Shown: in pieces, positions 1 to 64,000 of the stretch
Position numbering within the stretch: position 1 is the first letter of the stretch
How the letters are laid out: each line of letters opens with the position of its first letter
DNA from: Clostridia bacterium
GTDB taxonomy: Bacteria; Bacillota; Clostridia; Christensenellales; Borkfalkiaceae
NCBI GenBank assembly: GCA_028720205.1
Contig: JAQYLE010000039.1
Coordinates: 1 to 64,000 of the forward strand
Direction of reading: 5' to 3'
Length of the DNA stretch: 64,000 nt
Program-made: the position numbers and the translations under genes
Notes under the pieces: generated by a model
Database searches by the model: none
What the model saw: the letters and a program-made list of their open reading frames with translations, nothing else
Told to the model about the DNA's origin: nothing

Positions 1-22
1 TGAAACATAATAGGAAATCCTT

Positions 23-1027
23 TTGTATATTTGTGGTGAATTTATTATAACAGGTTTTTCCTTTTTATGTTTCTTTTTTTATGCCTTTTTACGAAAAATT
101 GTTGAGATATTTTCTCATACCCCAACATTTATTATAGAACCAAAAAAAGTGAACGAACGGATTCTGGCGGTACAGAGAATGCAGGATTATATAGAAACGC
201 ATGCGGAAGAAGAAATAACGCTTGCCGCTCTTTCTGCGCAGGCGATGTTTTCCCCCTGGCACGCGTACCGGCTGTTCTGCCTGTATACGGGGTATACGCC
301 CGCCGCATACGTGCGAAGGTTGAGGTTGGCGCGCGCGGCGAAAAAACTCAAATGCGGAAATTGCCGCGTAATCGACGCGGCGTTCGATTGCGGGTTTGGC
401 AGCGCCGACGGATTTACGCGGGCGTTTTTTAAAGAATTCGGCGTCACCCCTATCGAGTATGCCAGAAATCCCGTACCCGTATCTCTTTTCGTTCCTTACG
501 GCGCAAAATACAAAGAGTTGAAAAAGGAGAACAAAGCAATGAAAGAAGCAAAAACGGTATTCGTGCGGGCGGTGAAAAAACTGCAAAGAAAGGCGATAAT
601 AAAACGCGGCGTAAAAGCCGACGAATATTTTTCGTATTGCGAAGAGGTGGGGTGCGACGTGTGGGGACTGCTTTTAAGCATGGATTCGCTCTGCGGTGAA
701 CCCGTGTGCATGTATCTGCCGCAAAGCATGATAAAACCCGGTACGTCTTTATACGTGCAGGGCGTGGAAACAGAGAAGAATTACGCGGGAAGAGTGCCCG
801 CAGGATTCGACGTGATCGAACTTCCCGAAGCGGAATATCTGGAATTTAAAGGCGAGCCGTTCGAGGAAGAAGAGTACGAAGAGGCGATATTTCAGGTGAA
901 AAAAGCGATGGATAAATTCAACCCCGAACCGATGGGGTATGTGTGGGACGAAAGCAATCCGCGCATTCAGTTAGAACCCCGCGGCGAACGCGGCTATATC
1001 GAACTGAAAGCCGTAAAGAAAATTTAA
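23..1027 (+). CDS. AraC-family transcriptional regulator with C-terminal GyrI-like effector domain
   Basis: ORF with AraC HTH motif (ALSAQAMFSPWHAYRLFCLYTGYTPAAYVRRLRLARAAKKL...AFDCGFGSADGFTRAFFKEFGVTPIEY) plus GyrI-like C-terminus. True start is probably downstream (GTG 149 or ATG 179). Confidence 0.85.
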   Translation: MYICGEFIITGFSFLCFFFYAFLRKIVEIFSHTPTFIIEPKKVNERILAVQRMQDYIETHAEEEITLAALSAQAMFSPWHAYRLFCLYTGYTPAAYVRRLRLARAAKKLKCGNCRVIDAAFDCGFGSADGFTRAFFKEFGVTPIEYARNPVPVSLFVPYGAKYKELKKENKAMKEAKTVFVRAVKKLQRKAIIKRGVKADEYFSYCEEVGCDVWGLLLSMDSLCGEPVCMYLPQSMIKPGTSLYVQGVETEKNYAGRVPAGFDVIELPEAEYLEFKGEPFEEEEYEEAIFQVKKAMDKFNPEPMGYVWDESNPRIQLEPRGERGYIELKAVKKI

Positions 1028-1064
1028 AACGGTAAAAATTAAAACGATAAAAACGCCGAAACAG

Positions 1065-1095
1065 CCGCCGAAAATATCTTCGGCGGTAATTTTTA
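1065..1095 (+). terminator. Rho-independent terminator
   Basis: CCGCCGAA-aatatc-TTCGGCGG followed by taattttt, after the AraC gene. Confidence 0.65.
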
Positions 1096-1188
1096 AAATG
1101 AAAAGAAGTTTAAGCAAAAAGTCGTAAAAAACCGCTCTCGCGGGGATAGCCCGTAAAAACGCCGTTTGGCAATCAAAACAAGAAAATT

Positions 1189-2958
1189 TTACGCATTTCT
1201 TTCGCTTTCATGAGCCGCGGGGGCAACGTATAAAGTTTTATAATCGGTGTACACAACAAACCCCGGCGCGGCTTTTTTCGGTTTTTTCACGTATTTTTTT
1301 TGCGCGTAATCCACCGCGATTTTTTCGCCGTTTTTCGCTTCGGAAAAATACGCGCAGATCTCGGCGGCGGCAAGTAAAACGTTTTGCGGCACGGCTTTGC
1401 CTTCCGTTAAAATACCCACGTGCGCGGAGTGGTATTTCTGCGTGTGCAGCCAGATATCGTCCGCGCCCAGGGAGTGGGTAAGTCGGTCGTTGGAAACGTT
1501 GTTTCTGCCTGCCAGCACGGAAAAACCTTCTATAACGTATTTCCGGAAAGGAACGGCGACTTCTGCTTTTTTCTTCCGCGCTTTTTCCTGCGGCAACAGA
1601 TTAAGAACGCGCAGTTCTTCTTCCGTTTCTTTCAGATCGTCCGCGTTTTCGGCGCTCTGGATGGAAGAAAGAACCGAGCGGAAATAAGAAAGTTCGCGTT
1701 CTTCTTCTTCGCGACGGGGAAGAAGCGCTGCTTTCGTGCGCTTTTCCTTGGCGTACGTTTTAAAATATTTCTGCGCGTTCCGCGCGGGCGAAAGAGTTTT
1801 GTCCAACAAAATTTTTTCTTCTTTGCCCCCCTCGTACCAGTTTTCCGCCGTTAAAAAAGCGTCGCCTTTTTGGATTTTGTAAAGATTCGCGGTAATCAGT
1901 TCGCCTTTCACGCGGTTTGCTTCCGCGTTTTCCGCTTCCTGCAAGCGGCGGTAAATATCCGCCAGATTTTTTTCGTTCTTTTTGATTTTAGCGCCCGTAA
2001 CGGCGGAAAGACGCGCTTTTTTTTCGTTGAACGCTCTGTTTTCGCTGCGCGAAACGTAATAAACGGCTTCCGCTTCGTTTAAAGAATGCGCGGGTTTTAT
2101 AACAACGTTTTCTTCGTTGCACGGAAGAAACGCGAAAAAATCCGTAATCTGTCCGTTTTCTTCGATAAGACAGGGAACAACGGGTTCGTTTTTAAAAAAC
2201 CCGACGAAAAAATCGGGAAAATTTTCAGGCAAAACGCCGCGTTGTTTTGCCTTACGCGCGATATGAAGAGCCGTGGAAGCAGCGATACCCGCCACGTTTA
2301 AAAACAGAAACCGCGCGGCTTCTTCGCCGTAAACGGCGTTTAAAAAGGCATAGTTGTTTTTAACTATACTCCCCTCGTTTTCCGGCAAGGGAGCGGCAAT
2401 CGTCTGCAAAAACGTCCGCCATTTTTCAAAAACCGCTTCTTTGTCGACGGGCGAAACTTTTTCCTGCGGGGCGGGCAAACCGTATTTTGCGCCGGCAAAC
2501 AACGCGCGACCCGATGAATTTTCAAGCGCGGCGCTTTTCAACGCGCCGCAGATTACGCCGTTTTCCGTTAAGATAAGGTTGGAATACTTCCCCATCAATT
2601 CGGCGTACAGCACTTTTTCTCCGCCGGAAAAATCGTTGAAACAAAGAAACGTCAGCGCCAGAATACGCTCGTTTTCCACCTGTTTTACAGAGAGAATCTG
2701 CGCGCCCGAAAGATGTTTTCTGAGCAGCATGCAAAACGGCGGCGGCACAAGCAGAGGGGGCGTTTCCTCGTTCTGCACGCAGACGCGGGCAAAAGAGGCG
2801 TTTGTGTTTAAAACAAGTTTAAGAACGCCTTTTTCGGTGTATATAATTAAGGTAATTTCGTCTTTGTTCGGTTGCGATACGCGGTTGACCTTTCCGCCGC
2901 AAAGAATACGGTTGAGTTCTTCGGCGAGCCTGCGGATATGAAAAGAGTCCTGCGGCAT
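1189..2958 (-). CDS. rqcH: Rqc2/RqcH-type NFACT (fibronectin-binding A-like) protein
   Basis: MPQDSFHIRRLAEELNRILCGGKVNRVSQPNKDEITLIIY...; C-terminal NFACT-R region with DDIWLHTQKYHSAHV. Start placed at MPQDSF, preceded by AGGAGGTGCC. Confidence 0.88.
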   Translation of the reverse strand: MPQDSFHIRRLAEELNRILCGGKVNRVSQPNKDEITLIIYTEKGVLKLVLNTNASFARVCVQNEETPPLLVPPPFCMLLRKHLSGAQILSVKQVENERILALTFLCFNDFSGGEKVLYAELMGKYSNLILTENGVICGALKSAALENSSGRALFAGAKYGLPAPQEKVSPVDKEAVFEKWRTFLQTIAAPLPENEGSIVKNNYAFLNAVYGEEAARFLFLNVAGIAASTALHIARKAKQRGVLPENFPDFFVGFFKNEPVVPCLIEENGQITDFFAFLPCNEENVVIKPAHSLNEAEAVYYVSRSENRAFNEKKARLSAVTGAKIKKNEKNLADIYRRLQEAENAEANRVKGELITANLYKIQKGDAFLTAENWYEGGKEEKILLDKTLSPARNAQKYFKTYAKEKRTKAALLPRREEEERELSYFRSVLSSIQSAENADDLKETEEELRVLNLLPQEKARKKKAEVAVPFRKYVIEGFSVLAGRNNVSNDRLTHSLGADDIWLHTQKYHSAHVGILTEGKAVPQNVLLAAAEICAYFSEAKNGEKIAVDYAQKKYVKKPKKAAPGFVVYTDYKTLYVAPAAHESERNA

Positions 2959-3233
2959 AGCGGCACCTCCTTTATAATTAAGTCGCGCAAAAAACGTAAA
3001 AACGCGTCGAAACGCGCGCGGAAGAAAAAACAATTTTTCTAAATTATAACCGAAAAATCGCGATTTGTAAATAAAATCGCTTTATTTTCTTAAAAGAATA
3101 TGGTAAAATGTATGGAGCAAAAATAAAGAGACGGCGTTTTACAAAAAAAACGAAACGCGCTTTTTTAATATTTTTTATTAAAGGAAAACTTAAAGGAAAA
3201 AAATCAGGAAAAACATCGGGAGAGACAAACACC

Positions 3234-4763
3234 ATGAAGTACACTACAAAAGCAGCAGAAAAAAGCACCGTGAAAATTAAAATGACGTTCGATAAAGACG
3301 AATGGACGGAAGCGCAGACCAAAGCGTACGTAAAAGAACGCGGCAGATTTTCGGTAAACGGGTTCCGTAAAGGCAAAGCGCCCAAAAACGTGATAGAGCA
3401 CGCGTACGGCAAAGGCGTGTTTTACGAGGAAGGGCTGAATATCCTCTTTTCTGAAAACTACGGAAAGATTCTTGAAAAAGAAGCCGAGAACTTCGTATCG
3501 GTCGGCGACCCCGACGTTTCCGTGGACGAACTGGAAGAAGATAAAGTGGTAATAACCGCGACGGTGCCCGTAAAACCCGACGTGAAAATAGCCGCTTATA
3601 AAGGTATGAAAATCACGGGCTACGCGTATAATGTAAAAGACGCGGACGTAGACGCGGAAGTGGAAAAAGTGCGGGAAAGAAACGCGCGCAACGTACCTGT
3701 GGAAGGCAGAGCCGCTCAGAAAGGAGACGTTGCCAACATCGATTTCGTAGGCACGGTAAACGGCGTGAAATTCGAAGGGGGCGAAGCGGAAAAATTCGAC
3801 CTCACTTTGGGAAGCGGACAATTCATTCCCGGGTTTGAAGATCAGGTGATCGGCATGAACGTCGGCGAGAAAAAGGACGTGAACGTCACGTTCCCCGAAA
3901 ATTATCAGGCTGCCGATTTAAAAGGAAAAGCGGCGGTGTTTGCCGTAACGCTCAATTCCCTTTCCGAAAAAGAAAAGCCGGAACTTACCGACGCGTTCAT
4001 CAAAGAAGCGACGGGCAGCGAAACGGTGGAAGCGTATAGACAAAAGACGAAAGAACGTTTGCAGCGGCAGGCGGATTCCCGCGCGATCGACGATACCGAA
4101 AACGCGATTTTAAACGAAATCGCAAAGGGCGCGGAAGCGGAAATTCCTCAGGCGATGATCGAAACGGAAATCGACAATCTTGTAAAGCGGTTCGAATATC
4201 AACTGATGTATCAGGGCTTGAAGTTAGACGATTATCTCGGCTATATCAAAACGACGAAAGAAGAGTTCCGTAAAAATTACGAGGACGCGGCAAAGCAGAA
4301 CGTTTTAAAGCAACTGATTATTTCCAAAATCATCAAAGACGAGAAAATCGAAGCGGACGAATCGGAAGTTAAAGAAAAGATCGCGAAACAGGCTGAATCC
4401 GTGGGCAAGAGCGCGGAAGAATACGAAAAAACGATCGATCCCCGTCAGGTAGATTACATTAAAAACGATATTATCGTTACGAAACTGTTCGACTTTTTGA
4501 AGGAGAACAACGATATGACCTATTCCGACGGCACGCAGACGACGGAAGAGCAAAAAGCGGAAGAAAAAACGGAAGAAAAAGCGGAAGAAAAAGCAGCCGT
4601 GAAGAAACCCGCCGCGAAAAAGACGACGGCAAAAAAAGCCGAATCGACGGCTACCAAAGAGGAGTCGGAAGTAACGAAGGACGGGGAAGAAGCGAAAAAG
4701 AGCGGCGGCAGAAAATGCGGCGCGAAGAAAACCGCGGAAAAAAAGACAACCGACGCCGAGTAA
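3234..4763 (+). CDS. tig: Trigger factor (peptidyl-prolyl isomerase chaperone) with Lys/Ala/Glu-rich C-terminal tail
   Basis: FKBP-type core (KGDVANIDFVGTVNGVKFEGGEAEKFDLTLGSGQFIPGFEDQVIGM); start at MKYTTKAAEK. The ORF-track extension to 3108 is unsupported. Confidence 0.93.
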   Translation: MKYTTKAAEKSTVKIKMTFDKDEWTEAQTKAYVKERGRFSVNGFRKGKAPKNVIEHAYGKGVFYEEGLNILFSENYGKILEKEAENFVSVGDPDVSVDELEEDKVVITATVPVKPDVKIAAYKGMKITGYAYNVKDADVDAEVEKVRERNARNVPVEGRAAQKGDVANIDFVGTVNGVKFEGGEAEKFDLTLGSGQFIPGFEDQVIGMNVGEKKDVNVTFPENYQAADLKGKAAVFAVTLNSLSEKEKPELTDAFIKEATGSETVEAYRQKTKERLQRQADSRAIDDTENAILNEIAKGAEAEIPQAMIETEIDNLVKRFEYQLMYQGLKLDDYLGYIKTTKEEFRKNYEDAAKQNVLKQLIISKIIKDEKIEADESEVKEKIAKQAESVGKSAEEYEKTIDPRQVDYIKNDIIVTKLFDFLKENNDMTYSDGTQTTEEQKAEEKTEEKAEEKAAVKKPAAKKTTAKKAESTATKEESEVTKDGEEAKKSGGRKCGAKKTAEKKTTDAE

Positions 4764-4830
4764 AACCCGGCAGCCGGAGAGAAAAACGCTTCTAAGAAGG
4801 TAAAACGAGAAAAATTTTCGGAGGAAGTCA

Positions 4831-5424
4831 ATGAAAGAGAAAAACGTGCTGATCCCCTACGTTGTAGAACGCACGAGCGCGGGCGAAAGATCGTACGATC
4901 TGTATTCCCGTCTGCTGGACGACCGCATCGTATTTTTAAGCGGCGAAATCGACGACGCGCTGGCGAATACCGTAGTGGCGCAACTCATCTATCTGGAAGG
5001 GAAAGAACCGGGAAAGGATATTTCTCTGTACATCAACTCTCCGGGCGGTTCCGTTTCGGCGGGAATGGCGATTTACGATACGATGAATTACGTGAAGTGC
5101 GACGTTTCCACCATCTGCATAGGCATGGCGGCGAGCATGGGCGCGTTTTTGCTTTCCAGCGGCGCAAAAGGCAAGCGGTACGCTCTTCCCAATTCCGAAA
5201 TTATGATTCATCAACCCCTCGGCGGCGCGCAAGGTCAGGCAAGCGATATAAAAATTCAGGCGGAACACATTCTGCGCACCAAGGCGAAACTCAACCGCAT
5301 TCTTGCCGAAAACACGGGAAAAGATTTATCGGTGATTGAAAAGGATACCGACCGCGACAACTATATGTCCGCAGACGAGGCGCGCGAATACGGACTGATC
5401 GATAAGGTTTTTGTAAGGCGATAA
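4831..5424 (+). CDS. clpP: ATP-dependent Clp protease proteolytic subunit
   Basis: [52 protein letters not shown] ggagga. Confidence 0.97.
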
Positions 5425-5603
5425 CGTTACGGCGTAAAACACAGATCTGTTCCCGCCGCAAAACGCGCGGGAGAGGAACGCGCAACTTCCGGAAATGAGT
5501 CAGGGAAGATTGCGCGCTCCGTTATTATAAAAGGTTATCGTGACGGCGCGGTTTTGCGCTTTGCGCTTTTGTGTGCAAAGCGGCATTGTAAGGAGGTAAA
5601 ACT

Positions 5604-6839
5604 ATGGCGGAAAAAGAAAGACACTGTTCCTTTTGCGGGAAGAAAGAAAGCGAAGTGAGGCAACTCATCGCCTCGCCCGAAGGAACGTTTATCTGTGAAA
5701 ATTGCGTGGAAATCTGCAAGACGATGCTGGACGAAGCGTTGGAAAAGGACGGGGACGAAAACGCCGCCGTGCCTTTGAAAAAACCGGCGGAATTAAAAGC
5801 CGAACTGGATAAATATATCGTGGGGCAGGATAAGGCGAAACGCGTGCTTTCGGTGGCGGTGTACAATCACTATAAGCGCATCAATTCGCTTGCGGATAAA
5901 AAAGACGACGACGTGGAGATTGAAAAGAGCAATATTCTGCTTCTCGGCCCTACGGGCAGCGGAAAAACGCTGCTTGCCAAAACGCTGGCAAAAATTTTAA
6001 ACGTGCCCTTTGCCGCGGCGGACGCTACCACGCTTACCGAAGCGGGCTACGTGGGCGAGGACGTGGAAAATATTCTGTTAAAACTCATTCAGAACGCCGA
6101 CTACGACGTTTCGCGCGCGCAACGGGGTATTATTTATATCGACGAAATCGATAAAATCGCGCGCAAAGGCGAAAACGTATCCATTACGCGCGACGTTTCG
6201 GGCGAGGGCGTGCAGCAGGCTCTTTTGAAAATCATCGAAAGCACGGTGGCTTCCGTGCCTCCGCAGGGCGGCAGAAAGCACCCGCAGCAGGAATGTCTGC
6301 GTATCGATACTACCAATATCCTCTTTATCTGCGGCGGCGCGTTCGTGGGGTTGGATAAAATCGTGGCTTCCAGAAAGGACGATACCACTCTCGGCTTCGG
6401 CGGAAAGGTACGCCTTGGAAAAGACGAAGTGGATTATTCCGCGTTAGAGGACGTAAAGCCGCAGGATCTTACCAGGTTCGGCCTGATTCCCGAATTCGTG
6501 GGCAGACTTCCCATCGTGGTGAATTTAAACCCGTTGGACGAGGAAGCGCTGGTAAAAATTCTCACCGAGCCGAAAAACGCGATTATCAAGCAATATCAGA
6601 AACTCGTGGCGCTGGACGGCGTGAAATTAACCGTGGAAGACGATGCGGTGCGCGAAATCGCGCAGACGGCGATACGCCTGAAAACGGGCGCGCGCGGGTT
6701 GCGTACGATTATAGAAGGCGTGATGACGGGCGTGATGTACAAAATTCCTTCGGAAACGGACGTGGAGGAAGTGATTATTACCAAAGAGTGTCTGACAAAC
6801 GGCGCGGAACCCGTGCTGGTGTATAAAAAATCGGCGTAA
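5604..6839 (+). CDS. clpX: ATP-dependent Clp protease ATP-binding subunit ClpX
   Basis: Zn-finger CSFCGKKES...CENCVEIC; Walker [28 protein letters not shown]. Confidence 0.97.
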
Positions 6840-6881
6840 CGCCGCTTTGTAATAAAAGGCAATAAAAGGCGCAACGAAAAA

Positions 6882-6921
6882 AAGGACTTTCTTAACAGAC
6901 AAAAGGAAGTTCTTTTTGTTT
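6882..6921 (+). terminator. Terminator after clpX
   Basis: AAGGACTTTC / GGAAGTTCTT stem (two G-U pairs) followed by tttttgttt. Confidence 0.6.
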
Positions 6922-7094
6922 AAAAAACGCGGTTTTTCCGCCCCCGTTCCCCTGGTTTTTCCGACAAAAAGAAAAAAAGAGACGAAAAAAACGAGGCGGT
7001 TTTTCAAGGCGATAACGCGTAAGATAGCAAATCCGCAAAAATCCGGGACAAACCGCCTGTTTAAAAGACGGGCGGGCGGGGTAAAAATAATTAT

Positions 7095-9512
7095 ATGGAA
7101 AAGAATACGAAAAAGAAAAAAACAGTACTCCCCGTCGTACCGCTGCGCGGGAAAGTGGCGTTTCCCGATACGCTGCTTACGTTCGACGCGGGCAGAAAAG
7201 GCACGATCGAGGCGATAAAGCAATCGTCCGCGCAATTTAACGGCGAACTGTTGATCTGCACGCAGAAAGATACCGATAAAAACGAGATTTCCGCCGAGGA
7301 TATGTACTCTGTAGGTACGTTGGTGGAAGTAAAGCAGGCAACCAATCTGCCGGGCGGCGCGGTGCGCGTTCTGGCGGAAGGAAAACGCCGCATGAAAGTA
7401 AAAGAGTTTTCGCAAAACGAATGTTTTTATGCGGAGTGCGTTCCGCTTGCCCCGGTTCACGGCGACGCGGTGATTGAAGAGGCGTATTTCCGCTCTGCGC
7501 GGGCGCTTGTTTCCGACGTGCTTTCTTCCGACGGAAAAATCAGCCGGGAAACGGCGGCAAAACTGGAAATCTGCACCGACGCGGACGAATACGTGAATGC
7601 GGTGGTAAACTCCATGCGCGTACGGCTGGACGTGAAGCAGGCGATTTTAGAAGAAACCGACGTGGTGGAACGGCTGAAAATGCTGGAACGCTGTTTAAAC
7701 GACGAATTGGAAATAGCCAAAATAGAAAAACGTATTTCTTCCGTGGTAAGGCAGAATATCGAACGTTCGCAGAAAGACTATTATCTTCGCGAACAACTCA
7801 AAGCCATTCACGGGGAACTGGGCGACGACGGCAAAGAACAGGATTTGTACCGCCAAAAAATCGAGAAGAAAAATCTCCCCGATTACATGAAAGAAAAGTG
7901 CCTGAAAGAAATCGACCGCATGGGAAAAATGCAGCCGTCCTCTCCCGAATACACCGTAATTACGGGGTATCTGGACTGGGTGCTGGATCTGCCCTGGACG
8001 GAGGAGACGAAAGACACCGAAAAACTTTCCGACGCAACGGCGATTTTAGAAGAGGACCACTACGCGTTGGAAAAAATAAAAGAGCGTATCTGCGAATATC
8101 TGGCGGTTCTGAAACTGACGGGCAATATGAACGCGCCTATTTTGTGCTTTGTTGGTCCTCCCGGGGTGGGGAAAACCAGCATCGCGCGTTCGATTGCGCG
8201 CGCGCTGAACAGAAAATTCGTGCGGATGAGCCTCGGCGGCGTAAAAGACGAAGCGGAAATCCGCGGACACCGCCGCACTTATATCGGCGCGATGCCGGGG
8301 CGGATTTTGTACGCGATGAAGAACGCGGGCAGCGTTAACCCCGTGTTTTTGCTTGACGAAATAGATAAAATATCTTCGGATATGCGCGGCGATCCCGCAA
8401 GCGCGCTGTTGGAAGTGCTCGATCCGGAGCAGAATTCCACGTTCCGCGACCGCTACCTCGAAGAGCCGTACGATTTATCGAAAGTGCTGTTCATCACCAC
8501 CGCGAATTCGCTGGATACCATTCCCGCGCCGTTGCTTGACAGAATGGAAGTAATACAACTTTCCGGCTACACGCAGGAAGAAAAAAAGGAAATAGCAAAG
8601 CGGTATCTTATTCCCAAACAACTGAAAAACAACGGATTGAGCGCGCACGACGTAACTTTCAGCGACGGGGCGATCCGCGCCGTTATCGAAGGATACACTA
8701 TGGAAGCGGGCGTGCGCTCTCTGGAACGCACCGTGGGCGCAATCTGCCGCAAGGTTGCGCTTGCCGTGGCGGATCAAAGCGAGAGCGAACGCAAAAAGAC
8801 GAGCGTTACGGCGGAGAGTGTGGAAAAATATCTCGGCGCGCCGAGGTATACGAAAAACGGCGTGAACAAAAAACCAGAAACCGGCGCTGCCGTAGGGCTT
8901 GCCTGGACGAGCGCGGGCGGCGTTACGCTTACCGTGGAAGCCACGATAGTCAGGGGCAAGGGAGAAGTGCGATTAACGGGGAAACTCGGCGACGTTATGA
9001 AAGAATCCGCGCTTGCCGCCATTACCTTTATTCGTTCGCACGCGGCGAGATACGGAATAAACGAGCAGGCGTTTGAAACCTCCGACGTGCATATTCACGT
9101 GCCCGAAGGCGCTACGCCGAAAGACGGCCCTTCGGCGGGCATTACCATGGCGACCGCCGTGCTTTCGGCTTTTCTGAATGCGCCCGTAAAAAAAAGCGTG
9201 GCGATGACGGGCGAAATTACTTTGCGGGGCAAGGTGCTGCCCATCGGTGGATTGAAAGAAAAGGCGCTTGCCGCGCGGCGCGCGGGAATCAAACGGGTGA
9301 TTATTCCCGCGGAAAACAAAAAAGACTTAGAAGAATTGCCCGAAACGGCGAAAAACGAAATTACGTTTCTGCCTGTTTCCGATGCCGAGGAGGCGTTTAA
9401 AGAGGCGATTATAGGCTTTAAGGTCTATGCGGAAAAACCGCAAAAAAAACAATTGAAAGCCCAACCCGAAGGCGACGAGTTTTCCGCGCACAGGCACGGC
9501 ATCACCTGCTGA
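7095..9512 (+). CDS. lon: ATP-dependent protease La (LonA)
   Basis: GPPGVGKTSIARSIARALNRKFVRMSLGGVKDEAEIRGHRRTYIGAMPGRI; catalytic region PKDGPSAGITMATAVLSA. Confidence 0.97.
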   Translation: MEKNTKKKKTVLPVVPLRGKVAFPDTLLTFDAGRKGTIEAIKQSSAQFNGELLICTQKDTDKNEISAEDMYSVGTLVEVKQATNLPGGAVRVLAEGKRRMKVKEFSQNECFYAECVPLAPVHGDAVIEEAYFRSARALVSDVLSSDGKISRETAAKLEICTDADEYVNAVVNSMRVRLDVKQAILEETDVVERLKMLERCLNDELEIAKIEKRISSVVRQNIERSQKDYYLREQLKAIHGELGDDGKEQDLYRQKIEKKNLPDYMKEKCLKEIDRMGKMQPSSPEYTVITGYLDWVLDLPWTEETKDTEKLSDATAILEEDHYALEKIKERICEYLAVLKLTGNMNAPILCFVGPPGVGKTSIARSIARALNRKFVRMSLGGVKDEAEIRGHRRTYIGAMPGRILYAMKNAGSVNPVFLLDEIDKISSDMRGDPASALLEVLDPEQNSTFRDRYLEEPYDLSKVLFITTANSLDTIPAPLLDRMEVIQLSGYTQEEKKEIAKRYLIPKQLKNNGLSAHDVTFSDGAIRAVIEGYTMEAGVRSLERTVGAICRKVALAVADQSESERKKTSVTAESVEKYLGAPRYTKNGVNKKPETGAAVGLAWTSAGGVTLTVEATIVRGKGEVRLTGKLGDVMKESALAAITFIRSHAARYGINEQAFETSDVHIHVPEGATPKDGPSAGITMATAVLSAFLNAPVKKSVAMTGEITLRGKVLPIGGLKEKALAARRAGIKRVIIPAENKKDLEELPETAKNEITFLPVSDAEEAFKEAIIGFKVYAEKPQKKQLKAQPEGDEFSAHRHGITC

Positions 9513-9566
9513 ATATATCGCCCGAAAACAAAAACGCGCGCGGAGTAAACGTCGAGGAGAACGAAT

Positions 9567-10241
9567 ATGGAAGATACGCCGTTAAAAATAAAAAACGCCG
9601 CGTTTATTACGTCGGCGGCAACCGCGGCGCAGTTTTTAAAAACGGGGAAGCCGTTAATAGCCGTCTGCGGTAAATCAAACGTGGGCAAAAGCACGTTTAT
9701 CAACATGCTGGCGGGGCAGAAACGTCTTGCCAGAACAAGCGCGGCGCCGGGGCGCACGAGGCTGGTGAATTATTTCGACTTCGGGCAATTTATTCTCGCC
9801 GACCTGCCCGGGTACGGCTATGCGGAAGTTTCTAAGGCGGAAAAAGCCAAATGGTCGAAAACGCTCGACGCTTTTTTCGGGCAGAAAAGCCGCCTTGCGC
9901 ATGTGTTTCTGCTGCTCGATTGCCGGCACGACCCCACCGCCGAAGATTTGCAGATGCTCAATTACCTCAACTACCACATCGTGCCCTTTACCGCGGTTCT
10001 TACCAAAACGGATAAACTTTCTAAAATGAAACTGAAAGAACAGACGGTGAAGATCGCCGCGAAAGCGGGGCTTGCAGCGGGTAACGTTATCGCCACCAGC
10101 GGCGAAACGCGCGCGGGAAAAGATGAAATTCTGCAAAAAATCGCGCGGATTATCGCGTTGCAAACCGAGCGCGCCAAAAGCGACGGGGAAACAAACAAGA
10201 TAACCGAACCGAACGGAACGGAACAAGCCGCAAACGAATAA
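9567..10241 (+). CDS. engB: Ribosome-biogenesis GTPase YsxC/EngB
   Basis: AVCGKSNVGKSTFINMLAGQKRLARTSAAPGRTRLVNYF; DLPGYGYAEVSKAEKAKW; TKTDKL. Confidence 0.95.
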   Translation: MEDTPLKIKNAAFITSAATAAQFLKTGKPLIAVCGKSNVGKSTFINMLAGQKRLARTSAAPGRTRLVNYFDFGQFILADLPGYGYAEVSKAEKAKWSKTLDAFFGQKSRLAHVFLLLDCRHDPTAEDLQMLNYLNYHIVPFTAVLTKTDKLSKMKLKEQTVKIAAKAGLAAGNVIATSGETRAGKDEILQKIARIIALQTERAKSDGETNKITEPNGTEQAANE

Positions 10242-10267
10242 AAACGCGCCTGTAACGAGATAAAACA

Positions 10268-10300
10268 AACCGACCGCAAAATATATCGCGGTCGGTTATT
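10268..10300. terminator. Bidirectional terminator between convergent engB and ABC gene
   Basis: AACCGACCGC-aaaatatatc-GCGGTCGGTT between convergent genes. Confidence 0.7.
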
Positions 10301-10319
10301 TCGTTGCGACAAGAGGCGA

Positions 10320-13300
10320 TTACAGCGCTCTGATCGCCTCTACGGGTTTCTTCCTCGCCGCGGAGAACACGGGCAGGAAGGTGGCGATAGCGGAAGTGGC
10401 TACGGCGATACCGAGAAGTATGGCGATAGAAGCGCCGCCGAATACGAAGATAGAGGCGTTTATCGTATCGGCAAGTTCGGCGTTAATAATACGGCACCCG
10501 AAGATACTGCCGGCAACGCCCAGCGCAAAGCAGATGAGGGCGATGACGGACGCTTCGGAGAAGAAGATTTTAAACACGTCGGCGCCGCGCGCGCCCACCG
10601 CGCGTAAAATGCCGATTTCTTTCTTCTTATACGAAATAGACGTAGCGATGAAACCGGAAAGCAGCAACATCGAGAACGCCGCCAGCACGATGCCTATCCA
10701 CATAAAGATTTTAGACATTTCTTCCACCATCGAGTTTACCATATCCAACGTTTGCCCCGCGGCGTTTCCGATAAAGATTCGCGCGTCGTTTTCGTCGTAA
10801 TCGTACGAGAACATGGCAAGATCGCTTCTGTGAGCGGAAGAATACGGGAAGAATACCGCGTCGTAAACGGCGTTTTCCGGCTGAACGTATTTTGTAGAGA
10901 TCGTTTCGTTATTCCGATAAGAATGCACGCCGTTTTCTTCGGCAATCGTTTTAAAAGCGTTGTAATCGGTATCGTTGAAGAACATGAGAAGCGAGGTGTT
11001 GTAACGGGCAACGCCTACAACGGAAAACGTTTTTGCCGAGGACGAAACGGCTTCGTTATAATCCTGAACGTACACTTTTGAAGTAACGGAAAGAAGGTTT
11101 TTCTCGTTCATCTCTGTTAAAAGCGCGGCGTATACCTGCTGTATTTCCTCATCGGAAAGGGAAATCTGATTGTATTTTCCCGTTACTTCGTCGTAAAGAT
11201 CGTAATAGCCCTGATTGGCGACGTACCGCCATTCGCTAAACGATTTTTCCGCGCCGAACAGGGTAAGATTTTTATTGAACAGAGCATTGACCGTTTTATA
11301 GAACAGGGCGTGTTGATAATACGTTCCGCTTTCGCCCGTAAGCGATAACAGGAAGTCGTACGCCGCCTGTTCCGAGGCGTCGGGCGTTGTTTCTTCCGTC
11401 AGCCACCAGGGAATATAATCCATGTATTCTCCGTAGTCGTTCGTTGAAAATTCCGTTCGTAAAGCGTTTATCAAGCCGTCGGAATAGTGTTGAAAGGAAT
11501 ACAGCCACTCCTGAAAAGCGGGCGCGCTTAAAACGACTTCGCCCGCGCCTACGGACGATTTCCCCGTAAGATACACCGTTTTTACCTTATCCGATAAAAG
11601 CGACGCGGGAAGATAAGGCATATACAAATAAGAAGGTTGGCTTTCAAGCGGATTTTCGAATAAAGTCGCCTGATACGCCCAGTCGATATAATCGTTTAAC
11701 GCGTCGTTTTCAGAAGAAGAATTTTTTTCCGCGATCAGCGCGTCCGTCGTATTTTTATTGAAGAACGCGATTAAATGATAGCCGTCGGTAACCGAAACGG
11801 CGATTTGTTCGATTACGTTCTGCTCTTCTTTTGAGGCGCCGTCCTTTATTTTTTCCGTTTTGTATCTTTCGTATTCGGCGGGGAAATTTTTATCGCCGCT
11901 ATCGAAAATACCTACGATTTTAAACGAGGAGGGAACGGCGGAAGAAGAATAACTTTCGAACGTAACCGTTTTTCCTATAAGTTGCTGCGCCGAAGTAACG
12001 TCGGCGTATTTTGCCGCAACCAAAGCGGAAGCCGTATACGTAGATATACATATTTCGTCGTCGTTTACGGGATATGCGCCCGCCGTGATTTTGCTTCTGA
12101 ACGCGTGCCCTTCGGGCAGATACGTCCCGTACGCTATTTTCCGCGCGTCAAGCGAATAACCCGCATAATAATACGAACCTAACTCCGAAACGTTTACGCC
12201 GCTGATTGTCTTTTCCGTTTTAATTACGCCGAACGCTTCTTCGCCGAACGTTGCGGCGATTTTTTTCACCTCTTCTTCCGTCATTTTTGTGGAGGAAGAA
12301 GTGGTATAAGAATAAGAGTCGCCGTCGGGATACGTTCCCGCGCGGGTGTATTGATACGTTTTATCCACGTGCAGAACGGTTACGCCCGAATCGTCCAGCG
12401 TCTGGTACAGCGTTTCGTTTTTATCGTAAAACGTCAGCGTGGAAAAAAGCCCGAACATGATAAACGCCACCGAGCACATAAGCACCGTGAAAATCAGGCG
12501 GAACGGCTTTGATTTCAAGCCCGAAACGCCTATTTTAAACGCGTGCCTGAGGGGTAGTTTCGAACGGATAAAATGCGTTTTTTTCGGGTCGTACTGTTTT
12601 TTGGGAAGTTTCTTTTCGTCGGTTTCGGCAAAAAATTCTTTGCCGCCCTCTTCGGTGATGTGGCTCGCCTTTTTAAAATCGGCTATTTCTTTTTCGCCGC
12701 TCGCGATCATCGCGCCTTTGTGATTGGATAAAAACGCGTAAATATAGCGGTAGTCCTGTTCGGTAAGCGCGGCGCCGTCTTTTACGGCAAGCGTGTTTTC
12801 GCCGATGACGGAAAGATTTTCGCCGAGTTGTTGCGCCGCCGCCGCTTTTTTGGTTACGTCGGATATAATTTTGCCGTCTTTCAGTTCTATGATTCGGTCG
12901 GCGTATTCCTCCGCGGAATCGCGGTCGTGCGAAACCACGATTACCAGTTTCTTTTCGGAAAGTTTTTTCAGCGTGTCGAACACCTGTTTTCCCGTGGCGG
13001 AATCGAGCGCGCCCGTCGGTTCGTCCGCCATAATGATCTGCGGTTGTTTAATCAGGGCGCGGGCGATGGCGATACGCTGTTTCTGTCCGCCGGAAAGAGT
13101 GTTCGGCTTTCTGTGCGCGTACGCGCCCAACTCCACTTCGTCCAGCAGCGCTTTAATGGCTTTTTTGTCTTTCGGCTTGCCCTGCAATTCCAGCGCGAGG
13201 GCGATATTGTCCTCCACCGTAAATTCGTTTAAAATGTTGTATTCCTGAAAGACGAACCCGATAAACGTGTTGCGGTACGAATCGAAGTCGCTCTGCGAGA

Positions 13301-13517
13301 AATTTTTGCTGGAACGCCCTTTTACGATGATTTCGCCCGAAGTAGGCGAATCCAGACCGCCGCAGACGTTTAACAACGTGGATTTACCGCTGCCGCTTTT
13401 CCCCAGAAGAAAGACAAGCCCTTTTTCGGGAAAGCGTACGGAAACGTCGTCGAGCGCCTTTGTTTCCGCGCCGCCTTTGGTTTTGTATATTTTTGTTAAA
13501 TGAATTGCTTCCAACAT
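10320..13517 (-). CDS. MacB-like ABC transporter: N-terminal ATPase fused to FtsX-type permease
   Basis: MLEAIHLTKIYKTKGGAETKALDDVSVRFPEKGLVFLLGKSGSGKSTLLN; LSGGQKQRIAIARAL; C-terminal FtsX-like TM region (SISYKKKEIGILRAVGARGADVFKIFFSEA). Start set at 13517 rather than 13613. Confidence 0.88.
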   Translation of the reverse strand: MLEAIHLTKIYKTKGGAETKALDDVSVRFPEKGLVFLLGKSGSGKSTLLNVCGGLDSPTSGEIIVKGRSSKNFSQSDFDSYRNTFIGFVFQEYNILNEFTVEDNIALALELQGKPKDKKAIKALLDEVELGAYAHRKPNTLSGGQKQRIAIARALIKQPQIIMADEPTGALDSATGKQVFDTLKKLSEKKLVIVVSHDRDSAEEYADRIIELKDGKIISDVTKKAAAAQQLGENLSVIGENTLAVKDGAALTEQDYRYIYAFLSNHKGAMIASGEKEIADFKKASHITEEGGKEFFAETDEKKLPKKQYDPKKTHFIRSKLPLRHAFKIGVSGLKSKPFRLIFTVLMCSVAFIMFGLFSTLTFYDKNETLYQTLDDSGVTVLHVDKTYQYTRAGTYPDGDSYSYTTSSSTKMTEEEVKKIAATFGEEAFGVIKTEKTISGVNVSELGSYYYAGYSLDARKIAYGTYLPEGHAFRSKITAGAYPVNDDEICISTYTASALVAAKYADVTSAQQLIGKTVTFESYSSSAVPSSFKIVGIFDSGDKNFPAEYERYKTEKIKDGASKEEQNVIEQIAVSVTDGYHLIAFFNKNTTDALIAEKNSSSENDALNDYIDWAYQATLFENPLESQPSYLYMPYLPASLLSDKVKTVYLTGKSSVGAGEVVLSAPAFQEWLYSFQHYSDGLINALRTEFSTNDYGEYMDYIPWWLTEETTPDASEQAAYDFLLSLTGESGTYYQHALFYKTVNALFNKNLTLFGAEKSFSEWRYVANQGYYDLYDEVTGKYNQISLSDEEIQQVYAALLTEMNEKNLLSVTSKVYVQDYNEAVSSSAKTFSVVGVARYNTSLLMFFNDTDYNAFKTIAEENGVHSYRNNETISTKYVQPENAVYDAVFFPYSSAHRSDLAMFSYDYDENDARIFIGNAAGQTLDMVNSMVEEMSKIFMWIGIVLAAFSMLLLSGFIATSISYKKKEIGILRAVGARGADVFKIFFSEASVIALICFALGVAGSIFGCRIINAELADTINASIFVFGGASIAILLGIAVATSAIATFLPVFSAARKKPVEAIRAL

Positions 13518-13674
13518 GGCTTTGCGTATTTGTCTCCTTGATTTTATTCGGCGATATTGTAAAATAATACCGTTTTGTTTGATTATTATATCATACAATT
13601 GATTAAAAAGCAAGGGAAAAACCGAAGAAACGGCGTTTTACGGTTGCTTTTATGCCGCTTATCCGCCGCCAATG

Positions 13675-13704
13675 CTTGACAAGCGGGGAAGAAAATGGTA
13701 TAAT
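13675..13704 (+). promoter_or_regulatory. Sigma70-type promoter of SecB-like gene
   Basis: TTGACA - 18 nt - TATAAT. Confidence 0.7.
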
Positions 13705-13744
13705 AACCGTACGCAAAAAAATTTAATTAAAGGAAGTATATACT

Positions 13745-14191
13745 ATGAAATATGCGTTAAGAGGGATTACCGCGGAAGAACTGAATTATACGGTAAACCG
13801 TATCAAAATGGAAAGAAACGCCAAATTCGAAATCAAACCTCAATTTTCCCGCACGATAAGAAAAGTGCAGGAAAACGACAAACTGTATTTTGTTGCGCTG
13901 GAAGTAAAAGTGGAATCTACCGAGGCCGAACCCAAGCCGTTTAATTTAAAAGCGCGGTTGGTGGGGATTTTCGAAGCCGAGGACGTGAACACCGACGAAG
14001 ACCGTCAGGTGCTCGCCATCTCTACGACGGAAATCGTTTACCCCTATCTTCGCGCCGCGGTGTCCTCTCTTACCGCCAACGCGTTTATCAATCCGCTTAT
14101 TCTGCCTGTGATTCCCGCGGGAACCATGTTCCCCGAAGATCGGGGCGAAGAACCTTCCAAAACGTTTACCTCTCCCGACGCTCTGAACTGA
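13745..14191 (+). CDS. SecB-like chaperone-fold protein
   Basis: 148 aa; C-terminal pattern VYPYLRAAVSSLTANAFINPLILPVIPAGTMF resembles SecB ([32 protein letters not shown] in E. coli). Confidence 0.7.
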   Translation: MKYALRGITAEELNYTVNRIKMERNAKFEIKPQFSRTIRKVQENDKLYFVALEVKVESTEAEPKPFNLKARLVGIFEAEDVNTDEDRQVLAISTTEIVYPYLRAAVSSLTANAFINPLILPVIPAGTMFPEDRGEEPSKTFTSPDALN

Positions 14192-14333
14192 GCCGCACGG
14201 AACGAACCCCGGCCCGCGAAAAAACGCGGCGGAAAAAATATAATCTGACTAAGCATAATTAGACTAAGCGCGAGGCGTATTTTAACGCCCCGCGTATTTT
14301 TGCGGCAATTTTTTAAAAGCGCTTTTCAAACGC

Positions 14334-14392
14334 TTGACTACGGGTAAAACAATATGATATAATCTTGTCGTTTAAAATAACAAACGTTATTT
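14334..14392 (+). promoter_or_regulatory. Promoter of TetR-ABC operon with perfect inverted-repeat operator candidate
   Basis: TTGACT (14334-14339) - 18 nt - TATAAT (14358-14363); AAATAAC-AAAC-GTTATTT at 14375-14392. Confidence 0.65.
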
Positions 14393-14485
14393 ATCGTAGA
14401 ACGATTGCGGCGTTAAAAACGGTTGTATTTCAGGCGGCAAAGCGGGCGCGGATAAGGTTTTTTGCGTTGCGGCGCGGAGTAAAAA

Positions 14486-15088
14486 ATGGCGGAGAAGAAA
14501 AAACGGGCGAAGAAAAACGAAATCACGCGGGAAAAGGTAATACAGGCGGCGTTTGAAGAACTGCGGGCAAACGGCACGGAAAAATGGAACGCGCGGACGA
14601 TAGCGCGGCGGGCGGGGTGCTCCACCATGCCGCTGTTCCGACTGTTTAAAAACATGGAAGAGATACGGAACGAGGTGATCGCGCGGGCGGAGCGGGTGTA
14701 CGAATCGTATATAAACGAGGGATTGAAAGAGTCGCTTGCTTACCGCGGCGCAGGCAGAGCGTATATCCGGTTCGCCCGCGAAGAGCCGCAACTTTTTAAA
14801 GCGCTTTGCGTTTCGGAAGAATTTACAAAGAGACCTTTTTCCGCAATCGATCAGACTCTGCCCGGGGTAATGTCGGCGGCGGAACAAACGGGCGACGTAT
14901 GCGGGGAAACGGCGAAGCGCCTGCACGCCTGTATGACGATTTTCTGCCACGGCGCCGCGGTTATGGCGGCTTCGCGCGCGCCCATGGTGCCCGAAGCGAC
15001 GTTCGATACTTTGATGGGCGACGTGTTCCGCGCGTTGAAAGAATATTATAAAACAACGCCCGAAGCGGGCTCGGACATAACGGAATAA
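14486..15088 (+). CDS. TetR/AcrR-family transcriptional regulator
   Basis: N-terminal HTH: TREKVIQAAFEELRANGTEKWNARTIARRAGCSTMPLFRLFKNMEEI. Confidence 0.85.
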   Translation: MAEKKKRAKKNEITREKVIQAAFEELRANGTEKWNARTIARRAGCSTMPLFRLFKNMEEIRNEVIARAERVYESYINEGLKESLAYRGAGRAYIRFAREEPQLFKALCVSEEFTKRPFSAIDQTLPGVMSAAEQTGDVCGETAKRLHACMTIFCHGAAVMAASRAPMVPEATFDTLMGDVFRALKEYYKTTPEAGSDITE

Positions 15089-15108
15089 TGTAAAACGGAG
15101 GAGGCAGA

Positions 15109-16053
15109 GTGGAAACGAGAGAGGTAAAAAACGCGGCGATACGCGTGGAAAATCTGGTAAAAACGTTTAAAGACGTTCGCGCGGTAGACGGCGTTTCGTT
15201 TGCCGTGGAAGAGGGCGAATTGTTTGCGTTTCTCGGCGAAAACGGCGCGGGGAAAAGCACGAGTATCGCGGTGATCTGCGGGCTTTTGCAAAAAGACGGC
15301 GGCAAGGTGTACGTGGCGGGGCGGGATACGGACGAGAGCGATTCGGCAAAGAGCGAAATCGGCGTGGTGTTTCAAAGCAGCGTGCTGGATAAGGCGCTTT
15401 CCGCGCGCGACAATCTGCGTTCCCGCGCGGCGCTGTACGGCATTGTAGGCAAGGCGTTTCAACAAAGGCTTTGCGAACTGGACGGATTGCTGGCGTTCGG
15501 CGAGTTTATCGATCGTCCCCTTGGCAGATTATCGGGCGGACAGAAACGAAAAATCGATATTGCCCGCGCGCTTGTGCATCATCCGAAAATCCTGATATTA
15601 GACGAGCCGACTACCGGGCTGGATCCGCAGACGAGAAAAACGGTGTGGGAAGCGGTGCAAAAACTCCGGAACGAAGAAAAAATGACGGTGTTTCTCACTA
15701 CGCACTATATGGAAGAAGCGGCCAAAGCCGATTACGTGGTGATACTCGATCGCGGTAAAGTGGCTGCGGAAGGCACGCCGCATATGTTAAAAAACAAGTA
15801 TACGGGCGATTTCATCGTTTTGTACGGCGTTTCGCGCGAGGCTGTGATAAGCGCGCTCGGAAAGGAGTGGCTCGATAAAACCGCGCCCTTTGCGGGCGGC
15901 GTGAAGATCCGCGTGGAAAACACCGCGCAGGCAACGAAACTGATTGTTGCGTACCCCCGGGTATTCAACGATTACGAAGTGCTGAAAGGAAATATGGACG
16001 ACGTGTTTTTGGCGGTTACGGGAAAAACTCTGAAAAAAGGAGTAGAACAATGA
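15109..16053 (+). CDS. ABC transporter ATP-binding protein (ABC-2 exporter type)
   Basis: FLGENGAGKSTSIAVICGLL; LSGGQKRKIDIARALVHHPKILILDEPTTGLDPQTR; GTG start with GGAGGAGG upstream. Confidence 0.92.
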   Translation: METREVKNAAIRVENLVKTFKDVRAVDGVSFAVEEGELFAFLGENGAGKSTSIAVICGLLQKDGGKVYVAGRDTDESDSAKSEIGVVFQSSVLDKALSARDNLRSRAALYGIVGKAFQQRLCELDGLLAFGEFIDRPLGRLSGGQKRKIDIARALVHHPKILILDEPTTGLDPQTRKTVWEAVQKLRNEEKMTVFLTTHYMEEAAKADYVVILDRGKVAAEGTPHMLKNKYTGDFIVLYGVSREAVISALGKEWLDKTAPFAGGVKIRVENTAQATKLIVAYPRVFNDYEVLKGNMDDVFLAVTGKTLKKGVEQ

Positions 16054-16994
16054 ACGGAGTAAAAGAAGAAAGCGCGATGAAAAACGTTAACGTAAAAACG
16101 TTCGGGGCAATGGTGAAACGAAACGTAAAACTGTTTTTCAAGGACAAGGGAATGTTCTTTACCTCGCTGATTACGCCGCTTATTTTGCTTGTGTTATACG
16201 GCACGTTTTTGTGGAAAGTTTACGAAAACTCCTTTTTAGAAAGCGTGAAAGCGGCGGGCGGACAAGTGGATGTGAAACTTGTGAAAGGTTGCGTGGGCGG
16301 CGAACTGTTGTCTTCGTTGCTCGCCGTATCCTGCATTACGGTGGCGTTCTGCGCCAATATGCTGATGGTACAGGATAAAGTAAACGGCGTGGATAACGAT
16401 TTTAAAATGACGCCCGTAAAAAGCGGTATGCTGGCGATGTCGTATTACGTCGCCACGCTGATTTCCACGCTGATTATCTCGTTTGTGGCGCTTGGCGCGG
16501 GGCTTGCGTTTATCGCTTTCAAGGGCTGGTATTTATCCGCGCCAGACGTATTGTTGATTATTGTCGACGTAATTATATTGTCTTCGTTCGGCACGGCGCT
16601 TTCCTCGCTGATCGGATATTTTTTAACTTCGCAGGGGCAGATTTCCGCCGTGGGCACTATCGTCAGTTCGTGCTACGGGTTTATCTGCGGCGCGTATATG
16701 CCCGTCTCGCAATTCCCCGCGTGGTTGCAGAAAGTTATTATGTTTCTGCCCGGCACGTACGGCACGTCGCTGGTAAGAACGCATTGCATGGGCGGCGCGT
16801 TTCGCGAAATGGCTACGTCTTTTCCCGCAGAATATATGGAAGAAATTAAAAAAAGCGTGGATTGCGTGCTGTACTTTTTTAATCATAAGGTAAGCGTTTT
16901 TGCCGCGTATGCCGTGTTGATCGGCTCGGTAGCGGCGATTCTGGCGGCATATTGCGCGGTGGTGTATGCAAAAAGCAGAAAAAAACGCAAATAA
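16050..16994 (+). CDS. ABC-2 type transporter permease
   Basis: Multi-TM protein overlapping its ATPase gene by 4 nt; ITPLILLVLYGTFLWKVY...GAYMPVSQFPAWLQKVIMFLPGTY. Confidence 0.85.
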   Translation: MNGVKEESAMKNVNVKTFGAMVKRNVKLFFKDKGMFFTSLITPLILLVLYGTFLWKVYENSFLESVKAAGGQVDVKLVKGCVGGELLSSLLAVSCITVAFCANMLMVQDKVNGVDNDFKMTPVKSGMLAMSYYVATLISTLIISFVALGAGLAFIAFKGWYLSAPDVLLIIVDVIILSSFGTALSSLIGYFLTSQGQISAVGTIVSSCYGFICGAYMPVSQFPAWLQKVIMFLPGTYGTSLVRTHCMGGAFREMATSFPAEYMEEIKKSVDCVLYFFNHKVSVFAAYAVLIGSVAAILAAYCAVVYAKSRKKRK

Positions 16995-17070
16995 AAGCCG
17001 CGTTCCCTTCCGTTAAAAAAGGCGCGGCAAAAATAATAAAAGGTATGGGGTAGCGGCGAAACGAACGCGG

Positions 17071-18453
<1,383 letters not shown>

Positions 18454-18654
18454 ATGTGCCGCCGAAAACAGGGCGAGAAGCCGGAGGGTTCGGAAAATCG
18501 CACCGCATACGAAAAAACGCGGGGCGGCTTTTCGTATGCGGCAGCCGTCAAAATAGCGCATAGAAAACAACCGATACGGCGTTGAATATCCGCGTATTAT
18601 TTGCATATAAACGCGTTTCAGGGAAGTATTTTCCCAAGTAAAAAAACAAAGATT

Positions 18655-18720
18655 TGTTCAAAATAAAACAATAATAAGAAAATAGAGTCGATTGACTGAA
18701 ACGCGCGGCGGTGCTACAAT
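18655..18720 (+). promoter_or_regulatory. Promoter of secreted-protein gene A with shared upstream element
   Basis: TGTTCAAAATAAAACAATAATAAGAAAATAG directly upstream of TTGACT (18692) - 17 nt - TACAAT (18715); the element recurs at 23486. Confidence 0.65.
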
Positions 18721-18761
18721 TTAAGCGCAATAAAAATAAAAACGCGCTTAAAGGAGGGAAA

Positions 18762-20474
18762 ATGAAAACCAAAAAAATTTCAATCGTAGTATTGTCGGCG
18801 TTGGCGGCTATCCTGTTCGCGCTGGCGGGCATTTTTGCGATCGGCGCGAAAACGAACGGCAAAGCAAGCGCGGAAGACGCGCCCGTAATCACGCTGGGCA
18901 GCGGAAAATGGGCGAGTCCGGATTATACTTTAACGACAAACGGTACCACGTGGACGGGTACGCTGGCAAACGGCGGATATTATTACGGCAATATCTATCC
19001 TGTTTCAAACGGTTCGTTCGAAACGGCGGTTAAAATTTATTTTACGCCGATAGCGGATAACGCTGCGGCCGCCAACTTCAGATTTCACCTTGCCGACTAT
19101 TCCGGCGCGGCGGAAGTAAAGCAATTTGTAATAAAAAAAACAGAGCCTTTCACGAGAGCAGACGTATCCTGTTATTTCGATAAGAATTATCTGGTTTCTT
19201 TTTCATCATGGAATGCCGAGCCGAAAATCGTAGAATTGACAACCGTAACCCTCGGCACGGGACGATGGGCGACGGATTCTTCAAAAACGGTAAGTTTGAA
19301 TAATTCGACGTGGAGCGGGGCGTTGCTTTCCGGATACCACTACGGCAATTTGTATTCGAGAGACGGATTGTTGTATTCGGGCGCGTACATTGACAAAAAC
19401 GCGAACGCAACCAATACCGAGTCAAATATTATTTTTAATTTGGGAAAAGTGACGGGGGGTGACGAGATAAGCGAATTCGTTGTAAAAGCAAACACTCTTT
19501 TCGCCAAAGGCGACAATTCCAGCGCGTTATGCGTGGATAAAGATTATTTCATCAAGTACGGCAAATGGGAAAGCGCCCCTGCCGTAATGCCGCTTGCAGA
19601 CGTAGTAAGCGTAACGCTCGGCGAGGGAAAGGGTACCGATTTAGAGACAAAGAGAATTTCGTTTAATAATTCCGTATGGAGCGGCGTGCTGGCAAACGGC
19701 GGATATTATTACGGCAATATTTATGCTTTGGACGGAACGAAATTCGAAGCCGTTTCTTCAAGTGCGCTGCCCGTATATATAATTCCCGGCGCTTCAAACG
19801 CTGCGGCTAACATCGTCATCGATTTGTCTAACGTACAAAACGCTTCCGACATAACTGAATTCGTACTTAAAAAGAGCGAAGCGTTTACAAGGGCGGGTGT
19901 TCCATTCTACTTCGATCAAGATTACGTAATTACTTGTAATTGGGGCGGCGTGCCTAACGTTTCCTGCAACTTTACAATGAATACGGGCGCGGCTATCCGG
20001 CTGGGCGAAGTGAACGGGTTAAGGTTCAGCGCAAACGTTGCCAAGTCCGTGGTGGAAGGTTATAGGAACGCGGGGTATACCGTTTCCGCGGGTATGGTGA
20101 TTCTGCCGTACGATTACATAGAAAAGTACGGCGACTTTTCCGCTACGAACGTGTTCGGCGAGGCGTACAAAGGCGTTCGGATTATCGATCTTGCGGCGGA
20201 ACTTATCGAAGAAGACGAGGAAACCTACCGCATTAACGGCTCTATCGTTGAAATTAAAGACGAGAATCTGCAAAGAGCGTTTGTGGGCAGGGCGTATCTG
20301 AAACTTGAAAAAGGCGGCGGCGTTACCTATATTATGTCCGCTTATGCCGATTTTAACATTGCCAACAACTCGCGTACGGTAATGGATATCGCTCAGGCGG
20401 CGTACGACGACTCGGGTACGTCCGAAGAAAATAAAACTGCTTTACAGACCTTGTATTTAAGTAAAAAAAAATGA
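18762..20474 (+). CDS. Secreted protein with three ~115-aa repeat modules and a C-terminal 'GAAIRLGEVNGLRFSA' domain (protein A)
   Basis: Signal peptide MKTKKISIVVLSALAAILFALAGIFAIGAKTNGKASA; modules VTLGxGxW...WSGxLANGGYYYGNIY...EFVLKK...; RBS aaggaggg. Confidence 0.85.
   Translation: MKTKKISIVVLSALAAILFALAGIFAIGAKTNGKASAEDAPVITLGSGKWASPDYTLTTNGTTWTGTLANGGYYYGNIYPVSNGSFETAVKIYFTPIADNAAAANFRFHLADYSGAAEVKQFVIKKTEPFTRADVSCYFDKNYLVSFSSWNAEPKIVELTTVTLGTGRWATDSSKTVSLNNSTWSGALLSGYHYGNLYSRDGLLYSGAYIDKNANATNTESNIIFNLGKVTGGDEISEFVVKANTLFAKGDNSSALCVDKDYFIKYGKWESAPAVMPLADVVSVTLGEGKGTDLETKRISFNNSVWSGVLANGGYYYGNIYALDGTKFEAVSSSALPVYIIPGASNAAANIVIDLSNVQNASDITEFVLKKSEAFTRAGVPFYFDQDYVITCNWGGVPNVSCNFTMNTGAAIRLGEVNGLRFSANVAKSVVEGYRNAGYTVSAGMVILPYDYIEKYGDFSATNVFGEAYKGVRIIDLAAELIEEDEETYRINGSIVEIKDENLQRAFVGRAYLKLEKGGGVTYIMSAYADFNIANNSRTVMDIAQAAYDDSGTSEENKTALQTLYLSKKK
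18819..18900 (+). repeat. 82-bp perfect direct repeat, copy 1
   Basis: gcgctggcgggcatttttgcgatcggcg...gtaatcacgctgggca, identical to 23714-23795. Confidence 0.95.
20463..20471 (+). other. A9 homopolymer at the gene A / DUF4838 junction (candidate -1 slip site)
   Basis: AGT AAA AAA AAA TGA; downstream ORF begins ATG at 20471 in the -1 frame. Confidence 0.55.
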
Positions 20475-22204
20475 ATTTTGTAACTGACGGAAACACGAAT
20501 TATTGTATTAAAGTTCCGCAGGGCGCGTCTTCTATGATCGGCTATGCGGCGAGCGAGTTGCAAACGCTGTTTGCCGAGGCGACGGGCGCCGCTCTTTCCG
20601 TGGGCGACGGCGGCGAAAGATTCGTCAGCCTTGGCAGAACGGAAGAATTTATCAACGCGGGATACTCCGTAACCGAGGCGGAAACGGGCAAGACGGGCTT
20701 TATTATAAAAACGGACGACAAAGGCAACGTTTTTATTGCGGGGAGCGAGGACGTAGGCACGCTGAACGGCGTTTACGGCTTTTTGGAAAAAACGCTTAAT
20801 TTCGACTGTTTTACCAAGGGCGTATATCATATCGACAAGGTAAGCGAATTATCTTTTATGCCGTTCAACCTTACCGAAAAGCCGAGTTTCGATTACAGAC
20901 AGGTGAATTATGCGGAACTGCGCGAAGACGAAACCACTTACCGCCGTATGCGCATGCAACCTGCGCCCGAACAGTACGTTACGGGCAACGCCTATCACAA
21001 TTCGATAGAAATTCTCACGTATAAACGGGTGTTAAACGGCGAAAGCAAAGACGACGTTATCAAAGAATATACCGCAAGCGGTTGGATAAACAACGGGCAA
21101 CTGTGCTATTCTGCCGCGGATATGCGCGCGGCGTTTATCGAAAGTCTTAAATTGTATCTGCAATCCAAGTATTGTAATCTTTCGCGCAATCTTATGGTGA
21201 TCGGCATGGAAGACGCGGTGACCTGGTGCGACTGTTCCGCTTGCGGCGCCGCCCCTTCCAAGGTTTACGCGGAGTTTATGAACGCCGTGGCGGAGGCGAT
21301 TAACGCGGAGCGCGAAAGCGCGGGCGAATCCCCCGTTACTTTTCTGATGTTCGCGTACTACTATACGCTGGAACCGCCTAAGGGCGTTACTTTAAACAAG
21401 AACGTGGGCGTGTTGTTCGCTCCCATTAAAGCGAGGTTCACGCTGGGGCTTACCGACGCGGAAAACGCCATGTACGAAACGGCGCTTGCCGGCTGGGCGG
21501 CGCTTACCGACAATTTGTACGGCTGGACGTATAACGCGTATTTCGGGCAGACCCTCGTTATGTACGATACGTTCGGCGTATTGCAGGAAAATTACAAACT
21601 GCTTTTGAAGTACGGCGTGAAAGGGCTGTACGATCAGACGGAATCGTATATGGCGGTATCTTCGGGCTTCGGGCGGCTGAAAGGATACCTGCAATCCAAA
21701 CTTTTGTGGAACGTGAACGCGGACGCGGAAGCGCTGACGGATAAATTTTTCAACGCCGTTTACGGCAATGCGGCGGAAACGATGAAAACGGTGTTTAACG
21801 AAACGCGCGCGTACTACAAACACCTGTACGAAACGGCAGATAAATTCAACGGCCAGACGGGGTTGGCGGATTCCGATAAAAGAAAATATTCCGAAGGCTC
21901 GGTGGATTTTGCCGCAAGTTATGCCTGCTTACAAAGCGGCGGTTCGGAATACGCCGCGTTCAAAACCAAACTGGAAGGCTGGATTTCCGCGCTGAATACG
22001 GCGAAATCCGCCGCCGCCGCAGAAGAAGCGGAAAGAATAAAATTAGAAACTCTGCAATACCGTTATCTGTATCTCAGAATTTACGGCGAAACGGATACGA
22101 TTACCAAAGCGGACTTTAAAACGGATATCGATTCCTTCGGAATCCTTTATTATAAAGAAGGCAAAAAAGTTACCGAACTCTGGCAGGAATGGGGGCTTGA
22201 ATAA
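20471..22204 (+). CDS. DUF4838-like protein (glycoside-hydrolase-associated)
   Basis: N-terminal deoxyhexosidase/GH67N-like fold pattern (YAASELQTLFAEATGAALSV...VFIAGSEDVGTLNGVYGFLEKTLNFDCF) plus DUF4838-like body; no signal peptide and no Shine-Dalgarno before the ATG. Confidence 0.75.
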   Translation: MNFVTDGNTNYCIKVPQGASSMIGYAASELQTLFAEATGAALSVGDGGERFVSLGRTEEFINAGYSVTEAETGKTGFIIKTDDKGNVFIAGSEDVGTLNGVYGFLEKTLNFDCFTKGVYHIDKVSELSFMPFNLTEKPSFDYRQVNYAELREDETTYRRMRMQPAPEQYVTGNAYHNSIEILTYKRVLNGESKDDVIKEYTASGWINNGQLCYSAADMRAAFIESLKLYLQSKYCNLSRNLMVIGMEDAVTWCDCSACGAAPSKVYAEFMNAVAEAINAERESAGESPVTFLMFAYYYTLEPPKGVTLNKNVGVLFAPIKARFTLGLTDAENAMYETALAGWAALTDNLYGWTYNAYFGQTLVMYDTFGVLQENYKLLLKYGVKGLYDQTESYMAVSSGFGRLKGYLQSKLLWNVNADAEALTDKFFNAVYGNAAETMKTVFNETRAYYKHLYETADKFNGQTGLADSDKRKYSEGSVDFAASYACLQSGGSEYAAFKTKLEGWISALNTAKSAAAAEEAERIKLETLQYRYLYLRIYGETDTITKADFKTDIDSFGILYYKEGKKVTELWQEWGLE

Positions 22205-22221
22205 AAAAGGAGAGAATTTTT

Positions 22222-22362
22222 ATGAAATACGTTAAACCGGAAATTATTATAAAAACAATCGGCAACGGCGGAATATATACCGACGTTATAACCGTCTCGG
22301 GCGAAACGGGAGGAACGCCGGACGACCCGTGGAGCAAAGATTCTTACACGATAGAAAAATAG
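22222..22362 (+). CDS. Small 46-aa peptide: MKYVKPEIIIKTIGNGGIYTDVITVSGETGGTPDDPWSKDSYTIEK
   Basis: Good SD (aaaggagag) upstream of ATG; short ORF absent from the track, directly downstream of the DUF4838 gene and upstream of a strong terminator. Confidence 0.65.
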   Translation: MKYVKPEIIIKTIGNGGIYTDVITVSGETGGTPDDPWSKDSYTIEK

Positions 22363-22402
22363 GCTTACGACGGAAGCGGTTATCGGGTTACGGAGAAGAC
22401 AA

Positions 22403-22447
22403 CGGGGCGGTGAAAACCTTTTACGGTTTTCGCCGCCCCGCTATTTT
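22403..22447 (+). terminator. Strong terminator of the DUF4838/small-peptide operon
   Basis: CGGGGCGG(t)GAAAACC-ttttac-GGTTTTC(g)CCGCCCCG followed by ctatttt. Confidence 0.85.
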
Positions 22448-22521
22448 AATTTTACGCCGTCTCCGCCGTCTCCGCCGAAAGACCCTGCCGCAAAAGCCGC
22501 GGCGCGCACCCGTTGCGGAAA

Positions 22522-23334
22522 CTAAGGCGACATATTGCGTACGGAAGTAGGCGTGGCGCCGTTGTATTTTTTAAACAGTTTGCAAAAATACGAAACGCTG
22601 TTAAAGCCGACGATCTCGCAGATTTGTTCTATGGTGTAATCGGTGGTGAGCAAAAGTATCTGCGCGTATTCGATTTTTCGGGCGTTGAAAAAATTGTTTA
22701 TCGGCACGCCGTAGTGCTTTTTGAATATGCGGCAGATATAACTGACGGAATAAGGATAGTGAGAAACGATTTCCGAAATCGATTGATTGAATTCTTCGGG
22801 AGAAGAAAGGTGTTTTGCAAGTTTTTCCACCCAACTGGGCGAATTTTTCTTTTTATTCTGTTTTAAAAATTCGTTCAGCAACGTGGTGACGATAACGCAT
22901 TCGAACCTGCGCTGTTCGGCGCGCGAACGGGCGGGCGTCTGAACAAGCAACTGCTCGAACGCGTTGATCTGTTCTACGCTGAAAGCGATGCGGCGGACGG
23001 GCTTGTCTTTCAGAAAATCGTACAGTTTCGCGTCGTATACGGCGCAGACGGCTTTGAAATATTCTAAGTTAATCAGCACGTCGCGGTGCAGAAAATCGTC
23101 CGATTGCGCAACAAACAGGTGTTTATCCTGCGGGAACAGCATAAACGCGTCCCCTGCGGATACGTTTATCGCGGCGTTGTTAAGATTGTGTTCGGCGGAA
23201 CCGGAAATAACGTAAAATACTTCCACGCAGTCGTGATAATGCGATTGGATTTTCTGTTTGGGAGTGATCTGCGACAAAATTTCTTTTGTGGATAAAGAAT
23301 TTAAAAAAATCGTTTTGGTATTCCCGTCGTCCAT
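22522..23334 (-). CDS. AraC-family regulator with N-terminal cupin-like sensor domain
   Basis: MDDGNTKTIFLNS...HYHDCVEVFYVISGSAEHNLNN (cupin) and two HTH motifs ISEIVSHYPYSVSYICRIFKKHYGVPINNFFNARKIEYAQILLLTTDYTIEQICEIVGFNSVSYFCKLFKKYNGATP; start preceded by GGGAGG. Confidence 0.88.
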   Translation of the reverse strand: MDDGNTKTIFLNSLSTKEILSQITPKQKIQSHYHDCVEVFYVISGSAEHNLNNAAINVSAGDAFMLFPQDKHLFVAQSDDFLHRDVLINLEYFKAVCAVYDAKLYDFLKDKPVRRIAFSVEQINAFEQLLVQTPARSRAEQRRFECVIVTTLLNEFLKQNKKKNSPSWVEKLAKHLSSPEEFNQSISEIVSHYPYSVSYICRIFKKHYGVPINNFFNARKIEYAQILLLTTDYTIEQICEIVGFNSVSYFCKLFKKYNGATPTSVRNMSP

Positions 23335-23485
23335 GACAAACCTCCCTGTTGTTATTACCGCTTTGAAACCGCGGAAAACGGCGCGAACGCCGCGTTTGCC
23401 TGCGTTTTTTATTTTACCAAATTTTACAAAAAAAAGCAAGCAAAGCAGCGTATAAAGCATGAAAATACCCGTTTTTTGATTTTTA

Positions 23486-23550
23486 TGTTCAAAATAAAAC
23501 AATAAAAAGCAAATAGAAACTATTGATAAATCGTATGATTATGATATAAT
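23486..23550 (+). promoter_or_regulatory. Promoter of secreted-protein gene B with shared upstream element
   Basis: TGTTCAAAATAAAACAATAAAAAGCAAATAG directly upstream of TTGATA (23523) - 16 nt - TATAAT (23545). Confidence 0.7.
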
Positions 23551-23650
23551 TATTACGCGATAAGTAAATTCGGGCGGCGCCTTTCGCTCGCGGTTTGTCC
23601 GGCGAGGGCGGGGCGAACGACCCGATAAAAAAATTTTTGGAGGAGAAAAG

Positions 23651-25708
23651 ATGAACACAAAGAGCAGAAAACTTTCAATCGCATTGCTTTCGGCACTGGC
23701 TGCGGTAGCGCTTGCGCTGGCGGGCATTTTTGCGATCGGCGCGAAAACGAACGGCAAAGCAAGCGCGGAAGACGCGCCCGTAATCACGCTGGGCACGGGC
23801 GGCACCGGCAGATGGGCAAGCGCCAACGAAAATATGTCGGTAAAATTCGGCAACGTTACGTGGACGGGCGAACTTGCGAACGGCGGCAATTATTACGGTA
23901 ATATATATTCGGTAGAAGACGGAACCAGATACGCTTCTCTTTCCGATCCTTCCGACGCAACGCCCGTTTATTTCACCCCGACCGCTTCGGGGGAAAACGG
24001 AAACTTCGTATTCTTTTTGAAAAACGTTGTGACGGCGGAAACCAAAGATAACATAAAGCAGTTTCTCATCAAAAAGACGGAGCCGTTTACGCGAGCGGGA
24101 GTTTCCTGTTATTTCGATAACGACTACGTCGTTACCTGCAACTGGGGCGGCGGACCTTCCGCTTCCGTATACGTTGCGCCCGCTACCGTCAGCCTCGGCA
24201 CGGGCGTCTGGTCCACGTCTACCAGCGCTTCCGGAGATCCGCGTTATACCGTTTCGATGAATTCTTCCGCAGACGACGGCTCCTTTATTAAAGGGTATTA
24301 TTACGGCAACATTTATTCTACGGACGGCAGCGTATATACGGGGGCGTATCTCGATTTTCTTGTAAAAGAAGGCGAGGAAGAAACCGCCTCGGGAAAAATC
24401 GTGGCGACTTTCACAAACGTGAAAGGCGCGGAAAAAATAACGGAATTTGTGCTGAAAAGCACCGATTTGTTTAAAAAAGGCGACGGAAGATGTCCGTTCT
24501 ACTTCGATAAAAATTACGTCGTCACCGTGAACTGGGACGGCGTGCCTGCGATAAGAGAAGACCTGCGCACGTTCGTTTCCCTGTCGGGCGGCGTTTCTTC
24601 CGACGAAGCCGAAAAATCGGTTACCGCAGGCGTAAGCGCGCTGAACGGAGTGGCGCCTTCGGGCGAGTACAAGGGCAACGTTTACCCTACTTCGGGCGAG
24701 AAGATAGAAAACGTAGTTTTTGCGATAGAAGCCGCGGAGGAAAGCAACGCGCTGAAAATAACGCTTCCCGATACTTCTGTTACCGATTTCGTGGTGAAAG
24801 CGGGCGAATCGTATGCCGGTACGGACGGGCGCGAAATTTACTTCGATAAAGATTACAGAATTACCCTTTCGTGGGGCGAAACTCCCGTAATCAAACAAGA
24901 CAACCGTATTTTCCTTACTCTTTCGGAAGGCGCGGCGACAACCGACGCAGCCGAAAAATCGGTTACCGTCGTTACGTCGGTGAGAGGAGCGGTGATCGGC
25001 GAAAAGGCGTACGAAGGTTATGCCGTGGATAAGAACGGCGAGAAGACGGGCGTTTCGCTTTACGTTACCGTCGGTACCGAAAACGCAACGGTTAAAGTCG
25101 TTCTCGATTCTACCGATACGGAGTTCTTCGCATTGAGAAAAGCGGATAAATTCGTTGACGAAGACGGCAACGAACTGTTCTTCAACAAAGACTGTACCGT
25201 AAGTTGCGTCTGGGGCGAAGAGGCGACGGTTACCGTTATAGGCGCAACCGAACACGTATGGAGCGATGAAAAGACGCATACGGGCGCGGATTGCACCGAA
25301 AAAAGTTACAAATACAAAGAATGTATCATTCACGGCGATACCGAAGTTACGGAAGAATTGCCCGACAATCATCGGTACGGCGACGTGATTACCGAAGATT
25401 CCACCTGCGCTCAAAAAGGCCGCACGTATAAAAAATGCGAGGTGTGCGGGCACGAGGAGAATTTAAGCGTCATCGAAAAGAAGGAACATACGCCGTCCGA
25501 TTGGATTACCGATACAAATCCCACTACCGAAGCGGAAGGTTCGGCGCATAAAGAATGTACGGCGTGCGGCGAAACGCTGGAAAGCAAAGTATTGCCCAAG
25601 GCCGAAAAGAGCGGTTGCTCCGGCAACGCGTTTGTAAACGCGATGATTCCCCTTACCGTTTCGGCGGCGGCGCTCTTCGTTTTGAAAAAGAGAAAAAACA
25701 AAGAATAA
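23651..25708 (+). CDS. Secreted/surface protein with four ~115-aa repeat modules, Cys-motif repeats and C-terminal TM/basic anchor (protein B)
   Basis: Signal peptide as in protein A; YYGNIYS-DG...EFVLK...YFDKNYVVTVNWDGVP modules; CxxCG repeats (KKCEVCGHEE, KECTACGETL); C-terminus GCSGNAFVNAMIPLTVSAAALFVLKKRKNKE. Confidence 0.85.
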   Translation: MNTKSRKLSIALLSALAAVALALAGIFAIGAKTNGKASAEDAPVITLGTGGTGRWASANENMSVKFGNVTWTGELANGGNYYGNIYSVEDGTRYASLSDPSDATPVYFTPTASGENGNFVFFLKNVVTAETKDNIKQFLIKKTEPFTRAGVSCYFDNDYVVTCNWGGGPSASVYVAPATVSLGTGVWSTSTSASGDPRYTVSMNSSADDGSFIKGYYYGNIYSTDGSVYTGAYLDFLVKEGEEETASGKIVATFTNVKGAEKITEFVLKSTDLFKKGDGRCPFYFDKNYVVTVNWDGVPAIREDLRTFVSLSGGVSSDEAEKSVTAGVSALNGVAPSGEYKGNVYPTSGEKIENVVFAIEAAEESNALKITLPDTSVTDFVVKAGESYAGTDGREIYFDKDYRITLSWGETPVIKQDNRIFLTLSEGAATTDAAEKSVTVVTSVRGAVIGEKAYEGYAVDKNGEKTGVSLYVTVGTENATVKVVLDSTDTEFFALRKADKFVDEDGNELFFNKDCTVSCVWGEEATVTVIGATEHVWSDEKTHTGADCTEKSYKYKECIIHGDTEVTEELPDNHRYGDVITEDSTCAQKGRTYKKCEVCGHEENLSVIEKKEHTPSDWITDTNPTTEAEGSAHKECTACGETLESKVLPKAEKSGCSGNAFVNAMIPLTVSAAALFVLKKRKNKE
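23714..23795 (+). repeat. 82-bp perfect direct repeat, copy 2
   Basis: Identical to 18819-18900. Confidence 0.95.
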
Positions 25709-25785
25709 GCAATTAACAAAAATGGCGAAAAACGGCCGCCGTTCTTAAAGATCTGCGGCCGTTTTAAAAAAAGGAAGTAACCTAT

Positions 25786-26733
25786 ATGACCGATACAACC
25801 GAAGGCAAGCGCGTTAAAAAAAGCGACGCGCAAAAACGGGAAAAACTGTGGTTTATGATAAGCGTTCTGGCTTTGCCTACGCTGGGATTTCTGGTTTTTT
25901 TCGTTTACGTCAACTTCAATTCGTTTCTGATGGCGTTTCAACGGCCCGTATATACCGATACGGGACTGGTGGAAAAATTTTCGTTTGATAATTTCAGGCG
26001 TATTTTCACCGCGGGCGGCACGGATATGAAAGAACTGTTGGAAGCGCTGAAAAATACCATGTTGTTTTTCTTTGCGGATACGGCGGTGGTGTTTCCCATA
26101 TCGCTTTTAATGTGTTATTTCTTCTTTAAAAAGATAGCGGGCTACCGTTTTTTCAGATTCGTTTATTATATGCCTACCATCATTTCGTCCTCCGTGCTCG
26201 TCGTGCTTTTTAAATATTCGATAGGCGCGGGCGGAATTTTAGACGCGATTGCGACTTCGAAAGGCGAAACGTTTATCAGCCCGCTTACGCAGGAGCCGAA
26301 CGCGCTTTTTACCATTCTCTTTTACAGTATAGCGTTCGGTTTTGCGGGCAATATCATCGTTCTCGGCGGATCGATGAACGGAGTGAGCGCGGACGTTCTG
26401 GAAGCGGGGCAAATCGACGGCTGCAACTGGGTGCAGGAACTATTTTTGCTGATTATTCCGATGATGTGGCCTACGATTTCCACCATGGTAATTCTGAAAT
26501 TCACGGGCATTTTATCGGCAAGCGGACCCATTCTTGCCTTCACGAAAGGCGAACACGGCACGATGACTCTTTCGTACCTTTTGTACGCGCTTGTTTCCGG
26601 CTACGGAAAAACCAAAGATCTGTATTACGCCAGCGCGGTGGGCATGGTGATGACGTTGTTCGTATTTCCGCTTACCATGCTGATTAAGCATCTGATTTAC
26701 AGCGATAAAAAAGAGGAGGAAACGGCACTGTGA
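25786..26733 (+). CDS. Carbohydrate ABC transporter permease (MalF/UgpA-like)
   Basis: Multi-TM; EAA-type loop VLEAGQIDGCNWVQELFLLIIPMMWPTI. Confidence 0.9.
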   Translation: MTDTTEGKRVKKSDAQKREKLWFMISVLALPTLGFLVFFVYVNFNSFLMAFQRPVYTDTGLVEKFSFDNFRRIFTAGGTDMKELLEALKNTMLFFFADTAVVFPISLLMCYFFFKKIAGYRFFRFVYYMPTIISSSVLVVLFKYSIGAGGILDAIATSKGETFISPLTQEPNALFTILFYSIAFGFAGNIIVLGGSMNGVSADVLEAGQIDGCNWVQELFLLIIPMMWPTISTMVILKFTGILSASGPILAFTKGEHGTMTLSYLLYALVSGYGKTKDLYYASAVGMVMTLFVFPLTMLIKHLIYSDKKEEETAL

Positions 26734-27623
26734 AAACCGCTCGTCGTAACAAAATCAAAAAACCCGTATCACAGAAAGCCGTTTTCGGCATAGCCTTTGC
26801 GATTTTCTGCGTTTACGCGGCGTTTATTCTGTTTTTCTTTTTGTTCGCTTTTTTAATCGCGATTAAAGAAAACAACCGCGCCTTTTTAGAGGACCAGATC
26901 GCCGCAAGACTTTTTTCGTTTCCGGCGAAGCCCACTTTAAAGCACTTTGCGGAAGCGTTCAGCGAATGGACGGTGATCGACGGTGAAACCACGTATCTTA
27001 CGATGTTTTTCAATTCGGTGTGGATTTCTATCCTCGGTCCGTTGATTTCGGCGTTTACCACCGCAAGCGTTACCTACGTTCTGGTGTTTTACAGAACGGG
27101 GTATACCAAATGGCTCTATAAATTGGGCGTGTTCTTTGCCATACTGCCCCTGTACGGCGCATCGGGCGCGATGTACAAACTCGTTACCGATATAGGCATC
27201 ATCGATTCGCCGCTGATGTTTTTAACGAACATATCGCTGTTCGGCGGAAACTTCTTCTACTTTTACGCTTTTTATAAAGCGATCAGTTGGCAATATGCGG
27301 AAGCGGCGTTTATCGACGGCGCCAACCATTGGCAGGTGTATCTGAAAATCATGCTGCCCTTGCTGATTCCCGGCGCCACCGCGCTGTACATTATGGGGGT
27401 GATTTCCACGTGGAACGATTACGCCAACATCATCCTCTATTGGCAGAGTTATCCCACGCTTGCTTACGGCGCGTACGCGTACAGCGAAATTGCCAAATAC
27501 AACGCGAACAACCCCGCGTATTTTGCGGGCGTGCTCATTTCTATCGTACCTATTCTGTTGCTGTTTGCCGCCTTCCAGAACACCATTATGGAAAAGGTGC
27601 ATATCGGCGGACTGAAAGGCTGA
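26730..27623 (+). CDS. Carbohydrate ABC transporter permease (MalG/UgpE-like)
   Basis: EAA loop YAEAAFIDGANHWQVYLKIMLPLLIPGATAL; GTG start overlapping the upstream permease by 4 nt. Confidence 0.9.
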   Translation: MKTARRNKIKKPVSQKAVFGIAFAIFCVYAAFILFFFLFAFLIAIKENNRAFLEDQIAARLFSFPAKPTLKHFAEAFSEWTVIDGETTYLTMFFNSVWISILGPLISAFTTASVTYVLVFYRTGYTKWLYKLGVFFAILPLYGASGAMYKLVTDIGIIDSPLMFLTNISLFGGNFFYFYAFYKAISWQYAEAAFIDGANHWQVYLKIMLPLLIPGATALYIMGVISTWNDYANIILYWQSYPTLAYGAYAYSEIAKYNANNPAYFAGVLISIVPILLLFAAFQNTIMEKVHIGGLKG

Positions 27624-27675
27624 AAGGCTGAAAGAATGAAAGAATGAAAGGCTGAAAGAATGAAAGGCTGAAAGT
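27612..27675 (+). repeat. 8-bp tandem repeat (YTGAAAGR type, ~8 units)
   Basis: ctgaaagg ctgaaagg ctgaaaga atgaaaga atgaaagg ctgaaaga atgaaagg ctgaaagt. Confidence 0.95.
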
Positions 27676-27710
27676 ATTTCTTTACAAAAAACAAGGAGAA
27701 TTACGCAATC

Positions 27711-29291
27711 ATGAAAAAAATCACAAAAACGTTTGCAACGCTGCTCAGCGCCGCCGTCGTTTTTTCCTCGGGCGCCGCATGCAAAAAAAACGCGGACACG
27801 AGCGACACGCTGGTGATTACCGCCGCAAAACTCGGTTACGGGTTAGACTGGCTGAATTCCATGGCGGACGGCTGGTCGGCAAAGACGGGCAACAAAACGA
27901 AAATCGTGCAGAAAGTGGGAACTTCGGGCAACAACGCGATTACGGAAGAAATCGCCTCGCTCGCCTCTTCAAGCGATATATTCATTTACCGTACCGCCGA
28001 TTACGCCGACAAGGTATATCAAGGCGAAGTGAAACACGCGGGAGAAAAATACGACTGCGTGTATCTGGATCTCACCGACGTATACGATTCGGAAATAGAA
28101 GGAGAATCCGTAGCGGTAGGTGCGAAAATCGTGGATAAATACAAAACCGCGCTGAATGTGAACGGAAAATATTACGCCGTACCGTGGATAGAAGGCACGA
28201 TGGGGCTGATGCGCAACGTAACGCTGTGGAACAAACTCGGCTTAACCGACGCGGACGTTCCGCTTACCACGGATCAACTGAAAGAAACTTGCGACAAAAT
28301 TCTGGACGCGACCTCGGCGGACAGAAAGTATCAGAACGTCGCGCCCTTTATTTATTCCGCGGAAGACGAATATTACACAAGTTTTATCCCCGTGTGGTTT
28401 GCGCAGTACGAAGGCGTGCAGAATACCGAACGCTATAAGCAGGGACTCGATCCAGACGGGAAACTTTCGAAGAATATCTTCAATTACGACGGGTTCGAAG
28501 AAATGTTCAACGTAATAAACGATCTGCTGGATCCCGATAACGGCTATCAGCATTCCAAATCAAGTTCGCTGAACTTCACCGATATGCAGGGGCAGTTTTT
28601 GATGGAACAGGCGGTGTTCTGCGTGAACGGCGCGTGGATAGAAATTGAAATGGGCAACAGTTTCCCGGACGTTCAGATCGATTACGTAAAAACTCCCGTC
28701 ATCAGCGCGCTTGTCAAGAAAACGTCGTTCTACGATAAAAACGACGTAACGGGCGCGAACGACGAGAAACTTGCAACCTTGATAAAATACGTGGACGCTA
28801 ACAAGACGGGGTATAACGGCAAACCCGATTTCGCCACCGAAGCGGACGTGGATCTGGCGCGCGAAGCGAGAAACTACGGATATACCACGTTAAGCAGCAC
28901 GCACGTTCTTGTAGGGTCGTCGTATTCCAAAAAAACCGATATGATTAAAAGTTTTATCAGATATATGTATTCCGACGAAGGGCTGGATCTGTACTACCGC
29001 GCAACGGGCGGCGCAAGGCTCCCCGCGCAACGCGCCGCGGGCGCTTATCCTCAGGACGTCGCTGTGTCCGATTTTAAAAAGAGCGTAAACGCCATCGACG
29101 GGAACGAGATCCTCGTTTTCGCTTCCACGGCGAAGTTGTTTTCGGTGGGCGGCGTTTCCATCCGCGCGCTTAACGGCATTACCAACTACATTTCGGCTTT
29201 CGCTTCCAAAAAGATGACGCCGAGACAAGTGGTGCAGAAAAATCAGCAGTATATGTCCGACAACTGGTCGGTAATCGCTTCGAAATTATAA
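27711..29291 (+). CDS. Extracellular sugar-binding lipoprotein (ABC importer SBP)
   Basis: Lipoprotein signal MKKITKTFATLLSAAVVFSSGAAC; SBP family 1-like sequence; follows the two permeases. Confidence 0.85.
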   Translation: MKKITKTFATLLSAAVVFSSGAACKKNADTSDTLVITAAKLGYGLDWLNSMADGWSAKTGNKTKIVQKVGTSGNNAITEEIASLASSSDIFIYRTADYADKVYQGEVKHAGEKYDCVYLDLTDVYDSEIEGESVAVGAKIVDKYKTALNVNGKYYAVPWIEGTMGLMRNVTLWNKLGLTDADVPLTTDQLKETCDKILDATSADRKYQNVAPFIYSAEDEYYTSFIPVWFAQYEGVQNTERYKQGLDPDGKLSKNIFNYDGFEEMFNVINDLLDPDNGYQHSKSSSLNFTDMQGQFLMEQAVFCVNGAWIEIEMGNSFPDVQIDYVKTPVISALVKKTSFYDKNDVTGANDEKLATLIKYVDANKTGYNGKPDFATEADVDLAREARNYGYTTLSSTHVLVGSSYSKKTDMIKSFIRYMYSDEGLDLYYRATGGARLPAQRAAGAYPQDVAVSDFKKSVNAIDGNEILVFASTAKLFSVGGVSIRALNGITNYISAFASKKMTPRQVVQKNQQYMSDNWSVIASKL

Positions 29292-29307
29292 AGATAACGG
29301 AGAAAAT

Positions 29308-31794
29308 ATGAAAAAATTTTTAATTCGCTTAACGACGTTTCTGGCGGCGCTTACCGTAACGGCGCCTCTTTCCGCGTGTTCGGAAAACGGGAACGATGAA
29401 AAAAACGAAACGGCGGAAGTGTGGGGAACGTATTCCACGGCAAAAATAGGGCAGGATTCTTCGAACAACGAAAAATTCGTTAAAAACGAAGCGCGTCTCG
29501 ACGTTCAGATGATGAAAAACGAATCGGAGGGCGGGCAGATTATCGTTACCGCGGCAAAAGACTACGACTCGTTCGATCTGGAAGTTTCCGATCTGAAAAC
29601 CGCCGACGGAAAGGTGTTTGCCGCTTCCAACGTTACGGCGTATCAGGAAAAGTATATTCAGGTGCGGCAGAAGCGCGACTATAACGATATGTACGTGATA
29701 GGCGAATACGTGCCCGATATGTTGCTTCCCCTTTCCGTATCGAAACAATACGGCGAAAACGTGATTAAAAAAGGAAATAACCAGGGCATATACGTGGAAT
29801 TTTCTTCCGCGGGGGTGCCGGCGGGGAAGTATACGGGCGCTTATAAACTTACCGTGGGAAGCGAAAAATACGAGATTCCCGTTTCGGTGGAAGTATGGGA
29901 TATCGAATATGCGGGCAGACGCAACTTCCAATCTTGCTTCGTACTGTATCAGTCGTCGCTTTTAAAATCGGAATACGATAATTCCGACGAGATGACGGAC
30001 GCATACACGCAATTCTTTCTCGATTATAAAGTAGACGTATGCCTGCATAACTTCAACCGCAACGATTTTTCTTCTTACGGAGAAAAATGGCTGCAATCCG
30101 TGGAAAAGTATAAAGACAACCCTAATTTCAACTCGGTTTATATTCCCTATCAGTTCGCGCCGAATTACACGGCGTACACTTCTGCGGGAACGGCTACCGC
30201 GGCGGCGGAACAATGTATAAAATACGTTACCGCGCTTGCAAAAACGTCCAGCGCCGAATATCCGTATATCGATTACGCGTATTTCTATCCTTTCGAACTG
30301 GACGAAGCGGACGTGGTTACGCGCAGGCAGCCTTACGCCGAAAATCTGCTGAAACAGGGCGGCGAGATAGAGCAGACGCTGCAACTGGCGGTTGACAGAC
30401 TGGAAAGCGAGGGCTATTTCGATTCCCTTTCCGATCAGGCGTATGCGGAACATCTGAAACAGGCGATTCTGAATATTCCTACGATTTTTACCAACGTAAA
30501 TTTCAAGGGCGACTGGGTGGATTCGTACGACGCGTGTTTCTGCCCGTATTTAAGCGTGTTCAACAGCGGCGCTTCCGCCGATCATTACCTTGCTTCCGCA
30601 AACGAATCGGGCAAAGACGTATGGGCGTATACCTGCGTGGGACCCAATTATCCCTATCCCACGTTCCACCTCGACGATTACAACCTGGGCACGAGAATTT
30701 CCGGCTGGATGGAAAAGTATTACGGTATAAACGGCTATTTGTACTGGTCGGCGAGCAACGCCTCTTATTCGGGCGAAGAATACAAGTATCTCGACCCGTA
30801 TGAAGACGCAGACAGATATCCGGGCGCGGACGGCGACGGCTATCTTGTTTATCCCGGCAGTTATTACGGCCTCAAAACGCCGTTGCCTTCGTTGCGGCTT
30901 GTGGCGTACAGGGATTCTATGGACGATTACGATATGCTTTGCGTATACGAAAGCCTGCTGAAAGCGTATTATAAAAAATACGACCTCGGCGAACTCGACT
31001 TCAACGATTACGCGGAACATCTGTATGCCGAACTGTTTACCGGCGCGATTTACGATACGGACGATGCGAAACTTTTCGCCGCGAGGGAAGAGTTGGCAAG
31101 CCGAATCGCCGCGCTTTCCGGCGACGAAGAAATTCTCGTTACCAAAAAGACGACGGCGCAGGGCTGTTTTGTTGAAATTTATTCCAACGTATGGGCGCTG
31201 GATATCAACGGCGCTACTCAAATGGGCGAAAAAACGGGCAAAGACCGTTATAAATATACGCTTACGGACGCCGCCGCTTTACGCTCAGTAACGGTTTCGA
31301 CGGATAACAGAACGGAAGCATACGAATTTTTCGCCGCAAACGTACAGGCGCTTTCCCCCTCGAACGTTTCCGCGGGCGAGAACAGCGAAGTTACGGTAAC
31401 GGACGGCGCGGCGCAGGCGGTATTGCGTTCGGTGCTCAAAGGCGACGAGATCGGCTCTTCTACGGTGGCATACAATCCGTACGTTACGTTTGCGTTAGAC
31501 AAAAAAGAAAACGCAAAATACGTATGCTTTACTATCGCCAATCTCAGCGGCACGGCTACGGATTTTTATTTCGATTTAACTTCGGGACTTCTCGTTAACG
31601 AAATCGGTTCCGCCTATCTGAAAGCGGGCGCGAGCAAGAGAGTGCGAATAAAAATTCCCGACGGAATTACTGTAGGAAACGGCGCGGAACTTACCGTTCG
31701 CGTACCTAACGTGTTTATGGGTGAAAACAACGAGTACGAACTATACGCAGACCGTACCGTATCCGTTTCCGACGTGTACTTTGAATGCGAATAA
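29308..31794 (+). CDS. Lipoprotein with DUF4091-like (glycoside-hydrolase-like) domain
   Basis: Lipobox PLSAC; SGWMEKYYGINGYLYWSASNAS...YPGSYYGLKTPLPSLRLVAYRDSMDDYDML, typical of DUF4091. Confidence 0.72.
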   Translation: MKKFLIRLTTFLAALTVTAPLSACSENGNDEKNETAEVWGTYSTAKIGQDSSNNEKFVKNEARLDVQMMKNESEGGQIIVTAAKDYDSFDLEVSDLKTADGKVFAASNVTAYQEKYIQVRQKRDYNDMYVIGEYVPDMLLPLSVSKQYGENVIKKGNNQGIYVEFSSAGVPAGKYTGAYKLTVGSEKYEIPVSVEVWDIEYAGRRNFQSCFVLYQSSLLKSEYDNSDEMTDAYTQFFLDYKVDVCLHNFNRNDFSSYGEKWLQSVEKYKDNPNFNSVYIPYQFAPNYTAYTSAGTATAAAEQCIKYVTALAKTSSAEYPYIDYAYFYPFELDEADVVTRRQPYAENLLKQGGEIEQTLQLAVDRLESEGYFDSLSDQAYAEHLKQAILNIPTIFTNVNFKGDWVDSYDACFCPYLSVFNSGASADHYLASANESGKDVWAYTCVGPNYPYPTFHLDDYNLGTRISGWMEKYYGINGYLYWSASNASYSGEEYKYLDPYEDADRYPGADGDGYLVYPGSYYGLKTPLPSLRLVAYRDSMDDYDMLCVYESLLKAYYKKYDLGELDFNDYAEHLYAELFTGAIYDTDDAKLFAAREELASRIAALSGDEEILVTKKTTAQGCFVEIYSNVWALDINGATQMGEKTGKDRYKYTLTDAAALRSVTVSTDNRTEAYEFFAANVQALSPSNVSAGENSEVTVTDGAAQAVLRSVLKGDEIGSSTVAYNPYVTFALDKKENAKYVCFTIANLSGTATDFYFDLTSGLLVNEIGSAYLKAGASKRVRIKIPDGITVGNGAELTVRVPNVFMGENNEYELYADRTVSVSDVYFECE

Positions 31795-31803
31795 GGAGAG
31801 AAT

Positions 31804-34434
31804 ATGAGGAAAAACAAAAAAATTCTTACCATCGGCTTTGCAACGCTTTCCTGTTTCTTTTTATCTTTGGCGTATGCGTGCGGCAAAACGACGGAAACGG
31901 AAGCGGGCAAAGGAAACGTGCAGGAATCTCCGCGCGAATACGCGGACGGTACTTACCTCCTCTGCGATTTTGAGAACGCCGCCGATCTGTATACGGTAAA
32001 GCCCTGTTTTACCAATAAACTCAACGCTTACGGAAAAGCGGGCGTGGTGTTCGGCGAGCAGTATAAAGGCGACTCTCCCGATAAAACGGGCAGTTTGAAA
32101 TACGCTTACGAAAAGGCGAACGACTCGGTAAAATCGGTGAGTTCTCTTGCTTTTTATATAGAAAAATCCGCCTGCCCCGATATTAACAGGGCTAAAATAC
32201 TTTCGTTCGGCATCAGCGTTTACAACGCTTCCGATACGGTGAAAACCGTAAAACTCGGGTTGGTTTCTTCTTCTAAAACCGTGTGCGACGTCAGCGCGGC
32301 GCTTAACGCGGGCTGGAACGACATATCCTTTTCGGTCGATCCCGTTTTCGCAATGTACCGCATAGACGAAGTGAAAGCCTTCAACGTGGAATTCCCGACG
32401 GGCGAAGCGTGCGATTATTACTTCGACGACTGGACGGTGACGATAGGCGAAAGCCGGCTTAACGATATGCAGAAATCCGCGGTGAATTTTGCGGAAACGG
32501 TATCTTCGCTTGACGGCAACGTTACGCTCGATTCCGCGCAGACGCTGCTTTCCGCCAACGCGCTGTACGCCGGGCTGGACGAAAACTGCCGCTCTGCGGT
32601 GACGGCGTATTATAACGTTTATCAGAGCGCGGTGGGGTACTTTTTCGATCTGCTTGCCAAACAATCGGGCGATACGGTATTCTATTTCGGCGAAGAATAC
32701 GGCGTATTGCAGGTATCGGCAACCGACGGCATGAACTGCGCTTACGATGGCGAAATACAATTGCTCGGTGAAAAAGGAGCGCTCGGTTTCGGCTTTAACG
32801 ACAAGGGCGATTATAAAACCAACGTTCATATTCCTACTCTGATGATTTCCGCTTTCGATTACGTTGCGGTAAACGCTAAAAACGAATCGGACGCGGACGT
32901 ATCGGTTGTGCTGAACGCTTCGGAAGCGGAAACGTTGGAGGCGGGCGGCGAACGCACGCTGTACTTTCCCGCCGCACAGTTAAGCGAATCGGGCAACAGC
33001 ATTACCTTTAAAACGGCGGGCGCTACGAACGGTAACGTATATCTGGGCAATCTTGTCGGCGCGGCGCTGCAGACGGACGGCATTTATTCGCTCGCCCTCG
33101 GGGCGGAAGGTTACGCCTCGGAAGACGCCGCCGTAACGGAAGAAGACGGCAGATATACGATAACCGCCGCAACGGAAGGCACGTACAGAATAACGCCCGT
33201 AAAAACGGGCGATCCGCTTAACGTAGCCGAAAGCGTTACGTTCGGCGTACGGTTCGGCGAAAGCGGCAGCGTAGAAGCGTACGACGAAAACGGCAATCTG
33301 CTGCGCCGCGACGTGCTCGGCGCCGGCTTGCAGACGGTATATTACGGCAGCAAAATTTATAATGCGCTTTCGTACCTTACGATAAACGTCGGCGCGGACG
33401 GCGTTACGTTTACGCCGATGCTGCGTTCCAGAACGACGGATACCGATTACGTGGATATCGTTTTGAAAAACGACTCGGTGGTAAAAGGCGAAAACGTTAC
33501 GATAGATACTTTCCGCGAAGCGATGTACTATTTAAGCGCTTACGAAAGCATGACGCTGTATAAACAACTGTATTTAAAGAACAACGAAAAGGAAGTTTAC
33601 GGCGACATCACCGCGCGCGCGGCAAAAGTTTCCGGACTGATGGCGGGCGTCATCGAACGCTATAAAAACGGCGAGGCAAGCGATACCGACGGAAAACTGC
33701 TGCTCGATTTCGCCGCCTCTTACCGCAAAATGAAGTGCGTAGATAAACTTACGGCAGAGCAACTGAAAATTGTTTCCGAAGCCTCCGCCGCTCTTCTGAA
33801 ATACGAATATACCGTTTACGATTTCGTGAATCCGTTAACCGCGAAAATGTTTATACCGCTGTATAACGATACGCTCCCCAACGGCAAAGCGTATTATCAG
33901 TGGTCGGGCAGCGCGTATCTCGGAAATAAAGACGGCAACGCGGTGATGACGTTTAAAGTTTCAGTGCCTTCCAAAGAATTGTATATGTACGCGAGGTACG
34001 ACTATTCTTCGGTGCAGAGCGCGCTTTCCGATTACGATTACGTAACGTTCAGAATTTACAACGGCTGTTCCGCCGCGCGCGACATCGTGTTTATTCCCTA
34101 CGCGTGGTCGTCCACCGTTAAAGTGTTAACGCTTAAAGCGAATTCGTGGAACGATATCTGTTTATCCGCAAGCGAATTTACGCGCGCGGGGTACTTCGTA
34201 ATCCGTTCGGTAAACGCGGGCGATACCTTCTGTTTCGGCAACGTTACCGCCTGTTCGTATCAACACGTGCAATCTTGTATAGACGCGTTGCCCGAGCCCT
34301 CCGCCGTTACGGAAGAGGACAGGGCGGCGATAAATCTGGCGCGGGAAAAATACGAAAAACTTTCCGATAAAGGAAAGGCGAAAATAAATGCGGAAAGACT
34401 GACGAAGTGCGAAGAAGCGCTTTCAAAACCGTGA
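31804..34434 (+). CDS. Large lipoprotein, unknown function, with carbohydrate-binding-like and helical modules
   Basis: Lipobox LAYAC; repeated pattern YYFDDWTV / KAFNVEFPTGEACDYYF; C-terminal EEDRAAINLAREKYEKLSDKGKAKINAERLTKCEEAL helical module. Confidence 0.6.
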   Translation: MRKNKKILTIGFATLSCFFLSLAYACGKTTETEAGKGNVQESPREYADGTYLLCDFENAADLYTVKPCFTNKLNAYGKAGVVFGEQYKGDSPDKTGSLKYAYEKANDSVKSVSSLAFYIEKSACPDINRAKILSFGISVYNASDTVKTVKLGLVSSSKTVCDVSAALNAGWNDISFSVDPVFAMYRIDEVKAFNVEFPTGEACDYYFDDWTVTIGESRLNDMQKSAVNFAETVSSLDGNVTLDSAQTLLSANALYAGLDENCRSAVTAYYNVYQSAVGYFFDLLAKQSGDTVFYFGEEYGVLQVSATDGMNCAYDGEIQLLGEKGALGFGFNDKGDYKTNVHIPTLMISAFDYVAVNAKNESDADVSVVLNASEAETLEAGGERTLYFPAAQLSESGNSITFKTAGATNGNVYLGNLVGAALQTDGIYSLALGAEGYASEDAAVTEEDGRYTITAATEGTYRITPVKTGDPLNVAESVTFGVRFGESGSVEAYDENGNLLRRDVLGAGLQTVYYGSKIYNALSYLTINVGADGVTFTPMLRSRTTDTDYVDIVLKNDSVVKGENVTIDTFREAMYYLSAYESMTLYKQLYLKNNEKEVYGDITARAAKVSGLMAGVIERYKNGEASDTDGKLLLDFAASYRKMKCVDKLTAEQLKIVSEASAALLKYEYTVYDFVNPLTAKMFIPLYNDTLPNGKAYYQWSGSAYLGNKDGNAVMTFKVSVPSKELYMYARYDYSSVQSALSDYDYVTFRIYNGCSAARDIVFIPYAWSSTVKVLTLKANSWNDICLSASEFTRAGYFVIRSVNAGDTFCFGNVTACSYQHVQSCIDALPEPSAVTEEDRAAINLAREKYEKLSDKGKAKINAERLTKCEEALSKP

Positions 34435-34568
34435 CGTACCGTCCGCCCCGTTAGTAAAGGGCGGGGCGACGCATAAATAACGGCGTTTTTCAGGAAACGT
34501 TAAGCGCAACCCGCGTTTACGGGGGCAAAGCGGTTACTAAGCGACAGAAATATTTTGGAGAGCGGCAA

Positions 34569-36224
34569 ATGATAGACGAACGAGTCAGAGAGTTTGTATT
34601 TCCCGTTAAAATCAAGGCGACGGGCGGCGCGGTGGAAGGCGAGAATTTTTTACTTAAAGAAAAGATTCTGCAGATCGCTACGGTAGAAGACGAACTCTGT
34701 AAAATGAGCGGTAAGAGCCATGTTATTCTTGATTTCGGCAAAGAATTATACGGCGGAATCAGAATTCTTACCAAAAGAACGTATAAAAAAAGCAAGGAAA
34801 ACGCGCCTGTTTTAATGCGATTGCGTTTCGGAGAATCATTGACGGAAACGTGCGCGGAATTAGGCGAAAAGAACGCTACCAACGACCACGCCGTAAGGGA
34901 TATGACGATAACGCTCGGTTCTCATTCCGATATGGAATTCGGCAATACAGGGTTCAGATTTTTGCGTATCGATCTTCTATCCGACGACGACGCGATTCTT
35001 ATCAAATCGGCGGTGGCGGTATACGTGCACCGTGATTTACGCCCCGCAGGCGGTTTTCACTGCGACGACGAAAGACTCAACGAAATATATTCCGTTGCTT
35101 CGCGCACCTGTATGCTTTGTATGCAGAGTATGTTATGGGACGGCATAAAGCGCGATAAACTCGTATGGATGGGAGATATGCACCCGGAAATGATGACGAT
35201 TCAGTGCCTGTTCGGTTACGATAAATGTATCGACGACGCGCTGGACTTCGTAGTGGCGCAGTTTAAACTCCCCGAATACATCAACTTAAAACCTTCGTAC
35301 TCGTTGTGGTTCGTTGTAGTATTGTACGATTGGTACATGCAGAACGGCGATAAAAACCTTTTGATAAAACACGCGGGATATATCGAAGATCTGTTCGATA
35401 ATCTCGGCGCGCTGGTAGACTAAAACGGAGATATGCACCTGAAAGGCTACTTTTTCGATTGGCCCACGCACCCCGATTCCGACAGCAACGCGGGCGGATC
35501 GGACGATAGCAAAAACGGCGTAAAGGCGTTGTTTTTAACCGCGCTGCGCTACGCGCGCGAAATTTTCGGCATTCTCGGCAACGACGGCGCGCGGCTTACC
35601 GCGCTTGAAAACAGGCTGTTGAAAGGCAGGCTTCCCGCGCCTGTAAAAAAGCAGGCGGCGGCGTTCAAGGCGCTGTGCGAAAACAACTTTTCCGCCGAAG
35701 TATGTAAAACGCTTACGGAAGGAGGCTGCAAGGGGTTTTCAACGTTTACGGCTTTCTATCTGCTCGACGCTATCGCAAAATGCGGAGAAAAAGAGCGCGC
35801 CGTACAGATTATGAAAGAGTATTACGGGGCGATGCTGGATAAAGGCGCTACCTCTTTTTGGGAAGACTTCAATATAGAATGGGTTAAAAACACGGGCAGA
35901 ATCGACGAATTCCCCAAAGAAGGAGAAGAAGATATTCACGGCGACAGAGGCGATTATTGCTATAAAGGGTTTCGGCACAGCCTTTGTCACGGCTGGTCGT
36001 CCGCGCCCGTGCCGTTTATAACAAGATATATTCTGGGCGTAAACGTGTTGTCGGCGGGATGCGGCAAAATAGCGATACGGCCTTATCTGCCCCGCGGCGT
36101 AAACCGCGCGGAAGGAACGTATCCCACGCCGTACGGCAATATTTATATCAGACACGAAAGAATTAACGGCGAAATCGTTTCCGAAATCAACGCGCCGGAA
36201 GAAATTGAAATTATCCGCAACTGA
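34569..36224 (+). pseudogene. GH78-like (alpha-L-rhamnosidase-like) gene interrupted by one in-frame TAA at 35421-35423
   Basis: ORFs 34569..35423 and 35433..36224 share a frame and read continuously ...LFDNLGALVD*NGDMHLKGYFFDWPTHPDSDSNAGG...; 6-hairpin glycosidase motifs (DGIKRDKLVWMGDMHPE). Confidence 0.75.
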
Positions 36225-36248
36225 AACGCGTATGTTTCTTAAAAAAAG

Positions 36249-36288
36249 CAGGCGCCGCCGGATTATCCGGCGGCGCCTGACTTTTTTA
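36249..36288. terminator. Bidirectional terminator between convergent GH78-like and uxaC genes
   Basis: Perfect CAGGCGCCGCCGGA-tta-TCCGGCGGCGCCTG flanked by A-tract and T-tract. Confidence 0.9.
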
Positions 36289-36314
36289 AACTGCGTTTTT
36301 TCAATTCGCTTTTT

Positions 36315-37706
36315 TCAATTCATTCCGAAGTAATTTACGGCGTTATTGTAGCAAACGTCTTCGATTACCTTGCCCACGAGTTTTTCGTTCTGCGTAATTT
36401 CGCCTCTTTCCATCATGCCGCCCAGATAATTGCAAAGAATTCTGCGGAAATAATGATGACGCGGATACGATAAAAACGAACGGCTGTCCGTCAGCATGCC
36501 TATAAACGCCCCGATATGCCCCGTTGCCGTTAAATCCTGCAAGTGCTTTTCCATGCCCGCTTTGTTATCCAGAAACCACCATGCGGGGCCGTATTGCATT
36601 TTTCCTTTCGCTTCGCCCGATTGAAAACATCCTAACAGCGTTACGATTTCCGCATTCATCTTGGGGTTTAAATTGAAAACGACGGTTTTTGGTAAGGCGT
36701 TTTCGTCGTTCAGCCTGTCGAACAGGCGCGACATGTTTTTTATGCTGTTTTCCTCCGCAATGCTGTCGTACCCCGTATCCAATCCCAGCCGCGCCAGCAT
36801 TACGGCGTTGTTGTTCCGCATCGCCCCTACGTGCAATTCCGTCGCCACGCCGTGTTTTGCGTAAAGTTTCATTAAAAAATACGTAAGATACCCTTTAAAC
36901 GTTTCCGCATCTTTTTCGCCGATCGTTTCGCCGTTTCTGCGTTTGACGAACGCCGCCTCCGCGTCCGTCCGCGCCCCGATCGGATAAACTTGCTGTAAAG
37001 CGATATCCGCGGCTTTCGCGCCTACGCCGATAAACGCAAGCAAGCGGTTTTCTATCGCGCTTTCCAGCCCGGAAAGCGTGGTGATTTTATGCGTTTTTTC
37101 TTCTAACAGCGCGATAAAATCGTTGTAGCGCTCCGCCTCGATATTCATAATCTTATCCGCGCGGAAAGCGGGGCTTACCTTAAATTTATATCCTTTTTTT
37201 GCGATTTTTACAAACGTTTCCAGATCGTCGAAAATCTCGTTTGTGGTAAACAGGTGCGTCACGTTCGATTTTTCTATTAAACTTTGCGGCGTAATGTTAT
37301 TCAGCCTGATATATTCGTTGCACCAATCCCAGATGAGTTCCGCGTTCTCGCCGTTAATCTCCAATTCGCAATTGAAAAACTCTTTCAGTTCCGCCTGCGA
37401 CCAATGATACAACGGGTTTCCGAACGCCGTGGAAAGCGTATTGCAATAAGCGAGGAATTTTTCTTTATTGCTTTTGTTCCCCGTAATATATTCTTCGTCT
37501 ACGCCGTAATTCCGCATCAGGCGCCACTTGTAATGATCGCCCGAAAGCCAGATTTCAAAAATATCGTTGAACGGTTTGTTTTCCAGAATCTGTTTTTCCG
37601 GTAAATGACAGTGATAATCGAAAATCGGCATTTTTTCCGCATATGTAGCGTACAGTTTTTCCGCCGTTTTGCTTTCCAGTAAAAAATTTTCTTTAATATA
37701 ACTCAT
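36315..37706 (-). CDS. uxaC: Glucuronate isomerase
   Basis: FLLESKTAEKLYATYAEKMPIFDYHCHLPEKQI; ATELHVGAMRNNN; GMLTDSRSFLSYPRHHYFRRILCNYLG. Confidence 0.95.
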   Translation of the reverse strand: MSYIKENFLLESKTAEKLYATYAEKMPIFDYHCHLPEKQILENKPFNDIFEIWLSGDHYKWRLMRNYGVDEEYITGNKSNKEKFLAYCNTLSTAFGNPLYHWSQAELKEFFNCELEINGENAELIWDWCNEYIRLNNITPQSLIEKSNVTHLFTTNEIFDDLETFVKIAKKGYKFKVSPAFRADKIMNIEAERYNDFIALLEEKTHKITTLSGLESAIENRLLAFIGVGAKAADIALQQVYPIGARTDAEAAFVKRRNGETIGEKDAETFKGYLTYFLMKLYAKHGVATELHVGAMRNNNAVMLARLGLDTGYDSIAEENSIKNMSRLFDRLNDENALPKTVVFNLNPKMNAEIVTLLGCFQSGEAKGKMQYGPAWWFLDNKAGMEKHLQDLTATGHIGAFIGMLTDSRSFLSYPRHHYFRRILCNYLGGMMERGEITQNEKLVGKVIEDVCYNNAVNYFGMN

Positions 37707-39100
37707 AAAGTTACTCCCGTTTTATAAAACGCTATCTCGCGTATGTCTTCGCTTTTGCATTTATATTCGCCGTTAAGCGCTTTTTCAAGCAACCCGAACA
37801 GACCTTCTTCGTCCATATCGTAGGCGTTGAAATCTATCCAATTGTTTTTAAACGCGGAAATTCTGTTGTTCGTCGCGATTTTCATCGTGGGCACGAACGT
37901 GGAAAAAGGAGTGCCTCTGCCCGTTGTAAACAGCACGATCTGGCAGCCGCTCGCCGCCAGCGCCGTTGCGGCAATTAAATCGTTCCCCGGCGCGTTCAAT
38001 GCCGATACGCCCTGTTCTTTTACCCGTTCGCCGTAAGAGAGCACGTCTGTAATCTGCGTGCTTCCCGCCTTTTCGACGCACCCCAGCGACTTTTCTTCCA
38101 GCGTGGTGATTCCGCCTTTTTTATTGCCGGGGCTGGGATTTTCATACACGGGAAAGCCGTTTTTGGTGTAATAGTCCTTGAAGTTTTCTATCATCGCCTT
38201 GTATTTTTCGAACACTTCGAGGTTTTTGCATTTATTCATTAAAAGTTGTTCCGCGCCGAACATTTCCGGCACTTCCGTAAGGATCGCGCTGCCGCCGCAC
38301 GCCACCACTCTGTCCGTGATTCTGCCCACCAGCGGATTTGCCGTCAGCCCCGAATAGCCGTCGCTTCCGCCGCATTTGAGCCCCACGCAAAGTTTTGAAA
38401 AATCGGTTTCTTCCCGTTGCAACTCTTTCGCTTTTCCGGCAAATTCCCGCAATATCTCTAATCCGTAGGCGTGCTCGTCTTCCACGTCCTGACAGTTGTA
38501 ATACGCGATATTGTCGCAGTCTTTCAGTTGTTCTTTTATTCCGTTCAGGCCGTTGTTTTCGCACCCCAGACCAACGAACAGCACGTACGAAGCGTTGGGG
38601 TTTTCCGCAATGCCGCACAGAAGTTTTCTGATGTTTACGTTGTCTTCCCCGAGTTGCGAACAGCCGAACTGGTGCGTTAAGGCAAATATGCCGTCGATAC
38701 TGCCGCTCACGTATTTCTGCGCCGCTTTTTCCAGGCGGCGGCACACGTTGTTCACGCACCCCACGGTAGGAATAATGTAAATTTCGTTGCGTATGCCCGC
38801 TTTGCCGTTTTTGCGTTTATACCCCCGGAACGTGCGCGCCGTTTTTGAAAGCGTATTCGCTTTGTATTCGTATTGATACGCCGCGTTTTTTTCGTCTAAA
38901 TGCGATTTTACGTTGTGCGTATGCACCCATTCGCCCTTTTTTATATTCTGCGTGGCCTTGCCTATGATTTCGCCGTATTTTATGATATATTCGCCCGCCG
39001 CAATGTCTTTTAAGGCGAATTTATGCCCCGCGGGAATGCTTTCGCTTCCTTCCAGCGATACGCCTACGTTGTCCTTTTCGTTTATAATCACGCTTTTCAT
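37703..39100 (-). CDS. uxaA: Altronate dehydratase
   Basis: SAF-domain N-terminus plus GVGCENN-like/LKCGGSDGYSGLTANPLVGRITD and PGNKKGGITTLEEKSLGCVEKAGS; ATGA overlap with uxaB. Confidence 0.95.
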   Translation of the reverse strand: MKSVIINEKDNVGVSLEGSESIPAGHKFALKDIAAGEYIIKYGEIIGKATQNIKKGEWVHTHNVKSHLDEKNAAYQYEYKANTLSKTARTFRGYKRKNGKAGIRNEIYIIPTVGCVNNVCRRLEKAAQKYVSGSIDGIFALTHQFGCSQLGEDNVNIRKLLCGIAENPNASYVLFVGLGCENNGLNGIKEQLKDCDNIAYYNCQDVEDEHAYGLEILREFAGKAKELQREETDFSKLCVGLKCGGSDGYSGLTANPLVGRITDRVVACGGSAILTEVPEMFGAEQLLMNKCKNLEVFEKYKAMIENFKDYYTKNGFPVYENPSPGNKKGGITTLEEKSLGCVEKAGSTQITDVLSYGERVKEQGVSALNAPGNDLIAATALAASGCQIVLFTTGRGTPFSTFVPTMKIATNNRISAFKNNWIDFNAYDMDEEGLFGLLEKALNGEYKCKSEDIREIAFYKTGVTL

Positions 39101-40431
39101 ATCAGTACTTCGCCCTCGATAATCCGTTCCGTGTTTTCTTTCACCGTTTCGTAAAAGCCCGCGTACGCGGTTAAATCTTCGCCCCACATCTCCGCGTTTT
39201 GCATGATCTTTTCAAGCGGCTGCTTCATGGCGAAACATTCCAGATATTTAGCCTCGTCTTTCAACTCGCCGTGCTTTGTATAATACAGCGCGATAAGGTA
39301 CGAAAAACCGACGGCGATCTTCGGCGCGATTTTGCCGTGCGCCGCGTAATAATCTTTAAAACTCGGCAGTACCCGCGCCCGCCATTTAGAAATACTGTTC
39401 AGCGCGATGCTGATCAGCCGATGGTTTAAATACGGGTTTAAAAACCGCTCCGTCACGCTGTGCGCAAACGCCGTCGTCGCCGCAACGTCCTCAGATACGA
39501 ACGGAATGATTTCTTTTTCCAGCGTATCTGTTACAAACGCCGAAAGCCTTTCGTCTTTCATGCAATCGTATACCGTTTCTTTGCCCAGCATAAGTCCCGC
39601 CGCAACCAGATTGGTATGGCTGCCGTTCAGCACGCGCACTTTCCGCTTTTTATAATAATTTATGTCGTTCGTCAGCACGACTTCCACGTTGTGCGCGCCT
39701 TCTTTTACGTAGTTTTCTATTCCGCCTTTCTTTTCTATCGCCCACAGTCCGAACGGCTCGCCGACGCTGACGAGTTCGTCCGTTTCGCCGATCAGTTGCC
39801 AGACGCGATTTCTCGTTTCTTCGTCGCGCGGATACCCCGATACGATTCTGTCTACCAGCGTGTTGCAGTAGAAGTTTTGTTCCGCGTTCCACTTCCGGAA
39901 CGCCTCGGGCAGGCGCCAGAGCGCGACGTATTTTTCCACGCAGCGGAATAACTCGTCCGCGTTGTTTTCTATCAGTTCAACGGGCAGAATATATACGCCT
40001 CCCAAACCCGCGCGATATCTTTCGTACAGCCACTTCGTCAACTTCGCGGGGTAGGTTGCCGTTTCAAAATCTTCGAATTTGTCGCTTTCGCTGAAACAAA
40101 TCCCCGCTTCCGTGGTGTTCGATACGACGAGTTTTACTTCGCAATCCCGCGCCAGCGCAAGGTATTTCGGGCATTCGTCAAACGGAGAAAACGCCGATTT
40201 CACCGCGTCGATTTTATAAATTTCTTCCGTTTCTTTTCCGTTCTTCACGCCGCGCAGTACAATATGGTATGCGTTGTTTTGCTTTACGAATTTTTCTAAA
40301 CTTCCCCCGGGAATAGGCTTTACGATGTGTACTTCGTATTCTCCCGCGCCTTCTTTGTTCAGCGTATCGAAATACGCATCCGCAAACGTGCGTAAAAAAT
40401 TGCCTTCTCCGAATTGCAGTATTTTTATCAT
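39097..40431 (-). CDS. uxaB: Tagaturonate reductase (altronate oxidoreductase)
   Basis: ILQFGEGNFLRTFADAYFDTLN; KVRVLNGSHTNLVAAGLMLG; mannitol-dehydrogenase family. Confidence 0.93.
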   Translation of the reverse strand: MIKILQFGEGNFLRTFADAYFDTLNKEGAGEYEVHIVKPIPGGSLEKFVKQNNAYHIVLRGVKNGKETEEIYKIDAVKSAFSPFDECPKYLALARDCEVKLVVSNTTEAGICFSESDKFEDFETATYPAKLTKWLYERYRAGLGGVYILPVELIENNADELFRCVEKYVALWRLPEAFRKWNAEQNFYCNTLVDRIVSGYPRDEETRNRVWQLIGETDELVSVGEPFGLWAIEKKGGIENYVKEGAHNVEVVLTNDINYYKKRKVRVLNGSHTNLVAAGLMLGKETVYDCMKDERLSAFVTDTLEKEIIPFVSEDVAATTAFAHSVTERFLNPYLNHRLISIALNSISKWRARVLPSFKDYYAAHGKIAPKIAVGFSYLIALYYTKHGELKDEAKYLECFAMKQPLEKIMQNAEMWGEDLTAYAGFYETVKENTERIIEGEVLI

Positions 40432-40437
40432 GCTCTT

Positions 40438-43359
40438 TTACTTCCCGTTACAAGATATTTCTTCCGCGACGTATTCAATCGCGTAATAGCCGCTGTTTAA
40501 TCCGGGCGTAAACGGCGGAAGTTCCGTTTGAAAATCCGCCTGTACGTTTTTATACGTCGCCGTATCCGCTATGTTGCCGTCGGCGTCTTTTACGTTTATG
40601 GTAACGTTATATAAACAACCTTTTTCGCAGCCCGTAAGCACGGGGACGATCGTAAATCCGCGCCCGGCGAGCACGTCGGTGGATTTTGAAAAACACACCG
40701 TTTTCGCATACCCTTCTTTCAAGGCGTAAAAAGCCTGCTTGGCATAGCCGTAAAAATCGATTACGGGTTTTAAATATCCCGCGTCGTTCGCCCCGCCCGT
40801 TAAACAACACCATAACAGTCCGTCCGCGCCCAGATACCGCATATATTTCACGGTATTGTAAGCGCATAACGCCTGATATGCCTGACTCAATTTCCATTCG
40901 CTCTGCGTAGTGCTTCTGCCCAAGGCGTTTTTCTCGTCGGAAAGTTCGTACGAATGAGCGTTGAAAAACGCTTTGCTTTCCGGCACGGTATGATCCTGCC
41001 TGCCCATCACGGCAAATTCCGATATGATATATGCGTGCTTTTTTGAAGCAAACAGCGCGGGCTGAGAGTTCCACGCCTGCTTTCTGAACATATCCCACTT
41101 GTTTCCGTAGCCCAGCAACAAATCGTAATTGTGCGAACTTCTCACCACCAAAGGATCGTTCCAGCCGAACGAACTTTGCGCCGCGTTAAAATCCTGATCC
41201 GCTTTTCCGTCGTCCTGATAATAAAAGCCGCTGTTGCCGTACAGGCCGCCGCCGTAATAAATATGCGAGGAAGGGCAAAGCAGCCGCGTATCGTCCACCC
41301 GTTTTACGGCGGAAACGAATTCGTCGAACAACGCGTCGAAAGAATATTTATCCGCGTGGAACTCGTTGCTTCCTTCCCACATAATTACGGAAGGATGCGA
41401 TAACGTTTCTTTAATCTGCTCGCAATACGCTTCCTTCTGCCGCCAGCCCCGTCCGTCTTCAACGCCCTCTGCCGAATCGATCAGCCGCGTCGTCCAGATC
41501 GTCATCAGGCCCAGCCGGTCGAAAATTTCTCCGTAACGCGGATCGTTGGAACCGTAGCCAAGAAAATGCAGGCGCGCCGTATTGCCGTTCATTTTTTTAA
41601 TACAAAGTGCCTGCCGTACGATTTCTTCGCCGGTGGGGCAAACGTGATTTACGCCGATTTCTTCGTACGGCGGTAAAAACTGCATTAAAAGCGCGCCCGT
41701 AAGCAAAATTTTCTTGCCGTTTAAAAGAATATCGCCGTTTTTCTGTTCAATCGTTCTGAACCCCGTTTCCAGCGCGTAATCGTCGTAGATGCCGTTTTCG
41801 TCGTACAATTCCGCCCGCAGGATATACAGCGCGGGGTTTTCGGGCGACCAACTTTCCGCAGGAAAGGTAAGCGTCGTTTCCGTTTCTGTTTCCGCCGCGC
41901 CCGCGTAAATTTTATCTTCCTGCCCGTCCGGCGCTTTCGCAAGATACAGCGCCCATTTCTTTCCCGTTGCGTTTACGGCGGATAATTTAACGGAAACGGT
42001 TACTCCGTCTTTCCGCGTGTTTAAAGTTTTTACCGTAAGAGTATCGATATAACTTTCGGGGAGAAAATCGACGTACGCCTCTCTGCAAAACCAGCCGATA
42101 TACGGATCGGCGCTTCTGTGCCAACTGTAATTCACTTCGGGCGCGCGCGGATTTACGATAAACTGTATCTCGTTTTCCCCGGGTTTTAAAAACGGCGTTA
42201 CGTCCGTTACGATTTTTGTGAAATCTTCCGCCGCGGCGGCGATTTTTCCGTTGATCTTCACAACGCCCGAAGGATCTAACGAACCCGCGTGCAATACGGC
42301 TCTGCCGCCTTCGTACGCGAAAGAGGATTGCAAAATAAGGCATTTATCCTTATTTTTTTCCGTTCCTGCGGCATAGGGCAAACTGACCTTGCCGATATAT
42401 TCGGGCGTTCCCGTATATTCGGATATTTCAGCGTTTTTAAACGCCCCGACGCTTTCGGGCGTTACGCCCGCCGTTTCCCTTACAAAAAAATTTTTCCTCG
42501 CGCCGTCGGAAAAGTCGATTTCTTTCAGGGTAAATTTCCACTTTCCTTCCGGACGGAAGCCGCCGCAAATAAAAAGCGAATCGGGCGATAACGCGTTTGT
42601 AAGGGGCAATTCTTCCCCGTATGCCTTGCCGTTCAGAGAAATTTTAAAGCGGTTTTCATACAATTCGATTTGTATCTCGTTGTTTTTGCCGGTAACGAAA
42701 TCGCCTATTTTTACGTTTTGCGGGTGGTAAATATCCGGCACGCCCACGCGGGCGTAGAATTCGCCGTTGCGGTAAAACTGTAATTTGAGCACTTCTTTAA
42801 TGCCGCGCCTGAGTTCCACATATCTTCCGCAGGTGGTGGTAAGAGGCTTTTTCCCTTCTCCCCGTCTTGTGGCCGCGTCGAGGTAATCGTGCGGAATATA
42901 TACCGAAAAGGAAAGTTTTTCGGCCTTTCCGTCGGTTAAAAAATAATACTGCGCCGCAGGAACGGGCGGAAGAATACCGTCGGTGAAAACAACCGCGTTT
43001 TTTTCTCTTTTTGCGTTTCCGTAAAATTTCCAGCCCGCGTATTCGCCGCGTCGCTCGCATAAATACGCGTCCGCCGTATCGAAACGGAACCGCTTTCTGC
43101 GCTTGCAATTTACGCTGTAATCGATTTTTTTTAAAACGTCCGCCGCTTCCTTAGCGGATATCACCGTTTCCGAACCGTTCTGCGTGCCGTTCTTTTTATC
43201 GAGGAACGCCGCGTAGTTTTCAAGAAATTCCCATCTGTCGTTATCGCCGAGCAAACTTTCCGCGCCCGAAAAATCGCCGCAGGAAATTTCGCGTTCGCAG
43301 TCGTATTTTATAAAATCGTAAAAATAATTTTTCACCCGATCTCCCGTTCCGCCGTACAA
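40438..43359 (-). CDS. Glycoside hydrolase family 2-like enzyme (beta-glucuronidase/galactosidase/mannosidase type)
   Basis: GH2 N-terminal sandwich (NPRAPEVNYSWHRSADPYIGWFCREAYVDFLP), catalytic region SHPSVIMWEGSNEFH, and ...YIISEFAVMGRQDH. A GTG start at 43335 (after GGGAGATC) is plausible. Confidence 0.85.
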   Translation of the reverse strand: MYGGTGDRVKNYFYDFIKYDCEREISCGDFSGAESLLGDNDRWEFLENYAAFLDKKNGTQNGSETVISAKEAADVLKKIDYSVNCKRRKRFRFDTADAYLCERRGEYAGWKFYGNAKREKNAVVFTDGILPPVPAAQYYFLTDGKAEKLSFSVYIPHDYLDAATRRGEGKKPLTTTCGRYVELRRGIKEVLKLQFYRNGEFYARVGVPDIYHPQNVKIGDFVTGKNNEIQIELYENRFKISLNGKAYGEELPLTNALSPDSLFICGGFRPEGKWKFTLKEIDFSDGARKNFFVRETAGVTPESVGAFKNAEISEYTGTPEYIGKVSLPYAAGTEKNKDKCLILQSSFAYEGGRAVLHAGSLDPSGVVKINGKIAAAAEDFTKIVTDVTPFLKPGENEIQFIVNPRAPEVNYSWHRSADPYIGWFCREAYVDFLPESYIDTLTVKTLNTRKDGVTVSVKLSAVNATGKKWALYLAKAPDGQEDKIYAGAAETETETTLTFPAESWSPENPALYILRAELYDENGIYDDYALETGFRTIEQKNGDILLNGKKILLTGALLMQFLPPYEEIGVNHVCPTGEEIVRQALCIKKMNGNTARLHFLGYGSNDPRYGEIFDRLGLMTIWTTRLIDSAEGVEDGRGWRQKEAYCEQIKETLSHPSVIMWEGSNEFHADKYSFDALFDEFVSAVKRVDDTRLLCPSSHIYYGGGLYGNSGFYYQDDGKADQDFNAAQSSFGWNDPLVVRSSHNYDLLLGYGNKWDMFRKQAWNSQPALFASKKHAYIISEFAVMGRQDHTVPESKAFFNAHSYELSDEKNALGRSTTQSEWKLSQAYQALCAYNTVKYMRYLGADGLLWCCLTGGANDAGYLKPVIDFYGYAKQAFYALKEGYAKTVCFSKSTDVLAGRGFTIVPVLTGCEKGCLYNVTINVKDADGNIADTATYKNVQADFQTELPPFTPGLNSGYYAIEYVAEEISCNGK

Positions 43360-43454
43360 ACTTTCCGCGCCGCCCCCGCAAATTTCCAGACGCGTCCGTC
43401 GACGAAACCGTCAGGAAAGCGGTGGAGTTTGAACGGCTGATTACTCTATATATA

Positions 43455-43482
43455 ATTATACGATTTCTGCGTTGTTTGTCAA
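43455..43482 (-). promoter_or_regulatory. Promoter of GH2-uxaBAC operon
   Basis: Minus strand TTGACA - 16 nt - TATAAT. Confidence 0.7.
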
Positions 43483-43587
43483 GCAATTGCAGATAGAATC
43501 ATGCGCTTCTCGCTTTTTCTTCCGGTATTTACGATCTCACGCCGTAAATCCGTTCAGGAACGGGCGCGGCTTTGTTTTTATCTTAAC

Positions 43588-44358
43588 TTATTCTTTTCGG
43601 TCCGGTTTATCGGCGGGCGGCGTCGGCACGGTTTCGTCCATGAATTTGCGATATCGGCGGGGCATCAGCGTATCTTGCAGTTTTGCATTGGCGCGGGCGC
43701 GGATCGCCACGGTATTAAAGTACTGCTTCCACAACGCGGAAATTTTTTCCTCTCTTTCGGAAAGAGGGATTTCCGCGCGCGCCGCGCGCAGTTTTACCGT
43801 GCGTTCGCCGTTATAACAAAGCGCGTATCCGCGCGAGATATCGTGCAGGATAAAAGGAAGTTGCATCCGCCTGATAAAATGCGGAGCAAGCAGGGGTAAA
43901 ATATCGTTATCGGGCGCGCATGCCGCGTAATAAACGCCCGCCGCCGTTTCTTTAAAGCGCAGAAAGCCTTTTAAACGTTCGACTTCTTTGCCGATCTGCC
44001 TGTAAAGATCTGTTGCCGCGGCAACGACGGGCAGATACGTTTTATCGCGGGCGGGGGCTTTACAACGGAAAATTTCTTTCAGGTATAAAAACGCGGTTTG
44101 TTCCTTTTCGTCGTTGCCCGAAAGCAGAATTCTGCCGATTTCGTGCAGTGCGCGCGCGTCGATTTTCTGCAGCGCCGCTTTCACGCGCGCCGCTTTTGTT
44201 TCGCTCTGCGCGTCGATGCCCGAAACGTCCGCAAGTTCGTCGGTGAGCGCGGGCTGAAAATTTTGTTTGGAAGTGAGGTAAGCGTTTTTGTTCCAGCCGC
44301 TGAAAACGGCGGCGTAAAACGCCGTTTCGCTCCCGTCCGTAACAAGCACCGTGCGCAT
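43588..44358 (-). CDS. TIGR03915-type putative DNA repair/metabolism protein
   Basis: MRTVLVTDGSETAFYAAVFSGW...RRMQLPFILHDISRGYALCYNGERTVKLR...W..YF..VAIRARANAKLQDTLMPRRYRKFMDE; adjacent to its usual radical-SAM partner. Confidence 0.8.
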   Translation of the reverse strand: MRTVLVTDGSETAFYAAVFSGWNKNAYLTSKQNFQPALTDELADVSGIDAQSETKAARVKAALQKIDARALHEIGRILLSGNDEKEQTAFLYLKEIFRCKAPARDKTYLPVVAAATDLYRQIGKEVERLKGFLRFKETAAGVYYAACAPDNDILPLLAPHFIRRMQLPFILHDISRGYALCYNGERTVKLRAARAEIPLSEREEKISALWKQYFNTVAIRARANAKLQDTLMPRRYRKFMDETVPTPPADKPDRKE

Positions 44359-44413
44359 AACGGCTTATGCCTCCTTTTTTTCGTTTCGCGCCTTTGGCGG
44401 AAACGGGCGAAGT

Positions 44414-45988
44414 TCAGATTTCGCCCGTCAGAACCGACCGGCGGATTTCCGGCGTGGATAAATTGATTTTTTTCTGCGTTTCGTCGGCGGGAAGATCGAG
44501 CCGCGCGCCCGTAAAATACCCGCCGTAAAGATTCGCGGTTTCGCCGGAAAAATCGTTGCGTTGCGCAGCGGATTTAATCAGCGCGGCGTCGGAAAACAAG
44601 GAGAGTTGTTCCGCGCCGTCGGACGTTTCCGCCGCGGACAACGTCGCTTTGATTTTTTCTTCTTTTTCCTCGCCGTAAAATTTTCCGTCGCAGGTGATGA
44701 AATGCCGCGCGCGTTTTAACACCACGCGCATTTTTTTTAAGTGCTCGTATTGCAGTTCGGTATGGCGCCGCGCCGCTATGATTTTATTCGCCGACCTTAT
44801 GCCTATGCCGGGAACGCGGAGCAGAGAAGAAAGATCGGCGCGGTTGATTTCCACGGGAAACAGATTCAGATGTTTAATCGCCCAGGCGCATTTCGGATCG
44901 TACTCCACGGGCAGATTTTCGTCTTCGTCCGCAAGTTCTTCGGGAGAAAATCCGTAAAACCGCATCAGCCAGTCCGCCTGATACAGCCTGTGTTCCCGCA
45001 GCAGTTTTTCGCCGACGTCCGGCAACAGCGGATCGGCTACCACGGGCAGATATGCCGAAAAATACACCCGTTTCATCGAAAATTTCTGATACAGCGCCCG
45101 GGAAAGGCGCAAGATGCGTCCGTCCTTTTCCGGCGAAGCGCCCACGATTATCTGCGTGGTCTGCCCGGCGGGCAGGTACAGAGGGCGTTTGTTTGCGCGG
45201 AAGGACGATAATGCCGCGGAAGGGGACGAAGCAAACGAAACAAGCCGTTTTTCCGCCGCCGTCTGCTCGGCGCCGTTTGCCGCGATACCCATAATTTTGC
45301 GGTTATTTTCGCCGATACCCCCTTCGTTTTTCTCGCCCGATAAGCGCTTGAAAGCGGCGCCTTTCAAAGAGGCGGTACGCTCTGATAAAAATGCCTTTTT
45401 CCCTTCGGCAAGTTGTTTCATCGGCGCCAGAAGCGATTGTTTCGTCTTCTGCGGCGCAAGCCGTTTTAAACTGTCTTCGCCCGGAAGTTCCAGATTGTAA
45501 CTCATGCGGTCGGCAAGAAGAGCGGCGCGATCCGTCAGCAGCGGATCGGCATGGGGTATGCCCTTGATATGCAGATAGCCGTTAAAACGGTATCTGCCGC
45601 GCAGAAGTTCCGCCGTCTGAACCAGAAGTTCCATGGTGTAATCGGGCGTTTTATACACCGCGGAAGAAAGAAACAAGCCTTCGATATAATTGCGGCGGTA
45701 AAAATCAAGCGTGAGTTCGCAGATTTCTTCGGGCGATAACACCGCGCGCGGCACGTCCGCGCTGCGGCGGTTAGGACAGTATCTGCAATCGAACGCGCAA
45801 TCGTTCGTCATTAAAATTTTCAACAACGACAAACATCTGCCGTCCGCCGTGAACGAATGACAAATCCCTCCGATCGCCGCGTTGCCCGTTCCGCCCGAAG
45901 CGTTGCTCCTGCGCGAACCGGACGAAGAACACGAAACGTCGTATTTCGTCCCTTCCGTAAGTATTCTCAAACGTTCTTCGTCAATCAT
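44414..45988 (-). CDS. TIGR03916-type putative DNA modification/repair radical SAM protein
   Basis: MTNDCAFDCRYCPNR radical SAM Cys cluster; LRVPGIGIRSANKIIAARR helix-hairpin-helix; PAGQTTQIIVGA. Confidence 0.9.
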   Translation of the reverse strand: MIDEERLRILTEGTKYDVSCSSSGSRRSNASGGTGNAAIGGICHSFTADGRCLSLLKILMTNDCAFDCRYCPNRRSADVPRAVLSPEEICELTLDFYRRNYIEGLFLSSAVYKTPDYTMELLVQTAELLRGRYRFNGYLHIKGIPHADPLLTDRAALLADRMSYNLELPGEDSLKRLAPQKTKQSLLAPMKQLAEGKKAFLSERTASLKGAAFKRLSGEKNEGGIGENNRKIMGIAANGAEQTAAEKRLVSFASSPSAALSSFRANKRPLYLPAGQTTQIIVGASPEKDGRILRLSRALYQKFSMKRVYFSAYLPVVADPLLPDVGEKLLREHRLYQADWLMRFYGFSPEELADEDENLPVEYDPKCAWAIKHLNLFPVEINRADLSSLLRVPGIGIRSANKIIAARRHTELQYEHLKKMRVVLKRARHFITCDGKFYGEEKEEKIKATLSAAETSDGAEQLSLFSDAALIKSAAQRNDFSGETANLYGGYFTGARLDLPADETQKKINLSTPEIRRSVLTGEI

Positions 45989-46004
45989 CGTTACGCTCCG
46001 TTAC

Positions 46005-46066
46005 GAACATTTGTTTTTTATAACGCAATTATATACCTTTTTCGCGAAAAAGTCAAACATTCGTTC
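46005..46066 (-). promoter_or_regulatory. Promoter of repair pair with two LexA(DinR)-like boxes
   Basis: Minus-strand TTGACT (46051-46056) - 17 nt - TATAAT (46028-46033); boxes GAACATTTGTTT (46005-46016) and AAACATTCGTTC (46055-46066) vs GAACNNNNGTTC. Confidence 0.6.
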
Positions 46067-46109
46067 GTGTTTTATTAAAAAAATCTGTCGAAAAATGTCG
46101 TAGAAAATA

Positions 46110-46165
46110 TTGACAAGGCGAAAGATGTATGATATAATAAAAATTGTCATAAATATATATGACAA
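46110..46165 (+). promoter_or_regulatory. degV promoter with perfect inverted repeat
   Basis: TTGACA (46110) - 17 nt - TATAAT (46133); TTGTCAT-8-ATGACAA at 46144-46165. Confidence 0.7.
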
Positions 46166-46269
46166 AACAATGATTTTATGGCGCGGAACGTGCGCGATAT
46201 GCGGAACGTGCGCGGGAAAAGTCTGCGATAAGCGCTTTAAATCGGGTTTTATTCGGGAGAAGAGAAAAA

Positions 46270-47166
46270 ATGAGATTGTTTGAAGTTTCCAGCGATTCCA
46301 CCTGTGATTTATATGAAGATTACCGCAAGCAACGGGATATTTATTTTGCACCGCTGACTTTTTCTATGGAAAAAAACGGCGAAATTACGGAGTATCTCGA
46401 TAATTTTTCACAGTATTCCCAGTACGTGGAGTTTTACGCGAAAGTGCGGAATAAATACATGCCGCGCACGGCGATGCTTAATTACGACGCGCACGTGGCG
46501 CATTTTACGAAAATGGCGGAAGCGGGCGTAAAAGACGTTCTGCATTTTTCCATTTCTTCGGGGTTGGCGCGCACGACAAGCGTTGCCAAAGAAGCCGCCG
46601 CGGCGGTGAAAAAAGAATATCCGGATTTTAACATGGTTTCCGTAGATCCTTTAGGCGCCACTATTTTGCAGGGAATGCTCGTTTCGTTTGCCTGCGACAT
46701 GCGCGACGAGGGAAAGACGTTGCAGGAAACCTACGATTATCTGACGGACGCGAGAAACCGTCTTTTGTGTACGATTATTCCCACCGATCTGTTTTATCTG
46801 CAACGGGGCGGGCGCGTTTCTCCCACGGCGGCGGTATTCGGCTCGATGTTGCAGGTGAAGCCCATTTTAACTTTCGACGCCGAAGGCAAGTTGAAAACCG
46901 TGGATAAAGTAAAAGGCATGAAAAAGGCGTATTCGTACACGCTGGATAGAATAGCGGCCGCTCCGCCGGACGAGAAGAAAAAAATCGTGGTGGTGCATAC
47001 CGATAACGAAGAGGGCGCCAATGAACTCGCTTCGCGTATACGGGAAGCGACGGGGATTACGCCCGAAATTTTCATTATGGGGCCCACCATCGGCGCGCAC
47101 GTAGGACCGGGAGCGGTTGCCTGCGGTTGGCTTTCCGTAAAGACGAGAGCGGAACTGGGGTTGTAA
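46270..47166 (+). CDS. DegV-family (FakB-like fatty-acid-binding) protein
   Basis: FEVSSDSTCDL; FSISSGLARTTSVAKEAA; FYLQRGGRVSPTAAVFGSMLQVKPILTFDAEGKL; IGAHVGPGAV. Confidence 0.92.
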   Translation: MRLFEVSSDSTCDLYEDYRKQRDIYFAPLTFSMEKNGEITEYLDNFSQYSQYVEFYAKVRNKYMPRTAMLNYDAHVAHFTKMAEAGVKDVLHFSISSGLARTTSVAKEAAAAVKKEYPDFNMVSVDPLGATILQGMLVSFACDMRDEGKTLQETYDYLTDARNRLLCTIIPTDLFYLQRGGRVSPTAAVFGSMLQVKPILTFDAEGKLKTVDKVKGMKKAYSYTLDRIAAAPPDEKKKIVVVHTDNEEGANELASRIREATGITPEIFIMGPTIGAHVGPGAVACGWLSVKTRAELGL

Positions 47167-47318
47167 AGAATTTTTTTTCGACGGCCGCGCGGAAGAGGGA
47201 ACGTGCTTAAATACGCGCGTTGCCGCGCGCTCGTCGCAGACGGCGTAGGAGATTGCCATCGTCGCGTTCGGTTTTTCGCGTTTTGTTTATCGCGAGGGAA
47301 AACGAACGCGGTTTTTAT

Positions 47319-47347
47319 TTGACAAAACGGCGTCGGCCGAGTATAAT
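47319..47347 (+). promoter_or_regulatory. Promoter of queH
   Basis: TTGACA - 17 nt - TATAAT. Confidence 0.7.
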
Positions 47348-47386
47348 GATTCGCGTACGATACGGTACGATTAAGGAGGGCGGACG

Positions 47387-48028
47387 GTGGAAAACATGGC
47401 GGAGGAGAAGAGAACGAACGCCGTGAATTACGATAAAATCATGCGGGAAACGCTTTCGTCGTTTGAACGGAGCACGGATACGGACGGAACGGGAGTAAAC
47501 TTGTTGTTACACAGTTGTTGCGCGCCGTGTTCTTCCGCCTGTCTGGAAATTTTAAAAGAATATTGCAACGTTACGGTGTTTTATTATAATCCGAATATCG
47601 ACGAGCGCGAAGAATATGAAAAACGGAAAAACGAGCAGATTCGTTTTTTAAAAGAAACGGGTTGGGCGGAGTTTATCGACTGCGATTACGAAAACGAGGC
47701 GTTTGAAAAAATCGCTTTGGGCAAAGAAACTTGTCCCGAAGGCGGCGCGCGGTGCTACGAATGCTACAAATTGCGGCTTTTTAAAACGGCGGAACGGGCG
47801 AAAAGCGCAGGATTCGGTTATTTTGCCAGCACGCTATCGGTCAGTCCGTACAAAAACGCCGCTTGGCTGAACGAGATCGGTTTTGCGGCGCAGGATACAT
47901 TCGGCGTGAAGTATCTCCCTTCCGATTTTAAAAAACACGGCGGATATCTGCGGAGCGTTCAATTATCGAAGGAATACGGGTTATACCGTCAGGCGTATTG
48001 CGGCTGCCGATTTTCGCGAAAACGATAA
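47387..48028 (+). CDS. queH: Epoxyqueuosine reductase QueH
   Basis: LLLHSCCAPCSSACLE; GARCYECYKLRLFKTAERAK; STLSVSPYKN; YCGCRFS. Confidence 0.9.
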   Translation: MENMAEEKRTNAVNYDKIMRETLSSFERSTDTDGTGVNLLLHSCCAPCSSACLEILKEYCNVTVFYYNPNIDEREEYEKRKNEQIRFLKETGWAEFIDCDYENEAFEKIALGKETCPEGGARCYECYKLRLFKTAERAKSAGFGYFASTLSVSPYKNAAWLNEIGFAAQDTFGVKYLPSDFKKHGGYLRSVQLSKEYGLYRQAYCGCRFSRKR

Positions 48029-48112
48029 GCGGTCGCAATATTTTTTTCGCCTTTGCGTATACTTTTTGCCGGGCGCTGAAAAGAAGGCGCGGAATTTTAT
48101 CAGAAAAAAATT

Positions 48113-48856
48113 ATGGAAGATCCGATTTTAAAAGAATCCGCAAGCGGAGAGAAAAAACAAGAAAAACATTTCAGAAAATTTACGGTTAAAGCGGAGGCGG
48201 CGTACGTTTTAGGCGTGGCGTTTCTTGCGTTGGCGGTAGCGATGTGCGCGGCGGCTGATTTCGGCGTATCGATGATTGTGGCGCCGGCGTATATTCTGAG
48301 CCTGAAAGTTTCGTTCCTTTCGTTCGGCAGAGCGGAATATCTGGTACAGGCGGTTTTGTTTATCGCGCTTTGCATTGTGCTGAAAAAAGTGCGCTTTTCG
48401 TACTTTTTTGCCTTTTTTACCTGCATTTTTTACGGTGCGGCGCTCGATCTGATTCGCCTGATTCCGTTTTTTTCACAGAGCGCGGCGGGGGCGGCGGCGC
48501 TTCCCGCGCGTATCGCGCTGTTTATCGGCGGTATGGCTTTAACGTCGTTTTCCGTTATGCTTTCCGTTAAAACGTATTTGTATCCGCAGGTATACGATTT
48601 TTTCGTGAAGCAGATTTCCAAAAAGTTTTCAAAACCGCTTTCCCGAATAAAAACGGCGTTCGACGCCTCGTTTTTACTGCTTTCGTGTGCGCTGTCGTTT
48701 GCGTTGTTCGGCTTCGGTAACTTTAAGGGAATAGGCTGGGGAACGCTGATTATCACCGCTTGTAACGGACCGTTAATAGGGCTTTTCGGGAAACTTTTCG
48801 ATAAATACGTTGAAATTACTCCTATATTTCCGCGCTTTTCAAGGTATTTCGATTAA
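48113..48856 (+). CDS. YczE/YyaS/YitT-family membrane protein
   Basis: Multi-TM; DFGVSMIVAPAYILS..., GIGWGTLIITACNGPLIGLF. Confidence 0.65.
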   Translation: MEDPILKESASGEKKQEKHFRKFTVKAEAAYVLGVAFLALAVAMCAAADFGVSMIVAPAYILSLKVSFLSFGRAEYLVQAVLFIALCIVLKKVRFSYFFAFFTCIFYGAALDLIRLIPFFSQSAAGAAALPARIALFIGGMALTSFSVMLSVKTYLYPQVYDFFVKQISKKFSKPLSRIKTAFDASFLLLSCALSFALFGFGNFKGIGWGTLIITACNGPLIGLFGKLFDKYVEITPIFPRFSRYFD

Positions 48857-48959
48857 ACTTTTTTGCCGCGCGTTCGGCGGTTTCTCTCCAGCGCGAGGCG
48901 GAAGCGTTCCGCGCGCAGATGAAATTTTTGTGATAAGAAAAGAAAAATAAGAAAAGCGC

Positions 48960-48988
48960 TTGACTTTTTGTAGCGTGCTACATATAAT
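48960..48988 (+). promoter_or_regulatory. Promoter of MarR-ABC operon with embedded palindrome
   Basis: TTGACT - 17 nt - TATAAT with GTAGCGTGCTAC (48970-48981) in the spacer. Confidence 0.75.
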
Positions 48989-49051
48989 AGAATCATTCCG
49001 AAAGAATAATGCCGTTGCAAAGGAGGTTCATGCCGCGGCGCGGGAGATAAG

Positions 49052-49564
49052 ATGAGCGGACGAAACGCGATAAATGCAGAGCGGAAAAAGAGCGAAAAGA
49101 GCGTAAAACAAAAAGACGTGGGCATATATATAAAAAAAATTGCGGAACGACTGCAAGCGTATGCCGATAAAAAAGGGTTTCGCCACGACGTGACGTTTGC
49201 GCAGGGGAAAGTGCTGTTTTTTCTGCACACGCAAAAAGACGGCGCCGCCACGATGAAAAGCGTTGAAAATTATCTGGACGTATCGCACGCCACCGTTTCC
49301 GGCATTATATCGCGGTTGCAGGAAAAGGGTTACGTGGAATGCGAAAGAAGCCCGGAAGACGCGCGGGCGAAAACGGTGCGGCTGACGGAAAAGGAAAACG
49401 CTTCGTTTGCCGAGATGAAAAAACGGCGCTCGGATATGGAAAAAATGCTGTTGAAAAATTTTACCGCAGAAGAGCGCGCCGCCCTTGCGGCGTATCTGGA
49501 ACGCGTGTACCTGAACGTACGCGAAGCGGCGGGCGGAAGCGCGTTGTGCGGCGGAGAATCGTGA
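49052..49564 (+). CDS. MarR-family transcriptional regulator
   Basis: Winged HTH: VENYLDVSHATVSGIISRLQEKGYVECERSPEDARAKTVRLTEKE. Confidence 0.9.
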   Translation: MSGRNAINAERKKSEKSVKQKDVGIYIKKIAERLQAYADKKGFRHDVTFAQGKVLFFLHTQKDGAATMKSVENYLDVSHATVSGIISRLQEKGYVECERSPEDARAKTVRLTEKENASFAEMKKRRSDMEKMLLKNFTAEERAALAAYLERVYLNVREAAGGSALCGGES

Positions 49565-49646
49565 AAAGGCGCGACGGAAAAGGCGCGATAATCGGTAGGG
49601 ATTATTCCCGGAAAATAAAAATCGGATTTGTGAAGGATAAAAAACC

Positions 49647-51446
49647 ATGGTAAAAACATTGTTGAAAAGCGTGCGGGAATATAAAAAACCCGCGCTGGCA
49701 ACGCCGCTGTTTATGATTCTGGAAGCGGTGTGCGAATGTCTGATACCGTTTATGATGACGAAGATGCTTGCCACCAACGACGCGGGTATAGTGCCGATGT
49801 CGCAGATTTTACTATACGGCGGCATTATGGTGGTATTGGCGATGATTTCGTTGTTCGGCGGCGTGATGGGCGGAAAATATGCGGCGATAGCCAGTTGCGG
49901 TTACGCGAAAAATCTGCGTAAAGATTTGTTTTACGCCGTTCAGAATTTTTCGTTTAAAGACGTGGACAGATTTTCGTCCTCTTCGCTTGTAACGCGGTTG
50001 ACGACGGACGTTTCCAACGTACAGATGGCCTTTCAGATGTGTCTGCGTATCGTGGTGCGCGTGCCCATGATGTTCGTTTTCGCCATTATCATGAGCATGT
50101 CGATTTCGGTAAAATTGGCGCTGATTTACGTGATTATATTGCCGTTCCTTGCCGTGGCGCTGATTTTGGTTATTGCCAAGGCGTTGCCGTTCTTCCGCCG
50201 TATTTTTAAAAAATACGACGCGCTGAACGCCTCCGTGGAAGAGAACGTGAGCGGAATCCGCGTAGTGAAGTCGTTCGTGCGCGAAGAGCACGAAAAGAAA
50301 AAATTCGACAAAGCCTCGTCCGAAGTGAAAAACGACTTTACCAAAGCGGAAAAAATCATCGCGTTGAATTCGCCCGTGATGATGATGGCGATGTATGCCG
50401 CTTCGCTGCTCATTTCCTTTTTCGGTGCGAAAATGGTAATAGAGGGCGGCAGCGTTTCGAACGGGATTGCGGTATACGGCGCGCTTGCGCCCGCCGACGT
50501 TTCCGCGGTGATCACTTACGGCGTGCAGATGCTTTCTTCGCTGATGACGGCGGCGATGATCATGGTGATGTTCACGATGTCGGTGGAATCGTGCAGGCGT
50601 ATTGCGGAAGTATTGGAATGCAAGCCCGATCTGGTAAGCCCGGAAAACGGACTGAAAGAAGTGAAAGACGGTTCGATCGAGTTTGAAAACGTCAATTTCA
50701 AATACGCGAAAGACGGCGAAAAATTCGCGCTTTCCGATATAAATCTTTCGATAAAATCGGGCGAAACCGTGGGCATTTTAGGCGGTACGGGTTCTTCGAA
50801 GACCTCGTTGATTCAACTTATCCCCCGTTTGTACGACGTGACGGAAGGTTGCGTAAAGGTGGGCGGCGCGGACGTAAAAGAATACGACCTTAACGTATTG
50901 CGCCGGGAAGTCGCCGTGGTGTTGCAGAAAAACGTGCTGTTTTCCGGCACGATTAAAGAAAATCTGCGTTGGGGCAACGAAAACGCTACGGACGAAGAAA
51001 TGATTGCGGCGTGCAAGGCGGCGCAGGCAGACGAATTTATCTCCTCTTTCCCGGACGGGTACGACACGTATATAGAACAGGGCGGCGCGAACGTTTCGGG
51101 CGGACAGAAACAGAGACTGTGCATCGCCCGCGCGCTGCTTGCCAAGCCGAAAATTCTCATTCTGGACGATTCCACCTCCGCGGTGGATACCAAAACGGAC
51201 GCCCTGATTCGGGCGGCGTTTATGAAAGAGATTCCCGGCACGACGAAGATCATTATCGCCCAGCGTGTGGCGTCCGTGGAAAACGCGGATAAGATACTGG
51301 TGATGGACGGAGGCAAAATCGCGGCGTGCGGCTCGCACGAAGAACTGATGAAGACAAGCCGGATTTACCGCGAGGTGTACGAATCTCAGACGCGCGGCGG
51401 TAACGCGGAGGATAAGAGCGACGAATTGCCGGGAGGAATCGAGTAA
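49647..51446 (+). CDS. ABC exporter (ATPase + permease), half-transporter 1
   Basis: ABC TM domain plus GILGGTGSSKTSLIQLIPRLYDV, VSGGQKQRLCIARALLAKPKILILDDSTSAVD. Confidence 0.95.
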   Translation: MVKTLLKSVREYKKPALATPLFMILEAVCECLIPFMMTKMLATNDAGIVPMSQILLYGGIMVVLAMISLFGGVMGGKYAAIASCGYAKNLRKDLFYAVQNFSFKDVDRFSSSSLVTRLTTDVSNVQMAFQMCLRIVVRVPMMFVFAIIMSMSISVKLALIYVIILPFLAVALILVIAKALPFFRRIFKKYDALNASVEENVSGIRVVKSFVREEHEKKKFDKASSEVKNDFTKAEKIIALNSPVMMMAMYAASLLISFFGAKMVIEGGSVSNGIAVYGALAPADVSAVITYGVQMLSSLMTAAMIMVMFTMSVESCRRIAEVLECKPDLVSPENGLKEVKDGSIEFENVNFKYAKDGEKFALSDINLSIKSGETVGILGGTGSSKTSLIQLIPRLYDVTEGCVKVGGADVKEYDLNVLRREVAVVLQKNVLFSGTIKENLRWGNENATDEEMIAACKAAQADEFISSFPDGYDTYIEQGGANVSGGQKQRLCIARALLAKPKILILDDSTSAVDTKTDALIRAAFMKEIPGTTKIIIAQRVASVENADKILVMDGGKIAACGSHEELMKTSRIYREVYESQTRGGNAEDKSDELPGGIE

Positions 51447-53395
51447 TGGCGGGAATGAAGGGCGGCCGTATGCGCGGCAGGACGATACAAAAAGGAGCGA
51501 TTAAAAAAGGCACTTTTTCGCGCCTGATAAAATACGTATTCAAATATTATAAACCCCATCTTCTTCTTGTTGCGCTGTGCCTGATAGTCAGCGCGGGCGG
51601 CGGCTTGATTTCTTCGCTGTTCATGCAGAAGAACATCGACGATATCATGAACCCCGGCATTCTGGGCGGCTACGAATCCGTGGCGGGGAAGTTGCGCACG
51701 TTTATCATTGTAATGGGTACGTGTTACCTTTTAGCGCTTCTCGCTTCGTATATCTATAACCGCGTTATGGCGGTGGTAACGCAGGGTACGTTGTATCACG
51801 TGCGTAAAGATATGTTCGAAAAAATGGAAACGTTGCCCATCAAATACTTCGATACGCACGCGCACGGCGAAATTATGTCGACGTATACCAACGATACGGA
51901 CGCGCTCCGCCAACTGGTGGGGCAGAGCCTTCCCACGCTGGTTTCCAGTATGCTCACGCTTGTCGTAGCCGTTTGTTTAATGCTGTGGTATTCGTTGCTG
52001 ATGACCGCGGTGTTCGTTTTATGTTCCGCGCTGATGTTCGTAGTGGTGAAAAAAGTAGGCGGCGCGTCTTCCAAATATATGGTGGCGCAGCAGCGTTCGT
52101 TGGCGGCGGAAGAAGGGTTTGTGGAAGAGATGATAAAAGGGCAGAAAGTGGTGAAGGTATTCACGCACGAAGAACGCGCCAAATCCGATTTCGACAAGTA
52201 CAACGAAACGCTGTATCGCGACGCGACGAGCGCGCACGTCTACGGTAACGTGCTCGGCCCGATTCTGGGAAATATCGGCAATTTCACTTACGTTTTCCTT
52301 GCGATCTGCGGCGGATTGCTGTTTGCTTCGGGCGTGAAAAATATAGGGTTTTCCTCGCTGAAAACGGGAATCGTGCCCATTACCTTCGGCTATATCATAC
52401 CCTTTCTCGGCATGGCGCGCCGCTCCACGCAGGCGGTGAACGAAATGTCGCAGCAGGTTTCTATGATCGCCATGGGGCTTGCGGGGGCTTCGCGCGTGTT
52501 TGCGATGATGGACGAAGAGCCGGAAAAAGACGAAGGATACGTAACGCTGGTGAACGCGAAACGCGGCGAACACGGCGAACTTACCGAAACGAAAGAACGC
52601 ACCGAACTGTGGGCGTGGAAACACTTCCATAAAGCGGACGGTACGGTGACGTATACGGAACTGAAAGGCGACATCGTGCTGGATCACGTGGATTTTGGTT
52701 ACGTGCCGGAAAAGCAGGTGCTTACCGACGTATCGCTGTATGCCAAGCCGGGGCAGAAGATCGCATTCGTGGGCGCGACGGGCGCGGGAAAAACCACGAT
52801 TACCAACCTGATCAACCGCTTTTACGATATCGCCGACGGAAAAATCCGCTACGACGGCATCAATATCAATAAAATTAAAAAGGACGATTTGCGCCGTTCG
52901 CTGGGCATCGTTTTGCAGGATACCAATCTGTTTACGGGCAGCGTGATGGATAATATCCGTTACGGCAGACCCGACGCTACGGACGAAGAGTGTATCGCCG
53001 CCGCGCAACTTGCCAATGCCGACGACTTTATCCGCCGCCTGCCGCAGGGATACAATACCACGCTGACGGGGAACGGCGCGAACCTGTCGCAAGGGCAGCG
53101 GCAACTCATTTCCATCGCGCGCGCCGCCGTGGCGGATACGCCCGTAATGATTCTGGACGAGGCGACTTCTTCTATCGATACCCGCACCGAAGCGCTTGTG
53201 CAGGACGGTATGGATAAACTGATGAAAGGCAGAACGGTTTTCGTCATCGCGCACCGCCTTTCCACCGTGCGCAACGCCGACGCCATTATGGTGCTCGATC
53301 ACGGGCGCATCATCGAACGCGGCACGCACGAGCAGTTGATTGCCCAAAAAGGCGTGTATTATCAATTGTATACGGGTGCGTTCGAACTGGAATAA
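51446..53395 (+). CDS. ABC exporter (ATPase + permease), half-transporter 2
   Basis: FVGATGAGKTTITNLINRFYD; LSQGQRQLISIARAAVADTPVMILDEATSSID; 1-nt overlap with partner. Confidence 0.95.
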   Translation: MAGMKGGRMRGRTIQKGAIKKGTFSRLIKYVFKYYKPHLLLVALCLIVSAGGGLISSLFMQKNIDDIMNPGILGGYESVAGKLRTFIIVMGTCYLLALLASYIYNRVMAVVTQGTLYHVRKDMFEKMETLPIKYFDTHAHGEIMSTYTNDTDALRQLVGQSLPTLVSSMLTLVVAVCLMLWYSLLMTAVFVLCSALMFVVVKKVGGASSKYMVAQQRSLAAEEGFVEEMIKGQKVVKVFTHEERAKSDFDKYNETLYRDATSAHVYGNVLGPILGNIGNFTYVFLAICGGLLFASGVKNIGFSSLKTGIVPITFGYIIPFLGMARRSTQAVNEMSQQVSMIAMGLAGASRVFAMMDEEPEKDEGYVTLVNAKRGEHGELTETKERTELWAWKHFHKADGTVTYTELKGDIVLDHVDFGYVPEKQVLTDVSLYAKPGQKIAFVGATGAGKTTITNLINRFYDIADGKIRYDGININKIKKDDLRRSLGIVLQDTNLFTGSVMDNIRYGRPDATDEECIAAAQLANADDFIRRLPQGYNTTLTGNGANLSQGQRQLISIARAAVADTPVMILDEATSSIDTRTEALVQDGMDKLMKGRTVFVIAHRLSTVRNADAIMVLDHGRIIERGTHEQLIAQKGVYYQLYTGAFELE

Positions 53396-53523
53396 CCCGG
53401 CGTACGTGAAAAACTTCGCGTTTCATTGTCGCGTCTGCGCGCCCCATATATCCGCCGGGAAATCGCTTGGTTTTCAACGTGAAAATTATTTGAAAGAAAT
53501 GTGAGCGAAACGGGACGATTTGC

Positions 53524-53552
53524 TTGACAAAGACGTTCCGATAATGTAAAAT
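53524..53552 (+). promoter_or_regulatory. Promoter of pyrR-uraA operon
   Basis: TTGACA - 17 nt - TAAAAT. Confidence 0.7.
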
Positions 53553-53573
53553 TAAATACGAAAAAAGGAATGA

Positions 53574-54275
<702 letters not shown>

Positions 54276-54330
54276 AAAGTCGTTTTGTAAATAATTGACG
54301 GAAGAAAAATTTTTATAGGAGAAAAAAGTT

Positions 54331-55773
54331 ATGGAACTCGTTTATCAAGTGAAAGACAGACCGCCTTTCGGAAAAACGCTGGTGTTTGCGTTGCAGCAAT
54401 TGCTTGCCATTCTGGCGGCGACGATCGCCGTGCCCGCCGTAATCAACAGCAACGTGCCGGGCGCAAACATGTCGCAATCCGCCGCGTTATTCGGCGCCGG
54501 TATGGGCACTATCGTGTATCTGCTTTTTACTAAATTCAGAAGTCCGGTATTCCTCGGCTCGTCGTTCGCTTTCATCGGCTCGATGCTGGCGGCGTTCGCG
54601 GGCGGCGTATCCATGTCGGTTGGGTATCTCGGGTTGATTATCGGCGCGGCGTTCGCGGGACTTGTTTATGTAATCATCGCCCTCATCGTAAAAAAAGCGG
54701 GCGTAAACTGGATAAACAAATTGATGCCCGCCGTGGTAATCGGGCCTACGGTGGCGATCATCGGCCTTTCGCTGGCGGGTAACGCCATCGGCGATTTAAC
54801 TACGGGCGGACTTAAAAATATCGCGGGCGCTTCGGTTTGCAACGAATACGTGGCGCTGATCTGCGGCTTGGTTACGCTCTTCACCGTAATCGCCTGCTCC
54901 GTATACGGCAAGAAGATGATGAAACTCATTCCTTTCATTATCGGTATCCTCGCGGGATACGCGGTGGCGGCTATCTTCACGGCGATAGGCTATATCGCGG
55001 AAGCGGACGCTTTGAAAGTAATCGATTTCACAAAATTCAAAAACATGCAGTGGTATCCCGACTTTGCGTTCCTCAAGGCGTTTAAGGGAGAGTTTGTTTA
55101 CGGCGCAGGCGGTTCGTTCGGCACGTATCTCGCCACGATTGCGGTGGCGTATGCGCCCGTGGCGTTCGTGGTGTTTGCGGAACACATCGCCGACCATAAA
55201 AACCTTTCTTCCATTATTAATCACGACTTGCTTGTGGAACCGGGGCTTGATAAAACCCTTCTCGGCGACGGCGTAGGCTCGGTAGTGGGCGCGTTCTTCG
55301 GCGGCTGCCCCAACACCACGTACGGCGAATCCGTAGGCTGCGTGGCGATCACGGGCAACGCGTCTGTCGCTACGATTTTTCTCACGGCGATCATCGCTAT
55401 CGTCGCATCCTTCGTGGCTCCTTTCGTCACCTTCCTTGCCACCATTCCCAACTGCGTAATGGGCGGCGTGTGCATTACGCTGTACGGCTTCATCGCCGTA
55501 TCCGGGTTGAAAATGATTCAGAAAGCCGACCTCGGCGATAACAAGAATCTGTTCGTCGTGTCCGTTATTTTAATCGCGGGAATCGGCGGTATGACTCTCA
55601 ACTTCGGTAAGGTTACGATCACTTCCGTGGCGTGCGCGCTTATACTCGGCATTATCACTAACCTGCTTTGCTCCGTCGGCAAAAAGAACACAACGCAGGC
55701 AAGCGCGGCAAACGCGGACGCGTCCGTGGCGGCGGAAAGCATGGAAGCGACGGAAAACGCCGAAACAAAATAA
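54331..55773 (+). CDS. uraA: Uracil permease (uracil-xanthine permease family)
   Basis: NCS2 family: VYQVKDRPPFGKTLVFALQQLLAILAATIAVP; GGCPNTTYGESVGCVAITGNAS. Confidence 0.92.
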   Translation: MELVYQVKDRPPFGKTLVFALQQLLAILAATIAVPAVINSNVPGANMSQSAALFGAGMGTIVYLLFTKFRSPVFLGSSFAFIGSMLAAFAGGVSMSVGYLGLIIGAAFAGLVYVIIALIVKKAGVNWINKLMPAVVIGPTVAIIGLSLAGNAIGDLTTGGLKNIAGASVCNEYVALICGLVTLFTVIACSVYGKKMMKLIPFIIGILAGYAVAAIFTAIGYIAEADALKVIDFTKFKNMQWYPDFAFLKAFKGEFVYGAGGSFGTYLATIAVAYAPVAFVVFAEHIADHKNLSSIINHDLLVEPGLDKTLLGDGVGSVVGAFFGGCPNTTYGESVGCVAITGNASVATIFLTAIIAIVASFVAPFVTFLATIPNCVMGGVCITLYGFIAVSGLKMIQKADLGDNKNLFVVSVILIAGIGGMTLNFGKVTITSVACALILGIITNLLCSVGKKNTTQASAANADASVAAESMEATENAETK

Positions 55774-55829
55774 AAGCGAACGAAAAAACTTGCGGTTTGC
55801 CGGTTATAAGCGGCGTCTGAACGATTAAA

Positions 55830-55864
55830 AACCGCGCCCCGAAACGCTTTCGGGGCGCGGTTTT
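55830..55864. terminator. Bidirectional terminator between uraA and DeoR gene
   Basis: AACCGCGCCCCGAAA-cgc-TTTCGGGGCGCGGTT with flanking A- and T-tracts. Confidence 0.9.
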
Positions 55865-55888
55865 GCGTGTTTGAAACGACAACGGGGA

Positions 55889-56647
55889 CTACATCACAAC
55901 GATATCCTTTTCTTTAAATTGATCTTTCAACGATTGAGGAAACGCCTCGTCGGTGATTAAAACGTTGATATCTTCGGGGCGGGCGAACGTGTAGGGCATG
56001 ATTTTTCCGATTTTGGAAGAATCCAGCATCATATACACGAATTTTGCCTTTTTACGCACGAAACGCAACAGATCCGCCTCGACCTGCGCGCCGCAGGAGA
56101 AACCGCTTTCCGGCGTAAACGCCGAAGCCGAGATAATGGCGAGTTCGAAGTTGGTATCGGCAAAGTATTGCGCGGCAAGAGGAGAGGCGGTGGATAAGTT
56201 GTCTTTTATCAGTAAACCGCCCAGAAGATTGACGGTAACGTTTTTTTTCTGCGCCAGTTCCTGCGCCACGGCGATGCCGTTGGTGAACACGTTACATTTC
56301 ATATCCGGCAGTTCTTTGGCGAAGTACAGCGCCGTAGAGCCGCCGTCGATAAAAATGGAAGTGCCTTCGTCCACCAGCATAGCGGCTTTCTGCGCAATGG
56401 CGATTTTTTCGTCCGTGTGCAACGCCGTTTTTTTCACGTACGGCTCGCCCGAAGTTTTCTGTACGTCTTTTACCGAAAGCGCGCCGCCTCTGATTCGTAT
56501 GATTTTTCCTTCTTCTTCCAGTTGAAACAAATCGCGGCGTAACGTCATCTGCGATACTTTCGGAAAGTATTCTTCCAGTTGTTCCAAAGTCATTTTGCCG
56601 CGCTTGTTGATCAGTTCGGATAATTCTTCTATTCTTTCGCGTTTCAT
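55889..56647 (-). CDS. DeoR-family transcriptional regulator
   Basis: MKRERIEELSELINKRGKMTLEQLEEYFPKVSQMTLRRDLFQLEEEGKIIRIRGGAL; DEGTSIFIDGGSTALYFAKEL. Confidence 0.92.
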   Translation of the reverse strand: MKRERIEELSELINKRGKMTLEQLEEYFPKVSQMTLRRDLFQLEEEGKIIRIRGGALSVKDVQKTSGEPYVKKTALHTDEKIAIAQKAAMLVDEGTSIFIDGGSTALYFAKELPDMKCNVFTNGIAVAQELAQKKNVTVNLLGGLLIKDNLSTASPLAAQYFADTNFELAIISASAFTPESGFSCGAQVEADLLRFVRKKAKFVYMMLDSSKIGKIMPYTFARPEDINVLITDEAFPQSLKDQFKEKDIVVM

Positions 56648-56958
56648 TTCAACTCTGTCTCCGTATTTTTTGTTATTTCAATAAAAATTTAACACAAAAT
56701 TCACAAAAACGCAAGCATTTACAGATAGGTTTTTTTAAAAAATTATCGAAACGAACAAAAATGAAGAAAAACGGCGATAAACTGCCGCCGAACGTCGGGG
56801 GCGATTTGCTTTCCGCGCCTGATTTTGCGAGGGGGGGGTAAGAAAAAAATATTTTGCGTAAGGTTTTGTTCGGGGCGTAAACGGTTGTTATTTTTCGCCC
56901 GGTATGGTATAATAATCGCGTATACGCCGTAGAAGAAAATCAGGCGGGGGAGAAAAAC

Positions 56959-57603
56959 GTGGAAAAATACGCTTTTATTTCCGATTTAAACGATTATTTT
57001 TGCGAAAAATACGCCAACTACGATAAAATCTGCATCCTGAAAGGTTACGTTATGCCAAAAATGCAGACGACGGAACGCCGCCCGGACGGCACGGATTATT
57101 CCTATACTTTGCCGCCTGAAACAATGCGCCTTTCGCTACAGAAGAACAAGGCGGAACTTTTATCGGAACTGAAAGAACGGATAACGGATTATACGTTTTC
57201 GTTTTCGTTCCGCCCGCTTTCGTTTTTTGAAAAGTTACGAAACAACCGTTCGAAATATTCTTTCAGAAAAACTTTTTCGGCGGTATGCGCCAGATATTCG
57301 CTGACGGCGGAAGAGGCGCTTTCCAGAACGGATATCGGCGATAAAACGAAAAAGCGTTTACTCGGCGGCGCTTATTATCCCACGAAAAATCTGCTGTTTA
57401 CCTTGGCGCTTGTCTGCGGTTTTTCCATGCAAGATACGGAGGCGCTTTTAACCGTATGCGGGCTTTCGTTCGATTACGCGTTGGTGAAAGACGTTACCGT
57501 ATCGTATCTGATCGTGAACAGGGTGCATAACGAAGAAATGGCGCGTGCGGCGCTGGAAGAATTCAAAGTGGACGGTTTGTTTTTCCGCGGAGGTGGTTTA
57601 TGA
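56959..57603 (+). CDS. Uncharacterised protein with C-terminal helical domain
   Basis: 214 aa; good coding ORF overlapping cysS by 4 nt; KNLLFTLALVCGFSMQDTEALLTVCGLSFDYALVKDVTVSYLIVNRVHNEEMARAALEEF. Confidence 0.65.
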   Translation: MEKYAFISDLNDYFCEKYANYDKICILKGYVMPKMQTTERRPDGTDYSYTLPPETMRLSLQKNKAELLSELKERITDYTFSFSFRPLSFFEKLRNNRSKYSFRKTFSAVCARYSLTAEEALSRTDIGDKTKKRLLGGAYYPTKNLLFTLALVCGFSMQDTEALLTVCGLSFDYALVKDVTVSYLIVNRVHNEEMARAALEEFKVDGLFFRGGGL

Positions 57604-59012
57604 AAATATACAATTCCCTTACAAGGCAGAAAGAAGAATTCGTGCCCATCGAAGAAGGAAAAGTAAAGATGTACGCGTGCGGCATCACCGTATCGGGCGA
57701 GGCGCACGTGGGGCACGCCTATCAGGCGCTGATTTACGATATCATGCGCAAATATTTTCAGAAAAAAGGCTATAGCGTAACGTATGCGCGCAACTATACC
57801 GACGTAGATGATAAAATTATAGCAAAATCGCGGGAGACGGGAATTTCCGCGGACGTTTACGCCGCGGAAATGATTAAAAATATCGACGGCGTTATGCGCC
57901 GCTTCCGCGTGGACGACCCCGATTTATGGCTGAAAGCCACCGAAAATATCGGGAATATTATTGATTTTATTCAGGGATTGATCGAGAAAGGCCACGCTTA
58001 TTCCACGGGAGACGGAAACGTGTATTTCGACGTGGATACGTATCCCGCGTACGGCCATTTATCCGGAAGAAATTTACAGGACGCGCTGGACGGCGTACGC
58101 GTGGAAAACGACGAAAACAAAAAACACGCCTATGATTTTGCCTTATGGAAAGCGGCGAAAGAGGGGGAAATCTGCTGGGATTCTCCCTGGGGAAAGGGCA
58201 GGCCGGGCTGGCATATCGAATGTTCCGCGATGAACCGCGCGGCGTTCGGAGATCAGATCGATCTGCACGGCGGCGGCAGAGATTTAATCTTTCCCCATCA
58301 CGAAAACGAAATCGCCCAGACGGAGGCGCTGACGGGGAAGCGGTTCGTAAAATACTGGACGCACAACGGACTTATCAAAGTGAACGGGCAGAAGATGAGT
58401 AAATCGCTGGGAAACAGTTTATTGCTTTCCGATTTGCTGGATAAATATTCCGACGAGGCGATTAAATTCGCGCTGTTGCAGACGAATTACCGCGGCGACA
58501 TCAACGTCACCGACGATTTGTTTCCCGAAGCGGAAAAGCATATCCGCGAGTTTTACCTTACTCTTTCGGAGGCGGAAAAGGCAAGGCGCGGCGGACTTAT
58601 TCCCGACCGGGCGGACGAGACGTTTGCAAAGAAAGCGGACGAGGCGTTCGATAAGGCGATGGACGACGATTTTAACACCGCTTTGGCGCTGAGCGATCTG
58701 TTCGGCTTGTTTAAAGAAGTGCGCGCATACCTTGCGCAAAACGACGCGAAGGGCGTGGCGCTCGCCGATCAGATTAAAAAGACGTACGCTCTTTTAGGGT
58801 TGTTCAAAAAAACGCCCGAAGAATATCTTACCCGGTATAATAAAACGCACGAGGAGAATATTTCCGCCGAGGCGATTGCGCTTGCCGAAGAGAGAAAGGC
58901 GGCGCGCGCGAACAAAGACTGGAAAAAAAGCGACGAACTGCGCGCGCGACTTACCGCGATGGGCTACGCCGTAAAGGATACGAAAGACGGCTACGAGTTG
59001 CAAAAAGCGTAA
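57600..59012 (+). CDS. cysS: Cysteinyl-tRNA synthetase
   Basis: [70 protein letters not shown]. Confidence 0.97.
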
Positions 59013-59073
59013 AGAGCGGCGAGGGTAAAACGAAAAACGTAAACAGGTTTCAACAAAAAGAGGTGGAGTTTTT

Positions 59074-60909
59074 ATGAAAGAATATACAAGCGAAAATCTG
59101 CGGGAAATGTATCTCGGCTTTTTTGAAAAACGCGGACATAAAGTGATACCGTCCGCTTCGTTAATTCCCGAAAACGATCCCACGGTGCTGTTCACCACGG
59201 CGGGCATGCATCCGCTCGTGCCGTATCTGCTGGGCGAAAAGCACCCTGCGGGTAAACGGCTTACCGACGTGCAGAAATGCGTGCGCACGGGAGATATCGA
59301 CGACGTTGGCGACGAACGGCACTGCACGTTTTTCGAAATGCTGGGCAATTGGTCGCTGGGCGATTATTTCAAAAAAGAAATGATTCCCTGGTCGTACGAA
59401 TTTTTAACGGGAGAGGAATACCTGCATATTCCTTCCGATTCGCTTGCCGTAACGGTGTTTGCGGGCGACGAAACCGCCCCGCGCGACGACGAGGCGGCGG
59501 CGCTTTGGGAAAAGGCGGGAATTAAAAAAGAAAACATCTATTTTATGCCGCGCGAGAACAATTGGTGGGGACCTGCGGGGCTGACGGGGCCGTGCGGCAC
59601 CGATACGGAAATGTTCGTAATCAGAAAGCCGAAGTGCTCGCCGACTTGCAATCCCGATTGTTCGTGCGGGGCGTTTCTTGAAATATGGAACGACGTGTTC
59701 ATGCGCTTTAACAAAACCGCGGAGGGGAAGTTTGAAGAACTTAAACAGAAGAACGTGGATACGGGCATGGGGCTGGAACGCGCGCTCTGCGTTCTGAACG
59801 GCAAAACCAGCGTATACGAAACCGATCTGTTTGCAACGGCGATTAAAAAGATAGAGGAACTTACGGGCAAAAGGTACGGCGAAAGCGAAGAGGTGACCCG
59901 CGCGTTCCGCGTGCTTTTGGATCACGTGCGCACGGCTACGTTCATGATCGGCGACGAAAAGGGCATTTCCCCTTCCAATACCGATCAGGGGTATATTCTG
60001 CGCCGGATTATCCGCCGCGCGGTGCGCTACGGGCGCAAGATAGACCTGCCCGAGGGCGCATTGGCCAAAATCGCGGAAACGTACGTGGAAAAATATAAAC
60101 ACGCGTACCCCGAATTGGAAACGAACAAGGCGCGCATAGCCGAGGAACTGAACGCGGAAGAGGCGAAATTTTCCAAGACGCTTCAACAGGGATTGAAAGA
60201 ATTTGAAAAATGCGTAAACGGAATAGAACGGAAAAACGCGTTCATGTCCGCCAAAGATCCGTCGTACGTACCCGAAACGGTAATCGGGGGCAAACAGGCG
60301 TTTCACCTGTACGATACGTACGGCTTCCCCGTGGAAATCACCGCGGAAATGGCGAAAGAAAAAGGGTTGACGGTGGATATCGCCGCATACGAAGAGGCGT
60401 TTAAAGAGCATCAGGAGAAGAGCAAGGCGGGAAGCGAAGGCAAATTCGCTTGCGGGCTCGCCGATCACAAAACGGAAACCACGAGATTGCATACCGCCAC
60501 GCATTTGTTGCACGCGGCGTTGAAAAAGGTGCTGGGCGAGGAAGTAAATCAGAAAGGCTCGAACATTACGGAAGAGCGGCTTCGCTTCGACTTCAATTTC
60601 CCCCGCGCGATGAGCGAAGAGGAAATCAGGGCGGTGGAGAATCTGGTAAACGAAAAAATCAAAGAAAACCTGCCCGTGGTAATGAAAGAAATACCGCTTG
60701 CCGAAGCGAAAAAAGAGGAATTTACGGGGCTGTTCGAAAGCAAGTACGGCGACGTGGTAAAAACCTATTCGATCGGCGATTTTTCGCGCGAAATCTGCGG
60801 CGGACCGCACGCGGAGAACACAGGAGAATTGGGAAAATTCAAAATCGTGAAAGAACAATCCAGCGGCGCGGGCATCCGCCGTATCAAAGCCGTTTTAATT
60901 CACGAATAA
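59074..60909 (+). CDS. alaS: Alanyl-tRNA synthetase, short form (catalytic + editing domains, no C-Ala domain)
   Basis: LREMYLGFFEKRGHKVIPSASLIPENDPTVLFTTAGM; HTATHLLHAALKKVLG; EICGGPHAENTGELGKFKIVKEQSSGAGIRRIKAV. Only 611 aa. Confidence 0.92.
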   Translation: MKEYTSENLREMYLGFFEKRGHKVIPSASLIPENDPTVLFTTAGMHPLVPYLLGEKHPAGKRLTDVQKCVRTGDIDDVGDERHCTFFEMLGNWSLGDYFKKEMIPWSYEFLTGEEYLHIPSDSLAVTVFAGDETAPRDDEAAALWEKAGIKKENIYFMPRENNWWGPAGLTGPCGTDTEMFVIRKPKCSPTCNPDCSCGAFLEIWNDVFMRFNKTAEGKFEELKQKNVDTGMGLERALCVLNGKTSVYETDLFATAIKKIEELTGKRYGESEEVTRAFRVLLDHVRTATFMIGDEKGISPSNTDQGYILRRIIRRAVRYGRKIDLPEGALAKIAETYVEKYKHAYPELETNKARIAEELNAEEAKFSKTLQQGLKEFEKCVNGIERKNAFMSAKDPSYVPETVIGGKQAFHLYDTYGFPVEITAEMAKEKGLTVDIAAYEEAFKEHQEKSKAGSEGKFACGLADHKTETTRLHTATHLLHAALKKVLGEEVNQKGSNITEERLRFDFNFPRAMSEEEIRAVENLVNEKIKENLPVVMKEIPLAEAKKEEFTGLFESKYGDVVKTYSIGDFSREICGGPHAENTGELGKFKIVKEQSSGAGIRRIKAVLIHE

Positions 60910-60999
60910 CGTTTTTTAGCGCGCGGCGGGGCAAATCGCGGCTTCGTGTGTATGAATTGTGAACGTTTTTCAAATATTTATAAAAAAGCCCGTAAACGC

Positions 61000-61028
61000 T
61001 TGAAAAAATAAACAACCTGTGTTAAAAT
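61000..61028 (+). promoter_or_regulatory. Promoter of ftsH
   Basis: TTGAAA - 17 nt - TAAAAT. Confidence 0.6.
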
Positions 61029-61102
61029 GTTAAAAACGGGGCGTTCGGCGGCGGCGATTGTTCCGCCGCCGCGTCCCCGAACGCATAAGGAGTGTAAAAC
61101 CT

Positions 61103-63049
61103 TTGAATAAGAAGACGAAAACGATTATATGGGTGGTGCTCGGCATACTGCTTGTGGGAGTGCTGTTCTTTCTGTTCCGCGACATGGTTTCGCCAAGGTA
61201 TACGGAAGTTTCCGATACTAAATTTAACGAACTGGTAGAGGAGTTAAAACCGGAAGGAGGCGCTCCGGGCAAGGGCAAAGCGGAAATTTATGTGAGCGGA
61301 TATAACGTTCAGGCTAAATTTACCTATACCGACGGCTCGGTTAAATATTATAAATCTACCGGGCAGAGCAAGTACGACCCGAGCAATCAGGATATCGCGG
61401 CGTGGCGCGAATTAGGTTCGGATATCTGCGAAGTATCGTTCTCCGACCCCAATTCGGGCAACATATGGTCCGGGGTGGTAACGCTCGGCGGCATCGTGCT
61501 GGTTTCCGTGGTGTTTTATCTGATTATGCGCAGCGCGGCGGGCGGCGGCAAGGTAATGAGCGTCGGCAAGACGAAAGCGCATATGCAGAACAATATGAAA
61601 GTGCGTTTTTCCGACGTGGCGGGCGCGGAAGAAGAAAAGGAAGAGTTGCAGGAAGTGGTGGAGTTTTTAAAAACGCCCAAGCGCTTTTCCGATCTGGGCG
61701 CGAGAATCCCCCGCGGCGTACTTCTGGTAGGCCCTCCGGGCACGGGTAAAACGTTGTTCGCCAAAGCCGTGGCGGGCGAGGCGGGCGTTCCGTTCTTCTC
61801 CGTTTCCGGCTCGGATTTCGTGGAAATGTACGTGGGCGTGGGCGCGGCGCGCGTTCGCGATTTGTTCGACGTAGCCAAGAAAAATCAGCCGTGCATTATT
61901 TTCATCGACGAAATCGACGCGGTAGGTCGCCGGCGCGGCGCGGGATTAGGCGGCGGACACGACGAGAGAGAACAGACGCTCAACCAGATTCTGGTGCAGA
62001 TGGACGGGTTTGAAACGAACGAGGGAATTATCGTTATGGCGGCGACCAACCGCGCGGATATTCTCGATCCCGCTTTGCTCCGCCCCGGGAGATTCGATCG
62101 CCAGATTAACGTAAACCTGCCCGACGTAAAAGGCAGAGAGCAGATTTTAAAGGTGCACGCGCGGAACAAACCGATCGCGCCGGACGTAAACTTCCGTACG
62201 GTGGCACGCATTACCGCAGGGTTTTCGGGCGCGGATCTTGCCAACTTACTGAACGAGGCGGCTATTTTAACCGCGCGTAAGGGCAAAAAACTTATCGGCA
62301 ACCTCGAACTGTACGACGGCATCAACAAAGTGCTGATGGGGCCGCAGAAAAAGAGCCGCGTGGTTACCGAATCGGATAAACGCTGCACGGCGTATCACGA
62401 ATCGGGGCATGCCGTACTCGCCTGTTTGTGCAAGCATTGCGATCCCGTACACGAAGTTTCCATCATTCCCCGCGGCAAAGCGGCGGGCTACACGATGACC
62501 CGCCCGGAAACGGACGACAACGACGTTTCGTATAACAAACTTGTGGATAACATCTGCATGTCGCTGGGCGGACGCGTGGCGGAAGAACTTGTGATAAAAG
62601 ACGTAACGACGGGCGCCAGCGCCGATTTGCAGCATGTTTCCGATATTGCGCGACGCATGGTTACTCAGTGGGGTATGAGCGAAAAACTCGGGCTTGTGGC
62701 GTACGATTCCGATCAGCCCGTTTTTATGGGGATGGAATACGAATACGGCGGCGGCGCGCGCAACGGATATTCGCAGGAAACGGCGGCGGCGATCGACGAC
62801 GAAGTGCGTAAACTCGTGGGCGAGGCGCATGCGCGTGCGGTAAAACTGCTTACCGAAAACCGCTCGATTTTAGACAATATGTCGCGCGTGCTGGTGGAAA
62901 AAGAGACCATATACACCGACGAAGTGGCTATGCTGATGCGGGGGGCGACGTACACGGAAGTGATTGAATTTATGGACGCGCAGGAAGATCGGCACGAAAA
63001 AGATCCGTTCGAGAGAATGACGAAAGTTTCGCCCGAACATACCATATAA
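61103..63049 (+). CDS. ftsH: ATP-dependent zinc metalloprotease FtsH
   Basis: [55 protein letters not shown] zinc motif. Likely TTG start at 61103 after AAGGAGTG rather than ATG 61058. Confidence 0.96.
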
Positions 63050-63055
63050 TTGCGC

Positions 63056-63118
63056 AAAACGCTTTCTCTTTTTGCGGCGGCATTATGCCCGAACGCATTA
63101 CGGGAAAGCGTTTTTTAC
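63056..63118 (+). terminator. Possible terminator after ftsH
   Basis: AAAACGCTTTC ... GGAAAGCGTTTTTT long-loop stem. Confidence 0.45.
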
Positions 63119-63187
63119 GGAAATAAACCTTGAAAACGAAAGGGTGATAACGTTCGGGCGGCGTTAGACGCGGCGGAGAATATAATC

Positions 63188-63790
63188 ATGAAAAAAAGAA
63201 AAAACAGGCTGACGGCGAATGCGTTGAAAAATCCCGGGATTGCCGCCGCGGCTGCAACGCTTAAAAAGAACGCGGCGGGCGCGGTGGAAGCGGCGCGCGC
63301 GGAAAAAACGCTGGCGGAAAAGGGATTTACACAATCGGAAATCGCCTCTCTTGCGGGGAAAAGTCGTTCCGCCGTGGCAAACGATCTGCGACTTTTGTCG
63401 CTGGATGAAGAGGTGCTTTCGCTGATAGAACAGGGAAAACTTTCCGCCGGGCACGCCCGCGCGCTGATCAAAGCGCCCAAGGGAAAACAGTTGCCGTTTG
63501 CTTTGGAAACGGTGAAAGGAGGATATTCCGTGCGGCAGACGGAGCGCGCCGTAAAAATGTTTTTAACCCCGCCCGAAGTGCTGCGCGCCCAAAAAAACGC
63601 CGCCGCGGCGAAAGACGACGAGCGCCTTCGCTCGGCGGTGGAAAGAATGCGCGCCGCATTGCGCATGAAAGTTTCGCTGGTGGGAAACGCGAAAAAGGGT
63701 CGCGTTTACATAGATTATTTTTCCGCAGAAGATCTTGATCGTCTTACGCAACGTATCGCGGGCCCGGAACAAGGAAAAGAAAAGAGGTAA
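63188..63790 (+). CDS. ParB-like protein containing HTH and C-terminal dimer regions but no N-terminal ParB/CTPase domain
   Basis: LAEKGFTQSEIASLAGKSRSAVANDLRLLSLDEEVLSLIEQGKLSAGHARALIKAP...YSVRQTERAVK plus GRVYIDYFSAEDLDRLTQRI. Confidence 0.85.
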   Translation: MKKRKNRLTANALKNPGIAAAAATLKKNAAGAVEAARAEKTLAEKGFTQSEIASLAGKSRSAVANDLRLLSLDEEVLSLIEQGKLSAGHARALIKAPKGKQLPFALETVKGGYSVRQTERAVKMFLTPPEVLRAQKNAAAAKDDERLRSAVERMRAALRMKVSLVGNAKKGRVYIDYFSAEDLDRLTQRIAGPEQGKEKR

Positions 63791-63795
63791 AATTT

Positions 63796-64000
63796 ATGTA
63801 CGATATCCTGAATAAAATAAATTCTCCCGAAGACGTGAAAAAACTGAGCGTGATCGAATTGAAAGAACTCGCCCGCGATATCCGCGAGGCGTTGTTTAAC
63901 AGGTTGACGAAAATCGGCGGACATTGCGCCCCGAACTTCGGCGCGGTAGAGGCGGAAATCGCTATGCACTACGTGTTTTCATCGCCGAAAGACAAATTCG
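63796..64000 (+). CDS. dxs: 1-deoxy-D-xylulose-5-phosphate synthase-like protein (partial, runs off window)
   Basis: MYDILNKINSPEDVKKLSVIELKELARDIREALFNRLTKIGGHCAPNFGAVEAEIAMHYVFSSPKDKF. Confidence 0.7.
   Translation, partial: MYDILNKINSPEDVKKLSVIELKELARDIREALFNRLTKIGGHCAPNFGAVEAEIAMHYVFSSPKDKF

Follow-up and report, generated by a model that had tools for sequence, protein, structure and literature searches.

A nine-adenine run between an exported X-domain protein and a DUF4838 module as a candidate slippage site in a Clostridia bacterium

Within the 64-kb stretch of DNA analysed here (the window), the gene for a secreted protein (gene A) ends in nine consecutive adenines, and a second open reading frame (ORF B), encoding a DUF4838 module, begins on the last of them in the -1 frame. 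Sequence comparison supports the view that A and B are parts of one exported protein of a uronate/glycan-utilisation locus, and our analysis makes slippage a plausible means of joining them. The best single explanation, which we advance tentatively but ahead of translational coupling and of an indel or miscall, is that A and B make up a single modular exported protein and that -1-type slippage on the A9 run, probably by RNA polymerase, gives access to its DUF4838 part. Slippage at the run, the ratio of its products and the secretion of the A-B fusion are what we infer from the evidence below.

The junction and the modules on either side

The features of the region are as follows:

18762..20474 (+), gene A: 570 aa, with a signal peptide, three repeat modules of no recognised family and a C-terminal X domain
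18762..18872 (+), signal peptide of gene A (approximate extent): MKTKKISIVVLSALAAILFALAGIFAIGAKTNGKASA
19980..20459 (+), X domain of gene A: C-terminal helix at ...LQTLYL; AlphaFold pLDDT 92
20462..20464 (+), TAA: closes the -1 frame just 5' of the A9 run
20463..20471 (+), A9 run: candidate slippage site, with the in-phase heptamer A_AAA_AAA at 20465-20471
20471..22204 (+), ORF B: 577 aa, GH67N-like plus DUF4838, alpha-glucuronidase-like fold, in the -1 frame, lacking a Shine-Dalgarno (SD) sequence and a signal peptide
20472..20474 (+), TGA stop of gene A: shares ATGA (20471-20474) with the ATG of ORF B
22222..22362 (+), small peptide ORF: 46 aa; in relatives its family usually trails large secreted, often X-type, proteins

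Gene A ends AGT AAA AAA AAA TGA, and the ATG of ORF B (20471-20473) overlaps this stop in the -1 frame relative to gene A. The first-pass annotation had described this arrangement correctly to the base, and had rightly placed the TAA that shuts the -1 frame upstream. Since that codon occupies 20462-20464, a join from A to B is confined to 20465-20471, and any fusion must arise inside the run. With ten adenines in place of nine, the two ORFs merge and read S-KKK-MNFVTDG. The junction contains an in-phase A_AAA_AAA of the X_XXY_YYZ type used in -1 ribosomal frameshifting, a run within the length range of dnaX/tssM-type transcriptional slippage (approximately nine or more A or T), and the ATGA stop/start overlap of a coupled gene pair. 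The run sits on a domain boundary, with the X domain and the DUF4838 module both complete on either side.

The true start of gene A is ATG 18762, which is preceded by a strong SD (-10.3 kcal/mol) and opens the signal peptide MKTKKISIVVLSALAAILFALAGIFAIG. For ORF B no SD was detected (+0.4 kcal/mol), so that the end of gene A lacks the ribosome-binding site of a coupled pair; the proposal that gene A brings the signal peptide while B has neither SD nor signal peptide was confirmed. Gene A has no Pfam match, X domain included, and the fold of the X domain has no PDB match at E < 0.001. The X domain folds confidently and ends with ...LQTLYL immediately before the A9 run, a position shared by 28 relatives. 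A paralog of gene A at 23651-25705 shares its repeat modules at 47% identity and has a hydrophobic stretch and a basic tail at its C-terminus; it is likely membrane- or wall-anchored.

ORF B matches PF16126 (DUF4838; 2.3e-43, 149 bits against a curated cut-off of 26.6) and PF03648 (GH67 N-terminal; 3.4e-06). Its model (pLDDT 89) has the first predicted strand beginning at residue 2, and the ATG falls exactly on the domain start. Foldseek aligns the model with GH115 and GH67 alpha-glucuronidases (E 1e-12 to 7e-9, TM approximately 0.5). By this fold resemblance the module is alpha-glucuronidase-like, and as a DUF4838 module it is complete; its HMM and fold are those of DUF4838 (PF16126) proteins and of the GH67/GH115 enzymes.

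The genome (82 contigs, 1.94 Mb) places A and B close to an AraC regulator, two ABC permeases, exported GH123-like and other lipoproteins, and a 526-aa lipoprotein without a Pfam match that resembles a binding protein. The locus also holds genes of uronate catabolism, namely uxaC, a UxaA-type dehydratase and a mannitol-dehydrogenase-family reductase, and an alpha-glucuronidase-like enzyme would suit such a uronate-using locus. Window genes with Pfam matches appear intact except for a signal-less GH78 alpha-rhamnosidase-like gene (34569-36224, approximately 13 kb downstream), which has one in-frame TAA at 35421-35423. Both GH78 halves retain their family matches, so that the stop may mark a pseudogene or an error, or may divide a gene made of two parts.

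DUF4838 and X-domain proteins in relatives

To place ORF B among its relatives, we compiled 168 distinct DUF4838 ORFs, mainly from 57 genomes of the genus with a few from the wider order, and assigned them to classes by script. Signal peptides are present in 105, and another 24 form in-frame parts of longer ORFs; approximately 14 are signal-less with an SD of their own. An SD is missing only in ORF B and at four other loci (L105, L106, L261 and L301). In the DUF4838 tree (155 rows), ORF B lies inside a clade of 104 rows (SH-aLRT 99) comprising 80 signal-peptide and 21 in-frame-fused members, one startless and one other signal-less member; nearly all members of this clade have an export signal or an in-frame fusion, unlike B, and signal-less DUF4838 proteins mostly fall in a separate clade. 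The first-pass annotation had suggested looking for single-ORF orthologs; in 10 relatives X and DUF4838 are joined in one ORF, with X always nearer the N-terminus, and an exported X-DUF4838 protein is therefore a known architecture in the genus.

Two further species have a similar junction. At both L105 and L106, the ORF downstream of an X gene encodes DUF4838 in the -1 frame, and no start codon precedes the domain. L106 (G013:C12, around 5185-5276) has an in-phase T_TTT_TTT, and the run at L105 (G012:C62, around 6035-6066) is T5; a stimulatory RNA structure was found at neither junction. No ortholog above approximately 36% identity was found, and the X/DUF4838 linkers of the in-frame fusions contain no conserved A-run. 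Run lengths, whose comparison was also proposed at first pass, are thus T7 at L106 and T5 at L105, and none of these distant orthologs conserves the A-run. No same-species contig with the junction was found in genome and viral contigs with the pattern GTATTTAAGT-N(6-13)-TGAATTTTGTAACTG, nor did a protein scan of the genome contigs yield same-species copies.

We scanned 1.33 Mb of coding DNA, a sample centred on DUF4838 and X genes, for broken frames, discarding antisense and ordinary-gene rows by eye. Three frameshift-type breaks were recognised (the window, L105 and L106), all of them -1 and all at the entry to DUF4838. As DUF4838 entry makes up a few percent of the coding DNA in this sample, such clustering is, by rough estimate, unlikely to arise from random error. 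The remaining apparent breaks are in-frame stops, in the GH78 gene of the window and at boundaries in L304, L312 and L313. In these three loci, single stops lie between long open stretches in or beside DUF4838 genes, with TAG in L313 (G017:C71) and L304 (G012:C168) and TAA in L312 (G016:C63).

Taken together, the export of B's clade, the single ORFs holding X and DUF4838, the lack of an SD and a signal peptide in B and the startless -1 junctions of two other species argue that A and B form one exported protein. In favour of slippage we also count the small-peptide gene, which trails 14 of 56 X proteins versus 6 of approximately 150 DUF4838 ORFs: it stands directly after B in the window, and likewise in L106.

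Routes from gene A to ORF B

Is the A9 run itself out of the ordinary? AAA makes up 77% of lysine codons in the window, so that three successive AAA codons are not odd in themselves. Still, neither the window nor 1.33 Mb of coding DNA from the genus contains another A9/T9; in the latter sample KKK is spelled as nine adenines in 1 of 106 cases (approximately 25 expected), and among 696 ORF ends none but gene A has a terminal A-run longer than 7. The genome as a whole, however, contains approximately 38 runs of nine or more adenines, several of them within long ORFs that stay open. The idea that A9 is unique in the coding DNA of this genome was rejected on these grounds; the single occurrence in 1.33 Mb of relatives is not taken as proof, and we regard the run as unusual by place, not by kind. 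A 12-mer, AAAAAAAAATGA, has 14 matches in 37 genomes and joins two long ORFs only here and at L150. Most matches are intergenic or lack a long ORF on each side, and the 12-mer was rejected as a signal marking junctions throughout the genus.

The slippage fusion would work as follows. The majority of ribosomes would halt at TGA 20472 and release the gene A product alone. Addition of one A in the run by RNA polymerase (mRNA A10) would give ...LSKKK-MNFVTDG... and an A-B protein of 1147 aa, against the roughly 1,150 aa first estimated, with a junction peptide spanning LYLSKKK-MNFVTDGNTNYC. The signal peptide, the repeats and the X domain would come from gene A and the enzyme-like module from B, and a minority share of the surface protein would carry that module. 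A ribosomal -1 slip on A_AAA_AAA would be the less likely route: we found no stimulatory RNA fold 3' of the run (z -1.0 to +0.6) and no SD-like element 5' of it, so that ribosomal frameshifting would have to act without its usual stimulators. The earlier fusion proposal is partly supported: comparison favours one exported protein and slippage is a plausible way of joining its parts, but a conserved A-run and ribosomal stimulators were looked for and not found; its dnaX-type label fits best in the sense of transcriptional slippage, classical ribosomal -1 stimulators not having been found. Re-initiation at ATGA might instead yield B on its own, and the two routes may operate side by side. Counting against slippage are the position of the ATG exactly at the domain start, needless for an obligate extension, the signal-less DUF4838 ORFs with an SD of their own (of which L278 has the same start), the T5 run of L105, the broken GH78 gene nearby and the many A9 runs elsewhere in the genome.

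A less probable account is an ordinary operon with ATGA coupling, in which re-initiation at ATG 20471 would produce B as a separate, signal-less, cytosolic enzyme with imported sugars as substrates; the A-rich stretch would aid initiation without an SD. ATGA is a standard overlap of coupled genes, several such pairs occur in the window, and the RNA around the start of B has little structure. GH67 relatives can be intracellular, signal-less DUF4838 proteins beginning at or near the first residue of B do occur (L278 at the same point, the second copy in L106, and L259), and the locus encodes ABC-transporter permeases as well as a GH78 without a signal peptide. On the other hand, 1.40 Mb of DNA from the genus holds 34 NTGA stop/start overlaps; every bona fide one has an SD or a nearby SD-bearing alternative start, and B is the only case with neither. 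Coupling also sits poorly with the almost wholly exported clade of B, and it leaves unexplained L105 and L106, where no start codon precedes the domain.

We consider it unlikely that the functional gene is a single ORF whose run either has ten adenines in reality, one having been dropped in the assembly or consensus, or lost one adenine recently (an indel, a pseudogene or phase variation). Homopolymers are indel hot spots, X+DUF4838 single ORFs exist, a GH78 gene is interrupted 13 kb downstream, and an apparently continuous low-complexity protein at L150 is split at AAAAAAAAATGA. Yet the frame stays open across nine further A/T runs of 8 nt in window genes and across several A9 runs elsewhere in the genome, which argues against poor homopolymer calling, and the other Pfam-matched window genes look intact. 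The break moreover coincides exactly with both a domain boundary and an ATG, and three of three frameshift-type breaks at DUF4838 entry are unlike random errors.

Known systems and neighbouring observations

For the slippage fusion there are precedents. Bacterial RNA polymerase slips efficiently at nine A's or T's (PMC5009743), and in Citrobacter rodentium tssM1 a poly-A slip before the stop restores the full-length protein at 20-25% (PMC4256274). The A-B junction resembles tssM1 and Yersinia tssM3 (PMC4256274) in having an A-run shortly before a stop, where one extra A joins the downstream frame and two length variants are expected. It differs in having nine A's rather than 11, in being known from sequence where both tssM forms were shown by experiment, and in its C-terminal part, which is a whole enzyme module with its own ATG. 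Thermus thermophilus dnaX likewise has a nine-base run at the frame junction, and its mRNAs gain extra A's (PMC5009743, PMC3711429), but there the long form is the encoded frame, whereas at the A-B junction the long form would require a slip. The -1 frameshifting of IS elements and lambda G-GT shares the upstream product, the -1 fusion to a downstream ORF and the in-phase A_AAA_AAA; in contrast, no stimulatory SD or RNA structure was found at the A-B junction, which belongs to neither a mobile element nor a phage. ATGA-coupled operons share the four-base overlap, but B lacks an SD, unlike the other bona fide pairs in the genus sample.

Fusion by A-run slippage is already known, and the setting here, if real, would be new: frame slippage would set the ratio of plain to enzyme-bearing surface protein in a glycan-using bacterium, and gene callers would wrongly class the DUF4838 enzyme as cytosolic. 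We know of no example of slippage used to set such a ratio. If the slippage fusion is not true, the junction would be a clean case of an A-run mimicking a recoding site. A broader reading, that exported X-domain proteins recurrently carry a -1-frame DUF4838 and that Gag-Pol-like slippage fixes a small enzyme-bearing share, with the window (A9), L106 (T7) and L105 as three independent instances, is more doubtful than any of the above.

The protein split at L150 (G043:C5, 1501-1512), in another family of the order, is apparently one zinc-ribbon and Asn/Glu/Ser-rich protein that AAAAAAAAATGA divides into two long, -1-related ORFs. The small-peptide family comprises 30 distinct ORFs of 35-57 aa; across many species of the genus they sit directly 3' of large secreted proteins. 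Its members follow a pattern like MKKYxxPxxxxxxxx(D/E)V(I/V)(T/R)(A/T)S with an acidic tail after it, an SD is often present, and its loci include the window (22222-22362), L081, L083, L085, L092, L095, L106 and L111.
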